DNA from: Lachnospiraceae bacterium
GTDB taxonomy: Bacteria > Bacillota > Clostridia > Lachnospirales > Lachnospiraceae
Assembly: GCA_030524525.1 (NCBI GenBank)
Contig: JAUNGI010000015.1
Span: 1-48,208, forward strand
Direction: 5' to 3'
DNA length: 48,208 bases
Part shown: piece after piece, positions 1 through 48,208 of the stretch
Position numbering within the stretch: the stretch's first letter is position 1
Layout of the letters: each line of letters opens with the position of its first letter
The notes under the pieces: model-generated
Told to the model about the DNA's origin: nothing
What the model saw: the letters and a program-made list of their open reading frames with translations, nothing else
The model's database searches: none
Program-made: the position numbers and the translations under genes

Positions 1-60
1 AACAAAAAACGCTCCGCGGGGATCGCACTGCGGCGGAGAGGAACTGTGTCGCTGGGGCGG
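1..60 (+). repeat. Multi-hairpin intergenic repeat, partial copy at window start
   Basis: The first 60 bases match the middle of the repeat seen complete at 39012-39138 (GCTCCGC, GGGATCGCACTGCGGCGGAG, GGAAC, GTGTCGCT). The left hairpin lies outside the window and the right hairpins are lost after about base 60. The first 28 bases equal the last 28 of the window because both lie in copies of this repeat. No T-box is visible between here and glyQS. Confidence 0.8.
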
Positions 61-127
61 AATAGAAAAAACGCGTTGCCGCAGCGTACCACCGAAACAG
101 AATAAAAAGAAAAAGGAGAGTGCTGTA

Positions 128-1516
128 ATGGAAAAAACAATGGACAAGATCGTTGCGCTGGCAAAGGCGAGGGGCTTTGTGTACCCCGGCTCCGAAATCT
201 ACGGAGGACTGGCGAACACATGGGATTACGGAAATCTCGGCGTGGAACTGAAAAACAACGTAAAGAAGGCTTGGTGGAGCAAGTTCATCCAGCAGAATCC
301 CTATAACGTGGGCGTGGACTGCGCGATCCTGATGAATCCCCAGACTTGGGTGGCTTCGGGACATCTGGGCAGCTTTTCCGATCCGCTGATGGACTGCAAG
401 GAGTGCCACGAGCGCTTCCGCGCCGACAAGCTGATCGAGGACTTTGCGGCGGAGAACGGCATTGCGCTGGACGGCTCCATCGACGGCTGGAGTCAGGAGA
501 AAATGAGAAGCTTTATCGAGGAGCATGCGGTCCCCTGTCCGACCTGCGGCAAGCATAACTTTACCGACATTCGGCAATTCAACCTGATGTTCAAGACGTT
601 TCAGGGCGTGACCGAGGACGCGAAAAATACGGTTTATCTGCGTCCCGAAACCGCGCAGGGCATTTTTGTCAACTTCAAGAACGTGCAGAGAACGAGCCGG
701 AAGAAGATTCCGTTCGGAATCGGACAGATCGGAAAATCGTTCCGCAACGAGATCACGCCGGGCAACTTCACGTTCCGTACCCGCGAGTTCGAGCAGATGG
801 AGCTGGAATTCTTCTGCGAGCCCGATACCGATCTGGAATGGTTCGCATACTGGAAGCAATTCTGCATCGACTGGCTCAAGTCCCTTGGCATGAAGGACGA
901 AGAAATGCGCGTGCGCGATCATGAGAAGGAGGAGCTTTCGTTCTATTCCAAGGCGACCACGGATATCGAGTTCCTGTTTCCGTTCGGCTGGGGCGAGCTG
1001 TGGGGCATTGCCGACCGTACCGATTACGACCTGACGCAGCATCAGAACGTATCGAAGGAGGATCTGACCTACTTCGACGACGAAAAGCAGTGGCGCTATA
1101 CGCCTTACGTTATCGAGCCTTCGCTCGGCGCGGACCGCGTTGTGCTGGCGTTCCTCTGCGGAGCATACGACGAGGAGACGCTGGAGGGCGGCGATGTGCG
1201 GACGGTACTGCATTTCCATCCGGCGCTGGCGCCGGTGAAGATCGGCGTGCTTCCGCTCTCAAAGAAGCTTTCGGAAGGGGCGGAAAAGGTATTTGCGGAG
1301 CTTTCCAAGACCTATAACTGTGAGTTTGACGACCGTGGGAACATCGGCAAGCGTTACCGCAGACAGGATGAGATCGGAACGCCGTTCTGCGTTACTTACG
1401 ATTTTGAGTCCGAGACCGACGGCGCGGTGACGGTGCGCGATCGGGACAGCATGGCGCAGGAGCGCGTGAAGATCGCCGACCTGAAGGCATATTTTGAAGA
1501 GAAATTTGCATGGTAA
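128..1516 (+). CDS. glyQS: Glycyl-tRNA synthetase, dimeric class II type
   Basis: This 462-residue protein charges tRNA-Gly with glycine in the cytoplasm. It has the N-terminal signature [20 protein letters not shown] near residue 24, a zinc-knuckle-like pair of cysteine motifs (CKECHERF and CPTCGKHNF), the [10 protein letters not shown] segment, the motif 2 region around [20 protein letters not shown] and the motif 3 [10 protein letters not shown]. The C-terminal 95 residues form the anticodon-binding domain. The length is that of the homodimeric enzyme, not the two-chain GlyQ/GlyS type. The ATG follows an AGGAGAG ribosome-binding site. It is a single gene ending in a strong terminator. No T-box leader is present in the 127 bases visible upstream. 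The identification is firm. Confidence 0.97.
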
Positions 1517-1552
1517 ATGGACGGCTGGTGTGGCTGACAAATTATATGACAG

Positions 1553-1581
1553 AAAATTCCGGAATCTTTCCGGAATTTTTT
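1553..1581 (+). terminator. Rho-independent terminator after glyQS
   Basis: A 12-bp stem (AAAATTCCGGAA paired with TTCCGGAATTTT) with a three-base loop is followed by a T run. It lies 37 bases after the glyQS stop. Confidence 0.9.
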
Positions 1582-1582
1582 G

Positions 1583-1626
1583 TTTCATAGAGAAGTGCGT
1601 CCTATGAAACAAAAACGCTCCGTGGG
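1583..1626 (+). repeat. Degenerate relic of the multi-hairpin repeat
   Basis: The arms TTTCATAG (1583-1590) and CTATGAAA (1602-1609) form a hairpin, followed by CAAAAACGCTCCGTGGGGATCG. Other copies have the arms TTCTATAGGAAAC/GTTTCCTATAGAA in the same place, followed by the same A-rich linker and GCTCCGCGGGGATCG. Base identity has drifted but pairing is kept. The right-hand hairpins of the element are absent. Confidence 0.6.
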
Positions 1627-1687
1627 GATCGCTGTTCTTTCTTTGCGAAAAGAAGCGGGGAATTAAGCTTGAAAAAAGAAAATGACA

Positions 1688-1717
1688 TTGACAAAATGCC
1701 CTAAAACAATATACAAT
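1688..1717 (+). promoter_or_regulatory. Sigma-A-type promoter for the tandem lipoproteins
   Basis: TTGACA (1688-1693), an 18-base spacer and TACAAT (1712-1717). Its position supports translation starting at 1781 rather than at any upstream in-frame ATG. Confidence 0.75.
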
Positions 1718-1780
1718 ACAGGTGTGGGATTGGATAATATTCACAAGAAAATGACGGCTTGGAAAGGGGCGGCGTCTTAT

Positions 1781-2677
1781 ATGAGAAAAATGTTGCTGCT
1801 TACAGCGCTTATCGCAATATGCTTTATCGGCTGTGATTCCAAAGAGACGGAAAAACAGCCTTATGCGGCGACGCCTGTTCCGACGCTTTCGATCGAGGCG
1901 GAAGCTCCCTCGCCCTCCGCTTCGGCCGCGCCGAGCTCGTCTCCGGAGGCAACGCCAAGCGGAACCCCTATTGCGACGCCAACGCCGGAGTTTACGGTAA
2001 CCGCCTATGAGGAGGAGAATGGAGAGATTCGCATGGAGGTAACGTCCTACGATCCGCAAACAGGGTGTACCTGCTATAAGACCTATTTAGATGGAGTGCT
2101 TGTTACAGTGCTTGAGATCACTCAAGACAGGGTATTTGGACAGAAAGACTATGCAAATATTACAAAAAGCATTCAGTATCTAAATGGGAAAGAACAGTCA
2201 AGAATGGAAGAAAGAGACATCTATTCTTTTAATGGAAAACTTTTGGAACACTTGGAAACCGTAAACGGCTTGTATTATTACAGGGGAGAGGAGCATGTTT
2301 ACAAGGATGGACTTCGGACTGACTACTTTGCTTATCTGAAAAACCATGAGGCTGTGGAACATGAAATAACAGAATATGATGAGAAGGGACAGCTGGTGCA
2401 TGCCAAGCTTACCCATGTGCAAAACAATCATGTCCTTGCAGAGGTATTTTGGGAGTACTACGAAAACGGAAATGTAAAGCTGGAGCGCAGAACGGAGCCG
2501 GCGCCGTATCTACATACTTATTATGAAAACGGGGAGCCGCACATCAAAAAGGGTTATACCGAAGGCGGGAACTGGTATCATTATGAGTATAATGAAGATG
2601 GCGGCTATTATGAATACGACGAAGACGGCAACCTGATCGACACCGTTTTGAAGGAACCGGACGAGGAGGGAGAATAA
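1781..2677 (+). CDS. Lipoprotein with Ser/Thr/Pro linker and MORN-like YxxNG/YDxxG repeats
   Basis: The 298-residue protein starts with a lipoprotein signal (MRKMLLLTALIAICFIGC), so it is probably anchored outside the membrane through Cys18. A linker rich in Pro, Ser, Thr and Ala follows (about residues 26-68), then short repeats of the type YYENGNVKLERR, YYENGEPHIKKGY and YDEDGNLI, which resemble MORN_2/YwqK-type repeats. The function is unknown. A GGAAAGGGG ribosome-binding site precedes the ATG; an upstream in-frame ATG at 1682 overlaps the promoter and is rejected. The next gene is a paralogue starting 4 bases downstream, so the two are probably cotranscribed. The middle of this gene (about 2090-2480) is clearly AT-richer than its ends and than the paralogue. 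Confidence 0.8.
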   Translation: MRKMLLLTALIAICFIGCDSKETEKQPYAATPVPTLSIEAEAPSPSASAAPSSSPEATPSGTPIATPTPEFTVTAYEEENGEIRMEVTSYDPQTGCTCYKTYLDGVLVTVLEITQDRVFGQKDYANITKSIQYLNGKEQSRMEERDIYSFNGKLLEHLETVNGLYYYRGEEHVYKDGLRTDYFAYLKNHEAVEHEITEYDEKGQLVHAKLTHVQNNHVLAEVFWEYYENGNVKLERRTEPAPYLHTYYENGEPHIKKGYTEGGNWYHYEYNEDGGYYEYDEDGNLIDTVLKEPDEEGE

Positions 2678-2681
2678 CAAA

Positions 2682-3548
2682 ATGATAAGAGATACACGAA
2701 TCCGATTACTTGGCGTTGCTCTTTTCGCCTGTCTGGTCATTGGCGGGTGCGGGGCAAACGAGAACGGAACGGAGGCGGTCAGCGGCAGCGCAAGACCCGC
2801 CATGTCCCCTGCGGAGCCTTCGCCTACGGAGACGCAGGAAACGCCGACGCCGACCAAGCGCCCCACGCCCACGGGAACGCCGACGCCGATCCCGCCTTCG
2901 CCGACGCCGAATCTGATGCCGTTTCCGGAGGTAAGAACCGAGACCTTTACGGATGAGGCCACGGGCGACGTCCGGCGGATCGTCCGCAGCAGCGATCCCT
3001 CGCAGGGCTATACCTGTACGGAAACCTACTGCAACGACGTGCTTCAGGAGAGGATCGAGCGGTCGCTCATTGGCGACAAGCCAGCATATTACCGGGAGAC
3101 CTATTATCAAGACGGCAAGCTGGCGGCAAGATATGAGACGATCTATGCCTATTCGGACGACGGTCTGCCGCTGAGCGAGATCACGGTCTATAACGACGTG
3201 TATTATCTGAGCGGGGTGCAATACGAATACACCGACGGCAGAATGACGCACGCGCGCTTCTACGGAGAAGATAAGGTGCTTACCGCAGAGGTGGAGCGAA
3301 CCTACGACGAAACGGGGCAGGAGACCTATTATAAGGCAACGAATGCGCAGACCGGCGATATTGCGGCAGAATGGAAGACCGAGTATTACGCGGACGGTTA
3401 TGTGAAGCGGTTTGAGGTCATGGCTCCCAGAAAATGTATTTATGAATACTGGGAAAACGGAGCTCTCCGTATTCGGGACGGGGAGATCGCCGAGGGCGTT
3501 GTCGTTCACGAGGAATATGACGAAAACGGAACTCCGATTTCCGATTAG
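2682..3548 (+). CDS. Lipoprotein paralogue with Thr/Pro linker and MORN-like repeats
   Basis: This 288-residue protein is a tandem paralogue of the gene before it. It has a lipobox (LVIGGC, Cys23), a long low-complexity linker built from TPTP-like units (about residues 45-80) and a C-terminal domain with YxDG/YDExG/YWENG motifs ending in YDENGTPISD. It is probably a surface-anchored protein with a beta-rich repeat domain. No enzymatic motif is seen and the function is unknown. It starts 4 bases after the upstream stop, so one mRNA probably carries both. The base composition is uniformly GC-rich. The methyltransferase gene follows after 14 bases and may be part of the same unit. Confidence 0.8.
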   Translation: MIRDTRIRLLGVALFACLVIGGCGANENGTEAVSGSARPAMSPAEPSPTETQETPTPTKRPTPTGTPTPIPPSPTPNLMPFPEVRTETFTDEATGDVRRIVRSSDPSQGYTCTETYCNDVLQERIERSLIGDKPAYYRETYYQDGKLAARYETIYAYSDDGLPLSEITVYNDVYYLSGVQYEYTDGRMTHARFYGEDKVLTAEVERTYDETGQETYYKATNAQTGDIAAEWKTEYYADGYVKRFEVMAPRKCIYEYWENGALRIRDGEIAEGVVVHEEYDENGTPISD

Positions 3549-3562
3549 CGAGTGAGGAAATC

Positions 3563-4390
3563 ATGGAAACACAAACCAATAGGATCGTAGAAAAGAATAA
3601 GCAAAGCTGGGATGATTTTTCGGAGCTGCATATGAAATACAATCATTCCGAGAAGATCCTGCGCCCGATCCTCGACGACCCTGCGGAAGCGTTTCCGCGT
3701 CCGGTTTGGGAGCAGCTTCGGCGGTTCGTGCCGGAGCTTCGGGGAAAGCGGGTCTGTGTTCCGTCCAGCGGAGACAACCTTGCCGTTTATGCGTTTGCAC
3801 TGCTTGGAGCTGTCGTTACGTCCTGCGATATTTCGGAAAAGCAGCTTGAGGCGGCAAGGCGGACGGCGGAGCGGATCGGACTGGGAGAGACCGTTCGGTT
3901 TGTCTGCGCCGATACGATGCGGCTCGAGGGGTTGGAGGACGAGGCGTATGATCTGGTCTACACCTCGAACGGGGTGCATGTGTGGCTGAACGATCTGCCC
4001 GCCATGTACCGCAGCGTGTATCGCATCCTCAAGCCCGGCGGGATCAGCCTTTGGTACGACGTGCATCCGTTCACGCGCCCGTTCGACGATCGGATGAAGG
4101 TGATCAAACCTTACGATCTTACCGGCCCGTTTGAGGACGAATACAACGTGAACTTTCTTTGGCGGGTGCAGGATCTTCTGAACGCGGTTATGGACGCGGG
4201 ACTGCTGCTTGCGCATATTGAGGAGATCATGCCGGAAAAGGACGATAAACATCCGTTTTGGATCTCTAACGAGGAGCTGGTCAACGGGGTCGAAATCAGC
4301 AGGGAGGAACTGGATCGGATGTATGATCCGGAAAACAATCCCCGCGCGGCGCTGCCGGCATGGCTGTGCGCGGTCGGCAGAAGGCCGTGA
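3563..4390 (+). CDS. SAM-dependent class I methyltransferase
   Basis: The 275-residue soluble protein has a Rossmann-type methyltransferase core. Motif I is a variant (VCVPSSGDNLAVYAFALLG, residues about 70-88, where GxGxG is usual), followed by the acidic SAM-ribose strand VTSCDISEKQLEAA, the VRFVCADTMRL segment and the YDLVYTSNGVHVWLNDL strand, with a later YRILKPGGISLWYD that is typical of Methyltransf_11 proteins. The substrate cannot be told from sequence. The gene starts 14 bases after a lipoprotein gene and is followed by a tandem repeat. The family call is safe; the role is not. Confidence 0.85.
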   Translation: METQTNRIVEKNKQSWDDFSELHMKYNHSEKILRPILDDPAEAFPRPVWEQLRRFVPELRGKRVCVPSSGDNLAVYAFALLGAVVTSCDISEKQLEAARRTAERIGLGETVRFVCADTMRLEGLEDEAYDLVYTSNGVHVWLNDLPAMYRSVYRILKPGGISLWYDVHPFTRPFDDRMKVIKPYDLTGPFEDEYNVNFLWRVQDLLNAVMDAGLLLAHIEEIMPEKDDKHPFWISNEELVNGVEISREELDRMYDPENNPRAALPAWLCAVGRRP

Positions 4391-4405
4391 ACGGACCCTG
4401 CGCAG

Positions 4406-4475
4406 GGGAAAAGCAAGGTCGAGGAACGGGTCGTAGGACAGGGAAAAAGCAAAGTCGAGGAACGGTCGTAGGACA
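4406..4475 (+). repeat. Two-copy 35-bp tandem direct repeat
   Basis: Two adjacent 35-base units (4406-4440 and 4441-4475) share AAGCAA(G/A)GTCGAGGAACGG followed by GTCGTAGGACA. They fill most of the 109-base gap before the serpin gene. No promoter hexamers stand out inside them. Confidence 0.85.
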
Positions 4476-4499
4476 GGAGAAAAGGAAGGGGGAGGTTTT

Positions 4500-5783
4500 A
4501 TGAAAAAAATATCGGCAGTAATACTTGCGTTTTGTCTGCTGCTTTCCGCCGCCGGGTGCGGCGACAGGACGGGGCGCGGAAAAACGGGAGAGGAGGAACC
4601 GGAAGTGGAAAAAGCGGTAAATCTGACCGACGGAACCGGTTCGGGCAGCGTGACCGGGCTGGAGTTGGATGACGAATTTGCGGAGGGGTATCAGCGGTTT
4701 GCGTTTGAGCTGCTGCGGCAGCTTTATGCGGCCGAGGACAAAACGGAAAACCGGATGGTCTCGCCTCTGTCGCTGCTGGTGGTGATCGCAATGCTGGAAA
4801 ACGGGGCGGGCGGGGAAACGCTTGCCCAGATGGAGGAGCTGACCGGGATTGAACGCGACCGCCTCAACGCATATCTGTTTACGCTGCTGAATCAGCTTCG
4901 CAAAAGCGAGGGCGTAGTGTTTTCGGCGGCGGACGCGCTGTGGGTCTGGGAGGGAGCTGCCGATTCGCTCCACAAGGCGTTTCTCGGACGGTGCGCGGAT
5001 TATTTTCAGGCGGGCGTTTACAAGGGAGCCTTCGACGAGACGACGCTTCGGCAGATCAACGCGTGGTGCAGCGAGCAGACGGGAGGCAGGATCAAGGAAA
5101 TTTTGACGGAGATTCAGCCCGGAGCGCTTTTGTATCTGCTGAACGCCATTTCCTTTCAGGGAAATTGGGAGGAGGAGTATACCGAGGACGACATTTCGGA
5201 GGGGAGCTTCTTTGCCGCCGACGGAACCGAGGAGACGGTGACGATGCTGCACAGTCAGGAAATGATCTATCTGGAATCCGAGGATTTTACGGGCTTTGTG
5301 AAATATTATGAAAACACCAGATATGGTTTCGTCGGGCTTCTGCCCAAGTCCGAGGGGACGGTCTCGGAGGCGGTGGATAAGCTGACGGCGGAGGCTTGGC
5401 GCGAGCTGTTTGAAAACGCCCGGCGCGGCGTGCAGGTATCGGTCACGATGCCCGAATTTGAGTCCGAATATGAGATCCTGCTTAACGAGACGCTCAAGCG
5501 GATGGGGATGACCAACGCGTTTGGCGGAGCGGATTTTTCTCAGATGTTTGCCGAGGGAGCGGCGTTGGTAAATCTGGGTTTCGTCTTGCAGAAAACGATG
5601 ATCCGCGTGAACCGCAAGGGAACCGAAGCGGCGGCGGTCACGATCGCTGCCGTGCTTTCAAGCTGCACGCCGATGGAGGAGTATTATGAGGTCGTGCTGG
5701 ATCGGCCGTATCTTTACGCGATCATTGATATGCGGACGGAAACCCCGATCTTCCTCGGAAGCACGGTGCAGATCGGCAAATAG
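4500..5783 (+). CDS. Serpin-family serine protease inhibitor, lipoprotein
   Basis: The 427-residue protein begins with a lipoprotein signal (MKKISAVILAFCLLLSAAGC) and a short charged linker, followed by a full serpin fold. Serpin features include MVSPLSLLVVIAMLENGAGG near the N-terminus, LYLLNAISFQGNWEEEY in the middle, the hinge KGTEAAAVTIAAV, and the C-terminal block DRPYLYAIIDMRTETPIFLG. The Ala-rich hinge is that of an inhibitory serpin. Counting 16 residues from the P17 Glu gives a P1-P1' pair of Met-Glu, and the distance on to the RPY block equals that in alpha-1-antitrypsin. It probably traps host or competitor serine proteases at the cell surface. GGGGGAGG precedes the ATG. The gene is monocistronic, with its own terminator. 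Confidence 0.92.
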   Translation: MKKISAVILAFCLLLSAAGCGDRTGRGKTGEEEPEVEKAVNLTDGTGSGSVTGLELDDEFAEGYQRFAFELLRQLYAAEDKTENRMVSPLSLLVVIAMLENGAGGETLAQMEELTGIERDRLNAYLFTLLNQLRKSEGVVFSAADALWVWEGAADSLHKAFLGRCADYFQAGVYKGAFDETTLRQINAWCSEQTGGRIKEILTEIQPGALLYLLNAISFQGNWEEEYTEDDISEGSFFAADGTEETVTMLHSQEMIYLESEDFTGFVKYYENTRYGFVGLLPKSEGTVSEAVDKLTAEAWRELFENARRGVQVSVTMPEFESEYEILLNETLKRMGMTNAFGGADFSQMFAEGAALVNLGFVLQKTMIRVNRKGTEAAAVTIAAVLSSCTPMEEYYEVVLDRPYLYAIIDMRTETPIFLGSTVQIGK

Positions 5784-5805
5784 CGCTTTTGACAAATTCT
5801 TTTAC

Positions 5806-5833
5806 AAAAATTCCGGAGGCTTCCGGGATTTTT
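5806..5833 (+). terminator. Rho-independent terminator after the serpin gene
   Basis: The stem AAAAATTCCGGA pairs with TCCGGGATTTTT around a GGCT loop, with one G-U pair. The T-rich 3' arm acts as the T tract. Confidence 0.85.
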
Positions 5834-5876
5834 GTACTTTTTTCACAAAAAAATGCCCGAAAAGCTTGGATTGTGT

Positions 5877-5905
5877 TTGTATTGCGGAGCTTCTTGTGTT
5901 ACAAT
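5877..5905 (+). promoter_or_regulatory. Promoter for ppdK
   Basis: TTGTAT (5877-5882), a 17-base spacer and TACAAT (5900-5905) lie about 100 bases before the ppdK start, leaving a long 5' leader with no recognised riboswitch. Confidence 0.7.
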
Positions 5906-6003
5906 AATTTCAGCGCCTGTTCGGAGACGTTTGTTTGACGACCCCTGAGGGAGACAGGAGACGTTGGAAAGGGCGAATATAAAATGGGGAGGTCCATAGA
6001 TAT

Positions 6004-8646
6004 ATGGCAAAAAAATGGGTATACCTTTTTAAGGAAGGCGACGCAGGAATGAGAGAGCTTCTCGGCGGCAAGGGGGCAAACTTGGCTGAGATGACGAACC
6101 TCGGGCTTCCTGTTCCGCAGGGATTCACAATTACGACCGAAGCATGTACGCAGTATTACGAAGACGGACGTAAGATCAACGATGAAATACTGGCGCAGAT
6201 CATGGAGTACATAAAAAAGATGGAGGAGATCACCGGCAAACGCTTCGGCGATCTTTCCAATCCGCTGCTTGTATCGGTACGAAGCGGCGCGAGAGCATCC
6301 ATGCCCGGTATGATGGATACGATCCTGAACCTTGGTCTGAACGAGGACGTTGTCAAGGTTCTTGCGGACAAGTCCGGCAATCCCAGATGGGCGTGGGACT
6401 GCTACCGCAGATTCATTCAGATGTATTCCGACGTGGTTATGGAGGTCGGCAAGAAGTATTTTGAGGAGCTGATCGACCGCATGAAGCTGGAGCGCGGCGT
6501 GAAGCAGGACGTGGAGCTGACCGCGGAGGATCTGATGATCCTTGCCAACCAGTTCAAGGACGAGTACAAGTCCAAGATCGGAAAGAACTTCCCCGACGAC
6601 CCGAAGGAACAGCTCGTAGGGGCGATCGAAGCGGTTTTCCGTTCTTGGGACAACCCCCGCGCGAACGTATATCGCCGTGACAACGATATCCCGTATTCTT
6701 GGGGAACCGCGGTCAACGTACAGATGATGGCGTTCGGCAATATGGGCAATACGTCCGGAACCGGCGTTGCCTTTACGAGAAACCCCGCCACCGGCGAGAA
6801 GGAGCTGATGGGCGAATTCCTCCTGAACGCACAGGGCGAGGACGTGGTTGCCGGCGTTCGTACTCCGGAGCCGATCGCGCATTTGAAGGAGATCATGCCG
6901 GAGGTTTATAAGCAGTTTACCGATATTTGCAATACGCTGGAAAATCACTACCGCGATATGCAGGATATGGAGTTTACGATCGAGAACCGTCACCTCTACA
7001 TGCTCCAGACGAGAAACGGAAAGCGTACCGCAAAGGCGGCGCTCAAGATCGCCTGCGATCTGGTGGACGAGGGCATGATCGACGAGGAAAAGGCGGTCAT
7101 GATGATCGACCCGAGAAATCTGGACTCCCTGCTTCATCCGCAGTTTGATTCGTACGTTATCAGCAAGGCGGTTCCGATCGCCAAGGGTCTGGCGGCGGCT
7201 CCCGGCGCAGCCTGCGGCAAGATCGTCTTTACGGCGGAGGATGCAAAGCGTCAGGGCGCAAAGGGCGAGAAGGTCGTTCTGGTTCGCTTGGAGACCTCTC
7301 CCGAGGATATCGAAGGAATGAAGGCGGCACAGGGCATCCTGACCGTTCGCGGCGGTATGACGAGCCATGCGGCAGTCGTTGCCCGGGGTATGGGCGCGTG
7401 CTGCGTATCGGGCTGCTCCGCCATTGTTATGGACGAGGCGCATAAGGTGTTCCGCATCGGCGACCGCGAGTTCCATGAGGGCGACGTGATCTCCTTCGAC
7501 GGCGTGACCGGATACATTTACGACCGGGCTATCCCGACGGTGGACGCTACGATCGCCGGAGAGTTCGGACGGATCATGGAGTGGGCGGACAAGTACCGCA
7601 CGCTGAAGGTACGCACGAACGCCGACACGCCCGCGGACGCAAAGAAGGCGAGAGAGCTGGGCGCAGAGGGAATCGGTCTTTGCCGTACCGAGCATATGTT
7701 CTTTGGCGGGCACCGGATCGACGCGTTCCGCGAGATGATCTGCTCCGATACGCTTGAGGAGCGGGAGGAGGCGCTTGCGAAGCTGCTTCCGCTGCAGCAG
7801 GGCGACTTTGAGAAGCTGTTTGAGGCAATGGAGGGCGACCCGGTCACCATCCGTTTCTTGGACCCGCCGCTGCATGAGTTCGTACCTTCCGAGGAGGAGG
7901 ACATCCGCAAGCTGGCGGACGCAAAGGGCAAGACGATGGAGGAGATCCGCAAGTTCATCGAAACGCTTCACGAGATGAACCCGATGATGGGTCACAGAGG
8001 CTGCCGTCTGACCGTTACGTTCCCGGAGATCGCCCGGATGCAGACACAGGCCGTGATCCGCGCCGCGATCAACGTATCGAAGGCGCATCCGGACTGGAAG
8101 CTCGTTCCGGAGATCATGATCCCGCTGATCGGCGACGACAAGGAGCTGAAATTCGTTAAGAAGTGCGTGGTGGAGACTGCGGACGCCGAGATCAAGGCGG
8201 CAGGTGTGAACCTCAAATACGAGGTCGGCACCATGATCGAGATCCCGCGTGCGGCTCTGACGGCGGACGATATCGCAAAAGAGGCGGAATTCTTCTGCTT
8301 CGGTACGAACGACCTGACGCAGATGACCTACGGCTTCTCCCGTGACGACGCAGGCAAGTTCTTGGAGGCTTATTACAAGGCCAAGATCTTTGAGAACGAC
8401 CCGTTCGCAAAGCTGGACCGCAACGGCGTCGGCCGTTTGATGGAAATGGCGATCACGAAGGGCAAGGAAACAAGACCGACCCTGCACTGCGGTATCTGCG
8501 GCGAGCACGGCGGCGATCCGAGCTCGGTAGAGTTCTGCCACAGCATCGGTCTGGATTATGTATCCTGCTCGCCGTTCCGCGTGCCGATCGCAAGACTGGC
8601 GGCAGCACAGGCGGCGATCGCAAGCAAGAAAAAAGCAGTAAAGTAA
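6004..8646 (+). CDS. ppdK: Pyruvate, phosphate dikinase
   Basis: The 880-residue cytoplasmic enzyme interconverts pyruvate + ATP + Pi with phosphoenolpyruvate + AMP + PPi, and in anaerobic clostridia serves glycolysis or gluconeogenesis. The N-terminal nucleotide-binding domain begins with LLGGKGANLAEMTNLGLPVP. The central swivelling domain holds the phosphohistidine motif GGMTSHAAVVARGMG, with its His near residue 455. The C-terminal TIM-barrel has GLCRTEHMFF, GTNDLTQMTYGFSRDD and HCGICGEHGGDPSSVEF with the conserved Cys near residue 832. The length matches the family. A GGGGAGG site precedes the ATG. It is monocistronic, with a promoter and a terminator of its own. Confidence 0.98.
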   Translation: MAKKWVYLFKEGDAGMRELLGGKGANLAEMTNLGLPVPQGFTITTEACTQYYEDGRKINDEILAQIMEYIKKMEEITGKRFGDLSNPLLVSVRSGARASMPGMMDTILNLGLNEDVVKVLADKSGNPRWAWDCYRRFIQMYSDVVMEVGKKYFEELIDRMKLERGVKQDVELTAEDLMILANQFKDEYKSKIGKNFPDDPKEQLVGAIEAVFRSWDNPRANVYRRDNDIPYSWGTAVNVQMMAFGNMGNTSGTGVAFTRNPATGEKELMGEFLLNAQGEDVVAGVRTPEPIAHLKEIMPEVYKQFTDICNTLENHYRDMQDMEFTIENRHLYMLQTRNGKRTAKAALKIACDLVDEGMIDEEKAVMMIDPRNLDSLLHPQFDSYVISKAVPIAKGLAAAPGAACGKIVFTAEDAKRQGAKGEKVVLVRLETSPEDIEGMKAAQGILTVRGGMTSHAAVVARGMGACCVSGCSAIVMDEAHKVFRIGDREFHEGDVISFDGVTGYIYDRAIPTVDATIAGEFGRIMEWADKYRTLKVRTNADTPADAKKARELGAEGIGLCRTEHMFFGGHRIDAFREMICSDTLEEREEALAKLLPLQQGDFEKLFEAMEGDPVTIRFLDPPLHEFVPSEEEDIRKLADAKGKTMEEIRKFIETLHEMNPMMGHRGCRLTVTFPEIARMQTQAVIRAAINVSKAHPDWKLVPEIMIPLIGDDKELKFVKKCVVETADAEIKAAGVNLKYEVGTMIEIPRAALTADDIAKEAEFFCFGTNDLTQMTYGFSRDDAGKFLEAYYKAKIFENDPFAKLDRNGVGRLMEMAITKGKETRPTLHCGICGEHGGDPSSVEFCHSIGLDYVSCSPFRVPIARLAAAQAAIASKKKAVK

Positions 8647-8670
8647 GTAAAGTAAGCAAAGTATAAAGTG

Positions 8671-8709
8671 AATAAGCGTATCATTAGTGATAGTGATACG
8701 CTTATTTTT
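8671..8709 (+). terminator. Rho-independent terminator after ppdK
   Basis: A 13-bp perfect stem (AATAAGCGTATCA with TGATACGCTTATT) and a 10-base loop are followed by a T run. The next gene starts only 29 bases later, so it is either read through or driven by an unseen promoter. Confidence 0.9.
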
Positions 8710-8737
8710 CAAATTTGGATGTGGAGGATATTTTTTG

Positions 8738-9592
8738 ATGAAGGCAGCAAGAAAGCTCATTTTTGTCGTTCTGCTGATGCTTTTCGCGTTGGCGCTGACG
8801 GCATGCGGCGATAAGGGGGAATCCGAAAAGGAAGAAGAGACGAAGAGCGAAGCGACGCCCGGTCAGGACGATAAAAAGCCGGAGGCGACGCCCACCGAAG
8901 CGCCGGACTACCCGACGATCGACTGGTCGGAGATCCCGGAGGCCTCGGAGGAGGATTTCAAGGCAGAGAAGGCGGGCGGCGGAGTCGTTATCACGGAATA
9001 TTATGGAGAGGGCGGCAACGTCAAGATCCCCGCGCAGATCCGCGGCTATGACGTTGTGTATATCAATGAGGCGTTTCAGGATTGCGAAACGATCACCGGC
9101 GTTTATATTCCCGACACGGTAACGGAGATCCGTTCGTACGCATTCCAAAACAGCAAGGAGCTGACCTACGTCCGGCTGCCGGAAACGCTGCGGGCTATGG
9201 GAGCTCAGGCGTTTGAGGGCACGGCATGGCTGGAAGCCAGAATGGCGTACGATCCGCTTGTGATCGAAAACGGCATCGTGATCGAAGGGCGGAACTGCTC
9301 CGGCGACGTGACGATCCCGGAGGGCGTATATATGATCGGCGCGTCTGCGTTCTACGGCTGCGAGGGGCTGACAAGCGTAGCTCTGCCGGACAGTCTGGAA
9401 CGGATCGAGATCTGGGCGTTTGCGAATTGCGGCAATTTGGTGGACATTACCGTTCCCGACGGCACCGCCAAGGTCGCCGCGCAGATTTTCAACGGAAGCG
9501 AAAAGGTTTCCGTGAAGTATAAGGGCACGACCTATTCCTACGAGGAGCTGGATGCGTGGTACGAGGCGCACCGGGAAGCAAACCCGATCTAG
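8738..9592 (+). CDS. BspA-type leucine-rich-repeat (LRR_5) lipoprotein
   Basis: The 284-residue protein has a lipoprotein signal (LLMLFALALTAC), a Glu/Lys/Thr/Pro linker and a domain of BspA-like leucine-rich repeats (YIPDTVTEIRSYAFQNSKEL, LPETLRAMGAQAFEGTAWL, IPEGVYMIGASAFYGCEGL, LPDSLERIEIWAFANCGNL). Such proteins usually display a solenoid on the cell surface for adhesion or binding; the ligand is unknown. GGAGG at 8723-8727 sets the start at 8738; an earlier in-frame ATG overlaps the ppdK terminator and is rejected. A short C-terminal tail after the repeats (SYEELDAWYEAHREANPI) looks helical. Confidence 0.88.
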   Translation: MKAARKLIFVVLLMLFALALTACGDKGESEKEEETKSEATPGQDDKKPEATPTEAPDYPTIDWSEIPEASEEDFKAEKAGGGVVITEYYGEGGNVKIPAQIRGYDVVYINEAFQDCETITGVYIPDTVTEIRSYAFQNSKELTYVRLPETLRAMGAQAFEGTAWLEARMAYDPLVIENGIVIEGRNCSGDVTIPEGVYMIGASAFYGCEGLTSVALPDSLERIEIWAFANCGNLVDITVPDGTAKVAAQIFNGSEKVSVKYKGTTYSYEELDAWYEAHREANPI

Positions 9593-9686
9593 ACGAAAGA
9601 AAAGAGCTTTTTGCCAAGCGGAACAAACCGGCGGACGGCAGGACGGAATTTTGGAATGGAAAATGGGGTAACCCTGTGAGGGAAAG

Positions 9687-12600
9687 ATGAGAACGAGAGA
9701 ATATGAGCTGCTTCTGGATTCGCTCCAGATGACCGGAATCTATGTGATACGGGAGGACGATCATAGGATTTTGTATTACAACCGGCGGGTAAAGGAGGTC
9801 GCTCCGAACGTTGCGCTGGGGACGGTCTGTCACGAGCTCTGGAAGGGGACCTGTGCGAACTGCCCGCTTCTGCATATCGGGGATCGGAAGGAAGCGCGTT
9901 CCATCAATTATGACGACCCGTTCGGGAAGGCGGTGGAGATTGCGGCGACGCGCATTCTCTGGGAGGACGACGTTCCCGCCTTTATGATCACGGTCACGCC
10001 CCATGCGGAAACCGCCCGTCAAATTTATCATAAGGTGCTGCGGGCGGACCTGAGCGCGGATCGTTACGAGATCGTCAAAGCCGACGACAGCGAGCTTTCG
10101 GATATGCAGGGACGTCTTACCTCGCTTTCCGACTGGCTGGAGGGGGTCGCCTGCCGCGGTTATATTTATGAAGAGGACGAGGAGCGGTACCGCAGATTCG
10201 TAGAGCCTTCAAGATTGCGGGAGGAGCTGAAAAAAGGCGCGAAGATACTGAGCTGCACCTATCGGCGCAGAGTGGGCGACCGCTACCGTTGGCATACGCT
10301 GGAGATCGTTCCCACCGAGGAGTATACGGACGAGACTCCGTGGGTGATGATTTATGTAAAGGATGTGCATGACATTTTCCACGAGGGACTGGAGCGGGAG
10401 GAAGTCAATATCCGCAATCAGGAGATCATCCGTTCGCTGGGCGAGATGAATTTTGCGGTCTATGTGGTGGATCTGCAGAGCGGCGGCGTTAATATCGTAC
10501 AGACCACGGAAAAGGTCAGAAGCGTGGTAAAGTCGGAGATCTTTCTGTGGGATCATATCTTTGAAGGGAAAGCCGCCGAGTATATCGCGTCGGAGGATCG
10601 GAAGGAATTTGCCGGCAGGTTCTCGCTTGCCGCCATGAGACAGGCGTGGCAGAACGGGGAGAAGAAGCGGCAGTTCGTCTGTCGGGCGCTGCTTGGCGGA
10701 AGGTGGCGCTATATCTCGATATCCGCCTTTTTTAAGGACAACCGGAGAAACGGCGGCTATGCGATCATGGCGTTTCAGGATGTGGACGAGCGGACGAGAA
10801 AAGACCGGGAGCGCACGCGGAACGACCGGAGAATGGCGGCGATCATCAAGTCCCGCTATGGCAGTTTGAGCACGGTCGATCTGGAAACCGGAAGCTGCGA
10901 GCGGTTCGACTTGGAGAACGGCCGTACCGACAGACGGCGGGAAGGACGCCTTGAGGATTATATCCGTCAGGGGCTGGAAGAGCATGTGGCGGAAGCCGAC
11001 AAGCAGAGCTTCCGGGAGATGTTCTCGCTGGAAGCTCTGCGCAAAAAGGCGGAGACGGTAGAGGACTTTAAGGAGGAGATATTCCGATACCGGCTCAAAG
11101 GCACGCCGGTGCGGTGGGCAGAGGTGCACGTGCTGTTTCTGCGGCAGGGAGAAAAGACCATCGTTCAAATGCTGGGCCGCGACATAACGGAGAAAAAGCG
11201 GCAGGAAGATCGGGCGCGCAGAGAGGCAATGGATAAAGCCGCGATCATCAACAGCCTGAGCGGGATGTTTTTCGCCACCTATTACATGGATCTGGAGCGC
11301 GATACGTTCCGCACGATAACGCAGAAGGCGGAGGTCGGCAGCGTTCTTGGCGACGAGAGAAACTGTACGCAGGCGCTGCAGAGATATGCGGAAACCTTTG
11401 TCTGTCCGGAGGACAGGGAAGAATATCTGAAACAGATCAATCAGGAGAATCTGCTGAAAACGCTGAGCAGGGAGCATCCGTTTCAGGCGTTTGAGTACCG
11501 GATGCTGCCGGACGAGAGCGGTCGGCGGGCGTGGATCCGCGCCACCGTTGTGCTGGCGGAGACCGCAAGCGACGGCAGACCCGCGCGGGCGCTCTATGTG
11601 GCGCAGGATGTGACGGAAAGCAAGCAGCAGGAGGAACGGGAGCAGCAGGCGCTGAAAGAGGCGTGCGAGGCGGCGAATCATGCCAACGCCGCCAAGAGCG
11701 AATTTATGTCGAGAATGAGCCACGATATCCGGACGCCGATGAACGCGATCATCGGCATGACGGCGATCGCCGGGCGCTATTTGGACGATAAGGAACGGGT
11801 TGCGGACTGCCTGAGCAAAATCACCGTCTCCAGCAAGCACCTTCTGTCGCTGATCAATGAAGTTCTTGACATGAGCAAGATCGAATCCGGAAAGATCGAT
11901 TTGGCGGAGGAGGAGATCAATCTCTCCGATCTGATCGGGAATCTTGTCACCATGATCCGACCTTCCATCGAGGAGAAAAAGCAGAATCTCGACGTGCGCA
12001 TCACGAACGTGGAGCACGAGGAAGTGATCGGAGATTCCATGCGGCTGCAGCAGATCTTTACGAATATTCTGGGCAACGCCATGAAGTATACGCCGCCGGG
12101 TGGCAGCATCGAAATGGAAATTCACGAGAGGGCGTCGTCGGCTTACGGCTATGCGTCCTATGAATTCATCTTCCGGGACAACGGCATCGGGATGAGCCGG
12201 GAGTTTCAGGAGAAGCTGTTTGAACCCTTCAGCCGCGCGGAGGATTCGCGGGTCAGCAAGATCGAAGGAACCGGTCTTGGCATGACCATTGCAAGAAACA
12301 TCGCCCGCAGGATGAGCGGGGACATCACGGTGGAAAGCGAGCTTGGCAAAGGAACGCAGTTCAACGTGTTCCTGTCTCTGCGGCTTATGAACACCGCGGG
12401 TCCGAACACGGAAAAGCTTGCGGATCTGCCGGTGCTGGTGGCGGACGACGACGAAACGGCGGCCGCTTCCACCTGCCTGATCTTGGAAAATATCGGGATG
12501 CAGGGCGAATATGTGCTGAACGGCAGAGAGGCGGTGGAGCGCGTATGGGCGCGCCGAGAGAGTGGGCAGGATTATTTCGCCGTGATCTTAGACTGGAAAA

Positions 12601-13238
12601 TGCCGGATATGGACGGCGTGGAAACGGCGAGGGAGATCCGCAGAAAGGTCGGCCCGGACGTCCCGATCATCATACTGTCCGCATACGACTGGAGCGGCGT
12701 GGAGGAAGAAGCGCGCAGCGCCGGCGTGAACGGATTTATTTCCAAGCCGCTGTTCAAGTCCCGGCTCGTATATCTGTTCAATCAGCTGGCGGGGAACGAT
12801 CCGGAATCGAAACCGATTTCCGCGGAGAGAAAGGAAAATCCGCTGCCGCCGGGGAAGCGGGTCCTGCTTGTGGAGGACAACGAGCTGAACCGGGAGATCG
12901 CAGAGGAGATCCTCGGTCAGGCCGGCGTGCTTGTGGAAAGCGCCGAGAACGGAAAAGAGGCGCTGGAGCGCTTTGCGCAGAGCGAACAAGAGTATTACGA
13001 TATGATCTTTATGGATATTCAGATGCCGGTCATGAACGGCTATGAGGCGGCTGCCGCCATCCGCAGACTTCCCCGGAAGGACGCCCCGCGGGTGCCGATC
13101 GTGGCGATGACCGCCAACGCCTTTGCGGAGGACATTCGGCGAAGCCGGAAGGCGGGCATGAACGAGCATCTTACCAAGCCGCTGGATATTGAGGCGCTGA
13201 TGAAGTGTCTGGAAAAGTGGCTGGGCGGGGACTGCTGA
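9687..13238 (+). CDS. Multi-PAS hybrid sensor histidine kinase with two receiver domains
   Basis: This 1183-residue protein has no obvious signal peptide or transmembrane segment, so it probably senses inside the cytoplasm. The first 670 residues look like a series of PAS-like modules; the first carries a cysteine cluster (CHELWKGTCANCP, about residues 52-64). HisKA follows, with His679 in SHDIRTPMNAIIG, then the ATPase domain with NILGNAMKYTPPGG, DNGIGM and GTGLGM. Two receiver domains follow, with phosphoacceptors Asp969 (ILDWKMPDMDG) and Asp1110 (FMDIQMPVMNG). No HPt domain or output domain is present, so phosphotransfer must go to another protein. No dedicated response regulator lies next to it. 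Confidence 0.93.
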   Translation: MRTREYELLLDSLQMTGIYVIREDDHRILYYNRRVKEVAPNVALGTVCHELWKGTCANCPLLHIGDRKEARSINYDDPFGKAVEIAATRILWEDDVPAFMITVTPHAETARQIYHKVLRADLSADRYEIVKADDSELSDMQGRLTSLSDWLEGVACRGYIYEEDEERYRRFVEPSRLREELKKGAKILSCTYRRRVGDRYRWHTLEIVPTEEYTDETPWVMIYVKDVHDIFHEGLEREEVNIRNQEIIRSLGEMNFAVYVVDLQSGGVNIVQTTEKVRSVVKSEIFLWDHIFEGKAAEYIASEDRKEFAGRFSLAAMRQAWQNGEKKRQFVCRALLGGRWRYISISAFFKDNRRNGGYAIMAFQDVDERTRKDRERTRNDRRMAAIIKSRYGSLSTVDLETGSCERFDLENGRTDRRREGRLEDYIRQGLEEHVAEADKQSFREMFSLEALRKKAETVEDFKEEIFRYRLKGTPVRWAEVHVLFLRQGEKTIVQMLGRDITEKKRQEDRARREAMDKAAIINSLSGMFFATYYMDLERDTFRTITQKAEVGSVLGDERNCTQALQRYAETFVCPEDREEYLKQINQENLLKTLSREHPFQAFEYRMLPDESGRRAWIRATVVLAETASDGRPARALYVAQDVTESKQQEEREQQALKEACEAANHANAAKSEFMSRMSHDIRTPMNAIIGMTAIAGRYLDDKERVADCLSKITVSSKHLLSLINEVLDMSKIESGKIDLAEEEINLSDLIGNLVTMIRPSIEEKKQNLDVRITNVEHEEVIGDSMRLQQIFTNILGNAMKYTPPGGSIEMEIHERASSAYGYASYEFIFRDNGIGMSREFQEKLFEPFSRAEDSRVSKIEGTGLGMTIARNIARRMSGDITVESELGKGTQFNVFLSLRLMNTAGPNTEKLADLPVLVADDDETAAASTCLILENIGMQGEYVLNGREAVERVWARRESGQDYFAVILDWKMPDMDGVETAREIRRKVGPDVPIIILSAYDWSGVEEEARSAGVNGFISKPLFKSRLVYLFNQLAGNDPESKPISAERKENPLPPGKRVLLVEDNELNREIAEEILGQAGVLVESAENGKEALERFAQSEQEYYDMIFMDIQMPVMNGYEAAAAIRRLPRKDAPRVPIVAMTANAFAEDIRRSRKAGMNEHLTKPLDIEALMKCLEKWLGGDC

Positions 13239-13296
13239 GAAAGACCTTCGTCAGTGCCCTTGGATCGGTAGATCGTAGGTCAGGAGGTTTTTGCCC

Positions 13297-13440
13297 GTGA
13301 AACAGGGCTGCGTGTTCCGCAGCATCCGAACGGCGGCACGACTGTCGGTTCCTGATTCGGGGGGGGGCGATACCGAAACGATCAATTTATTCGCTTGGCA
13401 TATCTGTGCTTTAGCGGCATGGGAATGCAAAAAAGATTAA
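13297..13440 (+). CDS. Possible 47-residue small ORF with a nine-G tract, upstream of lacI-type gene
   Basis: A GTG codon lies 9 bases after a perfect AGGAGG (13282-13287) and opens a 47-codon frame ending 13 bases before the LacI-family gene. It contains four Cys and three Trp codons and a run of nine G (13359-13367) read as Gly-Gly-Gly. No homologue is recognised. It could be a leader peptide, a slippage-prone switch or chance. The evidence is only the ribosome-binding site, the open frame and the position. Confidence 0.25.
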   Translation: MKQGCVFRSIRTAARLSVPDSGGGDTETINLFAWHICALAAWECKKD

Positions 13441-13453
13441 GAATGGAGAGAAT

Positions 13454-14431
13454 ATGGCAAGCATCAATGACGTGGCGAAAGCAGCAAAAGTAGCAAAGAG
13501 TACCGTCTCCTTGGTCTTGAATAACAGCGAGCATGTATCGGAGGAAACCAGAAAAAGAGTGGAGGAAGCCATTCGTAAGCTGGATTATCATCCGAGTCAG
13601 CTTGCAAGAAATCTATCCAGAAAAAAAACCAATCTGATCGGCATTGTGATACCTGACGCCTCCCATCCGTTTTATGGAACCTTTTTGAAGTATGCGGAGG
13701 AGGCGTTGTATCGAAGGGGCTATAAAACTTTGCTTTGTGAAACGGTGGAGCGCGAAAACTTGGAAGAAGAATTTATTTCCATGCTGAAGCGGCACACCAT
13801 AGACGGAATTATTATGGGAGCGCATTCGCTGATTCATAACGGATATAATCACTTGGGTAAGCCTGTTGTGGCGTTTGATCGAAAGCTGGCGGAAGATATT
13901 CCGATTGTCCGCGCCGACCACGAAGGCGGCGGAAGATTGGCGGCTGCAAAGCTGCTGGAAAAGGGGTGTAAAAAGGTGGTTCAGGTCAGCGGCTCCGGGC
14001 TTGTCAATACTCCTGCGCATAAGTATCATGTAACCTTTGAAGAGGAGCTGCGGAAGAACGGCGTAAACGTAATTGATGTGGAAATGCCGCATAATGCCTT
14101 TGGAGAAACGGACTTTTTAAGGACGGCAGAGAAGATTTTTCGGGAGTATCAGGATTTTGACGCTATTTTCGGCGCGGATATGGTAATACAGGCATGTCTC
14201 CGAGAGGCAAGAATCCGGAATATCCGGGTACCTGAGGATTGTCGTATGCTGGCATACGACGGGACCTATATTACGAGAATGTGCGGGGTACCAATCAATT
14301 CCGTTGTGCAGCCGATTGGAGAATTGGCGGATGCCTGTGTCGCTTATATCGACAAAATTATTAACGGCGAAGAGGTGGATGAATTTGAAAAGATAATCCC
14401 GGTGGCTTATCAGGAGGGTGACACTCTTTGA
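13454..14431 (+). CDS. LacI-family transcriptional repressor, probable regulator of the sucrose/fructoside locus
   Basis: The 325-residue regulator has an N-terminal LacI helix-turn-helix (SINDVAKAAKVAKSTVSLVL) and hinge region (LDYHPSQLARNLSRKKTNLI), followed by a periplasmic-binding-protein-like sensor domain (IGIVIPDASHPFYGTFLKYA; AFDRKL; the late segment CRMLAYDGTYITRMCGVPIN). It lies directly upstream of GH32, a sugar symporter and fructokinase on the same strand, with palindromic CGAACCGGTTCG-type sites in between. This implies that it represses that operon and responds to a fructose-containing sugar. GGAGAG precedes the ATG by a short gap. The effector is inference. Confidence 0.9.
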   Translation: MASINDVAKAAKVAKSTVSLVLNNSEHVSEETRKRVEEAIRKLDYHPSQLARNLSRKKTNLIGIVIPDASHPFYGTFLKYAEEALYRRGYKTLLCETVERENLEEEFISMLKRHTIDGIIMGAHSLIHNGYNHLGKPVVAFDRKLAEDIPIVRADHEGGGRLAAAKLLEKGCKKVVQVSGSGLVNTPAHKYHVTFEEELRKNGVNVIDVEMPHNAFGETDFLRTAEKIFREYQDFDAIFGADMVIQACLREARIRNIRVPEDCRMLAYDGTYITRMCGVPINSVVQPIGELADACVAYIDKIINGEEVDEFEKIIPVAYQEGDTL

Positions 14432-14497
14432 TTTGGTGAATGTGTACAGAAAACGAGATTTACAGTTGTATAAAATGTAGAAAGTGATAGGAGGCTA

Positions 14498-14526
14498 TTG
14501 ACTTTATCGGCTCTGTTTGCTAACAT
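14498..14526 (+). promoter_or_regulatory. Promoter of the GH32-transporter-fructokinase operon
   Basis: TTGACT (14498-14503), a 17-base spacer and TAACAT (14521-14526). The predicted transcription start falls just before the first operator arm, a classical repression layout. Confidence 0.65.
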
Positions 14527-14537
14527 ATAGACAATAA

Positions 14538-14592
14538 AACCGGTTCGATGGAAGACGTCGAACCTTTCAAAAGCCGCGACATCGAACCGGTT
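14538..14592 (+). promoter_or_regulatory. LacI-type operator pair, 13-bp perfect inverted repeat
   Basis: AACCGGTTCGATG (14538-14550) and CATCGAACCGGTT (14580-14592) are exact inverted copies separated by 29 bases. The right arm extends to the 14-bp palindrome TCGAACCGGTTCGA (14582-14595). A weaker half-site, GTCGAACCTTTC, sits between them. The CCGG-centred palindrome is typical of LacI-family operators. In RNA the arms could also form a hairpin just before the ribosome-binding site. Confidence 0.8.
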
Positions 14593-14619
14593 CGAAAACA
14601 TGAAAAAGGAGGTAAGACT

Positions 14620-16284
14620 ATGGGGGCTATTTATTCCGGCGAGTACCGATGTTTGGAGATATTCGCAAAGTCGGAGGACGGTAAAAAGAGCACGGTTTTG
14701 GTTGTCGGACCGTCCGGCAAGGCAAGCGTCTATCCGGCAGGGAAATGGCAGTATCGGCTGATAAAGATTCCGCTGGAAAAAAACTGTGGATATGAGGTAA
14801 GGCTCGAGAATTGCACCGCGAGTATCTGTTACTTATCGGAAGCCGACGACATTTTGGACAGGGGCGTTTGTTTTCTGGAATATTCCGACGGAAACTGGAG
14901 GAAGACGGACAATCTGAAAGAATGGTATCAGACGCCGAACCGTGAACAGTATCATTTCTGCCCTTACAAAAACTGGATCAACGATCCGAACGGACTGTGC
15001 TGGTACCGTGGCTACTATCATATGTATTATCAGGCAAATCCACATTCACAGGAATGGGGGCATATGTATTGGGGACACGCCGCAAGCAGGGACTGCGTCC
15101 ATTGGGTTCATCTTCCCTTTGTTCTGATGCCGCAGGAAGAAATCCTGAATGCAAAGGACCGAAAGGGAGGCGCTTTTTCCGGCAGCGCGGTCGTTCTGGA
15201 AGACCGAATCCGGTTTTATCTGACAAGGCATTTCGGACCGCCCGACGACAGTGAGGAAGAAACCGTTCAATATCAGACGATGGTGGAGTCTGAGGACGGG
15301 ATACATTTCGGAGAAGAAAAAACCATTGTTGAAAAGCCGAATTCGGACTTCTCGTTTAATTTCAGGGACCCAAAGGTTATCCGGTACGATAATTGCTGGC
15401 AGATGGTCATTGGAACCCGGATAAAAAATGTTCCGTCGATTGTGCGTTATACCTCGTCGGATGGAGAGAACTGGAAATACGGTGGGGTCGTCCTCGAAGA
15501 AAAGACCGAAGGAGTATACACCTTTGAATGTCCCGATATTTTTCCGCTGTCAAGTGAGATGGTTTTGACGGGCGCATGGATGTTTTATGCGGACGAACAG
15601 AGAAGATTTCAGCCGACCTATTATTATCTGGGAAATTACCGGAACGGAAGGTTCGAAATCCGGGATCGGGGACTGTACGATTTTGCGGGCAATTTTTACG
15701 CGGCGCAGTCCTTTGAGCATGAGGGAAGAAGAATTGCAATCGGCTGGATTTCCGATTTTTATCAGGAGCATTGTCCGGAAGAAAACGGCGCCTACGGAAG
15801 CATGGCGATTCCGAGGGAACTGTTTATGGAAAACCAAAGGCTGTATATCCGGCCGATAAAAGAAATTTACCGGCTAAAGGGGAAGTGTTACTGCAATGTG
15901 GAACGGCAAAATGTCAGATTGAAGCATTTGAACAACAATTCCTATTATGCGCGGCTTACGTTTTCCGCGAATGCTGACTTTGAGATCCTGCTCGGGAAAT
16001 CAGAGGTCGGGGAAATCCGACTGGTGCGGAAGAGCGAAACGCTTCAAATCGTTACAACGGGCGTGAAATCGCATTATGTGCAGTTTGTAACCGAGCTGAA
16101 GGAACTGAGAGAGCTGGAGATTTTTGTGGATCGGCGTACGGTAGAAGTTTTTGCAAACAATGGGGAGTGCGCCGGAACCAAGCTGTTTTACGGGGAGAGA
16201 GATGGGATTTTCGAAGCGGAGTTTGAAAAAGAGGACGCGGCAGAGAAAATTGAAGTTTACGAGATGAAGGGTATTTGGAGGTAA
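14620..16284 (+). CDS. GH32 beta-fructosidase (sucrose/fructan hydrolase), cytoplasmic
   Basis: The 554-residue enzyme should cleave terminal fructose from sucrose or short fructans. The three GH32 active-site blocks are present: nucleophile Asp122 in NWINDPNG, the transition-state Asp250 in FRDPK and acid/base Glu303 in FECPD. About 105 residues precede the five-bladed propeller, and a C-terminal beta-sandwich ends around VDRRTVEVFANNGE. There is no signal peptide, so the substrate must be imported by the next gene product. AAAGGAGGT six bases upstream fixes the ATG; an earlier ATG at 14548 lies inside the operator. Without a PTS gene here, unphosphorylated sucrose or fructo-oligosaccharide is the likely substrate. 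Confidence 0.93.
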   Translation: MGAIYSGEYRCLEIFAKSEDGKKSTVLVVGPSGKASVYPAGKWQYRLIKIPLEKNCGYEVRLENCTASICYLSEADDILDRGVCFLEYSDGNWRKTDNLKEWYQTPNREQYHFCPYKNWINDPNGLCWYRGYYHMYYQANPHSQEWGHMYWGHAASRDCVHWVHLPFVLMPQEEILNAKDRKGGAFSGSAVVLEDRIRFYLTRHFGPPDDSEEETVQYQTMVESEDGIHFGEEKTIVEKPNSDFSFNFRDPKVIRYDNCWQMVIGTRIKNVPSIVRYTSSDGENWKYGGVVLEEKTEGVYTFECPDIFPLSSEMVLTGAWMFYADEQRRFQPTYYYLGNYRNGRFEIRDRGLYDFAGNFYAAQSFEHEGRRIAIGWISDFYQEHCPEENGAYGSMAIPRELFMENQRLYIRPIKEIYRLKGKCYCNVERQNVRLKHLNNNSYYARLTFSANADFEILLGKSEVGEIRLVRKSETLQIVTTGVKSHYVQFVTELKELRELEIFVDRRTVEVFANNGECAGTKLFYGERDGIFEAEFEKEDAAEKIEVYEMKGIWR

Positions 16285-16288
16285 GCAA

Positions 16289-17635
16289 ATGAAAACGAAA
16301 AAAAGCTTGAAACTGAGAGAAAGAATTTCTTACGCCTGCGGAGACGCCGCAAGCAACGTTGTTTGGGCGGCGTTAGGAGCCTTCGTAATGATGTATTATA
16401 CCGATGTGGCGCATGTGAATGCCGGTGTCATCGGCGTTATTATGATGGTCTCCCGTTTTTTGGACGGCGCGTCCGATCTGATTATGGGACTGATCGTGGA
16501 CAGAACCAAGTCAAAATACGGAAAAGCAAGACCGTGGTTGTTGCGGATCGCCATCCCGTTTGCGATTGCAACCGTATTGATGTTCTCGGTTCCTGATTTT
16601 ACCGATAAGGGGAAAATTATTTACATATTTGTCACGTACAACCTTGTTATGACCATGTATACGATGATCAATCTTCCGTACGGCTCCCTGAGTACGCTGA
16701 TGACTGACGAACCGTATGAAAGAAGCATCCTGAATATTTTCAGACAGATTTTTGCTCAGATTACCAGTTTGATTATTACTTCTGCAACGCTCCCGTTGAT
16801 TAAAGTGTTTGGAGAGGGGCAGAAAGCATGGACAATTACCTACGGAATTTTTGCAGCGGCAGCGGCTGTTCTTTTCCTGATTTGTTTTGCGGGAACGAAG
16901 GAGACGGTCGGCGTTTCTGCAAAGGAGCGGGAGGTCGTTCCTGTGAAGAAGGCATTGCTTTCCCTGCTGAAAAACAAGTGCTGGATCATTTCGATGTTTT
17001 TGGGAACCGGAACCTGTTTGTTCTATATGGCGATCTCTACGGTAAACAGCTATTTCTGCGTACAGGTTCTTCATAAAAAGAGCATGGTAGGAACCTTGAA
17101 CGCGGCATATATTGCGCCTATGATTGTATTTTTCTTCTTGATGGCGCCGATTGTAAAGAGGATTGGAAAGAAAAACACGAATCTCCTTGGCTGGCTGCTT
17201 ATTCTGCTGAGCTACATTCCGCTGCTCTTTGCCATGACGTCGGTTCCTGCGTTAATTGCCTGCTCGGTTCTCCGGGGAATCGGTTATGCCTGTGTCATGG
17301 GCGTACAGTTTGCAATTATCGGCGACAGCGTTGAATACGGTGAGTGGAAGACAGGGGTTCGCTCGGAAGGCTTGGTTTTCAGTGCGCAAAGCTTTGGCTG
17401 CAAGGTTGGTATGGGTTTGGGAAGCGCCCTGATCGGAGCGCTCCTTTCGTGGAGTAAGTATGACGGAGAGCTGACCGTTCAGCCGGATTCCGCAATTACT
17501 GTAATTAAGATATTATATGTCGGTATGCCCATACTTGTAGCGATTCTTCAAATGCTGTTGATGATTCCGTACACCATTGAAAAGGAATATGACCAAATGC
17601 ACAAGGAGCTGGAAGAAAGAGCTGCGGCAAAGTAA
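16289..17635 (+). CDS. GPH-family sugar:cation symporter
   Basis: The 448-residue membrane protein belongs to the glycoside-pentoside-hexuronide group of the major facilitator superfamily (MelB-like). It shows about twelve hydrophobic segments and the family signature around FLDGASDLIMGLIVDRTKSK and YGKARPWLLRIAIPF. The second half carries GVQFAIIGDSVEYGEWKTG, also typical. It starts 4 bases after the GH32 stop and is followed by fructokinase. It therefore most likely imports sucrose or short fructosides with Na+ or H+. Substrate and ion are inferred from neighbours only. Confidence 0.92.
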   Translation: MKTKKSLKLRERISYACGDAASNVVWAALGAFVMMYYTDVAHVNAGVIGVIMMVSRFLDGASDLIMGLIVDRTKSKYGKARPWLLRIAIPFAIATVLMFSVPDFTDKGKIIYIFVTYNLVMTMYTMINLPYGSLSTLMTDEPYERSILNIFRQIFAQITSLIITSATLPLIKVFGEGQKAWTITYGIFAAAAAVLFLICFAGTKETVGVSAKEREVVPVKKALLSLLKNKCWIISMFLGTGTCLFYMAISTVNSYFCVQVLHKKSMVGTLNAAYIAPMIVFFFLMAPIVKRIGKKNTNLLGWLLILLSYIPLLFAMTSVPALIACSVLRGIGYACVMGVQFAIIGDSVEYGEWKTGVRSEGLVFSAQSFGCKVGMGLGSALIGALLSWSKYDGELTVQPDSAITVIKILYVGMPILVAILQMLLMIPYTIEKEYDQMHKELEERAAAK

Positions 17636-17664
17636 AAATAATGGAATGGAAGGAGGCGTTTTCG

Positions 17665-18654
17665 TTGCGGAAAAAATATGACGTCGCTGCGATCGGAGAA
17701 TTTTTGATTGATTTCACATATTCAGGAATCAGTGAAAACGGAAGAAAGCTTTTTGAACAGAATCCGGGAGGCGCGCCCGTAAATATGCTGACAACGGTAA
17801 GTCATATGGGCTATAGAACCGCTTTTATCGGTAAGGTCGGAAAAGATATGCACGGGGATTTTCTGAAACAAACGCTGGAAAAAGAAAATATCTGTTCCGA
17901 TTATCTGATTCAGGACGGCAGCGTTTTTACAACACTCGCGTTTGTTGAGATCGATGAGAAGGGGGAGCGCAGCTTCTCTTTCGCAAGAAAGCCCGGAGCG
18001 GATGGCTGCATTTCCTTCGGAGAAATCGACCGGCAGCTCTTGGGCGACTGTAAAATTTTTCATTTCGGCTCTTTGTCTCTGGCGGGTGAACCGGCGCGGA
18101 CGGCAACGATCGAAGCCGTAAAAGCCGCGAAAGAATCCGGCGCGGTGATTTCCTATGATCCCAATTACCGTCCGTCTCTCTGGAAAAACGAAGCGACGGC
18201 AGTCAGAGCGATAAAAAGCATGATGCCCTATGCGGATTTTATGAAAGTTTCCGAGGAGGAAAGTCGGCTGATTACCGGCGAGGCAAACTTGCAGAGGGCG
18301 GCCGATAAAATTTTGGATGCGGGAATCCGACTGGCTGCAATCACGCTGGGCGGTCAGGGCGTTTTCCTTGCCTGCTCCGGCGGGTCGGAGCGGGTTCCGG
18401 CGTATGAGGTAACTCCGGTGGATACGACCGGCGCGGGCGACTCTTTCTGGGGAGGCTTTTTGAGCAAGTATCTGGAATTTGCGCAGCCGCCGCAGAATAT
18501 GGAATGGACGGCATGGAAAAAATGCGCTTTGTACGGCAATGCGGCGGCGAGCCTGTGCGTACAGCGCAGAGGCGGGATTCCGGCGATTCCGACAAAAAAA
18601 GAAACGGATCGTCGTTTGCAGGATCTTGAAAAACAGTATTGGAAGGATATCTGA
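17665..18654 (+). CDS. scrK: Fructokinase, PfkB/ribokinase family
   Basis: The 329-residue kinase should phosphorylate the fructose released by GH32. PfkB features are the N-terminal NPGGAPVNMLTTVSHMGYRT and the C-terminal DTTGAGDSFWGGFLSKYLEF with the catalytic Asp of GAGD. AAGGAGG (17650-17656) sits eight bases before a TTG codon at 17665, which is taken as the start. An in-frame ATG at 17641 would add eight residues but has no ribosome-binding site. It is the last gene of the operon and is followed by a long GC-rich hairpin. Sugar specificity rests on context. Confidence 0.9.
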   Translation: MRKKYDVAAIGEFLIDFTYSGISENGRKLFEQNPGGAPVNMLTTVSHMGYRTAFIGKVGKDMHGDFLKQTLEKENICSDYLIQDGSVFTTLAFVEIDEKGERSFSFARKPGADGCISFGEIDRQLLGDCKIFHFGSLSLAGEPARTATIEAVKAAKESGAVISYDPNYRPSLWKNEATAVRAIKSMMPYADFMKVSEEESRLITGEANLQRAADKILDAGIRLAAITLGGQGVFLACSGGSERVPAYEVTPVDTTGAGDSFWGGFLSKYLEFAQPPQNMEWTAWKKCALYGNAAASLCVQRRGGIPAIPTKKETDRRLQDLEKQYWKDI

Positions 18655-18658
18655 AACG

Positions 18659-18700
18659 ATCCCTCCGGGGGCGGAACGCAAGCTGCGGCCCCGGAGGGAT
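18659..18700 (+). terminator. GC-rich hairpin ending the fructoside operon
   Basis: A perfect 12-bp stem (ATCCCTCCGGGG with CCCCGGAGGGAT) and an 18-base loop start just after the fructokinase stop. The T tract is weak (a TTTT nine bases on), so it may stabilise the 3' end rather than terminate cleanly. Confidence 0.65.
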
Positions 18701-18993
18701 AGCGCATTTTATCCGCCTGCCGTTCCGCCCTGCCCGCAGTTCCGCTGCAGGTATTTGGCGGGGCTACCGTTCGCTTCTGTCCCTGCCGTTAGTCGGAAGC
18801 AGTTTAGAAAACAGTTTTTTCCGAGGTGAGCAAACGGTTCGATGCAGAGCGTTTTCCGGAAATGACGGTATCTGTCCAAAAAAGTATTATCGTATTAGCA
18901 TCGAGGATTATATCAGTAGAATAATCCCCTGTAATCGTATTAAATCATAAGGAGACATAATGTCAATACGAAATCGCGCAAAGGAGTGTTCTC
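18701..18993. other. Intergenic region upstream of the GH13-GH74 unit
   Basis: It holds an operator-like half-site (18832-18844), a direct repeat of ATCGTATTA (18889-18897 and 18934-18942) and a possible small leader frame (18960-19028). No strong -35/-10 pair was found; TTATCG with a 16-base spacer and TATATC (18909-18914) is the best weak candidate. Confidence 0.5.
18832..18844 (+). promoter_or_regulatory. Possible second binding site for the LacI-family repressor
   Basis: AAACGGTTCGATG differs at one base from the operator arm AACCGGTTCGATG at 14538-14550 and lies in the regulatory region of the GH13 gene. It is a half-site without a palindromic partner. Confidence 0.35.
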
Positions 18994-19028
18994 ATGGCAA
19001 AATGGCTGGACAACGCAATTTTCTATGA
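18960..19028 (+). CDS. Possible 22-residue leader ORF overlapping the GH13 start
   Basis: AAGGAG (18949-18954) precedes an ATG by five bases. The frame runs for 22 codons and ends inside the GH13 gene in another frame. It could couple or attenuate translation of GH13, or be chance. The GH13 gene has its own AAAGGAG site. Confidence 0.2.
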   Translation: MSIRNRAKECSHGKMAGQRNFL

Positions 19029-20538
19029 AATTTATCCGCAGTCGTTCAAGGACACGAACGGCGACGGGATCGGCGATCTCAACGGCATCGTCGAAAAGCT
19101 GGATTACATTAAGGAGCTTGGCTGCAACGCCCTCTGGCTGAATCCGTGCTTTGCTTCGCCGTTCGGGGATGCGGGCTACGACGTGTCGGATTACTATTCG
19201 GTCGCGCCGCGCTACGGAACGAACGAGGATCTGAAACGCCTGTTTGAGGAGGCGCACGGACGGGGGATGCACGTTCTGCTCGACCTCGTGCCGGGGCATA
19301 CCTCGGTGGAGCATCCGTGGTTCCGGGAGTCGATGAAGGCGGAGAAAAATCCGTACACCGACCGCTACGTCTGGACGGACAGCATTTGGGAGGAGCCGCA
19401 GGGCATGGGCTGTCTGCGCGGCATTTCCGACCGCGACGGCGCGTGCGCGGTCAACTTCTTTTCGCATCAGCCGGCGCTGAATTACGGCTTTTACCGGCCC
19501 GACCCGGAAAAGAAGTGGCAGCAGCCGACGGACGCGGAGGGACCGCAGGCGACCCTTGCGGAGCTGAAAAACATTATGCGCTTCTGGCTCGGTATGGGCT
19601 GCGACGGCTTTCGGGTCGATATGGCGGGTTCCCTCGTCAAGCACGACGAGGAGGGCAAAGGAACCATTCGTCTGTGGCAGAATGTGCGCGAGTTTCTTGA
19701 CCGGGAGTTCCCGGAGGCGGCGATGGTCTCCGAATGGGGCGAGCCGGACAAATCCCTGCAGGGCGGCTTCCATATGGATTTCCTGCTGCATTTCGGGCCG
19801 TCCCACTATAACGATCTGTTCCGCTGCGAGGAACCGTATTTTTCCGGCAGAGGAAAGGGCGACGTTTCCGAATTTGTCCGCAAATACATGGAAAATTACG
19901 AGAGGTCGGAGCGGAAGGGGCTGATCTGCATCCCCTCCGGCAATCACGACATGGATCGGCTTGCCCGTGGTCTTCACGGTGACGAGCTGAAGATCGCCTT
20001 TGCGTTTCTGCTCTCGATGCCGGGCGCGCCGTTCCTCTATTACGGGGACGAGATCGGTATGAACTATGTCGAGGATCTCGTGTCGGTGGAGGGCGGCTAC
20101 GGCAGAACCGGTTCGCGCTCGCCGATGCAGTGGGACGGCAGTACGAACGCAGGCTTCAGCGCCGCGCCCGCCGAGCGGCTCTACATTCCGCTCGATCCGC
20201 GCGCCGATCGTCCCAACGTCCGAGCGCAGCTCGCCGACGAAAGCTCGCTTTATCACGAGATCAGGCGGCTGATCGGCATCCGGCAGTCCCACGCCGCGCT
20301 GCAAAGCAAGGGGGAGATCGAGTTCGTCTATGCCGAGAAGAACGCCTATCCCTTCGCTTATCTGCGAAGCGCCGGAGACGAAAAGATCCTTGTCGTGCTG
20401 AATCCGTCCGAACGGGAGGCTTCCTTTGCCTGCGCCCTCGAACCGAAGGAGCGCCTGTACGTTTTCGGAAAGGAAATTGCCGCCGCGGACGGCAGAATAA
20501 TCGCCGCGCCCTGCTCGGCGGGATATTATAAACTTTAG
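18994..20538 (+). CDS. GH13 alpha-glucosidase/amylase-family enzyme, cytoplasmic
   Basis: The 514-residue protein is a GH13 (beta/alpha)8-barrel enzyme acting on alpha-glucosidic bonds. The catalytic residues are the nucleophile Asp209 in GFRVDMAGS, acid/base Glu247 in VSEWGEP and Asp319 in SGNHDMDR. The N-terminal block AIFYEIYPQSFKDTNGDGIG and the DVSDYYSVAPRYGT segment are typical of oligosaccharide-acting members. It lacks a signal peptide. A GH74-type secreted protein follows after nine bases, so the pair may process imported oligosaccharides, although GH74 itself targets beta-glucans. Exact specificity (alpha-glucosidase, sucrose or trehalose hydrolase) cannot be set from sequence. Confidence 0.88.
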   Translation: MAKWLDNAIFYEIYPQSFKDTNGDGIGDLNGIVEKLDYIKELGCNALWLNPCFASPFGDAGYDVSDYYSVAPRYGTNEDLKRLFEEAHGRGMHVLLDLVPGHTSVEHPWFRESMKAEKNPYTDRYVWTDSIWEEPQGMGCLRGISDRDGACAVNFFSHQPALNYGFYRPDPEKKWQQPTDAEGPQATLAELKNIMRFWLGMGCDGFRVDMAGSLVKHDEEGKGTIRLWQNVREFLDREFPEAAMVSEWGEPDKSLQGGFHMDFLLHFGPSHYNDLFRCEEPYFSGRGKGDVSEFVRKYMENYERSERKGLICIPSGNHDMDRLARGLHGDELKIAFAFLLSMPGAPFLYYGDEIGMNYVEDLVSVEGGYGRTGSRSPMQWDGSTNAGFSAAPAERLYIPLDPRADRPNVRAQLADESSLYHEIRRLIGIRQSHAALQSKGEIEFVYAEKNAYPFAYLRSAGDEKILVVLNPSEREASFACALEPKERLYVFGKEIAAADGRIIAAPCSAGYYKL

Positions 20539-20547
20539 GAGGCAACT

Positions 20548-22800
20548 ATGAAACGATCAATTTCCCGCGTATTGTCCCTCGCTCTGGCGCTTGCGCTCTG
20601 CGTCGGCATGACCGCATGTAAAAATGAGGAGAAAAACGAACCCGCCGGCGGGGAGAACGCCGCTTCGGCGACGGGGACGCCGGCGGCGACGCCCACCGAA
20701 GCGGCAGGAGAGCTTACGCCCGACGGAAGCGCCGACTGGACCTTCGGGCAGGTGGCCATGGGCGGCGGCGGTTTTGTTTCGGGCGTTTTTGCAACGTCGG
20801 AGCAGGATCTGTTCTATGCGCGCACCGACGTGGGCGGCGCATACCGCTGGGACAACGACGCGCAGCAGTGGGTCTGCCTGAGCTACGGCATCAGCGCGGA
20901 GGACAAGGGACTTTACGGCATCGACGGTCTGGCGGTGGACCCGAATGCGCCCAACCGTATTTTCCTGCTTGCGGGAACCGAATATTTTAGCAACGGCAAA
21001 ACCGCCGTGATGTATTCGGAGGACTACGGCGAAAGCTTTGAGACGGTCGTTGTGACCGATCTGATCAAGGTTCACGGCAACGGCTACGGCAGACAGAACG
21101 GCGAGCGGATCGCCGTTGACCCGAACGACGGAAATATCATCCTTGCGGGCGGCAGAACCGGCGGACTCATTAAGAGCACGGACGGCGGAAAGACGTGGGC
21201 AGCGGTCGATTCGTTCGCCGTCAAGAGCACCGAAAACGGCAACGGCATCAACGGGATCGTATTCGACGCGGCTTCCGGCACGAGCGGCAGCGCCACGCCG
21301 AGGATCTACGTTACGGTTTCGCAGAAGGGCGCGGAGAACGTCTTTGTGTCCGAGGACGGGGGCGCGAGCTGGAATGCGGTCGCGGGGCTTCCCACCGAGA
21401 ACATGCCGCAGCGCATCAAAGCCGACGCGCAGGGAAACCTGTACATAACCTACGGCGCTTCGGAGGGACCTTCCACCACCGGAGGCGGCGGAATTTACCG
21501 CATCAACGCTTCCGATAAGAGCATCGACGATATTTCCCCTGCCGATAAATGCTTCGGCGACGTTGTGATCGACGCGGAAAACCCGCAGCGGCTCGTCTGC
21601 TGCACCGAAAGCGTTTGGAGCAGTCAGCCGAACGGCTCTTGGGGAGACGAATTTTACACCTCCACCGACGGCGGGGCGACTTGGAAATGCATCAACGGAA
21701 GCATGAAAATGAACAACGGCGGCGTCGAGTGGGTGACGGGCTATGCCATGCACTGGTGCGGTTCGATGGCGATGGACCCGTTCTGCGCCGATACGGTCAT
21801 GGTCGTTTCCGGCAACGGTATTTTCCGCTGCGACAATATCTGGGCGGACGCTCCGGAATTTACGTTCTTCGTGCGCGGGCTGGAGGAAACCGTTCCGCTT
21901 GGCTGCATCAGCATTCCGGGCGGCACGCTCTTTACCGCCATCGGCGACTACGACGGATTTGACAATACCGACGTGACCGAATACGGCAGACTGCATACGA
22001 CCACCATCGGAACGACCACGTCGATCGCCGTTGCGGGGCAGAATCCGGACGTCCGCGTCAAGGTCGGCGGCAACGCCACCTCCCAGAAGCTGCTTTACTC
22101 CGAGGACGGCGGCGCAAGCTGGACCTATATCAACACGCGTCCCGATCCGAATGTCGCCGCATACGAGGGCTCCGTGGCGGTAACGGCGGACGGCAAAAAC
22201 ATTATTTGGAGCACGTCCGAATATATGGGCGCTTATGTGACCTCCGACCGGGGACAGACTTGGGAAAAGGCGGAGGGTCTGCGGGGCGGCTATTACCTTG
22301 TCGCCGATACGGTCAATCCCGATTATGTCTACGCAAGCGGTCAGAACGGCCTTCTGGTCAGCAGCGACGGCGGCAAGACCTTTTCCGGTACCATGATGAA
22401 AAGCGAGCTTACGCGAAAAATCACGGTGTCCTACGGAAACGAGGGCGTGGTTTACATTCCCTGCGGCTACGGCGGACTGTTTCTTACGAAGGATCACGGT
22501 CAGACGTTTACCCGGCTCGACACGCTGACCTCCTGCGAAGCCGTAGGCTTGGGCAGGGGAAAGACCGACGACGCGCCGCAGGTCCTCTACATCTGGGGCA
22601 AGCCGGGCGAGAACGATCCGGAGGGCATTTACATGTCCGAGGACGAGGGCGCAACGTGGACGCGCATCAACAACGAGGACAATCAGTTCGGCGGCCCGGG
22701 CAACGGGAATTTCTTGGTCGGCGACTATAACGTTTACGGACGCTGCTATTTGGCGACGACGGGTCTGGGCTTGGTTTACTGCGATAAGACCACAAAATAA
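20548..22800 (+). CDS. GH74-type xyloglucanase-like lipoprotein with Asp-box repeats
   Basis: The 750-residue protein has a lipoprotein signal (LALALALCVGMTAC) and an Ala/Thr/Pro linker, then a domain that opens like GH74 enzymes (MGGGGFVSGVFATSEQD, YARTDVGGAYRWD with candidate catalytic Asp94). Many Asp-box/BNR units follow (SEDYGESFE, STDGGKTWA, SEDGGASWN, STDGGATWK, SSDGGKTFS, TKDHGQTFT, SEDEGATWT), as expected for the two seven-bladed propellers of GH74. It should cut xyloglucan or related beta-glucans at the cell surface. AGGAGG precedes the ATG. It is cotranscribed with GH13 upstream and the small DUF3783 gene downstream. A non-catalytic Asp-box protein is the alternative. Confidence 0.85.
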   Translation: MKRSISRVLSLALALALCVGMTACKNEEKNEPAGGENAASATGTPAATPTEAAGELTPDGSADWTFGQVAMGGGGFVSGVFATSEQDLFYARTDVGGAYRWDNDAQQWVCLSYGISAEDKGLYGIDGLAVDPNAPNRIFLLAGTEYFSNGKTAVMYSEDYGESFETVVVTDLIKVHGNGYGRQNGERIAVDPNDGNIILAGGRTGGLIKSTDGGKTWAAVDSFAVKSTENGNGINGIVFDAASGTSGSATPRIYVTVSQKGAENVFVSEDGGASWNAVAGLPTENMPQRIKADAQGNLYITYGASEGPSTTGGGGIYRINASDKSIDDISPADKCFGDVVIDAENPQRLVCCTESVWSSQPNGSWGDEFYTSTDGGATWKCINGSMKMNNGGVEWVTGYAMHWCGSMAMDPFCADTVMVVSGNGIFRCDNIWADAPEFTFFVRGLEETVPLGCISIPGGTLFTAIGDYDGFDNTDVTEYGRLHTTTIGTTTSIAVAGQNPDVRVKVGGNATSQKLLYSEDGGASWTYINTRPDPNVAAYEGSVAVTADGKNIIWSTSEYMGAYVTSDRGQTWEKAEGLRGGYYLVADTVNPDYVYASGQNGLLVSSDGGKTFSGTMMKSELTRKITVSYGNEGVVYIPCGYGGLFLTKDHGQTFTRLDTLTSCEAVGLGRGKTDDAPQVLYIWGKPGENDPEGIYMSEDEGATWTRINNEDNQFGGPGNGNFLVGDYNVYGRCYLATTGLGLVYCDKTTK

Positions 22801-22821
22801 AAGGAAAATATGGAGGGAAAT

Positions 22822-23220
22822 ATGCCGCAGAAACCGACCGTTCTTCTGTCCGTGAAGAACAAAGCAAAGGAGGAGCAGATCGCCGGGCTGTGCCGCCGTC
22901 TGGGTTTTCAATGGAAGCGGGTGGACGCCCGCGACCGGAGCCGGACGCTGGGTGAGCTGGCGGGGATCGCGGGATTTTCGTCGGCTGCCGGGACACAGAA
23001 CGCGCCGCTCTCCCCTCTGCTTGCGCCGCTGCCGGAGCTTTTGCTCTTTTCGGGCGTTTCCGACGAGGCGCTCGACCGCTTTCTGGCGGCTTACCGGCAG
23101 GAAGGGATCGCGCCGGTGGCGCTCAAGGCGGTGCTGACGCCGGCAAACGTCCGGTGGACGCTGGAGGCGCTGCTGGCGGAGCTGTACCGAGAACGCGCTG
23201 AGATGGAAAAGCAGCAGTAG
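22822..23220 (+). CDS. DUF3783-family protein
   Basis: This 132-residue soluble protein resembles DUF3783 proteins, found mainly in clostridia and of unknown function. The N-terminal strand PTVLLSVKNKAKEEQIAGLC is followed by a helix-strand pattern with a PELLLFSGVSDEALDRFLAA segment, and a C-terminal stretch VALKAVLTPANVRWTLEALL matching the family's typical end. GGAGGG sits four bases before the ATG at 22822; an upstream ATG at 22810 overlaps that site. It lies 21 bases after the GH74 gene and is probably read from the same message, although a functional link is not evident. Confidence 0.75.
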   Translation: MPQKPTVLLSVKNKAKEEQIAGLCRRLGFQWKRVDARDRSRTLGELAGIAGFSSAAGTQNAPLSPLLAPLPELLLFSGVSDEALDRFLAAYRQEGIAPVALKAVLTPANVRWTLEALLAELYRERAEMEKQQ

Positions 23221-23231
23221 GGAACGCAGCC

Positions 23232-23289
23232 TCTTAATAAATTCTTAAACTTTCGCTTGCTTGTATCTTAATTTTTGCAAGATTACAAT
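23232..23289 (+). promoter_or_regulatory. Promoter with three TCTTAA repeats (candidate OmpR-type regulator site)
   Basis: TCTTAA occurs at 23232, 23243 and 23266, spaced by 11 and 23 bases, close to one and two helical turns. A TTGTAT (23261-23266), 17-base spacer and TACAAT (23284-23289) promoter overlaps the third copy. Direct repeats in this phase next to a -35 box are typical of OmpR/PhoB-type activator sites, and such a regulator is encoded in the downstream operon. Confidence 0.65.
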
Positions 23290-23317
23290 GAGAGTAAAGA
23301 ATTTCAGGAGGTTTCCC

Positions 23318-24418
23318 ATGAAGAAAATTTTCATTGCTTTCTTGCTGGTCGTAACGCAGCTTTGTTCTCTGGCGGCGGCAGGCGGACTTCTGAGAAAAAG
23401 AAACGAACGGGTGTACGCCTATTTTGAGGAGCTGGAGCCGCTTGGCGACCGGCAGCCGTTTCTCTGGGAGGAGGAAAAGGAAGCCTATGAGCTTGTCTGT
23501 TCCGAAGACGAATGCCGCATTTTGCAGCTGACCGATCTGCACATCGGCGGGTCGGAGGCGACGGAGCGGGAGGATCTGCTCGCTTTTGGGGCTATGTATC
23601 GCCTGATCCGGCATTCGCAGCCCGATCTGATCGTCGTGACCGGAGATCTGGTCTATACGAAGCAATCCAAGACGCATTCCGACGACAACGCAAACGCGTT
23701 TACGCTGCTCTGCGCGTTTTTTGAGCGCGTGGGCATCCCGTGGACGTATACGCTCGGCAATCACGATACGGAAGGAACGGCGGACGCCGAGGAGCTGCTG
23801 GAGATCTCCGCAGGCTATGAAATGTGCCTTTCGCAGCAGGCGGAACCGGTCGGAGGGCGCTGCAATCTTTGGATCCGACTGTGCGACTCGCAAGGAGAGC
23901 TGTTTGAGTCGCTGTATCTGCTCGATTCCGGCGACTACGAGGCGGACGGCTACGGCCGCGTCAGCGAAGAGCAGCTGCAATGGTATGAGGAAAAGGTGCG
24001 CGAGGCACAGGCGGAGGCGGGAGCGCAGACGGATTCCATGCTGTTTTTTCACATTCCGTTTTATGAATGGGATTGGCTTGCCGAACAGTACCGCAGAGGC
24101 AGCGGGAGCGTAAACTATTATTACGGACGGATCGGCGAGACCGGCGGCGTTTTGAACTGCTCTGCAAAGAGCAGCGGAATGCTGGAACGGATCCTGCGGC
24201 TCGGAAGCACGTCTGCGGTCTTTGTGGGACACGATCATCTGAACGACCTTTCGCTGGAATATGAGGGCGTCCGGTTTACCTACGGAAAATCCATTGACTT
24301 TCTGGCGTATCGGAACATCGAGGATTACACCTACCAAAGAGGGGCGACGCTGATCGCCGTTTCGGCGGACGGAAGCCGGGAGATTGTGCCGATCGTGCTG
24401 GAGGAGATCGGCGGATAA
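23318..24418 (+). CDS. Exported or membrane-anchored calcineurin-like metallophosphoesterase
   Basis: The 366-residue protein begins with a hydrophobic segment (IFIAFLLVVTQLCSLAAAGG) serving as signal or anchor, and then carries all motifs of the calcineurin-like phosphoesterase fold: DLHIG (Asp73, His75), VVTGDLVY, TLGNHD, FFHIPFYE and VGHDHLND. It should bind two metal ions and hydrolyse phosphate esters outside the membrane; the substrate is unknown. AGGAGG six bases upstream fixes the start at 23318. The response regulator gene follows after 15 bases. The place at the head of a two-component/LrgAB unit suggests an envelope role. Confidence 0.88.
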   Translation: MKKIFIAFLLVVTQLCSLAAAGGLLRKRNERVYAYFEELEPLGDRQPFLWEEEKEAYELVCSEDECRILQLTDLHIGGSEATEREDLLAFGAMYRLIRHSQPDLIVVTGDLVYTKQSKTHSDDNANAFTLLCAFFERVGIPWTYTLGNHDTEGTADAEELLEISAGYEMCLSQQAEPVGGRCNLWIRLCDSQGELFESLYLLDSGDYEADGYGRVSEEQLQWYEEKVREAQAEAGAQTDSMLFFHIPFYEWDWLAEQYRRGSGSVNYYYGRIGETGGVLNCSAKSSGMLERILRLGSTSAVFVGHDHLNDLSLEYEGVRFTYGKSIDFLAYRNIEDYTYQRGATLIAVSADGSREIVPIVLEEIGG

Positions 24419-24433
24419 AGGGGGAGAGGAAGC

Positions 24434-25126
24434 ATGGCGAATATTTTGGTTTGCGACGACGAGGCGGATATCGTCAATGCGGTGCGCATCTATCTGGAGG
24501 CGGACGGAAACCGGGTGGTCACGGCGTCGGACGGCGCGGAGGCGGTTGCGTGTCTGCAAAAAGAAGACGTACAGCTTGTCGTTATGGACGTTATGATGCC
24601 GGTCATGGACGGCGTGCAGGCGCTTGTAAAGATTCGGGAATTCAGCAATGTGCCGGTTATTCTGCTGACCGCAAAGTCGGAGGATGCGGACAAGGTGCTG
24701 GGGCTCGATCTGGGCGCCGACGATTATGTGACCAAACCGTTTACGCCGCTTGAGCTGCTTGCCCGCGTGCGCTCGCAGCTTCGGCGGTATATGCGTCTTG
24801 GCAGCGCCGCTCCCGCGCCCGAGGGTTTGACGGTGGGCGAACTCTGTCTGAACGACGAGACGAAGCAGGTCACGGTTTCCGGAGAGCCGGTGCATCTGAC
24901 GCCCACGGAATATGCCATTCTGAAGCTTTTGATGGAGCATCCGGGCAGGGTATATTCGAGCCGGGCGATATATTCGGGCATCTGGAAGGAGTCCGTGCAG
25001 GGAAACGAGAACAGCGTGGCGGTACATATCCGGCATCTTCGCGAGAAGCTGGAAATTGACCCCACGTCGCCTCGTTATATTCAGGTTGTCTGGGGACAGG
25101 GCTATCGGCTGGGAGAAGGAATATGA
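24434..25126 (+). CDS. OmpR-family response regulator
   Basis: The 230-residue protein has a receiver domain (ILVCDDEADIVNAVRIYL, phosphoacceptor Asp52 in VVMDVMMPVMDG, switch segment ILLTAKSEDADKVLGLDLGA, Lys in DYVTKPF) and a C-terminal winged helix (VHLTPTEYAILKLLMEHPG, SVAVHIRHLREKLE, IQVVWGQGYRLGEG). It overlaps the next gene, its kinase partner, by four bases (ATGA), which means translational coupling. The TCTTAA repeats upstream of the operon are its most likely target, giving autoregulation. It resembles VanR-type regulators, but no resistance genes are nearby. Confidence 0.95.
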   Translation: MANILVCDDEADIVNAVRIYLEADGNRVVTASDGAEAVACLQKEDVQLVVMDVMMPVMDGVQALVKIREFSNVPVILLTAKSEDADKVLGLDLGADDYVTKPFTPLELLARVRSQLRRYMRLGSAAPAPEGLTVGELCLNDETKQVTVSGEPVHLTPTEYAILKLLMEHPGRVYSSRAIYSGIWKESVQGNENSVAVHIRHLREKLEIDPTSPRYIQVVWGQGYRLGEGI

Positions 25127-26883
25127 AACGGAAATGGGGCGGTCTGCTGGCGGGCGTTCTGCTGTTCTGCGCGGTACTTGCCGGGAACGGCACGGCTTGG
25201 ATGGTGCGGGAGGAAGCATATGAGGAAATCGAGTTTTCGGAGACCAAGCATGTGAAGAAGCTGGTGAAGCAGACCCGGAACGAAGTCTACAATCTCTTAT
25301 ACAATCTCTTCTGGGATAATGTGAGCGCAGAGGATATTGCTTCCGATTCCACCCGCCTAGACGCTGTGAAACAGCTGCTCGGAGATTGCCTTCAGAAATA
25401 TACCGACGGAAATTTGCGGTTGAAAATTTATAATTCCGAAGGAGAAGCGCTTTTTGACAGCGTATCCAGAGAGATGGACGAAGTATCCTCCGACCGATGG
25501 AAAATGGTTACAAATCAGCGCGACGAACAGAATAACCTTGTATTCGCCACCGTGCATTTGAAGGTTTTCCTGTCGGAGCATCCGGAGCGGGGCGACGAGG
25601 TTTTTGAACGGTATGAATACTATCGGCTGTTCCGGGGGCTTCGCTGGTTGTTTCCGGCGGCGGGGGCGGTTTTGCTGGCGGCGGTGTTCGCGCTTATTCT
25701 TCTTCAAAAAAGGAACTATCGCGGCAGCTTTCCGGGAGACGCGGCGCTCCTTTTGGGCGCCGCCGCATCGGTGCCTGTGATTTTTGCCGTCGTTCGGGTG
25801 GATTGGAAGGGACAGTCGTGGGGCTTGTCGCTCCTTTGGAGCGAGGCGCTCTGTTTGACGGTGCTTTTCGTCGTTTGGCGGCTGTTTCCGCTGGTCGCGT
25901 CACAGATCGGCACAGGCGTTTTTCGGCAAAATCTTGCGAGCGCGCACCTTCGCGGGCAGACCCGTTACGCGCTGCTGCTTACCGCTTTTGCGCTGGCGCA
26001 GGGCGGCGTGCTGGTCGTTCTTTTTTGCGGAAACTCCGTAGACCGGGCGCTGGCGTTCGTGCAGCTTTTTCTGCTTCTGCTGCTGCTTGCGCTGCTGTTG
26101 CTGTGGAACCGGAAAACGGGACAACGCTTACAGGAGGCGGTCGAGGAGCGCATGAAGGGGGAGCGTCTCAAAACGGAGCTGATTACAAACGTGTCCCACG
26201 ACGTGAAAACGCCGGTCACGTCTATCCTGAATTATGTGGATCTGCTGAAACGGGAGGTCGGCGCAGAGGAAAAGCTCGCCCCGTATATCGAGGTGCTTGA
26301 ACGGCAGTCGCATCGTCTCAGGAAGCTTGTAACGGAGATCGTGGAAGCGTCCAAGGCGGCGACGGGCAACATTGAGATGGACATTCGAGAGCTGGATTTG
26401 CTGGAGCTTCTGCGGCAGACCTTCGGCGAATACGAGGAGCGTCTTGCACAGGCGGGGCTGACGCTTGTTGCCGCGCCGGAATTTGACGGGGAGACGGTTT
26501 TGGTCTATGCGGACGGCGACTATCTTTGGCGCATTTTTGACAATCTGCTCTCGAATATTTGCAAATACGCCAAAAGTGGGACGCGGGTCTATGCGGAGAT
26601 GAAAACGGACGGGGAAATGTGTTATGTTACGTTAAAAAATATCTCCGAAGCGCCGCTGAATATTTCCGAGGAGGAGCTGTTCGAGCGCTTTGTACGCGGC
26701 GACTCGGCAAGAAGCACGGAAGGCAGCGGACTGGGGCTGACGATTGCAAAAAGCTTTGCGGAGCTTATGAACGGAACGCTGCGGATTGTCATTGACGGCG
26801 ACATGTTCAAGGCGGAGGTCGGTCTGCGAACCGAAAGAGAAAAGACAGGAATAAAGCCTTCCGGACGGGGGATGCTGAAATAA
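25123..26883 (+). CDS. Membrane sensor histidine kinase with polytopic sensor region
   Basis: The 586-residue kinase has an N-terminal transmembrane segment (GLLAGVLLFCAVLAGNGTAW), an extracellular region of about 140 residues, and then several hydrophobic segments (about residues 170-330) before the kinase core, more than the usual two. The HisKA box is VSHDVKTPVTSILNYVDLL with His359. The ATPase domain contains IFDNLLSNICKYAKSGT and GSGLGLTIAKSFAELMNG. It overlaps the response regulator gene by four bases. The added membrane segments may sense the bilayer itself. Its operon partners are a phosphoesterase and LrgAB, pointing to envelope state as the input; this is inference. Confidence 0.93.
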   Translation: MKRKWGGLLAGVLLFCAVLAGNGTAWMVREEAYEEIEFSETKHVKKLVKQTRNEVYNLLYNLFWDNVSAEDIASDSTRLDAVKQLLGDCLQKYTDGNLRLKIYNSEGEALFDSVSREMDEVSSDRWKMVTNQRDEQNNLVFATVHLKVFLSEHPERGDEVFERYEYYRLFRGLRWLFPAAGAVLLAAVFALILLQKRNYRGSFPGDAALLLGAAASVPVIFAVVRVDWKGQSWGLSLLWSEALCLTVLFVVWRLFPLVASQIGTGVFRQNLASAHLRGQTRYALLLTAFALAQGGVLVVLFCGNSVDRALAFVQLFLLLLLLALLLLWNRKTGQRLQEAVEERMKGERLKTELITNVSHDVKTPVTSILNYVDLLKREVGAEEKLAPYIEVLERQSHRLRKLVTEIVEASKAATGNIEMDIRELDLLELLRQTFGEYEERLAQAGLTLVAAPEFDGETVLVYADGDYLWRIFDNLLSNICKYAKSGTRVYAEMKTDGEMCYVTLKNISEAPLNISEEELFERFVRGDSARSTEGSGLGLTIAKSFAELMNGTLRIVIDGDMFKAEVGLRTEREKTGIKPSGRGMLK

Positions 26884-26938
26884 GAAAGCTCCGCCATCGG
26901 GGGCGGCTGAAAAAAAGTGAAATGCGAGGGAAAAGTCC

Positions 26939-27175
26939 ATGCTGAATCCAAGAGCGCTCATGAAGCTGATGAGCGCAAAAAAACAGTTCTCGGAAAACCA
27001 TCCGAAATTCGTGGCGTTTGTGGAGGCGGTATTTTCCGAAAAGCTGGAGGAAGGGACCGTTCTGGAGGTTACGGTCACAAAGCCCGGAAGAGAGCCGGTG
27101 GTCTCCAATATCAGGCTGAAGGAGTCCGATCTGGAGCTGCTTGAGGAGCTGAAGGGAGTACTGGGAAATTCATGA
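26939..27175 (+). CDS. Small uncharacterised protein (78 residues) coupled to lrgA
   Basis: This small soluble protein is not recognised as any named family. It has a basic N-terminal helix (PRALMKLMSAKKQFSENHPK), a second amphipathic helix, a beta segment (TVLEVTVTKPG) and a Leu/Glu-rich C-terminal helix (DLELLEELKGVLG). GAGGGAA precedes the ATG. Its stop overlaps the lrgA start by four bases, so it is translated together with LrgA. Its position between a sensor kinase and LrgAB makes it a candidate accessory factor of that system. Confidence 0.75.
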   Translation: MLNPRALMKLMSAKKQFSENHPKFVAFVEAVFSEKLEEGTVLEVTVTKPGREPVVSNIRLKESDLELLEELKGVLGNS

Positions 27176-27531
27176 AATACCTAAAGCAGTTTGCCGTGAT
27201 CCTGACGATCTCCCTGCTGGGGGAGCTGCTGCATTTTCGGCTGCCGCTGCCGATCCCGGCAAGCATTTACGGTCTTGTTTTGATGCTGCTTTCGCTGCGC
27301 TTCGGGCTTGTGAAGCCGGAGCAGGTTCGGGAAACCGGAATGTTCCTTGTGGATATCCTTGCGGTCCTGTTTGTACCTCCGGCGGTACGGCTCCTGACCG
27401 TCTGGGACGTGCTGCGTCCCAAAGCGCTGGCATATGCGGCGATCACGCTGGTTTCGACGGTGCTTGTCATGGCGGCTGCGGGCAAGGCGACGCAGCGGGC
27501 GCTTGGGAAGACGGGAGGAGACCATGAATGA
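27172..27531 (+). CDS. lrgA: LrgA/CidA-family holin-like membrane protein
   Basis: The 119-residue protein has four hydrophobic segments and the family pattern LLGELLHFRLPLPIPASIYG near the N-terminus, followed by RFGLVKPEQVRETGMFLVDI and LAVLFVPPAVRLL. LrgA/CidA proteins are holin-like and affect autolysis, programmed lysis and small-metabolite export, together with LrgB. It overlaps both neighbours (four bases upstream and eight downstream), which shows tight coupling. In staphylococci LrgAB is controlled by the LytSR system; here an OmpR-type system sits upstream instead. Confidence 0.92.
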   Translation: MKYLKQFAVILTISLLGELLHFRLPLPIPASIYGLVLMLLSLRFGLVKPEQVRETGMFLVDILAVLFVPPAVRLLTVWDVLRPKALAYAAITLVSTVLVMAAAGKATQRALGKTGGDHE

Positions 27532-28216
27532 AGTTTGGAACGACTCGCTGTTCTTCGGCGCGGCTCTGACGCTGCTTGCCTACGGCGCGGGTCTTTTTGT
27601 GCAGAGCAGGTTCCGGCTTGCGGTCTGCAATCCGCTGCTGCTGGCGATCGTGTTTGTCATGGCATTCCTGACGGCGACGGACACGGACTACGAGACGTAC
27701 GAGGCGGGGGCGAAGTATCTGAGCTATCTGCTTACGCCGGCGACGGTCTGCCTTGCCATTCCCTTATATGAAAAGCTGCAGCTGCTTCGAAAAAACTGGA
27801 AGGCGGTTCTGGCGGGCGTCTTATCCGGCGTGCTGACGAGCTTGCTCACGGTTCTTGCAGGCAGTCTGCTGTTCGGACTGTCCAAGCGGGACTATATTAC
27901 GCTCCTTCCGAAGTCGGTGACCACCGCCATCGGGATGGGGGTTTCCGAGGAGCTGGGCGGCTATGCGAGTCTGACGGTGGCGGCGATCATCGTAACCGGG
28001 ATTTTCGGAAATCTGATCGCGGAGCCGGTATTCCGACTGTTTCGGATTCAGGAGCCGGTCGCAAGGGGCGTGGCGCTCGGCACGTCCTCCCATGCGATGG
28101 GGACCGCAAAAGCCATGCAGCTTGGCGAGACGGAGGGAGCGATGAGTAGTCTGTCGCTTGCGGTCGCGGGACTGCTGACCGTGATCGGCGCTTCCGTTTT
28201 TGCGCAGTTTTATTAG
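27524..28216 (+). CDS. lrgB: LrgB/CidB-family membrane protein
   Basis: The 230-residue membrane protein matches the LrgB family, with PATVCLAIPLYEKLQLLRKN, LPKSVTTAIGMGVSEELGG and GVALGTSSHAMGTAKAMQLG, the latter a conserved block with a His. GGAGG six bases before the ATG at 27524 sets the start and gives an eight-base overlap with lrgA; starts further upstream would lie deep in lrgA. LrgA and LrgB act together at the membrane in control of lysis or export of small carboxylates such as pyruvate in characterised species. It ends the envelope module. Confidence 0.93.
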   Translation: MNEVWNDSLFFGAALTLLAYGAGLFVQSRFRLAVCNPLLLAIVFVMAFLTATDTDYETYEAGAKYLSYLLTPATVCLAIPLYEKLQLLRKNWKAVLAGVLSGVLTSLLTVLAGSLLFGLSKRDYITLLPKSVTTAIGMGVSEELGGYASLTVAAIIVTGIFGNLIAEPVFRLFRIQEPVARGVALGTSSHAMGTAKAMQLGETEGAMSSLSLAVAGLLTVIGASVFAQFY

Positions 28217-28220
28217 TTTT

Positions 28221-28252
28221 GGGTAGTCAACCGGAGAAAAATATGTTATGCT
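28221..28252 (+). promoter_or_regulatory. Shared promoter-like element, copy 1
   Basis: GGGT, two variable bases, TCAA, then GAGAAAAATATGTTATG (28234-28250). The same 17 bases with a similar left flank occur at 43646-43679, also just before a lipoprotein gene for a glycan-active enzyme. TATGTT (28242-28247) could be the -10 box; the -35 (TTGGGT at 28219) is poor, so an alternative sigma factor is possible. Confidence 0.5.
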
Positions 28253-28272
28253 GGAACAAAGGAGGATGCAAA

Positions 28273-29484
28273 ATGAACGGAAAACGATGTCTTTTTGCCG
28301 TTCTTCTGGCGGGCATGCTGCTCTGCGCCGTGGGCTGCGGCGACAAGGAGAAGAAGACGCAGGAGGAAGCGCCGGAGGGAACGCCGATGGCAACCGGAAC
28401 ACCGTCGGCAGCGCCGGCGCAGGAGGAGAAAAAAGTGTATACATTGACCAGCAATAACGTCCGTCCGATCGGACGGACCAAATACGAGGACGGGCTTTGG
28501 TGCGCCTTTTCGGGCACGGGAGCGGAATTTCGGTTCCACGGCTCCAAGCTGATCGTGCGGATCAACGGCGACAGCGCCGCGCAGAATCCGTACAACGAGG
28601 GCAATTATTCCCGCGTGGCGATCTACATAAACGGCGTTCGCGTTGTGGACGATATGATCGACGAGCCGAGCAAGGAATATACGGTCGTGGAGACGGCGGA
28701 GCCGAGCGACGCGCTTGTGCGGATCGTCAAGCTTTCGGAGACCGCCATGTCCACGTTCCTGATCAAGGAGATCGAGACCGACCCGGAGGGCAGCGTCATG
28801 CCGTCCGAGGAGAAGAACGCGCTGATCGAATTTGTGGGCGATTCCATCACCTGCGGCTACGGCGTGGACGACGAGGACCGCGACCATCATTTTTCCACCG
28901 CCACCGAGGACGCCACCAAGGCTTACGCGATCAAGACCGCGCAGCTTCTGGACGTTGATTACAGCCTTGTTTCGATCAGCGGCTACGGCGTCATTACCGG
29001 CTACAGCGGGGACGGCGAAACGAAGTCGGAATCCCAGATCATCCCGAAGTATTATACGAAGCTGGGCTTTTCCTACGCCAATCCGAAAATGGCGAACACC
29101 GATTGGGATTTTGCCGGAAATCGGCAGCCGGACGTGGTGGTCGTGAATTTGGGTACGAACGACGACAGCTGGTGCAAAACGGTGCCGGAGCGGCAGGAGG
29201 AGTACATTGTCGGCTATATCGCCTTTTTGAAGACCATCCGCGAGAACAATCCGGACGCAGTCATCGTCTGCGCGCTCGGCATCATGGGCGACAACCTCTA
29301 TCCGTGCGTGGAGGAGGCGGCGAGACGCTACAGCGAGGAGACCGGCGATACGAATATCGACACGTTCCGTTTTACGCCGCAGCTCCCGGAAGACGGCTAT
29401 GCGGCGGACTGGCATCCGACCGAGGCGACCCACGACAAGGCGGCGGCAAAGCTGGCTGAAAAATTGCAGGATATTCTGAAGTAA
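28273..29484 (+). CDS. CE2-like SGNH esterase lipoprotein
   Basis: The 403-residue protein has a lipoprotein signal (LLAGMLLCAVGC) and an Ala/Thr/Pro linker. An N-terminal jelly-roll-like domain (about residues 55-170; GLWCAFSGTGAEFRFHGSKL) is followed by an SGNH/GDSL hydrolase domain with nucleophile Ser191 in FVGDSITCGYG, the Asn block VNLGTNDDSW, and the catalytic pair Asp379/His381 in DWHPTEATHDKAA. This order matches carbohydrate esterase family 2, which removes acetyl groups from plant polysaccharides. AAAGGAGG seven bases upstream fixes the start. It is alone under its own promoter element. Confidence 0.88.
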   Translation: MNGKRCLFAVLLAGMLLCAVGCGDKEKKTQEEAPEGTPMATGTPSAAPAQEEKKVYTLTSNNVRPIGRTKYEDGLWCAFSGTGAEFRFHGSKLIVRINGDSAAQNPYNEGNYSRVAIYINGVRVVDDMIDEPSKEYTVVETAEPSDALVRIVKLSETAMSTFLIKEIETDPEGSVMPSEEKNALIEFVGDSITCGYGVDDEDRDHHFSTATEDATKAYAIKTAQLLDVDYSLVSISGYGVITGYSGDGETKSESQIIPKYYTKLGFSYANPKMANTDWDFAGNRQPDVVVVNLGTNDDSWCKTVPERQEEYIVGYIAFLKTIRENNPDAVIVCALGIMGDNLYPCVEEAARRYSEETGDTNIDTFRFTPQLPEDGYAADWHPTEATHDKAAAKLAEKLQDILK

Positions 29485-29499
29485 TTTGAAAATTCCGCT

Positions 29500-29528
29500 T
29501 TGAAATTTCCGGGAAATTGGGCTATAAT
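29500..29528 (+). promoter_or_regulatory. Promoter of the CarD gene
   Basis: TTGAAA (29500-29505), a 17-base spacer and a perfect TATAAT (29523-29528) lie 26 bases before the start codon. Confidence 0.85.
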
Positions 29529-29554
29529 ATAGATATCTGAAAGTGAGGTAATCT

Positions 29555-30088
29555 ATGGAAAAGCACCAGTTTCAAATAGGAGAACGCATTGTTTACGGAA
29601 ATCGCGGGGTCTGCCTGATCGAGGATATCCGGACGCTGGACTTTGCGCAGGATAAAAACCGGCTGTATTATGTCTTGAAGCCGACGGCAAATCCGAACTC
29701 CACGTTTTACACGCCGGTGACGAGCGAGCAGCGAAAAGAGGAAATGCGCTACGCGCTTTCGAAAGAGGAGATCGACGAGCTGCTGACGCGGCTTCGCGGA
29801 AAGCGAATGAAATGGATCGACGACCGGAACGGGCGCGCCGCTTCTTTTCACGATATTCTGTCCGGCAGGGAACAGGAACCCCTCATTATGATGGCGGGCT
29901 GTATCTACGCGCGGAGAGAGGAGCTTCGAAAGAAGAATAAGAAGCTTTCGGTTTCGGACGAAAACGTACTGCACGCGGCGGAGAAGCGGATCAGCGAGGA
30001 ATTTGGTCTTACTTTGGAGATGTCGGAGACGGAGGTCGGAGAGTATATCCGGCGGAGCCTCGAAGCCGACGTATGCGAAGCAAAATAA
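29555..30088 (+). CDS. carD: CarD/CdnL-family RNA polymerase-binding regulator
   Basis: The 177-residue protein opens with the CarD RNA-polymerase-interacting domain (FQIGERIVYGNRGVCLIEDI, then YYVLKPTANPNSTFYTPV), which resembles the Mfd RID fold and binds the beta subunit. A helical C-terminal region (about residues 65-165) should contact promoter DNA. CarD-type proteins stabilise open promoter complexes. The gene is monocistronic with a strong promoter and a clear terminator, as expected for a general transcription factor. The length is usual for clostridial CarD homologues. Confidence 0.9.
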   Translation: MEKHQFQIGERIVYGNRGVCLIEDIRTLDFAQDKNRLYYVLKPTANPNSTFYTPVTSEQRKEEMRYALSKEEIDELLTRLRGKRMKWIDDRNGRAASFHDILSGREQEPLIMMAGCIYARREELRKKNKKLSVSDENVLHAAEKRISEEFGLTLEMSETEVGEYIRRSLEADVCEAK

Positions 30089-30123
30089 AATATGGAGGAC
30101 TGCGGAAACAGTTCGTTCAGCGC

Positions 30124-30153
30124 AAGGATGTGCCAAACGGCACATCCTTTTTT
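30124..30153 (+). terminator. Rho-independent terminator after the CarD gene
   Basis: A perfect nine-bp stem (GGATGTGCC with GGCACATCC) and an AAAC loop are followed by six T. Confidence 0.93.
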
Positions 30154-30195
30154 GTAAAAAAAGAAGGTATGAGGGCGTGAAATGAAAAAAATATA

Positions 30196-30224
30196 TTGAC
30201 AACGTCCCTAGTTGCGCCTAAAAT
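30196..30224 (+). promoter_or_regulatory. Promoter of the repeat-containing lipoprotein gene
   Basis: TTGACA (30196-30201), a 17-base spacer and TAAAAT (30219-30224). Confidence 0.85.
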
Positions 30225-30301
30225 ATTTCCTTAAGAGTTAAAATTACTTTGTCGAATCGGATTCCGCATGGCGGAAAACAAAAATAAAGAGGTTGATATT
30301 T

Positions 30302-31723
30302 ATGCGAAAAGCGAAACGTTTCACGGCAATTTGGATCTTGGCATTGGCATTCTGTATTATGGGATGCTCCAAGGAGGAGGAAAAGGGAGGACCGGCCACT
30401 TGGGGTTACGAGTGTACGGTGACCTACGACACCCTTGGGGGAATGATCAACAGCCGTGAGGTTCGAACCACATATTATCTGCCCAACTCGTATCTCTTTG
30501 AGCCGGGAGGCGCGTCCGGAATGCTCGTTGAGCCAAAGAAGGAAGGGCATATTCTTGCAGGCTGGTATACGGCGAAGACCGATATCACCGACAGCGAGGG
30601 CAACGTCGTCGGCTACGAATTTAAGGCGGAGGATCGCTGGGATTTCAATATGGACCGCGTTCAGGGCGATATGACCTTATATGCAAGATGGATTCCGCAG
30701 GGCGTCGTGAACTATTACAACGCCGAAACGGGAACCGTTATTTTTACAAAAAACATTACGGCGGATTCGCCGGTGCAGCGTCTTTCCGACGCCGTGCTTT
30801 TGATGTATATGCCCACGGGCGCCACGCTTGCGGGCTACTATGAGGACAGCGAATGTACAAAGCTTTATGATTTCTCGGGCTATCAGCACGTCGATCTGGT
30901 TACGGACGACATTGTCGTTTACGAGCAGCTCGCCGAGGAGTTCCCGGAGATCGTTGTTCCGTACACGGTTCCCGAGGGCGAGGAGGAGGATAACAGTATT
31001 TACCGCTTCCTTCACCAAAAAGGATATGATATTATAACCGAGGACGAGGCGGCGCTGACCGAACTTTTTGCAAGATACGACGAGATCATCGAAGACACGA
31101 TCGAAACCTATCAGTCCAATACCGCCAACCAGAATTTGTATCTGAAATTTACGGACAGCAGCACGGTGACGGTGCATTCCGTAGAAGATCTGAAGGACGG
31201 CAGCAGCTATGTGTTGTCCGGCGATGTGGAGACCTATGTCATTTCCGCCGATCTGGATTTCAGCGGAATTGATCTGACGGTTGCGGAGGACTTTTCCGGA
31301 AAGATCGAAGGAAACGGTCATACGATCTCCAATTTGACCTTATCCTATACAAGCTCCAAGCGGGAGAAGCCGGGCGAAAAGTTGTACGGTCTGTTCGGCA
31401 GCATGAAGGATGCGGAGATCTCCGATTTGAATTTTGAAAACATCAGCGTGACCGTCAGTCCCAGACTCGGTGTAACGCTTTATGCCGGGCTGCTGGCAGG
31501 AAAAGCGGAAAACTGCAAGATCACAAACTGCACGTTCCGTTCCGTTACCGTAACGACCGCCGAAAGCTATGCGGCGGGAACGACGGACATTTATCTGGGC
31601 GACCTGTTCGGAAGCTCCGAGAACTGTACGATTGAAGGCTGCACGGTGGAGGACGTTACCGTGAATTTGGAAAAGGCAACGGAAGGCAATCTCCTTTTGC
31701 CGTCTGCCGATTCGGCCGAATAA
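30302..31723 (+). CDS. Lipoprotein with InlB-type (Flg_new) repeat and GLUG-like motifs
   Basis: The 473-residue surface protein has a lipoprotein signal (IWILALAFCIMGC). An InlB B-repeat/Flg_new-like region follows (VTYDTLGGMINSREVRTTYY; GHILAGWYT; DMTLYARWIP). The C-terminal third is a right-handed beta-helix-like segment with GLUG-type motifs (KLYGLFGSMKDAEISDLNFE; YAGLLAGKAENCKITNCTFR; GDLFGSSENCTIEGCTVED). Such proteins are usually adhesive or structural. AAAGAGG nine bases upstream supports ATG 30302 over an in-frame TTG at 30293. The gene has its own promoter and no strong terminator before the oppA promoter region. Confidence 0.82.
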   Translation: MRKAKRFTAIWILALAFCIMGCSKEEEKGGPATWGYECTVTYDTLGGMINSREVRTTYYLPNSYLFEPGGASGMLVEPKKEGHILAGWYTAKTDITDSEGNVVGYEFKAEDRWDFNMDRVQGDMTLYARWIPQGVVNYYNAETGTVIFTKNITADSPVQRLSDAVLLMYMPTGATLAGYYEDSECTKLYDFSGYQHVDLVTDDIVVYEQLAEEFPEIVVPYTVPEGEEEDNSIYRFLHQKGYDIITEDEAALTELFARYDEIIEDTIETYQSNTANQNLYLKFTDSSTVTVHSVEDLKDGSSYVLSGDVETYVISADLDFSGIDLTVAEDFSGKIEGNGHTISNLTLSYTSSKREKPGEKLYGLFGSMKDAEISDLNFENISVTVSPRLGVTLYAGLLAGKAENCKITNCTFRSVTVTTAESYAAGTTDIYLGDLFGSSENCTIEGCTVEDVTVNLEKATEGNLLLPSADSAE

Positions 31724-31746
31724 TGTGTTTGGCGAAAACCTGTTAT

Positions 31747-31777
31747 TTGCGATTGTAAGCGAGAAATCGCTTATAAT
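31747..31777 (+). promoter_or_regulatory. Probable oppA promoter with spacer hairpin
   Basis: A perfect TATAAT (31772-31777) precedes the AAGGAGG of oppA. The best -35 is TTGCGA at 31747-31752, with a long 19-base spacer. The spacer contains a hairpin with a GAAA loop (AAGCGA/TCGCTT, 31757-31772). The hairpin may instead end the upstream message. Confidence 0.55.
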
Positions 31778-31799
31778 AAATATTAAGGAGGATAAGTTT

Positions 31800-34280
31800 A
31801 TGAAGAAGAATCTTTCTCGTCTTCTTGCGCTGCTGATGGCTATGCTCATGGTTGTTGCCATGGTTGGCTGCGGCGACAAGAAAGAAAAAGAAGAGGACAC
31901 GAAGACGACCCCTGCGGCAAGTCCGTCCGGTTCTGCTACCACGGAAGTAAAGCCCGACGTTCCCGCAGATCGTTACGATGCGACGACTACTCCGAGAACC
32001 GGAGCGAATGAGAGCACCCCTCTCGTTATTTCGACTCTGACTCTCGACGGTAAGTTCAGCCCGTTCTTTGCTACATCCGGTTATGATACCGACGTAGTCG
32101 GAATGACGCAGATCGGTCTTATCGGTTACGATAAGGACGGCGCTCCGGTAGCCGGCATCGACGAGTACTGCCTTGCTTACTCGTATACGCAGGAGGTAAA
32201 GGATCAGGGAACCGACAACGAAACTTCGGAATATACGTTTGTTCTGAAGAACGGTATCACGTTCAGTGACGGAACTCCGATCACGGTAAAGGACGTATTG
32301 TTCAGCTTCTATACGTTCCTGGATCCGCTGTATGACGGCTCCTCGACGCTCTACACTCTGGATATTCAGGGTCTGAGCGAGTACCGTACGCAGACCACCG
32401 CAGACGTCAACGCAAAGTACAGCGAGATGGCTGAAAAGATCTATGCTGCCGGTCTGGACAGCGAAGGCAAGCCGAATGCGGTTGACGGTGTTGACGCCGC
32501 TATGGTAGAGGCATATTGGAGCTACCTGTCCGAGGCAGGTTCCAAGTTTGCACAGGAGATCATTGATTACGTTGCCAGCAACTATGGCTCGACCGCTTAT
32601 GTTCAGGCATATTTCTGCCCGGATCTGACTTGGGAAGAAGTCAATGCGGACGAGAATCTGAAGATCGCTTACGGTATGGCTATGTGGGGCTTCGGCGCAT
32701 ATGACGCTGCAACCAACACTCTGACCGACGCTACGGGAGCTGCTCACGATCTGTCGAGCGAGACTCTGACCGCAGAGACTTACTGGAATGTGATCGCAGC
32801 GGCATACGGCTACGATCTGACCTCCGACGAGGGCATCAACAATGTGTCCGCTGGCTCCACGATGGACACCCTGCTTTCCGACCTGTTCGTCCTGAACGAA
32901 GGTTCCAAGGAAGCAGAAGGCGGTATCCCGGATATCTCCGGTATTACCACCGGTAAGGTGACCTGCGACGACGGCGTTGAGCGTGACTATGTTAAGGTCG
33001 TTCTGAACGGCGTTGACCCGGTTGCGATCTTCCAGCTTGGCGTTACGGTGGCTCCGTTCCACTACTATACGGACGGCTTCAGCGGCACGCTTGACGAGCA
33101 CGGCGTTTCGCTGAACGACAAAGAGTTTATCGCTCATCTGAAGACGAAGAACAACGCTCCTCTGGGCGCTGGTCCGTACGTTTTCCAGAGCTACAAGGAC
33201 AACGTAGTTACCTACGTTGCAAACGACAGCTTCCTGCTTGGCTCTCCTAAGATCAAGAACCTGAGATATCAGGTAATCTCTCAGGGCTCCGAGCTTGATT
33301 CCCTGAAGACGGGAACCGTACACTACTCCGATCCGTCCGCAACGACCGAGATCGTAAACGACGTTACCGAAGGCAGCGGAGATTATGCAAAGCTTGCTTA
33401 CACGCTTGTTGACAACGACGGCTACGGCTATATCGGTATCAACGCACAGTTCTTCCCTGAGCTGGAAGTTCGTCAGGCGATCGCTTACTCGATGAACATT
33501 CAGCTGACCATCGACAACTGGTATGAAGAGCTTGCAAGCGTAAACTATCGTACCATGTCCAAGGTTTGCTGGGCATATCCGGAAAATCCGGAGAACCTGT
33601 TCCCGTATGACGGAACCGGCGCGAAGTCCAAGGAGCTGTTCCTTGCGGCTGGCTACAAGTATGACGAAGCAACCAACACGATGACCTATCCGGACGGACA
33701 CGAGAAGGCCGGACAGCAGGTAACCATTAAGTACACGATTCCTTCGGATGCGTCCGAGCATCCGGCAGGCTCCGTATTCCTGGATTCTCAGAAGGTACTG
33801 GAGAGCATCGGCGTAAAGGTTGACATCGAAATCGACCAGAACGTTCTTGACAAGCTTTCCACCGCTTATGAGAACGGAATTCAGGTATGGTGTGCAGCAT
33901 GGGGCAACGGCGGTATCGACCCGGATATGTTCCAGGTATGGTATTCCGATCCTTCCGTAAATCAGGGTACTTCCCCTGCAGCAAAGGGCCTGTTCTGGCT
34001 GTACCAGAACGGCAGCGACGAGCAGAAGGAAACGCTGACGAAGCTGAACAGCCTGATCATTGCCGGCAGAGGCACTCTGGATCAGGAAGAGCGTAAGGCG
34101 ATCTACAAGGAAGCGCTTGAGCTTTCGACCGGTCTTGCCTGCGAGATCCCTACCTACCAGAGAAAGAATATGTTTGTTTACAACAAGGATGTCATCAAGG
34201 CGGACACTCTGCTGAGCGGCGAGGATGTAACTCCGTTCCAGAGCCCTCTTGGCGAGATCTGGAATGTAGAACTGAACTAA
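31800..34280 (+). CDS. oppA: Oligopeptide ABC transporter substrate-binding lipoprotein
   Basis: The 826-residue protein has a lipoprotein signal (LLMAMLMVVAMVGC) and a Lys/Glu/Thr linker, then a family 5 extracellular solute-binding domain. Recognisable blocks are FVLKNGITFSDGTPITVKDV near residue 150, GAGPYVFQSYKDNVVTYVAN, LEVRQAIAYSMNIQLTIDNW and the C-terminal LSTGLACEIPTYQRKNMFVY. It is about 250 residues longer than typical OppA (roughly 550-600), with the extra length between about residues 180 and 400. It delivers peptides or a similar ligand to OppBCDF, encoded immediately downstream. AAGGAGG fixes the start at 31800. Confidence 0.93.
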   Translation: MKKNLSRLLALLMAMLMVVAMVGCGDKKEKEEDTKTTPAASPSGSATTEVKPDVPADRYDATTTPRTGANESTPLVISTLTLDGKFSPFFATSGYDTDVVGMTQIGLIGYDKDGAPVAGIDEYCLAYSYTQEVKDQGTDNETSEYTFVLKNGITFSDGTPITVKDVLFSFYTFLDPLYDGSSTLYTLDIQGLSEYRTQTTADVNAKYSEMAEKIYAAGLDSEGKPNAVDGVDAAMVEAYWSYLSEAGSKFAQEIIDYVASNYGSTAYVQAYFCPDLTWEEVNADENLKIAYGMAMWGFGAYDAATNTLTDATGAAHDLSSETLTAETYWNVIAAAYGYDLTSDEGINNVSAGSTMDTLLSDLFVLNEGSKEAEGGIPDISGITTGKVTCDDGVERDYVKVVLNGVDPVAIFQLGVTVAPFHYYTDGFSGTLDEHGVSLNDKEFIAHLKTKNNAPLGAGPYVFQSYKDNVVTYVANDSFLLGSPKIKNLRYQVISQGSELDSLKTGTVHYSDPSATTEIVNDVTEGSGDYAKLAYTLVDNDGYGYIGINAQFFPELEVRQAIAYSMNIQLTIDNWYEELASVNYRTMSKVCWAYPENPENLFPYDGTGAKSKELFLAAGYKYDEATNTMTYPDGHEKAGQQVTIKYTIPSDASEHPAGSVFLDSQKVLESIGVKVDIEIDQNVLDKLSTAYENGIQVWCAAWGNGGIDPDMFQVWYSDPSVNQGTSPAAKGLFWLYQNGSDEQKETLTKLNSLIIAGRGTLDQEERKAIYKEALELSTGLACEIPTYQRKNMFVYNKDVIKADTLLSGEDVTPFQSPLGEIWNVELN

Positions 34281-34314
34281 TCGGTTAGCCTTTATAAGAA
34301 TGGATTTCCGGCGA

Positions 34315-34342
34315 CGAGGCCGTGGGGGTTCCCATGGCCTCG
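34315..34342 (+). terminator. Intercistronic hairpin between oppA and oppB
   Basis: A 12-bp stem (CGAGGCCGTGGG with CCCATGGCCTCG, one G-U pair) and a GGTT loop lie 34 bases after oppA. No immediate T run follows, so it probably stabilises oppA mRNA or terminates only part of the transcripts. Confidence 0.75.
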
Positions 34343-34394
34343 CACTGGATTTCTCTTCGTTTTTCTCGCAATTTTCACAGTAGGGAGTATTACT

Positions 34395-35393
34395 ATGGTC
34401 AAATACGTTTTAAAAAGACTAGGACTGGCAGTCATTATATTACTTGGTGTCTCCATCCTGATTTATATGTTAGCCATGTTGATGCCGGCAGATTATATTG
34501 ATAACCAGACCGCAGCAGCTTTGCAAAACGGATCGATGACGCAGGAAGATGTGCAGCATCTGAAAGAGTTATACGGCCTGGCTGACAAAAGCTTTTCAGG
34601 AATCTTAAAAAGTTACGTTTCGTGGCTCGGAAATGTTGCCAAGGGCGACTTTGGTTTTTCGTTCCTTTATGGTGCGCCGGTAACCGAGGTGATCGGTGAA
34701 TATATGTGGATTTCCTTTATTCTGGCGTTCCTTTCTTATTTTTTGGAAATTATCATTGCGATTCCTTTGGGAATCAAGTCGGCAGTCAAGCAATACGGCG
34801 TATACGATTACTCGGTCACCGTCTTGGCGATGATGGGTATCAGCTTGCCGTCGTTCTTTCTGTCTGCCCTGATGATGAATATCTTTTCCATTAAGCTCGG
34901 CTGGTTCCCGTTACAGGGTCTGACCTCTGCGACGATCATTTTCGAAGAGGGCGACTGGTTTGGCATCTTTATGGATAAGGCATGGCATCTTGTACTTCCG
35001 CTTTTGGTTTGTATTTTGCTCGGTGTGGGCGGTACCATGCGCTACACCCGTACCAATATGCTGGAAGTTTTGAATTCGGACTATATCCGTACTGCCCGGG
35101 CGAAGGGTCTGTCCGAGCATACGGTCGTATATAAACATGCGTTTCGCAATACCCTGATCCCGATCGTCACCACAGTGGCGGGAATGATTCCCGGACTGTT
35201 TGGCGGTATGATGATTCTGGAGTCGGTATTCTCCATCCCCGGCATCGGTATGATGGCGTACCGAGCCACGACGCAGGGCGACATTCCGTTTATTATGGGC
35301 TACAACATGTTTCTGTCGGTGCTGTCGGTGCTGGGCATCCTGATATCCGACCTGCTTTATGTTGTTGTAGACCCGCGTGTAAAGCTGAAGTAA
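34395..35393 (+). CDS. oppB: Oligopeptide ABC transporter permease
   Basis: The 332-residue inner-membrane permease starts with the typical OppB/DppB opening (VKYVLKRLGLAVIILLGVSI) and carries the EAA-type loop that contacts the ATPases (YIRTARAKGLSEHTVVYKHA, then FRNTLIPIVTTVAGMIPGLF). Six hydrophobic segments can be seen. The C-terminus VLGILISDLLYVVVDPRVKL is typical of the family. AGTAGGGAG precedes the ATG. It follows oppA by 114 bases, with a stable hairpin in between that would lower its expression relative to the binding protein. Confidence 0.95.
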   Translation: MVKYVLKRLGLAVIILLGVSILIYMLAMLMPADYIDNQTAAALQNGSMTQEDVQHLKELYGLADKSFSGILKSYVSWLGNVAKGDFGFSFLYGAPVTEVIGEYMWISFILAFLSYFLEIIIAIPLGIKSAVKQYGVYDYSVTVLAMMGISLPSFFLSALMMNIFSIKLGWFPLQGLTSATIIFEEGDWFGIFMDKAWHLVLPLLVCILLGVGGTMRYTRTNMLEVLNSDYIRTARAKGLSEHTVVYKHAFRNTLIPIVTTVAGMIPGLFGGMMILESVFSIPGIGMMAYRATTQGDIPFIMGYNMFLSVLSVLGILISDLLYVVVDPRVKLK

Positions 35394-35406
35394 AGGAGGC
35401 ATGGAT

Positions 35407-36435
35407 ATGGCAGAAAATAAAAAAGAACAGGCTGCAACCGAAACCTACCGTGTCATCTCTCCTTCGCGAATGGTGGCAAAGCGCTTCTTTCGAAGCAAGC
35501 TGTCCATCGTAGGCTTGTGCATGCTTCTGTTTGTGTTTGCATTTTCCTTTTTGGGCCCGATTATTGTAAAATTTACATGGGGCTACGGTCAGACGGAGGT
35601 CTTCTACATTCCCCGTACCTCGACCATGTATTCCGTTCAGGATTTTGACGCCCCGGACGGAAAGACCTATGATTTCTATGACGAGTCGGTATCGACCATC
35701 AATTTTAAGGCGCCGATCTCCAAGGATCACTGGCTCGGCACCGATACGAGCGGTATGGACATTTTTGTGCGCCTGATGTACGGCGGACGGATCAGTTTGA
35801 TGCTTTCGTTCCTCGTTATCATTATGGAAACGTTGCTGGGCGTATTTTTCGGCGGTCTGGCAGGCTACTTCGGCAAATGGGTCGATCAGATCATCATGCG
35901 AGTCGTGGATGTTTTCTACTGTTTGCCCGGTCTTCCGATTTTGCTGATCCTTTCGGCGACGATCTCCTCGATCGAGAGCATTCCGGCCGAACACCGGATC
36001 TATTATGTCATGGGCTTTTTGACCCTGATCGGCTGGGCAGGAACCGCCCGTCTGGTACGCGGACAGATCCTCATGCTTCGCGAGCAGGAGTATATGATGG
36101 CTGCCGAAGCCACCGGTCTTCCGGCGTGGAGAAAGATTTTTAAGCACCTGATCCCGAATGTTATGCCGCAGCTTATCGTCAGCATGACGCTTGGACTCGG
36201 CAGCATTATTCTGTACGAGTCTACGCTTTCCTATCTGGGACTTGGCGTGCCGTTCCCGAACGCCGCATGGGGTTCGATGATCGCCCTTGCCGATCCGTCC
36301 AAGGGACAGGAAATTCTCGCGAACTACCCGAATATGTGGGTGCCCGCCGGCGTTCTTATTATCATTGCCGTTCTCGGCTTCAACTTTGTCGGCGACGGTC
36401 TGCGGGATGCATTTGACCCGAAAGCAAGAAAGTAG
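35407..36435 (+). CDS. oppC: Oligopeptide ABC transporter permease
   Basis: The 342-residue permease has the OppC-type N-terminal segment (MVAKRFFRSKLSIVGLCMLL), a long extracytoplasmic stretch, the HWLGTDTSGMDIFVRLMYGG block and the EAA loop (YMMAAEATGLPAWRKIFKHL). It ends in VLGFNFVGDGLRDAFDPKAR, characteristic of OppC/DppC. AAAGGAGG lies seven bases before the ATG at 35407 and only one base before an ATG at 35401, so the second ATG is the start. It forms the membrane pore with OppB. Confidence 0.95.
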   Translation: MAENKKEQAATETYRVISPSRMVAKRFFRSKLSIVGLCMLLFVFAFSFLGPIIVKFTWGYGQTEVFYIPRTSTMYSVQDFDAPDGKTYDFYDESVSTINFKAPISKDHWLGTDTSGMDIFVRLMYGGRISLMLSFLVIIMETLLGVFFGGLAGYFGKWVDQIIMRVVDVFYCLPGLPILLILSATISSIESIPAEHRIYYVMGFLTLIGWAGTARLVRGQILMLREQEYMMAAEATGLPAWRKIFKHLIPNVMPQLIVSMTLGLGSIILYESTLSYLGLGVPFPNAAWGSMIALADPSKGQEILANYPNMWVPAGVLIIIAVLGFNFVGDGLRDAFDPKARK

Positions 36436-36444
36436 GTGAACCGT

Positions 36445-37674
36445 ATGGCATTATTCAAAAAGAAAAAAGTACAGTCCATTGGCGATAACCAATACCTGAC
36501 CTTACGGGAAGAACGAAAGATAGCAAAAGAAAACGCCAAGATCACACGGGCGTTCGAAAAGAAGAAAAACCGCACGAAGGTTCCGGAAAGCGAGTATCTG
36601 ACCGAGATGCACGATCCGAAGAACGTCGTGGAATTCGATAATCTGCATACCTATTTCTACACCGAGGTCGGCGTTTCCAAAGCCGTAAACGGAGTTTCCT
36701 TCGATATTCCGGAGGGAGCCATCGTCGGCGTGGTGGGCGAGTCCGGCTGCGGCAAGAGCGTAACGTCCCTTTCGCTGATGCAGCTTGTGCAGGCGCCGCA
36801 GGGACAGATCGTCGAAGGCGAGATCCGCTATAAGGCGTCGAACGGTAAATGCTACGACATCGCCAAGATGCCGAAAAACGAAATGCTTCACATTCGCGGC
36901 AAGGAGATCTCGATGATCTTTCAGGAGCCGATGACCTCGCTGAATCCGGTCTTTACGATCGGCGCGCAGCTTGACGAGGTCGTGCTGCTTCACGTGCCGG
37001 GAACGACGAAGGAGCAGGCAAAGGCGCGTTCGCTGGAGATGCTCAAGCTGGTGGGCATCGCCATGTGCGAAAAGGTATACGACAGCTATCCCCACGAGCT
37101 GTCCGGCGGTATGCGGCAGCGCGTCATGATCGCCATGTCGCTGTCCTGCAATCCCCGTCTGATCATTGCGGACGAGCCGACGACGGCGCTGGACGTGACG
37201 ATTCAGGCACAGATCTTGGATCTGCTCCGGGATCTGCGTCATAAGATCGACGGCAGTATTATGCTGATTACCCATGATCTTGGCGTGATCGCCGAAATGG
37301 CGGACTATGTTGTTGTTATGTATGCGGGACGCATTGTTGAAAAGGGAACGGTAAGGGAAATTTTCCATGATCCGAAGCATCCGTACACGATCGGTCTGAT
37401 GAAGAGCAAGCCCAGCGTCAACAAGCTGGTGGACCGGCTCTACAGCATTCCGGGACAGGTGCCGAATCCGATCAACATGCCGAAGCACTGCTATTATAAA
37501 AACCGCTGCGAAATGTGCAGGGAGTGCTGCGAAGGCGATTTTCCGGAGCTGATGCAGTTTTCGGAGACGCATTTTGCCGCCTGTCATTTGTACCGGGAGG
37601 ATAAGGATCTGGTGATTTACGATGCCATGACCACCGGCGCGGCAACGGAGAAAGTAGAGGTGGCCCATGAGTGA
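36445..37674 (+). CDS. oppD: Oligopeptide ABC transporter ATP-binding protein
   Basis: The 409-residue ATPase has Walker A GESGCGKS, the signature [15 protein letters not shown], Walker [13 protein letters not shown] and the switch His in ITHDLGV. A C-terminal oligopeptide-specific domain carries a cysteine cluster ([14 protein letters not shown] and a later ACHLY) similar to the iron-sulphur motif known from OppD/DppD proteins. The first 65 residues are a highly charged Lys/Glu-rich extension before the ABC domain, longer than usual. TAGGTG before ATG 36445 supports that start over GTG 36436. It overlaps oppF by eight bases. Confidence 0.95.
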
Positions 37675-38659
37675 CGATAACATTCTGGTGGTTGAAGACC
37701 TGAAAAAATGGTACCCGATCAATAAAAATCTGTTTGGAAAGCCGCAGAACTATGTAAAAGCGGTGGACGGCGTTTCCTTCTCGATTAAGAGAGGCACGAC
37801 GATGGGACTCGTTGGTGAGTCCGGCTGCGGCAAGACCACGGTCGGAAGAACGATCCTCCGGCTGCACGAGGTGACCGGCGGAAAGGTGCTCTTTAACGGA
37901 CAGGATCTTTCGGAGATCAGCCCCGGCAAGCTTCGCAAGATGCGTCCGCAGCTGCAAATGATCTTTCAGGACCCTTACTCCAGCCTTTCGCCCCGTATGC
38001 CCATCGGCGAGATCATCGGCGAGGCCGTAAAGGTTCATAAGATCGTTCCCAAGTCGGAATACCGCGAGTATATTCTGAAGGTCATGCAGGACTGCGGCTT
38101 ACAGCCTCAGTGGTATTCCCGTTATCCGCACGAGTTTTCCGGCGGACAGCGGCAGCGTATCTGTATTGCCCGGTCGGTAGCCCTGAAACCGCAGCTCATT
38201 ATCTGCGACGAGCCGGTCAGCGCTCTGGACGTGTCGATTCAGGCGCAGATCATCAACCTGATGAAGGATTTGCAGACGCAGTTCGGCTACACCTACCTGT
38301 TCATTTCCCACGACCTTTCGGTCGTTGAGCATATCTCCGACGAGGTCGGCGTTATGTATTTGGGCAATATGGTGGAGTACGGCTCGAAGACCGCGATCTT
38401 TAAGAATCCGCTCCATCCGTATACGAAAGCGCTGATGTCGGCGGTTCCGATGCCCGATCCGGACTATAAGATGAATCGGATCATTTTGAAGGGCGATATT
38501 CCAAGCCCTGCCAATCCGCCGTCCGGCTGCAAGTTCCGGACTCGCTGTGAGCACTGCATGGAGATCTGCGCAAACAAGGTTCCCGAATTCCGAGAGATCG
38601 AACCGGGTCACAAGGTAGCCTGCCATCTGTACAACGACAAGGAAAGTGAAGCGAAATGA
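37667..38659 (+). CDS. oppF: Oligopeptide ABC transporter ATP-binding protein
   Basis: The 330-residue ATPase pairs with OppD. It has Walker A GESGCGKTTVGR, the signature FSGGQRQRICIARSV, Walker B LIICDEPVSALDVS and the switch His in FISHDLSV. The C-terminal oligopeptide domain includes PSPANPPSGCKFRTRCEHC, the usual cysteine block. Its first codons overlap oppD and its last codons overlap the next small gene by four bases (ATGA), so the whole stretch is translated as a coupled unit. Confidence 0.95.
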   Translation: MSDDNILVVEDLKKWYPINKNLFGKPQNYVKAVDGVSFSIKRGTTMGLVGESGCGKTTVGRTILRLHEVTGGKVLFNGQDLSEISPGKLRKMRPQLQMIFQDPYSSLSPRMPIGEIIGEAVKVHKIVPKSEYREYILKVMQDCGLQPQWYSRYPHEFSGGQRQRICIARSVALKPQLIICDEPVSALDVSIQAQIINLMKDLQTQFGYTYLFISHDLSVVEHISDEVGVMYLGNMVEYGSKTAIFKNPLHPYTKALMSAVPMPDPDYKMNRIILKGDIPSPANPPSGCKFRTRCEHCMEICANKVPEFREIEPGHKVACHLYNDKESEAK

Positions 38660-38946
38660 AACCCGAAAAGGATTTTGAGGACGACGGTCGCACAATAGCC
38701 CCCATGGATGTGGACGGCATGCGGGACGGTCTGTTCCATCACCGCAGGAAGCGTTTTGACGAGAGGCACAATACGGAAGAGAAAAACGGGGAGCCGAAGG
38801 AAAAACAGCCCGAAACTCCTTTGACCAAAAAGGAAGCCCAGCTTGTAACCCGCGGGATCTGGCTGGCATACGCTCTGACCGGATTGATCTTCTTAGGCTT
38901 TTTTGCTCTGTTCCTTCTGTTCTGTCAGTATGTATGGTTTGCTTAA
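38656..38946 (+). CDS. Small C-terminally anchored membrane protein coupled to oppF
   Basis: The 96-residue protein has a strongly charged, probably disordered N-terminal region (residues 1-65, rich in Lys, Glu, Asp and Arg) and a single C-terminal transmembrane helix (WLAYALTGLIFLGFFALFLL) ending a few residues later. No named family is recognised. It overlaps oppF by four bases and is followed at once by the operon terminator, so it is the sixth gene of the opp operon. A role as an accessory subunit or small regulator of the transporter is inference from context. Confidence 0.8.
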   Translation: MKPEKDFEDDGRTIAPMDVDGMRDGLFHHRRKRFDERHNTEEKNGEPKEKQPETPLTKKEAQLVTRGIWLAYALTGLIFLGFFALFLLFCQYVWFA

Positions 38947-38974
38947 AAATTGAGCTTGCGAACGCAGGCTTTAC

Positions 38975-39011
38975 GGGAGACCGGTCAGGAATGACCGGTC
39001 TCCCTATTTTA
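38975..39011 (+). terminator. Rho-independent terminator of the opp operon
   Basis: A perfect 13-bp stem (GGGAGACCGGTCA with TGACCGGTCTCCC) and a GGAA loop are followed by TATTTTAT. Confidence 0.92.
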
Positions 39012-39138
39012 TCTATAGGAAACTGCGTTCCCTATAGAACAAAAACGCTCCGCAGGGATCGCACTGCGGCGGAGAGGAACCGTGTCGCTGGAGCGACCCG
39101 CCGCAGGCGGAGAATCTCGAAAGCGAGATTCTTTGTTT
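39012..39138 (+). repeat. Multi-hairpin intergenic repeat, complete copy
   Basis: Five hairpins follow one another: TCTATAGG/CCTATAGA (39012-39038), CTCCGC/GCGGAG (39048-39074), GTCGCT/AGCGAC (39084-39097), CCGCC/GGCGG (39098-39110) and GAATCTCG/CGAGATTC (39112-39131). The two complete copies at 41384 and 42220 are in the opposite orientation and have different loops (for example CT in place of GG, and a changed tetraloop in the last hairpin) but the same stems. Confidence 0.88.
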
Positions 39139-39140
39139 TT

Positions 39141-39293
39141 ATGACGACGGAACGGCGCTGTATTACCGAAAGGGGGAGACGGAGCGCCTTGTGGAAACCG
39201 CTCTGCTGCAAAGCGTTTGTCAGGGCAGGGAAGGAATTGCGTACCTGACTGCAGCGGATGAGAAGGAGAGCGAGCCTTCGCCGGAGGACGGGA
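39141..39293 (+). pseudogene. 153-bp duplicated fragment of the lipoprotein gene at 40394-41341
   Basis: It matches 40884-41036 over 153 bases without gaps, with about five substitutions. It corresponds to the part of the lipoprotein from YDDGTALYY to EPSPEDG but has no start, signal peptide or end. It begins right after the multi-hairpin repeat and stops before the promoter of the peptidase-like pseudogene. Confidence 0.85.
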
Positions 39294-39311
39294 CAAATAT
39301 TTCTATCAGGC

Positions 39312-39343
39312 TTGACAATTCGAAATGAAGGGAGTAGTATAAT
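39312..39343 (+). promoter_or_regulatory. Promoter of the peptidase-like pseudogene
   Basis: TTGACA (39312-39317) with either TAGTAT at a 17-base spacing (39335-39340) or a perfect TATAAT at a 20-base spacing (39338-39343). Confidence 0.6.
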
Positions 39344-39362
39344 TGCCCGAGGCGGTATTATA

Positions 39363-40381
39363 ATGAGCAAAAAGTATGAGTGGCTTGTGGTTATCTTTCT
39401 CTTAGTTTTCTTTTCAAAGGCGAGCTTGGCGCAAGCCGAGGAAGAAGAGTGTGAAAATCCGGCAAAATGGTTTTCGTGCTTGGAAAATATAGTGGATTTT
39501 ACGGATGAATATGATACATATTCTTTGGAGCTGCCGGACGGAACGGTTTCGGCAAAGCTTTTTCAATTTTATGACGGGGCTGTTCCTGTATCCTATGTTG
39601 TGGTAAGTAATGAAATCAGTAATCGTCCGGAAATTATCGAATTTGGAGAAGGGTATGCGCAAAGTATTTTGGGCATTTCGGAGGCATTAGAGATTTCCCC
39701 AGAAAAAAGTCGGTTGCTTTATTTGGGAAACTTGCAATATATTCTTGAATATCAGGATGAATATTATAAAATTGAAGATGGGGAAATAATACAGATGTCG
39801 CGTCTGCCGGAAATTTCCGACGAAGTTGAAGATAATTATTACAATGAGGGCGAAAGCTTAACATGGTCAGATGTTTATAAGCGCGAAGTTGGTGGGTATG
39901 CAGTTCAACGGCAGCGTATAATTTGACTGTTTATTGGTATCATCAGTGATATGATAATTTTAACTTAACAACCAGAGCAAGATAGAATGCGCTTTTCAAT
40001 GCATATTATAATAGACTTGGAAAAAGCGCTGTAATTAAAAATTGTCAATACGCATACAAGAATGTTTTTTATGAGTATAACTATTACTGTACATCGAAGT
40101 ATATTGAAGACGCATCTTGGAAGGAAATAACGTCTGCTATTGACGACGGACCGGTACATGTACACCTTAGAGACTCGGAGATATATGGCAATCATGGTAC
40201 TGTTGGCATTGGCTATGTAAGCTTTATATTTCCTTCTGGCTGGACGAGTCGATATATTATTTTGATTGACGGTTGGACGGTTGGTTCACGATATGTAAAC
40301 TATACCCTTGGAATTGATAGTATAGATATTACGATTGTCAAGCCGGTAAAAGCACATCCGGGAATCAAACCTGCAATATAA
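39363..40381 (+). pseudogene. Secreted C39-like cysteine peptidase gene, frameshifted at the catalytic Cys
   Basis: An intact first part (39363-39926) gives a signal peptide (WLVVIFLLVFFSKASLAQA) and a 170-residue propeptide-like region. At 39897-39899 the frame slips by one base. In the next frame the sequence continues as CSSTAAYNLTVYWYHQ, which fits the catalytic Cys block of C39-like/papain-like peptidases (usual form C-x-PTAAxNLxxYW), then meets stops at 39947 and 39983. It goes on as an open frame to 40381 with the catalytic-His-like GNHGTVGIGY and the Asp in LIDGW. Restoring one T before 39899 would read Tyr-Cys. The gene is much AT-richer than its surroundings, which suggests transfer. 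A first-part product may still be made. Confidence 0.75.
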
Positions 40382-40393
40382 ACGGAGGTCACT

Positions 40394-41341
40394 ATGAAAA
40401 AAATGCTATTCCTAATTATATTTTTCTGCACTTGTTTTCTGGCTGCCTGCTCCTCCGAACGGGAGGAGGGCGGTCCCTCCGACGAGACGGACGCCGAGAT
40501 TGCTTCGCAGGGCGATTACGTCTATTATATATCGCGCAAAGGCTTTCTGTGCTGTTTTACCCTTTCGAACGGCGTATCGCAGGTCGTTTCCGAAACGACG
40601 GGAAGCGTTCGGCAAACGCCATGGGGCTGTCTCTTCATACAGGGGCGGCAGATCGGACGGCTGGAAGACGGAACGCTTAGATCGTGGCTTACCCTGCCGG
40701 AGGGAACAGTATTTGCCGCCGCCACGGAGGACGGCTGCTACTCCATAAAGGAACGGAAGGAAGAGGATGGGGCGGAGGTCTATTATACGACAGAGGGAGC
40801 GGAGCGCCTTGTAACGGTGCTGGACTTGCCGCAGGAGAATGTCTCGCTGCTTCGGCTATATCCCGCAGGGGAAGGCTTTTATTATGACGACGGAACGGCG
40901 CTGTATTACCGAAGGGGGGAGACGGAGCGCCTTGTGGAAACCGCTCTGCTGCAAAGCGTTTGTCAGGGCAGGGAAGGAATTGCCTACCTGACTGCGGCGG
41001 ATGATAGGGAGAGCGAGCCTTCGCCGGAGGACGGGATGGACGCGCGCGTCTGCAGTCTGCATTATGTGTCGCCGAACGGTTCCGAGGTGCTTTCGGAGCA
41101 GCTTTCCGCAGAGGGGCTTTTCTATGCGGAAGGACGGTTTGTGACCGTCGGCGCAAGGGCGTACGGCTTTTCGGAGGAGCAGCCGCAGGCGGAGCTTTTG
41201 ACGCTGACAAGGGAACGCAGCTATACGGTTTCCAAGAGCTGCATGAATGAGAAAGGACTGGTTTCCCGGATCGCCTATGAGGATCGTTTCTGTTATCAGA
41301 GCGACACGCAGGAGCGTGTTTATGATTTTTCGGGGGAATAA
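40394..41341 (+). CDS. Uncharacterised lipoprotein
   Basis: The 315-residue protein has a lipoprotein signal (LFLIIFFCTCFLAAC) and then mostly short beta-strand-like stretches with recurring aromatic and Gly turns (GDYVYYISRKGFLCC, GEGFYYDDGTALYY, SEVLSEQLSAEGLFYAEGRF), suggestive of a propeller or solenoid similar to DUF5050-type proteins. No catalytic motif is visible and the function is unknown. It starts 12 bases after the peptidase pseudogene with a GGAGG site. A 153-bp piece of it is duplicated 1.7 kb upstream. It is followed by an inverted copy of the multi-hairpin repeat. Confidence 0.75.
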   Translation: MKKMLFLIIFFCTCFLAACSSEREEGGPSDETDAEIASQGDYVYYISRKGFLCCFTLSNGVSQVVSETTGSVRQTPWGCLFIQGRQIGRLEDGTLRSWLTLPEGTVFAAATEDGCYSIKERKEEDGAEVYYTTEGAERLVTVLDLPQENVSLLRLYPAGEGFYYDDGTALYYRRGETERLVETALLQSVCQGREGIAYLTAADDRESEPSPEDGMDARVCSLHYVSPNGSEVLSEQLSAEGLFYAEGRFVTVGARAYGFSEEQPQAELLTLTRERSYTVSKSCMNEKGLVSRIAYEDRFCYQSDTQERVYDFSGE

Positions 41342-41383
41342 CAAAGAATCCCCCAGATCGTTTTAGTTGCTTTTCCTATGAAA

Positions 41384-41513
41384 GAACAAAGAATCTCGCT
41401 TGCGAGATTCTCCGCCTGCGGCGGGTCGCTCTAGCGACACAGTTCCTCTCCGCCGCAGTGCGATCCCTGCGGAGCTTTTTTTTATTCTATAGGAAACGCA
41501 GTTTCCTATAGAA
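41384..41513 (-). repeat. Multi-hairpin intergenic repeat, complete inverted copy
   Basis: It is the reverse complement of the 39012-39138 element, with the same five stems. Its terminal hairpin is perfect over 13 bp (TTCTATAGGAAAC/GTTTCCTATAGAA with a GCA loop, 41485-41513). From 41384 it is identical to the copy at 42220 for about 92 bases. It sits between two convergent genes. Confidence 0.9.
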
Positions 41514-41517
41514 TAAA

Positions 41518-41560
41518 AAGAGTGCCCTCAAAGCCTTGCAACAGCTTTTGGGGCACTCTT
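41518..41560 (-). terminator. Terminator of the ferredoxin gene
   Basis: The 10-bp stem AAGAGTGCCC/GGGCACTCTT contains an inner AAAGC/GCTTT stem. On the minus strand it is followed by a T-rich stretch (the A run at 41515-41519). It lies just beyond the ferredoxin stop. Confidence 0.8.
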
Positions 41561-41592
41561 GGACTTTCCGATTCAGAAAGCCATGGCTGCGA

Positions 41593-41763
41593 TTACTCCT
41601 CGTGGATCGCGCCCATCGGGCAGGTACCTGCGCAGGCGCCGCATTCCAGACATGCGTCTGCATTGATTTCATACTTGTCGTCGCCCTCTGCGATTGCGGA
41701 AACCGGACATCCGTCCGCGCAAGCGCCGCAGCTTACACATTCATCGCTGATAACATATGCCAT
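41593..41763 (-). CDS. 2[4Fe-4S] clostridial-type ferredoxin
   Basis: The 56-residue protein MAYVISDEC... has two perfect CxxCxxCxxxCP motifs (CVSCGACADGCPVSAI and CLECGACAGTCPMGAI), which bind two [4Fe-4S] clusters. It is the standard low-potential electron carrier of clostridial metabolism, linked for instance to pyruvate oxidation and hydrogenase. On the minus strand AAGGAGG lies eight bases before the ATG at 41763 and only two before an in-frame ATG at 41769, so 41763 is taken. It is transcribed away from the DUF1858 gene, with a promoter at 41834-41862. Confidence 0.97.
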   Translation of the reverse strand: MAYVISDECVSCGACADGCPVSAIAEGDDKYEINADACLECGACAGTCPMGAIHEE

Positions 41764-41833
41764 GATCATATCCTCCTTATGATTGCGCAAGATTTTGTCG
41801 GGACAAAGTTCCGTCTGTCTCCGACCTGCCTCC

Positions 41834-41862
41834 ATTGTACTTCATCTTCGTTTAGAAAACAA
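41834..41862 (-). promoter_or_regulatory. Promoter of the ferredoxin gene
   Basis: On the minus strand, TTGTTT (41862-41857), a 17-base spacer and TACAAT (41839-41834). Confidence 0.7.
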
Positions 41863-41893
41863 GGTTAATTTTTGGAATTCGTGCGATTACGGC

Positions 41894-41922
41894 TTGACGT
41901 TCTCCTGCCGCGCCGATATAAT
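41894..41922 (+). promoter_or_regulatory. Promoter of the DUF1858 gene
   Basis: TTGACG (41894-41899), a 17-base spacer and a perfect TATAAT (41917-41922). It diverges from the ferredoxin promoter, with 31 bases between the two -35 boxes. Confidence 0.85.
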
Positions 41923-41977
41923 ACCAGTGCAATGTGTTTTTTCTTATTGCAGACAGAGGAAAATGGAGGTTTCTTTT

Positions 41978-42175
41978 ATGGTAACGAAAGACATGACGAT
42001 TGGCGAAATTCTTCGCATGGATATGGATGTGGCTCCGATTTTGATGGACGCCGGAATGCATTGCCTCGGCTGTCCCTCCGCACAGGGCGAGTCGCTGGAG
42101 ATGGCGGCAATGGTTCACGGAATTGATTCGGACGAGCTGATCCAGAAGATCAACGATTTTCTTGCGGCAAAATAG
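41978..42175 (+). CDS. DUF1858 small protein with CxxC-type cysteines
   Basis: The 65-residue protein fits the DUF1858 / hybrid-cluster-associated disulphide family: [20 protein letters not shown] followed by [19 protein letters not shown], with the CxxCP motif after a Gly-Met, and a C-terminal helix ([16 protein letters not shown]). Family members are thought to act in redox or metal-cluster chemistry, but their function is unproven. TGGAGG eight bases before the ATG sets the start; in-frame starts further upstream overlap the promoter. It is divergent from the ferredoxin gene. Confidence 0.9.
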
Positions 42176-42219
42176 AGCGGGACGGCGCATCCTAAAAGGA
42201 GCGGGTTCGCGTTCGAAAA

Positions 42220-42349
42220 GAACAAAGAATCTCGCTTGCGAGATTCTCCGCCTGCGGCGGGTCGCTCTAGCGACACAGTTCCTCTCCGCCGCAGTGCGAT
42301 CCCTGCGGAGCGTTTTTTTATTCTATAGGAAACGCAGTTTCCTGTAGAA
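42220..42349 (-). repeat. Multi-hairpin intergenic repeat, second complete inverted copy
   Basis: It has the same orientation and nearly the same sequence as the copy at 41384-41513. Its terminal hairpin has one change (CCTGTAGAA) that keeps pairing through a G-U pair. With the 41384 copy it brackets the ferredoxin/DUF1858 pair as direct repeats. Confidence 0.9.
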
Positions 42350-42352
42350 CAA

Positions 42353-42385
42353 AAAAACCGGAAGTCCTTGGGGCTTCCGGTTTTT
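42353..42385. terminator. Bidirectional terminator at the mecA 3' end
   Basis: A perfect 12-bp stem (AAAAACCGGAAG with CTTCCGGTTTTT) has A and T runs on either side, so it can end both the minus-strand mecA message and plus-strand transcripts. Confidence 0.88.
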
Positions 42386-42401
42386 GTACGTTAATGACGG
42401 A

Positions 42402-43175
42402 TCACAGCTTGGCAAGCTGGCGGATGGTGTCGTCGTCCAGAACCTTCCGAAAATGCTCCTCGTAGAACGTCAGAGGCGCGTTTTCCAGCATAACGCCATA
42501 TTCGCAGGCAAGGTTGCATGCCCGGTTAAATGCTCCGGCGTCTCCTCCGGCGGGCGTCAGGCAGAGAACATAGGACGAGTCCGCAGGGTTTTTGTACAGC
42601 GTGCTGTCGCCCCGGTAGACGCGGCGAACGGTCTGCGCATAGCTTACAAGATCCGAGAGGCGGCGGAACAAAAAGGCGCGGATCGCGGTGGGAGCGGGGG
42701 CTTCGTTTGCCGGCAGGGAGACCGTTTCTTCCCGTCCGGCGGTCTTTTCTGCTTCGGCATTCTTTGCGCGTTTGTCCAGCAGATCCCCGAGAATGGATTT
42801 GTGGATCTGGTTTAGCTGCTCCAGCACCTCGCTTGTAAACAGGGAACGTTCGTTTTCCTCCTCATCCTCCTCGTCGTCCTGATTCTGATAGGGAGTAAAA
42901 TTGGAAAAGCGGGTGTCCAGCTCCTCGGGATTCTCCACCTTCGTGATCAGCAAAATAATGGATTCCGGCGAGGTGGGGATCGCCTCTATCATAATCGGAA
43001 TGTCGTCCGCTTCAAAACCATACTCCTGAAACGCTTCCTGCATCATGTCATGAAATAATTCTTTTGCTTTGTCGGAGCCATATGCAAGTTCGCTCAGTTT
43101 CAATTCCCGGTCCTTAAGATCCTGAGGGTTCAGGGTACAACGAATCTGATTTTCATTTAATTTTTCTATCTTCAT
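42402..43175 (-). CDS. mecA: MecA-family adaptor protein
   Basis: The 257-residue cytoplasmic protein matches the MecA/NegA adaptor family, which brings substrates to the ClpC unfoldase and ClpP protease. The N-terminal substrate-binding half starts MKIEKLNENQIRCTLNPQDL and includes KAKELFHDMMQEAFQEYGFE. An acidic linker (DDEEDEEENE, about residues 101-110) follows, and the C-terminal half (AFLFRRLSDLVSYAQTVRRV; YVLCLTPAG; CEYGVMLENAPLTFYEEHFR) should contact ClpC. An AAAGGAGC site and a strong promoter precede it. The gene is monocistronic. Confidence 0.92.
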   Translation of the reverse strand: MKIEKLNENQIRCTLNPQDLKDRELKLSELAYGSDKAKELFHDMMQEAFQEYGFEADDIPIMIEAIPTSPESIILLITKVENPEELDTRFSNFTPYQNQDDEEDEEENERSLFTSEVLEQLNQIHKSILGDLLDKRAKNAEAEKTAGREETVSLPANEAPAPTAIRAFLFRRLSDLVSYAQTVRRVYRGDSTLYKNPADSSYVLCLTPAGGDAGAFNRACNLACEYGVMLENAPLTFYEEHFRKVLDDDTIRQLAKL

Positions 43176-43210
43176 GCTGCAAGCTCCTTTCCAAGAATGA
43201 AGGTATATGA

Positions 43211-43239
43211 AGTATAAGGGAAAAATGCACAGAAGTCAA
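43211..43239 (-). promoter_or_regulatory. Promoter of the mecA-like gene
   Basis: On the minus strand, TTGACT (43239-43234), a 17-base spacer and TATACT (43216-43211), 35 bases before the start codon. Confidence 0.85.
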
Positions 43240-43642
43240 TCGCTTCGTTTGTAAAAAATGCTTAAAAAAATTGGAAACATCTCCAAAAACTTCCGTGAAT
43301 AGCGCGAATTGCCCGGTTCGGATTCGGTAAAAAAGCGAATGGAAACAAAAGGAATTCCAACGCTATAATAAAAGAGCCTTTACGGGACCGCAAAGAGCCG
43401 AAACGCTGCCTTGGCTTTGCGGAATTCTCTGCATTCCGGCTGCATATGCTCTGTAACGGAGCCGTTAAGAAAAAACGGCGCCAAGTAAGGAAAAGAGGCT
43501 GCTGTAGATCATCACGAAAATCCGCCTATCCATAAGAGATCCTCTTTGCTTTGTTGTCGAAGCAAGGAGTAACCGCATCCGCAGCTCCGGAGGAAAGCCC
43601 CATGAAAAAAACGATTTCCGGCATATTCTCACAGGATTCAGC
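43240..43642. other. Long structured intergenic region, possible ncRNA
   Basis: This 400-base gap between two divergent genes contains a perfect TATAAT (43364-43369) without a good -35 box. It is followed by hairpins GCAAAG/CTTTGC (43390-43420), CGGAAT/ATTCCG (43420-43438) and GCCGTT/AACGGC (43461-43479). A 22-codon frame with a ribosome-binding site runs on the minus strand (43465-43533). No known RNA family was recognised. Confidence 0.4.
43465..43533 (-). CDS. Possible 22-residue hydrophobic peptide
   Basis: On the minus strand AGAGG lies seven bases before an ATG that opens a 22-codon frame encoding a basic start and a hydrophobic body (MDRRIFVMIYSS, then LFSLLGAVFS). The size and character recall small membrane toxins of type I systems, but no named family matches by eye. 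Its stop lies inside a hairpin. Confidence 0.25.
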   Translation of the reverse strand: MDRRIFVMIYSSLFSLLGAVFS

Positions 43643-43645
43643 ATG

Positions 43646-43679
43646 GGGTTTTCAAGCAGAGAAAAATATGTTATGATGA
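43646..43679 (+). promoter_or_regulatory. Shared promoter-like element, copy 2
   Basis: GGGT, two variable bases, TCAA, two differing bases further on, then GAGAAAAATATGTTATG (43659-43675), as found at 28221-28252. It lies 45 bases before the GH18 lipoprotein start. Confidence 0.5.
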
Positions 43680-43720
43680 GTTCCGTAAAGCATTTCTTAC
43701 AACAGAGGAGAGGATACGGG

Positions 43721-45439
43721 ATGGTACGAGTGAAGAAAACCGCGCGCTTTCTTTTTATCATATGCATGCTGCTGTTTATGGTGACTGCCTGCGGGGAGGC
43801 GCCAAAGCTGCCGGACAAGGATGCGGAGCCGACGCCGTCCACCGAAAAGGCGGACGCAGAGGCGTATTACGGACTGAAGGACGGAGAACTGCTGCTGGTG
43901 ACAAACGGTGTGCAGGAGACGGAACGGGGGCTGCTGCTTTCGGACGGGGTTTATATCCCCTATTCTGTGGCGGCTCAATGGGATGACCGGCTGTACTGGA
44001 ACGAGGCGGAGGAGGAGCTGATCGTTTCCAACGCCGAGGGGCTGTACCGCTATTGGCCCGGGGTGACCCGCGCGCAGGAAAAGGACGAATTTGTGGAGAC
44101 GGAGAAGCCGCAGCTTCTGATACAGGACGGGACGCTTTATGTGGCGTATTCTTTGGTTACCCGCTTCTGCAATATTCGGTCGCAGGTCTTGGAAGCTCCG
44201 GGACGCGTCGTCGCCTATGCCGACGGAGCGACTTTGTCGGCTTATACCGTGACCGATGCGGAGCGCGGCCAGCTTCGGACCGAGGGCGACGTTACGACGC
44301 CGATCCTTGCCGAGCTTCCCGCCGGGGAAAAGGTATATGCGGCGGATGCCGCCGGCGACGGCAGTTGGGTCAAGGCGACGACGGCGGACGGCCTGACCGG
44401 CTATATTCAGAAAGACGCCTTGGGAAATATGGAGTCTACTATGGTAGAAAGTGGATTTTCCGAGCCGGAGTACGAACGGCTGCTTTTGGAGGACGAGGTA
44501 CGGCTCGTCTGGCACCAGATCTTCTCCGAGCAGGGCGGCGGCGCTCTGCGGGAGGCGCTGGACGATGTGAGCGGGATCAACGTGATCTGCCCCACTTGGT
44601 TCAAGATAACGGCGGTTGACGGAAGCGTTACTTCCCTTGCGAGCGCTTCTTATGTGGAAGCGGCGCATGAGATGGGCCTGCAGGTCTGGGGACTGGTGGA
44701 TGATTTTACGCCGGGGGTTCCGGGCTATGAGGTGCTTTCCGGCAGCGAGAGCCGCGCCAATCTGATCGGACAGCTTGTCGCCGAGATCAAGCGGGTCGGC
44801 GCGGACGGCATCAATATTGACTTCGAATATATCACGCGGGAGTCCGCCCCCCACTATATGCAGTTTTTGCGGGAACTGTATTTGGTCTGCCGGGAGGAGA
44901 GTCTCGTCCTTTCCGTGGACAATTATGTTCCCGATTCGAGCAACGGTTTTTATCAGCTGGAAAATCAAAAGGACGTTGCGGATTACGTTATCGTCATGAC
45001 CTATGACGAGCATCATTCCAAGTCGGAGGAAGCCGGCTCCACCGCTTCCATTGAGTTTGTGGAGCAGGGGGCGGCGGCGGTGCTGGCGCAGGTCCCCAAG
45101 GAACAGGTGCTGCTTGGTCTTCCGTTTTTTGCCCGGAAGTGGATGACGACGACTGCGGAGGACGGGACCGTTTCGGTGACGAGCGAGGCAGGGGGAATGC
45201 AGGGACTGCGGGATTTCGCCAAGGAGAACGGGGCGGAATGGGTCTGGAACGACATATGCAAGCAGTACTATACGGAATTTACCGCCGAAGGAGTTTTTTA
45301 TCAGATCTGGCTGGAGGATGCGACGTCGCTCTCTTATAAGATAAAGATCATGCAGGATTCCGAACTTGCCGGCTTTGCCTGCTGGAAGTTGGGGCTGGAA
45401 ACGTCGGATGTGTGGGAAGTCCTTTCGCCGGCAGAATAA
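43721..45439 (+). CDS. GH18 glycosidase lipoprotein with SH3-like domain
   Basis: The 572-residue protein has a lipoprotein signal (FLFIICMLLFMVTAC), a region resembling a copper-amine-oxidase-like or stalk domain (about 45-160), a bacterial SH3-like domain (about 185-240; ILAELPAGEKVYAADAAGDG) and a C-terminal GH18 barrel. The catalytic motif is DGINIDFEYI with acid Glu369, and the barrel also shows GLQVWGLVDDF, YVIVMTYDEHHS and GLPFFARKW. This is the arrangement of SleL/YaaH-type peptidoglycan N-acetylglucosaminidases. AGAGGAGAGG fixes the start at 43721. An amidase gene follows 48 bases later, supporting a cell-wall or spore-cortex role. Confidence 0.9.
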   Translation: MVRVKKTARFLFIICMLLFMVTACGEAPKLPDKDAEPTPSTEKADAEAYYGLKDGELLLVTNGVQETERGLLLSDGVYIPYSVAAQWDDRLYWNEAEEELIVSNAEGLYRYWPGVTRAQEKDEFVETEKPQLLIQDGTLYVAYSLVTRFCNIRSQVLEAPGRVVAYADGATLSAYTVTDAERGQLRTEGDVTTPILAELPAGEKVYAADAAGDGSWVKATTADGLTGYIQKDALGNMESTMVESGFSEPEYERLLLEDEVRLVWHQIFSEQGGGALREALDDVSGINVICPTWFKITAVDGSVTSLASASYVEAAHEMGLQVWGLVDDFTPGVPGYEVLSGSESRANLIGQLVAEIKRVGADGINIDFEYITRESAPHYMQFLRELYLVCREESLVLSVDNYVPDSSNGFYQLENQKDVADYVIVMTYDEHHSKSEEAGSTASIEFVEQGAAAVLAQVPKEQVLLGLPFFARKWMTTTAEDGTVSVTSEAGGMQGLRDFAKENGAEWVWNDICKQYYTEFTAEGVFYQIWLEDATSLSYKIKIMQDSELAGFACWKLGLETSDVWEVLSPAE

Positions 45440-45487
45440 GAACCGGGCAGGGAACATAGGATAGTGAAAAAGGAATGGAGAAGCGCA

Positions 45488-46237
45488 ATGAGAAGATGGG
45501 TGCTTCCGGCAGTTCCCTTCGCTATCCTTTTATTATGTTTTTTTTCCTACCATTTGTCAAAACGGAGCGTCGCCGTGTTTCTGCGGCAGAAGGAGCAGAT
45601 CTGGGTGACCTATTACGAAGACGGAGAGCCGTCGGAGCCGATCCTGATGAAAGAGGAGGTCATTGTGCTGGATGCGGGACACGGCGGCATCGACCCCGGC
45701 AAGGTTGGCGTTTCCGGCGTTCTGGAACGGGAGATCAACCTTTCTCTCGTGTATCGGCTGGCGGCTGCGCTGGGCGAGCGGGGATATCAGGTCGTGCTTA
45801 CCCGTACCGGGGCGGACGGGCTGTACCGGGAGGGCTCGCCCAATAAAAAGCGGGAGGATATGGCGAATCGGGTTCGGATCATTGAGGAGGCGGCTCCGGC
45901 GCTGACCGTCAGCATCCATCAGAACAGCTATCCGGACGCGTCGGTCCGGGGAGCGCAGGTGTTTTACTATGGAGGCTCCGAGCCGGGGAAGCTGCTGGCG
46001 GACTGCATTCAAAAAGGGATTCAGGCGGCTGCGCCCGAATCCGGGAAGCGCAGCATCAAGGCGAATCAGGATTATTATTTACTGACCCATACGACCTGTC
46101 CGATCGTGATTGTCGAATGCGGATTCCTCTCCAACCCCACAGAAGAAAAGCTCCTGACAACCGAAAGTTATCAGGAGCTGCTTGTCGCAGGTATTGTGGA
46201 CGGGATCGAGGCCTATCTTGCTTCAGCGTCCCGCTGA
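45488..46237 (+). CDS. N-acetylmuramoyl-L-alanine amidase, CwlD-like
   Basis: The 249-residue protein has one N-terminal transmembrane anchor (VLPAVPFAILLLCFFSYHLS) and an Amidase_3 domain that cuts the bond between N-acetylmuramic acid and L-Ala. Zinc ligands and catalysis are visible: His65 in LDAGHGGIDPG, Glu in EREINLSLV, His in VSIHQNSY and the catalytic Glu in VECGFLSNP. Size and topology resemble CwlD, which makes muramic-delta-lactam in spore cortex. GGAG seven bases upstream supports ATG 45488; GTG 45464 is the alternative. Its 3' end overlaps the convergent antiporter gene by 15 bases and contains that gene's terminator. Confidence 0.9.
   Translation: MRRWVLPAVPFAILLLCFFSYHLSKRSVAVFLRQKEQIWVTYYEDGEPSEPILMKEEVIVLDAGHGGIDPGKVGVSGVLEREINLSLVYRLAAALGERGYQVVLTRTGADGLYREGSPNKKREDMANRVRIIEEAAPALTVSIHQNSYPDASVRGAQVFYYGGSEPGKLLADCIQKGIQAAAPESGKRSIKANQDYYLLTHTTCPIVIVECGFLSNPTEEKLLTTESYQELLVAGIVDGIEAYLASASR
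46142..46179 (-). terminator. Terminator of the antiporter gene, inside the amidase coding sequence
   Basis: AGCTCCTGA (46149-46157) pairs with TCAGGAGCT (46171-46179), with further AAC/GTT pairing inside. On the minus strand the stem is followed by TTTTCTT, in the right place to end the antiporter message 44 bases after its stop. Confidence 0.75.
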
Positions 46238-47485
46238 ACCGGACTGCTCCGGAAGCGCGTCGGGCGCGGGGGTGGGAGAAGCTTGCGTCTCCGCCGTATC
46301 GGTCTCTGTCAAGGAAGGATCCGGCCAGCGGGAATAGAGCACCTTCAGAATCATGGGCGTGATGATCGAGGAAATAATTATCAGCAAAATAACCGCGGTG
46401 AAGTAGTCCGCTTTCATCAGGCCGACCGAAAGTCCCTTCTGAGAAATGATCAGGGCGACCTCTCCCCGCGTCATCATGCCTACGCCGATTTTCAGCGAAT
46501 CCGTGCCGGAGAAGCGGCAGAGTTTTGCGCACAGGCCGCAGCCGATAACCTTGGTCAGCAGGGCGACCACAACGAAGCAGACGGAAAAGAGAAGAAGCGT
46601 CTTGTCCATGCTCTCAAGGCTCGTTTTGATACCGATGCTGGCGAAGAAAACCGGCCCGAAAAGCATATAGGAGTTAATGTCCATCTTTTCCGCGATGTAT
46701 TTGGAATCCCGCAGGTTGCATAAGATAATGCCGGCAACAAAAGCGCCGGTAATATCGGCGATGCCGAAATGCTCTTCGGCGACGTAAGCCATAAACAGGC
46801 AGAGAGCAAGACCAGCAATGGGGATCCGGCGCGTGTGAGGATGCAGCTTGTCGTAGCGCTTCATCAGTTGATAGATGAAGTAGCCGAACAGGAAGGCGCA
46901 GGTGAAAAACAGGACGGTGTTCTTGATCGTTTCCAGCGGGCTGATGCTTTTGTCCTTCATGCCGAGCACAAAAGTCAGGACAATAATGCCGATCACGTCG
47001 TCGATAATGGCGGCGCTCAGAATGGTCGTTCCGACCTTGCCTTTCAGATAGCCCATTTCGCGCAGCGCTTCGACGGTGATCCCGACGCTGGTTGCGGTCA
47101 GGATGCAGCCGACGAAAACCGCTTGATGAAACTCCTCGCCCTTAAAGCTGTCCACATGGTAGATCGCCATATAGGTAAGCGTTCCGCCGATCAGAGGAAC
47201 GGCGACGCCCGCCATGGCGATCAGCGTAGCGACCGGACCGGTTTTTGCAAGCTGCTTCAGGTCGGTTTCCAGACCTGCGGAAAACATCAGAAGTACAACG
47301 CCGATTTCCGCCATGCTCACGAGAAAATCGGAAGAGTCTACAAGTCCAAGCACGCTCGGTCCGATCAGAAGACCGGCAAGGATCTCCCCTACCACCTGAG
47401 GAGCTTTTACCTTCCGTGCAAGAATGCCAAACACTTTGGCGGTGATCAGAATAATGGCTAAGTCGAGAAATAAATCGTAATTCAT
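46223..47485 (-). CDS. CPA2-family cation:proton antiporter (NhaP/KefB type)
   Basis: The 420-residue membrane protein has about twelve hydrophobic segments and the features of monovalent cation:proton antiporter-2: the N-terminal KVKAPQVVGEILAGLLIGP, the MLFSAGLETDLKQL block, the ion-binding Asp-Asp pair in SAAIIDDVIGIIVL and the later GVGMMTRGEVALIISQKGL. It exchanges Na+ or K+ for H+. It lacks a C-terminal nucleotide-binding (RCK/TrkA-N) domain; the tail after the last helix is a short, Pro/Ala/Thr-rich, probably disordered segment. GAGGGGG precedes the ATG. It converges on the amidase gene. Confidence 0.93.
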   Translation of the reverse strand: MNYDLFLDLAIILITAKVFGILARKVKAPQVVGEILAGLLIGPSVLGLVDSSDFLVSMAEIGVVLLMFSAGLETDLKQLAKTGPVATLIAMAGVAVPLIGGTLTYMAIYHVDSFKGEEFHQAVFVGCILTATSVGITVEALREMGYLKGKVGTTILSAAIIDDVIGIIVLTFVLGMKDKSISPLETIKNTVLFFTCAFLFGYFIYQLMKRYDKLHPHTRRIPIAGLALCLFMAYVAEEHFGIADITGAFVAGIILCNLRDSKYIAEKMDINSYMLFGPVFFASIGIKTSLESMDKTLLLFSVCFVVVALLTKVIGCGLCAKLCRFSGTDSLKIGVGMMTRGEVALIISQKGLSVGLMKADYFTAVILLIIISSIITPMILKVLYSRWPDPSLTETDTAETQASPTPAPDALPEQSGSAGR

Positions 47486-47537
47486 GGTTCCCCCTCGTAC
47501 AGCGGAGCAAATTTATTTGTCATGCGGCTCCTATTGC

Positions 47538-47565
47538 ATTTTAATACAGATTTCCAAAAATGCAA
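47538..47565 (-). promoter_or_regulatory. Promoter of the antiporter gene
   Basis: On the minus strand, TTGCAT (47565-47560), a 16-base spacer and TAAAAT (47543-47538). Confidence 0.6.
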
Positions 47566-47634
47566 CCGATTTTTACTTTTGGGCGAAAACTGCTCAATAC
47601 TGCGCATCCGGGGAAAAAGTTGCCAGAAAAATGA

Positions 47635-47663
47635 TTGAAATTTCTGCGAAAATGTAGTAATCT
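47635..47663 (+). promoter_or_regulatory. Promoter of the MgsA-like gene
   Basis: TTGAAA (47635-47640), a 17-base spacer and TAATCT (47658-47663), divergent from the antiporter promoter. Confidence 0.65.
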
Positions 47664-47702
47664 AAAAGCAGTATTTTTGTTGATTTTCTTATGGAGGAGC
47701 CT

Positions 47703-48104
47703 ATGCACATCGGACTGATAGCAGATGATAACCGTAAAGCTCTGATGCAGAATCTGTGCATTGCCTATAAGGGCATTTTATGCAAGCACGAGCTGTATTC
47801 TACGGGCGTTACCGGGCGGATGATCGAGGAAGCCACAAACCTTCATATTCATAAGTTTTTGTCCGGCTCGCTGGGTGGGGAACAGCAGTTGGCAATGATG
47901 ATCGAACAGAATCAGCTGGATATGGTGATTTTCCTGCGGGATTCCGGACACATCACGAACTATGAAGTAAAATTCAATTATGTGATTCCTCTGTGCGACC
48001 AGTACAGCATTCCGTTGGCGACCAACATGGCGACGGCGGAGATGCTGCTGAAAGGTATGAACAACGGGGACCTCGAATGGAGGAGCCTGTACCATGAGGT
48101 ATGA
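47703..48104 (+). CDS. MgsA-fold protein with altered active site (methylglyoxal synthase homologue)
   Basis: The 133-residue protein aligns along its length with methylglyoxal synthases: MHIGLIADDNRKALMQNLCI, ELYSTGVTGRMIEEATNL, LDMVIFLRD and SIPLATNMATAEMLLKGM. The usual SGP(L/M)GGDQQ loop reads SGSLGGEQQ, so the catalytic Asp71 (E. coli numbering) is Glu60. In an ungapped alignment the conserved His98 and Asp101 are Tyr87 and Lys90; Asp80 matches the conserved Asp91. It may lack the normal reaction (DHAP to methylglyoxal) and serve as a binding or regulatory version. The GGAGGAG at 47693-47699 favours ATG 47703 over 47691. The gene has its own promoter and terminator. Confidence 0.85.
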   Translation: MHIGLIADDNRKALMQNLCIAYKGILCKHELYSTGVTGRMIEEATNLHIHKFLSGSLGGEQQLAMMIEQNQLDMVIFLRDSGHITNYEVKFNYVIPLCDQYSIPLATNMATAEMLLKGMNNGDLEWRSLYHEV

Positions 48105-48110
48105 CCGGTA

Positions 48111-48152
48111 AAGAGTATCCGAGCTGGAAACAGAGACGGGTACTCTTTTTTT
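48111..48152 (+). terminator. Rho-independent terminator after the MgsA-like gene
   Basis: AAGAGTATCCG pairs with CGGGTACTCTT across a 15-base loop, with a T run to 48152. The next multi-hairpin repeat begins at 48154. Confidence 0.88.
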
Positions 48153-48153
48153 G

Positions 48154-48208
48154 TTCTATAGGAAACTGTGTTTCCTATAGAACAAAAAACGCTCCGCGGG
48201 GATCGCAC
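48154..48208 (+). repeat. Multi-hairpin intergenic repeat, cut by the window end
   Basis: A perfect 13-bp hairpin (TTCTATAGGAAAC at 48154-48166, GTTTCCTATAGAA at 48170-48182, TGT loop) leads into the A-rich linker and GCTCCGCGGGGATCGCAC. Its last 28 bases equal the first 28 of the window. Confidence 0.88.

Follow-up and report, generated by a model that had tools for sequence, protein, structure and literature searches.

Insertion of a mobile sequence at intrinsic terminators is known for group IIC introns, as described in the available excerpt of PMC4424553. The repeat analyzed here, which occurs in a 48,208-nt stretch of Lachnospiraceae DNA (the window), is likewise inserted at intrinsic terminators. 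However, the element is only 127-145 nt long (about 130 nt), no reverse transcriptase (RT) is linked to it, and it has no catalytic domains matched by the Rfam intron models, which in the same search did match five RT loci of other genomes. A second example is the REP sequences associated with RAYT, a Y1 transposase. REPs and the element are both extragenic palindromes and structure-dependent, but a REP is a palindrome of 20-40 bp with a GTAG/CGTC tag, whereas the element is far longer, lacks such a tag at the base of its first hairpin (HP1), and resides in a genome without a Y1 transposase match. PATE-type elements, derived from IS200/IS605, have hairpins near both ends, make no target duplication and insert in an oriented manner beside a short target. 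The element is similar in these end hairpins, in the lack of target duplication and in oriented insertion, but no Y1 match is present in 12 of the 31 genomes that hold it in high copy number.

Small folded repeats are also known in Streptococcus pneumoniae. In the part of PMC3049150 consulted, BOX, RUP and SPRITE are small, intergenic and folded, with about 100 copies and modular variants, and SPRITE is terminator-like. The element is similar to them in size, intergenic siting, fold, copy number and modular variants, but departs from them in its sequence, its host and the rule by which it inserts; BOX and RUP insertions duplicate the target, whereas no duplication was found in 56 copies of the element. 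Finally, quasipalindrome template-switch correction, as presented in an excerpt of PMC7202029, would make imperfect HP1 arms perfect, but this is a mutation process whereas the repeat is an element. The defining features tested for introns, REPs and BOX-type MITEs are absent from the element, and its targeting resembles that of group IIC introns. Literature and database searches found no described family for the repeat, and in the stretches searched no Rfam 15 family matched it above the gathering cut-off (there were only matches below it), in agreement with the first inspection, where no described family was recognized.

Copies in the window and distribution of the family

The window is one entire contig (JAUNGI010000015.1) and both of its ends fall inside repeat copies; the partial copies there are therefore contig breaks within copies. 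The three complete copies, the two end partials and the relic noted at the first inspection were all confirmed (Table 1), the relic at 1587-1632, or from 1583 as a copy directly behind its terminator. The mecA-like gene beside the third complete copy is convergent with a small gene on the + strand.

Table 1. Copies of the element, preceding host terminators and parts of the predicted fold in the window
Feature	Position	Strand	Basis or context
Copy cut by left contig end, 3' side truncated too	1..59	+	sequence
Host terminator 3' of glycyl-tRNA synthetase-like gene	1555..1577	+	sequence, gene call
Relic, a 3'-truncated copy directly behind that terminator	1583..1632	+	sequence
Host intrinsic terminator hairpin preceding copy 1	38975..39004	+	13 pairs
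Copy 1, complete	39012..39138	+	sequence match, fold z -5.0
HP1 palindrome of copy 1, TCTATAGGAAAC TGC GTTCCCTATAGA, and A-tract	39012..39045	+	sequence, predicted fold, arm listing
Small hairpin CGC-TCC-GC(A)	39046..39054	+	sequence; predicted, judged by eye
9-bp stem (39064-39072/39098-39106) around bulge AGAGGAACC and apical hairpin (39084-39097)	39064..39106	+	fold, pair counts, arm swaps
Terminal hairpin AGAATCTCG-AAAG-CGAGATTCT, then TTGTT; terminator-like right end	39111..39137	+	fold, pair counts, sequence
Copy 2, complete	41384..41513 (with T-tract 41384..41521)	-	behind terminator of ferredoxin-like gene; fold z -6.7
Host terminator hairpin of ferredoxin-like gene, GAGTGCCC...GGGCACTC	41520..41558	-	sequence
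Copy 3, complete	42220..42349 (with T-tract 42220..42357)	-	behind mecA-like gene; fold z -6.2
Host terminator hairpin of mecA-like gene, ACCGGAAG...CTTCCGGT	42357..42382	-	sequence
Host terminator stem preceding right-end copy	48112..48146	+	sequence
Copy cut by right contig end	48155..48208	+	sequence

A search with a 23-nt core, allowing up to 3 mismatches, matched 109 places in the source genome, a 62-contig assembly that is 97% complete, and the reversed control gave 0. BLAST gave 75 matches genome-wide, some of which are reverse-strand matches of the palindrome. About a hundred more copies are thus present, and an intergenic multicopy family, REP/BOX/MITE-like in character, is supported as proposed. 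A covariance model of the element matches 102 of 200 Lachnospiraceae genomes from 199 genera (best E<1e-9 in 78) and has no match in the other 98. Copies are near-identical within one genome, differ between species and are mostly unshared; relatives in many other genera have the same fold in different letters. Distal copies are often cut on the 3' side, and a sister family of elements shows modular variants. Carriage on viruses or plasmids was considered and rejected: the strict element pattern had 0 matches in the viral contig set, the HP1 pattern matched one contig, and there were matches in one plasmid record with two matching places (Roseburia sp. 831b) and in 16 unannotated faecal 'Bacteriophage sp.' records. 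The Butyrivibrio form was not found among plasmids.

Fold of the element

All three complete copies fold better than their dinucleotide shuffles, none of 200 being as good in each case. Each copy had been proposed to be a chain of five successive hairpins, but the predicted fold and the pair tests give better support to four domains, namely HP1, a small TCC hairpin, a 9-bp stem domain with a purine-rich bulge, and a terminal hairpin. The fourth of the local hairpins (CCGCC-GCA-GGCGG) competes with the 9-bp stem, for which the stem's own arms score 7.07 against 5.40 for swapped arms (maximum 6.05). In copy 1, the host T-tract (39005-39011) extends HP1 leftwards, imperfectly.

Paired substitutions lie above both shuffles and slid controls. 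Neither outcome named at the first inspection as refuting, a genome with no more copies or a lack of paired substitutions, was thus observed. In 42 model-aligned copies, double changes occur at 23 of 32 pairs, and the double-changed cells number 213, against 56.7 in shuffles and 9-25 in slid controls; a MAFFT alignment of 12 gives 27 such cells against 8.8. Only 15 of about 1273 paired cells in the 42 copies are G-U, fewer than expected were RNA pairing alone selected. In every lineage examined, the fold persists even as the sequence changes. Of the original prediction, the multicopy nature, the position after terminators and the variable loops on stems that stay paired have held, and the chain of five hairpins has not.

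Association with intrinsic terminators

Copies sit behind an intrinsic-terminator hairpin whose T-tract continues into the first palindrome, and the preceding hairpins are unrelated in sequence at independent loci. For first-in-line copies, a hairpin with dG<=-10 directly before the T-tract was found ahead of 26 of 32 in the source genome, 17 of 19 in a sister species and 41 of 50 in named relatives. As controls, such hairpins stand at 39 of 203 intergenic T6 runs in the loci of the named relatives and at 38 of 541 T6 runs inside called ORFs. Not even a hairpin with dG<=-6 precedes 4/32, 2/19 and 6/50 copies, respectively. This association is one-sided, and the element probably inserts with a fixed orientation, joining the 3' end of the terminator T-tract. 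Tandem copies join onto the terminator-like right end of the preceding element, with junctions reading TTTGTTC followed by TTCTATAGG or TTTCATAGG. The best reading of these sequences is that the terminator would be the insertion target.

Part of this association could arise from selection bias, in which only harmless insertions survive. As one alternative, the repeat would be an ordinary MITE of a DDE transposase, inserting widely and retained only where harmless, i.e., behind terminators. The element is indeed small, non-coding, folded and multicopy like BOX and RUP (in the consulted part of PMC3049150), and the sister family has modular variants. This explanation is nevertheless unlikely, since hairpin-free intergenic T6 runs are abundant (164 of 203 above -10) and rarely used, the two ends are not inverted repeats of one another, target duplication is lacking, and the stems change yet stay paired.

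A position behind terminators would also suit a cis-acting 3'-UTR RNA, either a terminator back-up or a stabilizer of mRNA 3' ends, spread and kept for its benefit to the host. Of the 43 copies of named relatives that could be placed relative to genes, 39 lie 3' of a gene and on its strand, at a median of 73 nt past the stop. The right end is terminator-like, and CCGCAG-loop-CTGCGG, which precedes T runs on the opposite strand, also looks like a terminator. Moreover, one orthologous copy common to two congeners differs at 2 of about 125 nt, although identity over 3.1 kb there is 86%. Such a host function is improbable given that copies are near-identical within a genome, different between species and mostly unshared, that G-U pairs are few, and that nearly half of the family genomes surveyed (98/200) have no match. 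In the source genome only 20 of 35 copies lie behind a same-strand gene, as judged by a naive ORF caller that is unreliable there.

Mobility, candidate movers and a possible mechanism

With about 100 copies, usually directly behind stop signals, and relatives of the same fold in many genera, the repeat looks like a mobile element. Presence and absence at orthologous sites, the test for such an element, were found at one interval, where three congeners show presence, absence and independent insertion: the source genome has a copy on the mecA terminator, UBA7482 has a sister-family copy on the terminator of the opposite gene, and the third congener has neither. Seven further loci (L265-L268, L270, L271 and L273) gave no model match, and there the interval is possibly not homologous. 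Cross-BLAST of the fetched loci gave no filled/empty pair among the pairs listed, and no excess of duplicated 3-8 nt k-mers was found at both ends of 56 copies. Selection on folded RNA or DNA and mobility had been offered as alternatives. Here the two do not compete: there is support for mobility, and the fold stays the same as the sequence changes.

Y1 transposase (PF01797) has 0 matches in the source genome (97% complete), and the single RVT_1 protein there was not recognized as group II type. Across 200 genomes neither is associated with the element (p 0.10-0.72), no element match turned up in 21 loci surrounding Y1 or RT genes, and RVT_1 has no match in 7 of the 31 high-copy genomes. Both were therefore rejected as resident movers, Y1 for its lack of association and absence from the source genome, RT for its lack of association and the unsuitable source protein. 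The element might still be a retroelement, a SINE-like RNA moved at terminators by a group IIC-type or other RT. The terminator insertion of group IIC introns (the same excerpt of PMC4424553), the frequent 3'-side truncation of distal copies and the missing target duplication agree with this, but it is quite improbable in view of the RT results above and the absence of any intron family match on the elements. An IS110-like CT core and an IS91-like GTTC target were considered from sequence and dropped, as the letters vary from species to species. No autonomous copy was found among the neighbors of closely spaced copies in loci L028 and L038, where the proteins between or beside copies are ordinary (regulators, permease, hydrolase). 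One resolvase is encoded in L028 at 1039-1815.

The element is probably non-autonomous and structure-dependent, targeting terminators and rebuilding its own target, as far as comparison of sequences can tell. The machinery would act on a strand exposed in single-stranded form, either hairpin DNA at the fork or RNA, and recognize the terminator hairpin together with the folded ends of the element, whose A-tract, in the right arm of HP1, would be complementary to the T-tract of the target. With a terminator of its own at the right end, the element would rebuild a target at each insertion and keep the termination of the upstream gene; tolerance and tandem arrays would thereby be explained. If this is true, the element accounts for much intergenic DNA that has so far had no name in a dominant gut family, and for the fragmentation of such assemblies. 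It would also be clear how more than 100 copies can arise without gene breakage, since the element would choose stop signals as its sites and carry one itself. Given the target rule, the mover can be tested for directly, and the structure is a model for annotating such repeats. More tentatively, and with some doubt, the element may represent a new class of guide-assisted terminator-homing elements, in which a folded RNA or ssDNA of about 130 nt pairs its A-tract with the T-tract of any terminator, uses unknown or general host machinery, and through its own terminator makes a neutral, self-renewing insertion, widespread across Clostridia under different sequences.

After insertion, template switching in the hairpin might carry irregularities from the host T-tract over to the other arm, and the repeat is a natural case in which to test whether palindrome arms come to match in this way. 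At positions 1-4, the HP1 arms match better within a copy than between copies in all three copy sets. Over T-tract positions 5-8, the named relatives show no significant arm match (9 mismatches vs 10.6, p 0.19), and all 9 distal tandem copies of the source genome are mismatched twice there; thus, T-tract/A-tract pairing is not strictly required.

Copies, plan and placement of the element

All of the copies named in the original prediction were found in the window sequence. The folds of the three complete copies gave z-values of -5.0, -6.7 and -6.2, with 0 of 200 shuffles as good in each case. The whole source genome (G000; 2,648,477 bases in 62 contigs) contains many more. The 127-bp copy returned 75 BLAST matches, part of which are palindrome matches on the reverse strand, and a 23-nt core was matched 109 times with up to three mismatches (0 times by the reversed pattern). 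With the covariance model, at least 140 matches were obtained when 150 of 1896 candidates were scored; hits of this kind include copies that are truncated and, in some cases, the palindrome matched on the reverse strand. The window is the whole of contig C39, and at least 13 of the 124 contig ends have a copy no more than about 150 nt away (in C5, C8, C9, C20, C22, C25 and C41, and at both ends of C30, C31 and C39, the last being window positions 1 and 48208). The element appears to fragment the G000 assembly.

Host terminator and parts of the element, in order from the left
Order	Part
1, leftmost	Host terminator hairpin, followed by a T-tract
2	HP1, the first palindrome; one side prolongs the T-tract, the other closes with an A-tract
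3	Small hairpin around TCC
4	9-bp stem around a purine-rich bulge (AGAGGAA in G000) and an apical hairpin
5, right end	Terminal hairpin, followed by TTTGTTC

In G000, TTTGTT is followed by C in 22 of 24 copies, and the next base is T in 17 of 24. Read on the reverse strand, a terminator-like hairpin stands ahead of the A-tract as well. Distal tandem copies begin immediately 3' of the TTTGTTC of the preceding copy, as TTCTATAGG or TTTCATAGG, and several of them are cut on the 3' side, near query position 54-69. As for target duplication, repeated k-mers of 3-8 nt flanking 56 copies were not above the permuted expectation. Separately, 158 nt of the gene at 40394-41341 (window 40879-41036) recur with 96% identity at window 39136-39293, immediately 3' of the right end of copy 1; the junction is a run of T.

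The position behind terminators was evaluated on a subset of all copies, namely HP1-bearing copies parsed from 33 G000 loci and the window (41), from sister-species loci (23) and from 64 named-relative loci (51). Nine distal tandem copies of G000, one of the named set and four sister-species copies lacking a T-run or containing N were dropped. A hairpin with dG<=-6 lies immediately 5' of the T-tract in 28/32 copies of G000, 17/19 of the sister species and 44/50 of the named relatives, compared with 138/400, 37/146 and 91/400 control T-tracts, respectively. At dG<=-10 the counts are 26/32, 17/19 and 41/50, and the control T6 runs at the named-relative loci gave 39/203 (intergenic) and 38/541 (intra-ORF). 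Among 42 model-aligned copies, 41 were scorable and 36 reached dG<=-6; by eye, long-looped terminators are present at two of the five that fell short. In the named relatives, 39 of 43 placed copies lie behind a same-strand gene, at a median distance of 73 nt from its stop (8 copies were at locus edges). The corresponding figure for G000 is 20 of 35 (6 at edges), obtained with the same naive ORF caller, which is unreliable either way in this GC-richer genome. By eye, each of the five window copies whose left end is present sits behind a gene on its own strand, at that gene's 3' end, and the four copies at locus L028 lie, in order, behind a MerR-type gene, a permease, an HTH gene and a hydrolase.

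Pairing of stems and of the HP1 arms

Paired substitutions were detected. In a MAFFT alignment of 12 copies (A3), 10 of 33 pairs carry double changes, amounting to 27 cells versus 8.8 in shuffles (0/500 as high) and 0-2 in slid controls; the count of pair types was not above that of shuffles (17 vs 16.5). The larger alignment A5 (42 copies, 41 loci, at least 29 genera) leans towards the covariance model because it was fitted to it. Of its 1303 cells, 97.7% are paired. Double changes occur in 23 of 32 pairs, versus 12.0 in shuffles, and in 213 cells, versus 56.7 (0/500 shuffles as high); slid controls gave 9-25 cells. The 9-bp stem, which is absent from the model, scored 7.07 with its own arms versus 5.40 with swapped arms (maximum of 500: 6.05), and at least seven pairs in a row form in 22/42 copies. 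G-U makes up only 15 of about 1273 paired cells in A5. This scarcity suggests, by an inferred step, pairing at the DNA level or templated copying, not slow compensation in RNA.

At positions 1-4 of HP1, the arms mismatch less within than between copies in all sets (1 vs 24.5, 2 vs 13.2 and 4 vs 34.8). At positions 5-8 the difference holds for G000 (13 vs 25.5, p 0.0005) and for UBA7482, the sister species (9 vs 26.1, 0/2000), but is not significant for the named relatives (9 vs 10.6, p 0.19). Two arm mismatches are present at these positions in 9/9 distal tandem copies of G000. Where the T-tract has irregular letters at positions 6-10, the right arm mirrors them in 3/10 cases in G000 and 6/11 in UBA7482, and in 0/4 in Butyrivibrio and 0/5 in other named relatives; irregularities of the right arm only number 1, 4, 0 and 1, respectively. 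This suggests that a host T-tract lies beside the A-tract of the element and that some copies were subsequently altered by copying from one hairpin arm to the other, a process that PMC7202029 describes for E. coli quasipalindromes. Alternatively, pairing may be under selection. The most-mirroring family is also the most diverged, with a mean core identity of 0.60, a value lowered by optional modules, versus 0.85 and 0.89.

Mobility, persistence and candidate movers

The interval between DUF1858-like and mecA-like genes is occupied differently among relatives. In G000 a copy stands behind mecA; in UBA7482 a member of that species' own family stands behind the DUF1858-like gene, in the opposite orientation; and in the congener G006 the interval spans 77 nt and contains neither. 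Old copies can persist, as one is shared by two congeners, G021 and G001, and shows 2 differences between them over about 125 nt.

For the mover, Y1 transposase (PF01797) had no match in G000. The sole RVT_1 protein of this genome (403 aa; contig C48, L255 1306-2517) scored 85.7 against group II RT, for which the cut-off is 300, and no intron RNA was found adjoining its gene, whereas one was present at all five other RT loci tested alongside. This reverse transcriptase matches group II, Drt and retron types, in each case weakly. In 31 high-copy genomes, defined by a best E<1e-12 and at least 10 matches scored, Y1 is missing from 12, RVT_1 from 7 and both from 4, and across 200 family genomes neither was associated with the element (Fisher tests, p 0.10-0.72). 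No transposase of the element's own was seen among the neighbour genes examined.

Relatives and spread

Among 20 sampled congeners, the 127-bp copy found matches, three and all short, only in Lachnoclostridium sp. UBA7482. The repeat family of that species is a diverged one of its own, with 83 BLAST matches, and has an optional extra module of about 40 nt, at times doubled (in tandem in L088, L089 and L102), which resembles boxB of BOX repeats. An exact pattern hit 71 stretches in GTDB genomes, including many Butyrivibrio, Acetivibrio ethanolgignens, Eisenbergiella porci, Lachnospira, Mediterraneibacter, Hungatella, Cuneatibacter and others. The covariance model R1 matched 11/22 congeners at E<=0.001 and, with 16 candidates scored per genome, 102 of 200 family genomes (from 199 genera) at E<=1e-4, the best E being <1e-9 in 78 and weaker in 24. 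A description of this repeat family was not found in searches of the open-access PMC literature. Because a microbiome RNA survey reports 250 palindromic candidates, 230 of them terminator-like, itemised in its supplement (PMC8040213), fragments of the element may be listed there unnamed.

Out of 291 class-wide genomes, R1 matched 24, 6 inside the family and 18 outside, the latter mostly at 35-45 bits and one at 61. Of six outside-family loci, the five other than L288 were read at the match, and all have an HP1-like palindrome with ATAGGAA and T/A tracts; by eye, two lie directly 3' of a terminator and three have a core of similar plan. Since R1 itself favours HP1-like palindromes, kinship across the class is only suggestive. 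Near L287 1500-1640, in a genome of another family, there is a near-perfect palindrome with an ATAGGAA tip and T/A tracts, with no preceding terminator hairpin seen. On a plasmid of Roseburia sp. 831b (L290 2077-2424), an annotated hypothetical protein, probably a spurious ORF, overlaps the 3' part of the element.
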